From assembly GCA_902463875.1 (NCBI GenBank), contig CABQHR010000069.1:1-8575 (forward strand): a stretch of DNA of 8,575 nucleotides, read 5' to 3'. Made by a program: the position numbers and the translations under genes. Numbering within the stretch: position 1 is the stretch's first letter; each line of letters opens with the position of its first letter. The notes beneath the pieces are model-generated. The model had not been told where the DNA came from. It saw only the letters and a program-made list of their open reading frames with translations, and did no database searches. The stretch comes from an uncultured Collinsella sp. (GTDB lineage: Bacteria > Actinomycetota > Coriobacteriia > Coriobacteriales > Coriobacteriaceae). This document shows, piece by piece, positions 1 to 8,575 of the stretch.

Positions 1-25
1 AATCCAAGGGTTATACCCTAAGAGC

Positions 26-51
26 AAACCACCCCTTTTAGGGGTGGTTTT
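26..51 (+). terminator. Intrinsic terminator of an upstream transcription unit
   Basis: A perfect 11-bp stem (26-36 with 40-50) closes a 3-nt loop and is followed by a short T run (48-51). The A residues at 26-28 make it potentially bidirectional. It must end a gene that lies left of the window. A smaller hairpin, AGGGT-TAT-ACCCT at 7-19, precedes it. The reading frame that could begin with GTG at 44 starts inside this stem, which argues for the later start of the next gene. Confidence 0.85.
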
Positions 52-82
52 GATTATCAATGACTTTGAAAGGTTTACAGCT

Positions 83-553
83 GTGAAGTTACCTGTCAGG
101 CGCGTTATCGGTATTCTCAACGGCTTCTTTAACCCGCTATTGCTCTGCGCGTTTCTTCCCATCATTGAAGGGGCGCCCGGTTTGGACCTGACGAGTTCCA
201 CGGGTTTTTGGGGACAGCTCATCGTGGCCACGGTGATTGCCGAGGTATTGAGCGCGCTTCCGCTGTTTGGGAAGACAGTTGGTATGTGCCTGGACTTTTT
301 TGGTTTTGAGCAGGGGAGTGCATCACACAAGATCGCCGGTACGGTCATCGGTGCCACGCTCCTTTTTATGGTAATCGGTTTTGGCGAGATTGCCTTCCAG
401 GGAGGATTCGGAACGATTGAAGGCCGTACGTTCTTCGCGCGTTGGGCAGGCCTTGTCACAAAGGGATGGGCTTTTGTGGTTATCGCCGGCGTGTTGCTCG
501 ATCCCTTTACAGCGGCTCTCGGCCGCACGATAGCTCGCGAAGAGAAGAAATAG
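83..553 (+). CDS. Small multi-pass membrane protein, unknown function
   Basis: Encodes 156 residues with about four hydrophobic segments (roughly residues 8-28, 45-65, 83-103 and 126-146), a basic N-terminus (KLPVRR) and a charged C-terminal tail (AREEKK), so an integral inner-membrane protein is likely. I do not recognise the family and see no catalytic motif. The frame is open from GTG at 44, but that codon lies in the upstream terminator stem. GTG at 83 is preceded by GAAAGG (68-73) at a good distance and gives a normal membrane-protein N-terminus, so I chose it. The gene stands alone between a terminator and a long non-coding region, so its neighbours say little about its job. That it is a real gene is fairly sure: it is long, hydrophobically patterned and has a ribosome site. 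Confidence 0.72.
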   Translation: MKLPVRRVIGILNGFFNPLLLCAFLPIIEGAPGLDLTSSTGFWGQLIVATVIAEVLSALPLFGKTVGMCLDFFGFEQGSASHKIAGTVIGATLLFMVIGFGEIAFQGGFGTIEGRTFFARWAGLVTKGWAFVVIAGVLLDPFTAALGRTIAREEKK

Positions 554-845
554 CTCCTCGTCTATCGAATGCCGGCGGACGGGGCGCCGGGGCTGTAGTC
601 TTCCGAGCGTTTGCAGTCCTGTCGCTCCGTCCGCCGGCATTCGACCGCAACATGTTGGTCAAGCATAATCTTTTGGATTCTTTTGGCGTGAGCGGCTTGG
701 TTTTGGTAGGATTTGTCAGCGGCGCGGTTGAGGGGGTTTCAAAACTGCCGTGCAGGTAGTCGAGCTGATAACGTTTTAGCACTCTGCCAAGAGCCCTTCA
801 TTTTTAATGCGTTTGCAAAATGACTAATTGCTTTGACCTGCTGAA
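554..845. other. Non-coding interval upstream of the nrdD control region
   Basis: Apart from the inverted repeat at 565-644, I see nothing firm here. A 35-codon hydrophobic frame (652-759) has no ribosome site. The reverse-strand frames have no plausible protein character or ribosome sites. Local AT content rises from about 800 towards the nrdD promoter. Confidence 0.5.
565..644. repeat. Long inverted repeat with 36-nt loop
   Basis: Positions 565-582 (TCGAATGCCGGCGGACGG) are exactly complementary to 627-644. The pairing extends inward to 586/623 with a single G-U pair, giving a 22-bp stem around a 36-nt loop (587-622). It begins 12 nt after the stop of the membrane protein gene. No T run follows the right arm, so it is not a standard intrinsic terminator; a role in RNA 3'-end protection or as a REP-like element is inference. 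It shares a sequence block with the hairpin at 6893-6928. Confidence 0.85.
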
Positions 846-861
846 ACACTATATGTTGTGT
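846..861 (+). promoter_or_regulatory. NrdR box (ribonucleotide reductase repressor site)
   Basis: ACACTATATGTTGTGT matches the published NrdR consensus acaCwAtATaTwGtgt at 15 of 16 positions. NrdR is the ATP/dATP-sensing repressor of bacterial ribonucleotide reductase genes and normally binds two boxes near the promoter. The site directly abuts a -35-like TTGACC (862-867) in front of nrdD. A second, poor copy may lie at 880-895 (about 9 of 16, core ATATAG) over the -10 region, with centres 34 bp apart. That copy is weak and not certain. Confidence 0.85.
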
Positions 862-891
862 TTGACCTAAAAAAAGAATACAGGATATAGA
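862..891 (+). promoter_or_regulatory. Probable nrdD promoter
   Basis: TTGACC (862-867) and TATAGA (886-891) are separated by 18 bp and follow the NrdR box immediately, so repressor bound there would touch the polymerase site. Transcription would start near 898. A second -10-like TATGAT at 905-910 lacks a good -35 and is the alternative. Confidence 0.5.
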
Positions 892-897
892 TGCCTC

Positions 898-1118
898 TTT
901 GTCGTATGATAGATGGCGGACAGAGAACGAAGACCTTAACTGCCTCTTTTGAACGTGTCCTTGAGCCGCTTGATCGGCTTCTGGGAATGTCCGCATGGAG
1001 GCTTATGGTTTATCGAGAACACAGATTGCGCGACGGCGCCGCAAGACAGGGACAGGCCCTGCCGGGCATCGTTTGGCTCTGAAGCGCAATGAGGCTACGA
1101 TGCGAAAGAGGCAAGAGG
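898..1118 (+). other. Long nrdD 5' leader
   Basis: If the promoter call is right, about 220 nt of untranslated RNA precede nrdD. Visible stems are 964-968/975-979, 1026-1030/1040-1044, and two mutually exclusive hairpins, CAGGG-ACAGG-CCCTG (1047-1061) and GCCC-TGCC-GGGC (1056-1067). I find no recognisable cobalamin or other riboswitch core. A 63-codon frame beginning at 891 sits on the promoter and is not credible as a gene. Confidence 0.35.
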
Positions 1119-3341
1119 ATGAAGATCATCAAGCGCAGCGGCACCGAGGTTGTCTTTGACATCGATAAGATCGTCAATGCGATTCGCGCCGCCAACTTGG
1201 AGGTCGAGGAGAGCTCTCGTCTAACCGACCGCCAGGTGGTTTACGCGGCACAAAACGTCGCCGAGGCATGCGAGAACGCGGGCCACACCGTTTCGGTCGA
1301 GGAGATCCAGGATTTGGTCGAGGACGAGATCATGCGTCTCGACTGCTACGAGGTTGCTCGCCACTACATCATCTATCGCTATGTTCAGAGTCTGAAGCGC
1401 CAGAAGAACACGACCGACGACAAGATTTTGTCGCTGATCGAGTGCAATAACGAAGAGGTCAAGCAGGAGAACTCTAACAAGAACCCGACCGTCAATTCCG
1501 TCCAGCGTGACTATATGGCCGGCGAGATTTCCAAGGACCTGACTCAGCGTGTGCTGCTGCCCCAGGAGATCGTGGATGCCCACAATGAGGGCCTGATCCA
1601 CTTCCACGATTCCGACTACTTTGCCCAGCACATGCATAACTGCGACCTGGTGAACCTGGAGGACATGCTCCAGAACGGCACCGTTATCTCGGGCACGCTG
1701 ATCGAGAAGCCGCACAGCTTCTCGACTGCCTGCAACATCGCGACGCAGATTATCGCCCAGGTTGCTTCCTCCCAGTACGGCGGCCAGTCTATTTCGCTGA
1801 CCCATCTCGCCCCCTTTGTTGAGGTGAGCCGTCAAAAGATTCGCGGCGAGGTTGCCCGCGAGCTCGAGGAGCTCGGTGTTTCGGCATCTGCCGAGAAGGT
1901 GCGCGAGGTCGTTGAGGACCGTCTGCGTGACGAGATCCGTCGCGGCGTCCAGACGATTCAGTATCAGGTCGTGACCCTTATGACCACCAACGGCCAGGCG
2001 CCGTTTGTGACGGTCTTTATGTATCTCAACGAGGCTCGCTCAGCGCAGGAGAAGCACGACCTTGCCATGATCGTGGAGGAGACGCTTCGTCAGCGCTATG
2101 AGGGCGTTAAGAACGAAGCCGGTGTGTGGATTACCCCGGCATTCCCCAAGCTTATCTATGTACTCGAGGACGATAACGTTCACGAGAATTCCCCGTACTT
2201 CTACCTGACCCAGCTGGCTGCCAAGTGCACCGCCAAGCGCATGGTGCCCGACTACATCTCCGAGAAGAAGATGCGCGAGCTCAAGCTGTCTAAGGGCGAG
2301 ACCGCCGGCAACGGCGATTGCTACACCTGCATGGGTTGCCGCAGCTTCCTGACACCCGACCGCTCGGGCAACGGCTTTAACAATGTCGCCAACGCGCTGA
2401 ACTATGACCCGAACAAGCCCAAGTACTACGGTCGCTTTAACCAGGGCGTTGTGACCATCAACCTGCCCGATGTCGCGCTGAGCTCGCACCAGGACATGGA
2501 CAAGTTCTGGAAGATCTTCGACGAGCGTCTTGAGTTGTGCCACCGCGCTCTGCTGTGCCGTCATGAGCGTCTGATGGGTACGCTTTCGGATGCCGCACCG
2601 ATTCTTTGGCAGTACGGTGCCCTGGCGCGTCTGAAGAAGGGCGAGACGATCGATAAGCTGCTCGTGGGCGGCTATTCCACCATCAGCCTGGGGTATGCCG
2701 GTCTGTATGAGTGCGTCAAGTACATGACGGGCCACAGCCACACCGAGAAGGAGGGCACGCCTTTTGCCATGGCCGTCATGCAGCGCATGAACGATAAGTG
2801 CGCCGAGTGGAAGGCCGAAAGCGATATTGACTTCTCGCTCTACGGTACCCCGCTTGAGTCGACGACCTACAAGTTCGCCAAGTGCCTGCAGCGTCGTTTT
2901 GGCATCATCCCGGGCGTGACGGACAAGGGCTACATCACCAACAGCTACCACGTCCACGTGTCCGAGGAGATCGACGCATTCGACAAGCTCAAGTTCGAGG
3001 GCATGTTCCAGCAGCTTTCGCCGGGCGGTGCCATCTCCTACGTCGAGGTTCCCAACATGCAGGACAACCTTAAGGCTGTCATCCGCGTGATGCAGTACAT
3101 CTACGACAACATCATGTACGCCGAGCTCAACACCAAGAGCGATTATTGCCAGGTGTGCGGCTACGATGGCGAGATCCGCATTGTCGAGGACGACGGTAAG
3201 CTGGTGTGGGAGTGCCCCAACTGCGGCAACCGCGACCAGGAGAAGATGAATGTCGCCCGTCGTACGTGCGGCTACATCGGTACCCAGTTCTGGAACCAGG
3301 GTCGAACCGAGGAGATCCGCGACCGCGTGCTGCATCTCTAA
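1119..3341 (+). CDS. nrdD: Class III anaerobic ribonucleoside-triphosphate reductase
   Basis: NrdD reduces ribonucleoside triphosphates to deoxyribonucleoside triphosphates in the absence of oxygen, using a glycyl radical made by NrdG. The 740-residue protein, a normal length, starts with an ATP-cone (about residues 1-95, MKIIKRSGTEVVFDIDKI), the allosteric domain that senses ATP/dATP. The catalytic barrel follows, with C205 (FSTACNIA) and the thiyl-radical cysteine C407 in CMGCRSFL as the likely active cysteines by family comparison. The C-terminus carries a four-cysteine zinc site (C677, C680, C699, C702) and the glycyl radical motif RRTCGYIG with G718. ATG 1119 is chosen over ATG 1089 because GAAAGAGG (1104-1111) sits 7 nt upstream and the protein then begins exactly at the ATP-cone. 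It is controlled by the NrdR box upstream and ends in a hairpin 73 nt after the stop, so it is probably transcribed apart from nrdG. Confidence 0.97.
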   Translation: MKIIKRSGTEVVFDIDKIVNAIRAANLEVEESSRLTDRQVVYAAQNVAEACENAGHTVSVEEIQDLVEDEIMRLDCYEVARHYIIYRYVQSLKRQKNTTDDKILSLIECNNEEVKQENSNKNPTVNSVQRDYMAGEISKDLTQRVLLPQEIVDAHNEGLIHFHDSDYFAQHMHNCDLVNLEDMLQNGTVISGTLIEKPHSFSTACNIATQIIAQVASSQYGGQSISLTHLAPFVEVSRQKIRGEVARELEELGVSASAEKVREVVEDRLRDEIRRGVQTIQYQVVTLMTTNGQAPFVTVFMYLNEARSAQEKHDLAMIVEETLRQRYEGVKNEAGVWITPAFPKLIYVLEDDNVHENSPYFYLTQLAAKCTAKRMVPDYISEKKMRELKLSKGETAGNGDCYTCMGCRSFLTPDRSGNGFNNVANALNYDPNKPKYYGRFNQGVVTINLPDVALSSHQDMDKFWKIFDERLELCHRALLCRHERLMGTLSDAAPILWQYGALARLKKGETIDKLLVGGYSTISLGYAGLYECVKYMTGHSHTEKEGTPFAMAVMQRMNDKCAEWKAESDIDFSLYGTPLESTTYKFAKCLQRRFGIIPGVTDKGYITNSYHVHVSEEIDAFDKLKFEGMFQQLSPGGAISYVEVPNMQDNLKAVIRVMQYIYDNIMYAELNTKSDYCQVCGYDGEIRIVEDDGKLVWECPNCGNRDQEKMNVARRTCGYIGTQFWNQGRTEEIRDRVLHL

Positions 3342-3352
3342 TACCGCTCCGG

Positions 3353-3491
3353 GGCTGAGCCGAGAGGGCCGCTTGGGCTTTTGCTCGCTATTTCGGACAG
3401 TCCTGCGCAAGACGAAGGCCACATTAAGTGGCCTTCTTTGCGTGCGGAACTCATATCGAGCAAAAGCCCAAGCGGCCCTCTCGGCTCAGCC
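3353..3491. repeat. Perfect 35-bp inverted repeat enclosing a terminator
   Basis: Positions 3353-3387 are the exact reverse complement of 3457-3491, a 35-bp stem around a 69-nt interior. That interior itself contains the hairpin at 3414-3436. The left arm starts 12 nt after the nrdD stop codon. No flanking direct duplication is visible (GG on the left, AA on the right) and there is no transposase, so a MITE is possible but unsupported. A REP-like palindromic element or 3'-end stabiliser is equally possible. Confidence 0.9.
3414..3439 (+). terminator. nrdD intrinsic terminator
   Basis: A 9-bp stem, GAAGGCCAC with GTGGCCTTC (3414-3422/3428-3436), closes the loop ATTAA and is followed by TTT. 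Five further base pairs (CGCAA 3406-3410 with TTGCG 3438-3442) can form below a small internal loop. It lies in the centre of the 35-bp inverted repeat. The T run is short, so the strength is uncertain. Confidence 0.7.
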
Positions 3492-3627
3492 AAGTTGACG
3501 TAGCTGAGATGCGGCTCGCGGTCTGCTCACTCCTCGAAGTTCTTAGCGGAAATAATTCGAGCTGCAGCTGCGATTTACTTGCGATGGCGGTTGAGCCGCA
3601 ACCCAGTTTTTATTGGACCTCGAACCC

Positions 3628-3633
3628 TATACT
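3628..3633 (+). promoter_or_regulatory. Possible -10 element for the nrdG-fol operon
   Basis: TATACT differs from the consensus -10 at one base. The -35 region at the usual distance (AGTTTT at 3605-3610) is poor; a TTGGAC at 3613-3618 is only 9 nt away, too close. If used, transcripts would carry a leader of about 130 nt that includes the inverted repeat at 3670-3753. Confidence 0.35.
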
Positions 3634-3669
3634 CGATGTTCGCTTCGTTCATTGAGTTACCCTTTGCAT

Positions 3670-3753
3670 GAGGCCGGGACATATCGTCCCGCCCGCAGTT
3701 TCGCAGGCCGCAGGCCGAGAATGTTTGAGGACGGGATGATATGTCCCGGCCTC
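3670..3753. repeat. 22-bp inverted repeat in the nrdG leader
   Basis: Positions 3670-3691 pair with 3732-3753 in a 22-bp stem with one G-U pair (3686/3737) around a 40-nt loop. The right arm ends three nucleotides before the nrdG ribosome site GGGAGAG (3756-3762). It also overlaps the perfect palindrome CTCCCGGGAG (3751-3760), in which CTCCC could pair with the ribosome site. Confidence 0.85.
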
Positions 3754-3768
3754 CCGGGAGAGTTACCT

Positions 3769-4350
3769 ATGAACTACGCGAACATTAAGTATTTCGACAT
3801 TGCTGATGGGGAAGGCGTTCGTACTTCTCTGTTTGTGAGCGGGTGCCGTCGTGGGTGCAAGAACTGCTTTAACTCTGTCGCGTGGGACTTTGCTGCGGGC
3901 GAGCCCTTTGATCGTGCCGTCGAGGACAAGATTATCGAGAGCCTCGATCATCCCTTTATTGACGGCCTGACGATTTTGGGCGGCGAGCCTATGGAACCTG
4001 AGAATCAGGCGGGACTCGTTGAGTTTGTCGAGCGTGTTCGTGAGGCTTATCCCGTGGAGTCGGGGAAGACCATTTGGTGCTTTACCGGTGACGTGCTCGA
4101 GGAGCTTATGCCGGGCGGTCGTCATCATACCGAGGTGACGGATCGCATTCTTGCCTGCCTTGACATGTTGGTGGACGGCCCGTTTGTTCAAGATCTGTAC
4201 GATATCTCGTTGCGTTTTAGGGGCTCGAGCAATCAGCGCGTGATCGATATGAATGCCACGCGTGCCCGTGCTGAGCGCGAGGGCGTTGCGCTTTGTGATG
4301 CGGTTGAACTTTGGTGTGATGATCCGGTCTATTCGACCCATACTATGTAG
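3769..4350 (+). CDS. nrdG: Anaerobic ribonucleotide reductase activating protein
   Basis: NrdG is a radical SAM enzyme that uses a [4Fe-4S] cluster and S-adenosylmethionine to abstract hydrogen from the C-terminal glycine of NrdD. The 193-residue protein shows the cluster motif CRRGCKNC (C26, C30, C33), the SAM-binding GGEP (71-74) and the typical stretch DMLVDGPFVQDL followed by RGSSNQRVID (132-160). E. coli NrdG has about 154 residues; the excess is mostly a C-terminal tail from about residue 165 with two cysteines (C176, C183) and no recognised motif. The frame is open further upstream, but ATG 3769 has GGGAGAG six nt before it and gives the family N-terminus MNYANIKYFDIADGEGVRTS. It heads a block with folE 66 nt downstream. 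Confidence 0.96.
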   Translation: MNYANIKYFDIADGEGVRTSLFVSGCRRGCKNCFNSVAWDFAAGEPFDRAVEDKIIESLDHPFIDGLTILGGEPMEPENQAGLVEFVERVREAYPVESGKTIWCFTGDVLEELMPGGRHHTEVTDRILACLDMLVDGPFVQDLYDISLRFRGSSNQRVIDMNATRARAEREGVALCDAVELWCDDPVYSTHTM

Positions 4351-4373
4351 CTTGTGGTCGATGCCGGAGGGCG

Positions 4374-4382
4374 TGGTACCAT
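4374..4382 (+). promoter_or_regulatory. Possible internal promoter before folE
   Basis: TGGTACCAT is an extended -10 like sequence (TGn followed by TACCAT), with TTGTGG at 4352-4357 as a poorly spaced -35 (19 bp). It would let folE be made separately from nrdG. The match is weak. Confidence 0.3.
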
Positions 4383-4416
4383 AGCGCGAACGTGAAATCG
4401 GAAAAGTGAGGCCCAG

Positions 4417-4974
4417 ATGGTCGATCAGGAAAAAGTCGAGGCCGCCATTAAGCTGTTGCTTGAGGGCATAGGCGAGGACCCAACTCGTGAGGGCCTGCTG
4501 GAGACCCCGGCGCGCGTTGCCCGTATGTATGGTGAGATTGCCGGCGGCATGGACCAGAGTGCCGAGGAGCACCTGTCCAAAACCTTTGCCGTCGCTTCGA
4601 ACGATTTGGTTATCGAGCGCGACATTACGTTCTACTCGCTGTGCGAACATCATCTGCTGCCGTTTTATGGCAAGGCCGCCATTGGTTATATCCCTAACGG
4701 TCGGGTGGCTGGGCTTTCCAAGCTCGCCCGCACGGTTGAGGTTTATGCCCGCCGTCTTCAGCTGCAGGAGCAACTGTGCGCACAGGTTGCCGATGCCCTC
4801 ATGGATTATCTCGCTCCCCAGGGAGCGATTGTGCTGATGGAGGCCGAGCATATGTGCATGACGATGCGTGGCGTGCAAAAGCCCGGCACCAAGACCGTGA
4901 CGCTTGCTCGCCGCGGCGTCTTTGAGACCGATCCCGCGCTCGAGGAGCGTTTCTTTAGGATGCTGGGCCGCTAA
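4417..4974 (+). CDS. folE: GTP cyclohydrolase I (FolE, type IA)
   Basis: FolE converts GTP to 7,8-dihydroneopterin triphosphate and formate, the committed step of tetrahydrofolate synthesis. At 185 residues it is of normal bacterial length. The zinc and active-site signature [18 protein letters not shown] (76-93) supplies C76 and H79 as zinc ligands and H78 as the catalytic histidine. The second signature, [16 protein letters not shown] (142-157), supplies the third ligand, C147. The N-terminal helix ending in [19 protein letters not shown] (20-38) is typical of the family. ATG 4417 has AGTGAGG (4405-4411) five nt upstream. It is followed after 2 nt by the HD-domain gene and then by folB, so the three are almost certainly cotranscribed. 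Confidence 0.97.
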
Positions 4975-4976
4975 CC

Positions 4977-5558
4977 ATGAGAGTCGTCAACGACTTTACA
5001 TCGAAGACCGATGAGGGGACGTCGCGTCGCGGCTTTATGGCTTCGGGCCTGGCCCCCTTTGGTGCCATGCCTCGCATTGATTACATTTGTGCCAACGGGC
5101 TGTTCCGGCGGCACCTGGGCAACATTGCACAGTTGGAATCGGGGCGCATCTTTTGCCGCCATGGTATTGACCATCTGCTCGATGTCGCTCGCATTATGTG
5201 GATCAAGAATCTCGAGGAGCAGCTCGAATTTGACCGCGAGGTCATCTACGCCACGGCACTTCTTCACGATATCGGCAAAGATGAACAGTATGAATCGGGT
5301 ATATCCCATGATGTTGCAAGCGAACGCGTCGCTGATGCGATTCTCGGCGGCATGCCCGATGACGTGGCGTTTGAGCCGGCCGATGCCGCAGCCATTAAGA
5401 CGGCCATTCTTGGCCATCGAAAGCTGCGCGTGAACAGCCAACCGCTCGAGCGTCTGCTCTATGCAGCCGACAAAGCGTCGCGTGCCTGCTTTGCATGCCC
5501 CGCGCGCAACGCTTGCAACTGGAGCGATGATAAAAAGAACCTGTCGATTCGCGTGTAG
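4977..5558 (+). CDS. HD-domain hydrolase between folE and folB
   Basis: A 193-residue cytoplasmic HD-superfamily metal-dependent phosphohydrolase. Visible metal ligands are H62 and H66 (CRHGIDHLLDV), the HD doublet H97-D98 (ALLHDIGK), H111 (GISHDVAS) and D165 (YAADKAS). A cysteine group, C171, C174 and C180 (CFACPARNAC), follows near the C-terminus and may bind metal. The substrate is not known. Its position, 2 nt after folE and 43 nt before folB, suggests a pterin phosphate; MptB of methanogens, an HD enzyme acting on dihydroneopterin cyclic phosphate, is a precedent. The start is uncertain. ATG 4977 is translationally coupled to folE but lacks a clear ribosome site, and the conserved part begins near MPRIDYICANGLF (ATG 5067, residue 31), also without a clear site. 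The first 30 residues could therefore be untranslated. Confidence 0.88.
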   Translation: MRVVNDFTSKTDEGTSRRGFMASGLAPFGAMPRIDYICANGLFRRHLGNIAQLESGRIFCRHGIDHLLDVARIMWIKNLEEQLEFDREVIYATALLHDIGKDEQYESGISHDVASERVADAILGGMPDDVAFEPADAAAIKTAILGHRKLRVNSQPLERLLYAADKASRACFACPARNACNWSDDKKNLSIRV

Positions 5559-5601
5559 TTAGTTTGCGCGGTCGGGGTTCTAAACGAAGGAGACGATCGC
5601 G

Positions 5602-6087
5602 TTGAGTAACAAGAAACTGCCCGAGAATGCAACCAAGACTGAAGGTGCTGAGCTCGCCCGCCGTGGAAGGGGCGAAATATCCACCGCAACGGCGGTGCCT
5701 CACGTGAGCTATGACGATCTGCGCCATGCCGATCGCATTGTCATTGACGGCCTTGAGGTTTTTGCCAACCATGGCGTGTATCCCGAGGAGAATGCGCTGG
5801 GTCAGAAGTTCATCGTTTCTCTGGTGCTCTATGCCGACCTGCGCGCGGCGGGGGAGCACGATAACCTGGATGCCTCGATTGACTACGGCTCGGTGTGCCA
5901 CGATGTCGATGGCTATCTGCGCGAGCATACGTTTAAGCTCATCGAGGCGGCAGCCGAGGGGACAGCCCAGATGCTGCTGCGCCGTTATCCCTCGCTGCTT
6001 GGTGTGCGCATAAAGCTCGATAAGCCGTGGGCTCCTGTTGGCCTGCCTCTGGCAAGCTGCGGCGTCGAGATCGAGCGCGTGCGCTAG
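5602..6087 (+). CDS. folB: Dihydroneopterin aldolase with N-terminal extension
   Basis: FolB cleaves 7,8-dihydroneopterin to 6-hydroxymethyl-7,8-dihydropterin and glycolaldehyde, the third step of folate synthesis. The aldolase core covers about residues 44-161 of 161. By alignment to the S. aureus enzyme, the catalytic glutamate is E63 (HGVYPEENALGQ), the tyrosine Y95 (DYGSV), the pterin-binding glutamate E115 (KLIEA) and the lysine K141 (KPWAP). The usual protein has about 120 residues, so roughly 43 extra N-terminal residues are present; they are polar and of no known function. The TTG start at 5602 is supported by AAGGAG (5587-5592) at 9 nt. A GTG at 5704 would give a normal-length protein but has only a weak site (GGCGGTG). 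The gene ends 6 nt before the convergent neighbour's stop. Confidence 0.92.
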   Translation: MSNKKLPENATKTEGAELARRGRGEISTATAVPHVSYDDLRHADRIVIDGLEVFANHGVYPEENALGQKFIVSLVLYADLRAAGEHDNLDASIDYGSVCHDVDGYLREHTFKLIEAAAEGTAQMLLRRYPSLLGVRIKLDKPWAPVGLPLASCGVEIERVR

Positions 6088-6093
6088 TCGACG

Positions 6094-6870
6094 CTAGAGC
6101 TTGTTGAGGGGTGGCTGCTTGAGCCGCTGCGACAGAGCTTTATTGTTGGGACAGTACGTGTCGAGCAGGGCGTGGAATCGCTGATTGTGGCTTGGCTCGA
6201 GCAAGTGGACGAGCTCGTGGGCGACAACCATGTCGAGGCATTCGATGGGATAGGCGGCAAGTTCGCGTGCGATGCGAATGGCGCCGGTCTTGGGCGTGCA
6301 TGATCCCCAGCGCGTTTTCATGCTGCGCACGGAGACGCGGGCCACGGTGACGCCCATTGCGATTTCGTACGCGTGCACCATATCGTACAGCGCCGTGGTG
6401 GCCTCGGTTGCATAGAGCTGGTCGATACGGGCTTGGAGCTCATCGGACGTTAGGCCGTCGAGGATTGCGTGCCGCTTGGCCTGTGGGCCTTCGTCCGATT
6501 CGTCGGTACCCATAAAACTTGCGAAGGTGGCCTGCTTGGGCCGCGGTGCGGGCGATGCAAAGTTGTGATCGAGTGCGTCCTGTACCGTAATGGGCTTGCC
6601 CCACAGCGCAATGATGGACGAGGGGTTGAGCGGCTCTCGCGCCGTCGCCTGACGTTGCTCGCGCTGGGCAAGTCGGCTGATAATCCAGGCGCTGTTGCGC
6701 TTCGCAAACGCTTCGATACGCTCGCGGCTGGCGCCGAGCGGTGCGCTGGCATGGACCTCACCGCTCGAAGTGACGCGTAGGTTGAAGTTCTTGACGCGCT
6801 TTTTGGTAACGACGACGGGGATGAGCGTCCCATCCGGTCGGGATACGGAAATCGTAAACTGCTGCGTCAA
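6094..6870 (-). CDS. YgjP-type (DUF45) zinc metallopeptidase-fold protein
   Basis: Belongs to the YgjP/M48-like family of cytoplasmic proteins with a gluzincin zinc site; the physiological substrate is not settled. In the 258-residue form the motif HELVH (H218, E219, H222) with H228 (SHNQRF) forms the metal site. The family block RSMKTRWGSC (182-191) precedes it. Residues about 104-134 are a proline- and acid-rich linker that looks disordered. The frame is open from ATG 6933, but that start and the next ATG (6903) fall in or next to a strong hairpin (6893-6928). TTG 6870, with AAAGGA five nt upstream, gives MTQQFTISV followed by the family N-terminus and is my choice. It lies downstream of the dipeptidase on the same strand and converges on folB. 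Confidence 0.85.
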   Translation of the reverse strand: MTQQFTISVSRPDGTLIPVVVTKKRVKNFNLRVTSSGEVHASAPLGASRERIEAFAKRNSAWIISRLAQREQRQATAREPLNPSSIIALWGKPITVQDALDHNFASPAPRPKQATFASFMGTDESDEGPQAKRHAILDGLTSDELQARIDQLYATEATTALYDMVHAYEIAMGVTVARVSVRSMKTRWGSCTPKTGAIRIARELAAYPIECLDMVVAHELVHLLEPSHNQRFHALLDTYCPNNKALSQRLKQPPLNKL

Positions 6871-6892
6871 AAGCGGTCCTTTGGATTGGGGA

Positions 6893-6928
6893 CGGGCCGG
6901 CATGTCGACCGTTCGGCATGCCGGCCCG
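6893..6928 (-). terminator. Hairpin between dipeptidase and ygjP-like gene
   Basis: A 15-bp stem with one G-U pair (6893-6907/6914-6928) closes the six-base loop ACCGTT. Its core is a perfect 12-bp repeat, CGGGCCGGCATG with its complement. It lies 16 nt past the dipeptidase stop in that gene's reading direction. The following sequence is not T-rich, so it is not a standard intrinsic terminator; a role in RNA processing or partial attenuation is equally likely. Confidence 0.7.
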
Positions 6929-6944
6929 CTCAAGGGATGTGAAA

Positions 6945-7958
6945 TTAATAGCGCTCAAAGAAGGCAAGCGCGTTGTCGCTGCAGAGCTTCTGCATCACGG
7001 TCTTGCCAAAATGCTTGGAAAGCATGTTCTGGAACTCGGGCATCTTGCTGGCATCGGAGAGGAAAGCGGGCACCGTGGCACCGTCCCAGTCGCCGCCGAG
7101 CGCGATGGCGTCCTCGCCGCCCAGGTCGAGCCAGTGCTCGATATGTGCCGCTAGCTGGTCGAAGGTGACGTCTGCGGTGGTCTCGTCGGTTGCGTCGTTG
7201 GAAAGGAACTCGCTGCAGTAGTTGAGGCCGACGATACCGCCCATGTCGCGAATGGTGCGGAACTGGTCGTCGGTGAGGTTGCGCTTGACGCCGCAAACCG
7301 CGCGGGAGTTGGAGTGGCTGGCGACGAAGGGGCGCGTGGCGTGGGCGACAACCTCGTCAAAGCACTCATCGTTGAGGTGGGAGACGTCGAGCACCATGCC
7401 GGCGTGCTCCATCTGCGTAAGGGCCTCGATGCCGGCGGCGGTGAGGCCGGCGTGGGTGTCGTGGCCGCTCGCGAGCGGTCCCTGCGCGTTCCAGCTGAGT
7501 GATGACATGAGTACGCCCAGGCTCTTGAGTGCCTCGATCAGCGCGGGGTCCTCGGCAAAGAACGTGGCGTTTTCGATGGTGTGGATGCAGGCGACCTTGC
7601 CGTCTTTGAGCGCAGGGCGAATGTCTGCCGCGCTGCGTACGTTGACCATGCGGTCGTGGTTGAGCATTGCCTGGCCGCTCATGTGCGCCATGATCTGCGC
7701 CTGGAAGCGCGCGGCGTGGGCGGTGGGAATCTCGTCGGGGACAAACGTGGCGAAGCACTGTGCCCACGGCGTGTTGCCGATCTTTGCGAGCGAGATGGCG
7801 CAGGCGTTGCCCTCGATGAGGTCGAAATCTTGCGGATGCGTTTCGTCGCCGGGGAAATAACCATCGGTGCCGGCGGTAAAGCGCAGGTCGAGATCGAGCG
7901 TGGCCCAGCCGATGCGGTCGGCGGTGTCGCAGTGTAGGTCAAATACGGGATATGCCAT
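6945..7958 (-). CDS. Membrane dipeptidase family (peptidase M19)
   Basis: A 337-residue member of the M19 renal dipeptidase family, binuclear zinc hydrolases of the amidohydrolase fold that cleave dipeptides, often including D-amino acid or unusual ones. Zinc ligands by family pattern are H9 and D11 (DLHCDT), E129 (HTIENA), H194 (LDVSHL) and H215 (ASHSNSRA). The conserved D290 (GGDWDG) and R226 (VKRN) near the active site are present, so the enzyme should be active. There is no signal peptide, so it probably works in the cytoplasm. ATG 7958 has GGAGGA just upstream and begins the family N-terminus MAYPVFDLHCDT; the longer frame to 7988 adds ten residues without family character. It is the first gene of a minus-strand pair and is divergent from the prolyl isomerase. 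Confidence 0.95.
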   Translation of the reverse strand: MAYPVFDLHCDTADRIGWATLDLDLRFTAGTDGYFPGDETHPQDFDLIEGNACAISLAKIGNTPWAQCFATFVPDEIPTAHAARFQAQIMAHMSGQAMLNHDRMVNVRSAADIRPALKDGKVACIHTIENATFFAEDPALIEALKSLGVLMSSLSWNAQGPLASGHDTHAGLTAAGIEALTQMEHAGMVLDVSHLNDECFDEVVAHATRPFVASHSNSRAVCGVKRNLTDDQFRTIRDMGGIVGLNYCSEFLSNDATDETTADVTFDQLAAHIEHWLDLGGEDAIALGGDWDGATVPAFLSDASKMPEFQNMLSKHFGKTVMQKLCSDNALAFFERY

Positions 7959-7999
7959 AGTTCCTCCGGTTGCAGCGTTTCTTTGCAAACTGTCTTTGA

Positions 8000-8020
8000 A
8001 TTGTATGACTAGGGTATAGT
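8000..8020. promoter_or_regulatory. Overlapping divergent promoter elements
   Basis: On the plus strand TATAGT (8015-8020) is a good -10 for the prolyl isomerase gene, with only a weak -35 around 7991-7997. On the minus strand TACAAT (8005 down to 8000) is a -10 candidate for the dipeptidase, 42 nt from its start codon. The two -10 elements are ten bases apart in the 120-nt divergent gap, so the promoters would compete. No operator is recognised. Confidence 0.4.
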
Positions 8021-8078
8021 TAGCGCCATATGTTCACGGCGGCCCGCGTTGTGCGCCGCCCTTATCACGGAGGTTACC

Positions 8079-8507
8079 ATGTCCAACCAGGGCAAGAAGG
8101 TCAAGACCCATTATCGTGGCACGCTCGACGACGGCACGCAGTTCGATAGCTCTTACGATCGCGGCGAACCGCTGGAGTTCACCTGCGGCGCCGGTCAGAT
8201 GATCAAGGGCTTCGACGCCGCTGTTGTCGACATGCAGGTGGGCGAGAAGAAGACCGTGCACATTCCTGCTGCCGATGCCTACGGCGAGCACAATCCCGAG
8301 ATGGTTATTACCTTCCCGGCCGAACAGGTTCCCAACATCGAGCAGATCGAGAAGGGCATGAAGCTTTTCCTGTCCACGCCGAGCGGCATGCCCGTCCCCG
8401 CCGTGGTCATCGACGTGACGCCTGAGGCCGTGACGCTCGACGCCAACCACGAGCTTGCCGGCAAGGACCTCAACTTTGATATCGAGCTCGTTGAGGTCGA
8501 GGGTTAG
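8079..8507 (+). CDS. FKBP-type peptidyl-prolyl isomerase, SlyD-like
   Basis: A 142-residue cytoplasmic FKBP of the SlyD/FkpB type: it catalyses cis-trans isomerisation at proline and acts as a folding chaperone. Residues 1-69 form the first FKBP half (YRGTLDDGTQFDSS, GAGQMIKGFD). About 70-122 is the inserted chaperone flap (IF) domain. The fold closes with NHELAGKDLNFDIELVEV (123-140), a SlyD hallmark. The histidine-rich metal-binding tail of E. coli SlyD is absent. The start is ATG 8079, with GGAGGT (8069-8074) 4 nt upstream; an open frame from 8049 adds ten residues without a ribosome site. A short stem (GGCGGC 8038-8043 with GCCGCC 8055-8060) lies in the leader. The next gene begins 3 nt after its stop. 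Confidence 0.95.
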   Translation: MSNQGKKVKTHYRGTLDDGTQFDSSYDRGEPLEFTCGAGQMIKGFDAAVVDMQVGEKKTVHIPAADAYGEHNPEMVITFPAEQVPNIEQIEKGMKLFLSTPSGMPVPAVVIDVTPEAVTLDANHELAGKDLNFDIELVEVEG

Positions 8508-8510
8508 AGT

Positions 8511-8575
8511 ATGCCTGAGCGCTTGGTTTCGACGACATGCTTGGGAAATCTCAACGATCCGTCCTATGAACTCCT
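8511..8575 (+). CDS. Start of an unidentified gene, cut by window end
   Basis: An open frame begins at ATG 8511, 3 nt after the prolyl isomerase stop, and reads MPERLVSTTCLGNLNDPSYE to the end of the window. GAGGG (8499-8503) lies 7 nt upstream as a ribosome site, inside the preceding gene. The close spacing suggests an operon. Too little is visible to name the product. Confidence 0.55.
   Translation, partial: MPERLVSTTCLGNLNDPSYEL

Follow-up and report, generated by a model that had tools for sequence, protein, structure and literature searches.

Type I FolE makes linear dihydroneopterin triphosphate, and FolB needs dephosphorylated dihydroneopterin, which raises the question of which enzyme removes the phosphates in between. 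In 2007, most bacterial genomes were reported still to lack a gene for this phosphate removal (PMC1971073), and genome annotations are said to miss FolQ commonly (PMC4403557). Here, we analyzed a stretch of 8,575 nucleotides (hereafter the window) from a Collinsella aerofaciens-type chromosome, in which a gene for a small HD-domain protein lies between folE and folB. A sequence-only reading of this DNA had put the HD protein forward as a candidate for the step. The reading that we favor, with a probability of roughly one half, is that this predicted metal-dependent phosphohydrolase probably hydrolyses the dihydroneopterin triphosphate that FolE produces, giving FolB a dephosphorylated pterin to work on. 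In this way, the HD protein would take on the part played elsewhere by Nudix FolQ/NudB.

The folE-HD-folB Locus

On the + strand, the window carries nrdD, nrdG, folE, the HD gene and folB, followed by a convergent gene for a YgjP-like metallopeptidase. The features of the locus are as follows:

3769..4350, + strand, nrdG-like activase (PF13353, scanned from the second codon), the usual upstream neighbor in Coriobacteriaceae
4417..4974, + strand, folE, GTP cyclohydrolase I (PF01227, 243.5 bits; TIGR00063, 217.3 bits, cut-off 181.6)
4977..5558, + strand, candidate HD-domain phosphohydrolase of the FolQ2 type (193-aa ORF with ATG start; PF01966, TIGR00277)
5067..5555, + strand, conserved core of the HD protein from M31 (M31 conserved to 90% or more; high pLDDT from this residue onward)
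5154..5174, + strand, C60-x-H62-x3-H66 segment, with Cys60 and the predicted first metal histidine H66 (C60, H62 and H66 invariant in 45/45 aligned sequences)
5265..5270, + strand, HD dyad H97-D98 (invariant in 45/45)
5487..5522, + strand, C-terminal cysteine cluster C171-x2-C174-x5-C180-x-W182 (invariant in 45/45)
5602..6087, + strand, folB, dihydroneopterin aldolase (PF02152, 116.3 bits; TIGR00525 above cut-off)

The HD ATG follows the folE stop after 2 nt in the window (1 or 2 nt across Collinsella strains, from 20 distinct HD sequences), and the folB TTG, preceded by AAGGAG, lies 43 nt past the HD stop. Because the HD gene has a weak Shine-Dalgarno sequence (an AGGA some 16 nt ahead of its ATG), we infer that this arrangement fits translational coupling of HD to folE. 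No sigma-70 promoter-like site was found between 3300 and 6400, against 1.5 expected by chance, and there was no Rfam match at gathering scores.

Other features of the window were also recorded. FolB, which starts at the TTG, is extended at its N-terminus by about 42 residues ahead of the aldolase domain (5602-5727). An 84-nt inverted repeat (3308-3391 / 3453-3536, 79% complementary) overlaps the 3' end of nrdD, and its loop holds a further 24-nt inverted repeat; other gene borders have inverted repeats of 16-31 nt (565-644, 3670-3753 and 6893-6928). At 2-553, a 183-aa open frame appears membrane-like by eye and matches no Pfam or NCBIfam model at E 0.001.

The HD protein scores 39.6 bits against PF01966 (Pfam HD, cut-off 22), its sole Pfam match, and 31.3 bits against TIGR00277 (HDIG, cut-off 27.6), a model matched at E 0.001 by all 45 aligned sequences of the family; it has no Nudix domain. 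The ligand set of HD metal phosphohydrolases, H...HD...H...H...D, is intact in the protein as H66, H97, D98, H111, H147 and D165, which we take to be the metal ligands from their positions and general knowledge of the fold rather than from a metal-bound structure. These six residues are invariant in all 45 aligned sequences, the window included. Among 215 distinct sequences with a length of 158 residues or more, 206 carry the full set. The expectation of an intact HD frame with every ligand position, 2 nt past folE and upstream of folB, was therefore borne out. In addition, C60, C171, C174 and C180 are invariant across the alignment, and all four cysteines are present in 210 of the 215 distinct sequences. 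This pattern suggests a second metal site, structural or redox, at which the four cysteines might hold Zn or an Fe-S cluster.

Residues 1-30 form a lineage-specific extension, the start of many relatives being the equivalent of M31, and model confidence is low there (block means of pLDDT 44, 52 and 58). The extension still looks coding, however, with a dN/dS of 0.15 over codons 2-30, against 0.045 over codons 31-193, in a set of 20 distinct sequences from Collinsella. G001, the nearest genome examined (82% of sampled 31-letter words), encodes the HD protein with 100% identity, and identity is 95-100% across 19 loci titled Collinsella. In the protein database, 934 proteins match at E 0.001, 120 of which were listed. 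The relatives outside Coriobacteriia that were listed with a source name, members of Bacillota, come from Mediterraneibacter. At E 1e-15, a sample of the phylum gave matches in 9 of 296 genomes, each of them from family f1. No member of the family was found on plasmids by tblastn or in viral contigs. Gut Bacillota and Coriobacteriia have probably exchanged the HD gene.

Distribution of the HD Family in Coriobacteriia

One draw of 197 Coriobacteriia genomes was searched for HD, FolE, FolB, PTPS and NudB. Matches to the HD alignment at E 0.001 were obtained in 192 genomes and fell into two score groups. Those with a best piece of 91-276 bits (41 genomes) were counted as the HD family, including G009, whose HD gene is divided between two contigs, and G032, whose HD gene carries an insertion that leaves the frame open. 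Matches were ranked by E-value, so that no stronger one lies beyond those inspected. The other matches reached at most 35.4 bits, were mostly 500-600-aa frames of RNase Y size and were left uncounted; the RNase Y model is also matched by 27 of the 45 HD-family members.

The HD family is thus present in 38 of the 40 genomes of family f1 and in all three of genus g33 (family f2), and nowhere else in the sample (41/197). FolB was found in 43 genomes, comprising all 40 of family f1 and all three of g33, and in none of the 154 others, every one of which also lacks the HD family. FolE is present in 183 of the 197 genomes, and FolK in all 22 checked.

Every one of the 41 HD-bearing genomes has a folB domain 23 to 1146 nt downstream of HD, on the same strand of the same contig, and the HD homologues therefore sit just upstream of folB rather than mostly away from fol genes. 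The gene folE adjoins HD in 30 genomes but not in the other 11. It lies about 5 kb away in G016 and G033; no folE was seen in the 2 kb read upstream of HD in G006; and in G072, G079, G099, G114, G127, G199, G200 and G227 it is distant on the contig, on a different contig or beyond the 6-10 kb read. Seven of these last eight show the order nrdG-HD-folB, the exception being G200, with no nrdG in the stretch. Because of these 11 genomes, the constant partner of HD is folB, not folE, and of the conserved folE-HD-folB order that had been proposed only the HD-folB part held throughout. HD and folB form one locus found in two clades only, so that the 41 genomes are by no means 41 independent cases.

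A fixed partner that uses the final product, rather than folE, would also suit a narrower role, in which the HD protein is a dihydroneopterin monophosphate phosphatase that removes the last phosphate only, after another enzyme has removed pyrophosphate. HD nucleotidases acting on monophosphates do exist, for example YfbR. Such a role calls for an enzyme making the first cut, which is considered below with the Nudix proteins.

Two genomes of Coriobacteriaceae, G026 and G205, retain folE, folB and folK, yet nothing in them matches the HD family above noise. G026, which belongs to genus Collinsella and measures 1.7 Mb, has a folE-folB gap of 8 nt, and in G205 the two genes are 74 nt apart. A folE-folB locus can thus do without the HD gene, and these two genomes would use another phosphatase or have lost flux. 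As a substitute in G026 we considered a nearby 208-aa HD-like protein (L086:6605-7228, - strand). It is present in all eight genomes tested, six of which bear HD, and is therefore not a specific replacement. This protein is conserved at 74-100% identity in the eight genomes, the matched stretch of G001 containing one TAA.

That folE and folB are retained without HD in G026 and G205 accords with a different view, in which the protein is an HD hydrolase of nucleotides or of housekeeping, and in which its place beside folB is an accident in the history of an operon that Coriobacteriaceae carry. Enzymes with the HD fold act on many substrates, and the closest folds (best 50 each of Foldseek and VIA-align) include SAMHD1, HD domains of exopolyphosphatases and YqeK-like proteins, with one Foldseek match only at E under 0.001; the fold, being common to nucleotide hydrolases, does not give the substrate. 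An accident of this kind is nevertheless hard to reconcile with a folB link that persists in the 11 genomes without an adjacent folE and recurs in a second family at the g33 loci, where neither nrdD nor nrdG occurs in the stretch read, and with the absence of HD from all folB-less genomes. We consider it quite unlikely, and the distribution points instead to a function of HD in the pterin pathway, as hydrolysis of dihydroneopterin triphosphate would be.

PTPS as a Possible Alternative to FolB

PTPS-III-type enzymes are described as acting upstream of dephosphorylated dihydroneopterin and bypassing FolB (PMC5041015), and PTPS-III has been named as a FolB replacement (PMC3223725); CExxHGH is the motif given for PTPS-I/III hybrids and reported for enzymes able to bypass FolB. 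Within the order, PTPS is present in 69 of the 71 folB-less genomes, compared with one of the 40 genomes of family f1 (G218) and none of the three of g33. Reading of 70 genes, one or more per genome over all 69, showed a CExxHGH motif of the CENLHGH type in 66 genomes, including G137, which has one PTPS with the motif and one of another kind. In G122 (L152), G192 (L160) and G193 (L161), the gene read has CQYLHGH or CRFLHGH instead. The folB-less genomes G166 and G202 of the same order have no PTPS match. In two genomes of family f5 (L140 and L142), PTPS lies near folE and folD, as named from translations. One genome, G218 (L098 and L149), has HD, folB and a CENLHGH PTPS and hence both routes.

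As HD occurs only with folB, and its folB-less relatives mostly have PTPS, the distribution of the HD gene follows that of the route requiring a dephosphorylated pterin. A rule of either HD-folB or PTPS is nonetheless incomplete, because five folB-less genomes lack a PTPS with CExxHGH and the PTPS of other families differs in type. A PTPS with this motif fails as a general answer for folB-less genomes in G122, G192, G193, G166 and G202, and it fails as a class-wide answer outside the order, where PTPS is present in 78 of 83 genomes and all 30 genes read from them lack the Glu of ExxHGH. These 83 genomes (families f11-f29) include none with FolB, yet 70 with folE.

Nudix Proteins as Candidates for the Same Step

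The NudB model NF006961 reaches its cut-off in none of the 197 genomes, although it is a narrow model that only 1 of 14 controls passes; sub-threshold matches at E 0.001 occur in 112 genomes. On this count, NudB was set aside as the resident enzyme. Given the narrowness of the model, the Nudix proteins of G001 and G026 were read individually. PF00293 identifies three in G001, resembling the NudE, MutT-Vsr and IPP isomerase types (two of the three below curated Nudix cut-offs), and two in G026, one NudE-like and one MutT-like, both below curated cut-offs. The supposed lack of FolQ/NudB thus stands for the window, which has none, and for G001 to the extent that none is recognized, two of its three Nudix proteins being below curated cut-offs. 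With these two proteins and the narrow model in mind, a Nudix enzyme with dihydroneopterin triphosphate activity may still be present.

Three Nudix frames carry a further domain. In G001, L049:922-2478 encodes a MutT-like Nudix domain fused to a Vsr-like mismatch endonuclease, of which the Vsr part passes its cut-off; L048:1468-2319 of G006 is, by resemblance, a similar MutT-like and Vsr-like fusion; and L045:1456-3207 of G026 is a 583-aa frame combining a Gfo/Idh-type oxidoreductase with a MutT-like Nudix domain.

The Nudix inventory bears on removal of the last phosphate only by the HD protein. No clear enzyme for the first cut is seen in G001, with NudB under its cut-off and the Nudix proteins resembling other types, and this speaks against the monophosphate role, if weakly, as two of the three proteins are below curated cut-offs. 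We regard that role as possible but rather unlikely, and hydrolysis of the triphosphate itself remains our preferred reading.

Proposed Function of the HD Protein

In hydrolysis of the triphosphate, the H66/H97/D98/H111/H147/D165 site would bind a metal whose water attacks one of the phosphates of the pterin substrate. These phosphates could be held by R57, R72, R148 and R169 and, in most cases, by K166. The cut could fall between the alpha and beta phosphates (releasing PPi), at the sugar-side ester (releasing PPPi) or stepwise, and the last phosphate would be removed by the HD enzyme or by an unspecific phosphatase. dGTPase and SAMHD1 cut at the sugar-side ester and release PPPi. By analogy, the HD protein might be a one-step triphosphohydrolase that releases PPPi and passes dihydroneopterin straight to FolB, with a Cys4 metal center (C60, C171, C174 and C180), particular to this HD subfamily, gating or stabilizing the enzyme in these anaerobes. 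We think this version unlikely; if it were true, no unspecific phosphatase would be needed.

If the HD family performs the step, the gap would be filled for folB-route gut Coriobacteriaceae and perhaps for the relatives in Mediterraneibacter. In that case, an annotation rule would look for HD upstream of folB, or for a PTPS-III-type enzyme without folB. The HD protein offers a single small enzyme to assay.

Comparison with Known Systems

The single-domain HD fold of the window protein is shared with YqeK (TIGR00488) and with the 2pq7-type small HD hydrolase. The window protein has no match to TIGR00488 at E 0.001, and 4 of the 45 aligned sequences match this model weakly (best E 1.1e-4). The 2pq7 type is the best match in both sequence and structure, but Cys60 of the window family is not conserved in it, and its title states only 'predicted HD superfamily hydrolase'.

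MptB is an archaeal HD-family phosphodiesterase that acts on dihydroneopterin cyclic phosphate, after MptA. As the precedent invoked in the sequence-only reading, it is apt in belonging to the HD superfamily and in having a pterin phosphate substrate, but that substrate is a cyclic phosphate made through another type of cyclohydrolase. The best 50 rows of Foldseek and of VIA-align contain no MptB label, which is uninformative on MptB kinship. An MptB-like HD protein might clear a pterin side product (cyclic phosphate or epimer) instead of the main-line triphosphate. We judge this very improbable, because the cyclohydrolase adjacent to HD in the window is an ordinary type I FolE (TIGR00063, for this adjacent partner only), making the linear triphosphate. 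The main-line triphosphate thus remains the substrate that we propose.

FolQ/NudB has the same proposed pathway role as the HD protein, but with a Nudix instead of an HD domain. The nearest known counterpart in both respects is FolQ2. HDIG proteins in folate clusters were named 'FolQ2' and proposed as FolQ substitutes in 2007, with CPE1020 of C. perfringens as an example (PMC1971073), and FolQ, FolQ1 and FolQ2 appear as alternative roles in gut vitamin reconstructions, in the relevant passages of which FolQ2 is undefined (PMC6593275). In the open-licence literature searched, the term occurs in these two papers only, and the same search, limited to open-licence papers, returned no HD enzyme, assayed or otherwise, acting on dihydroneopterin or its triphosphate. 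The passages on FolQ2 in PMC1971073 make no mention of a link to folB, of the PTPS alternative or of the four invariant cysteines. The HD protein of the window is likewise an HDIG protein in a folate cluster, with the same proposed step. The idea of an HD phosphatase at this step is therefore not new and was advanced earlier as FolQ2; what is new is the comparative survey.
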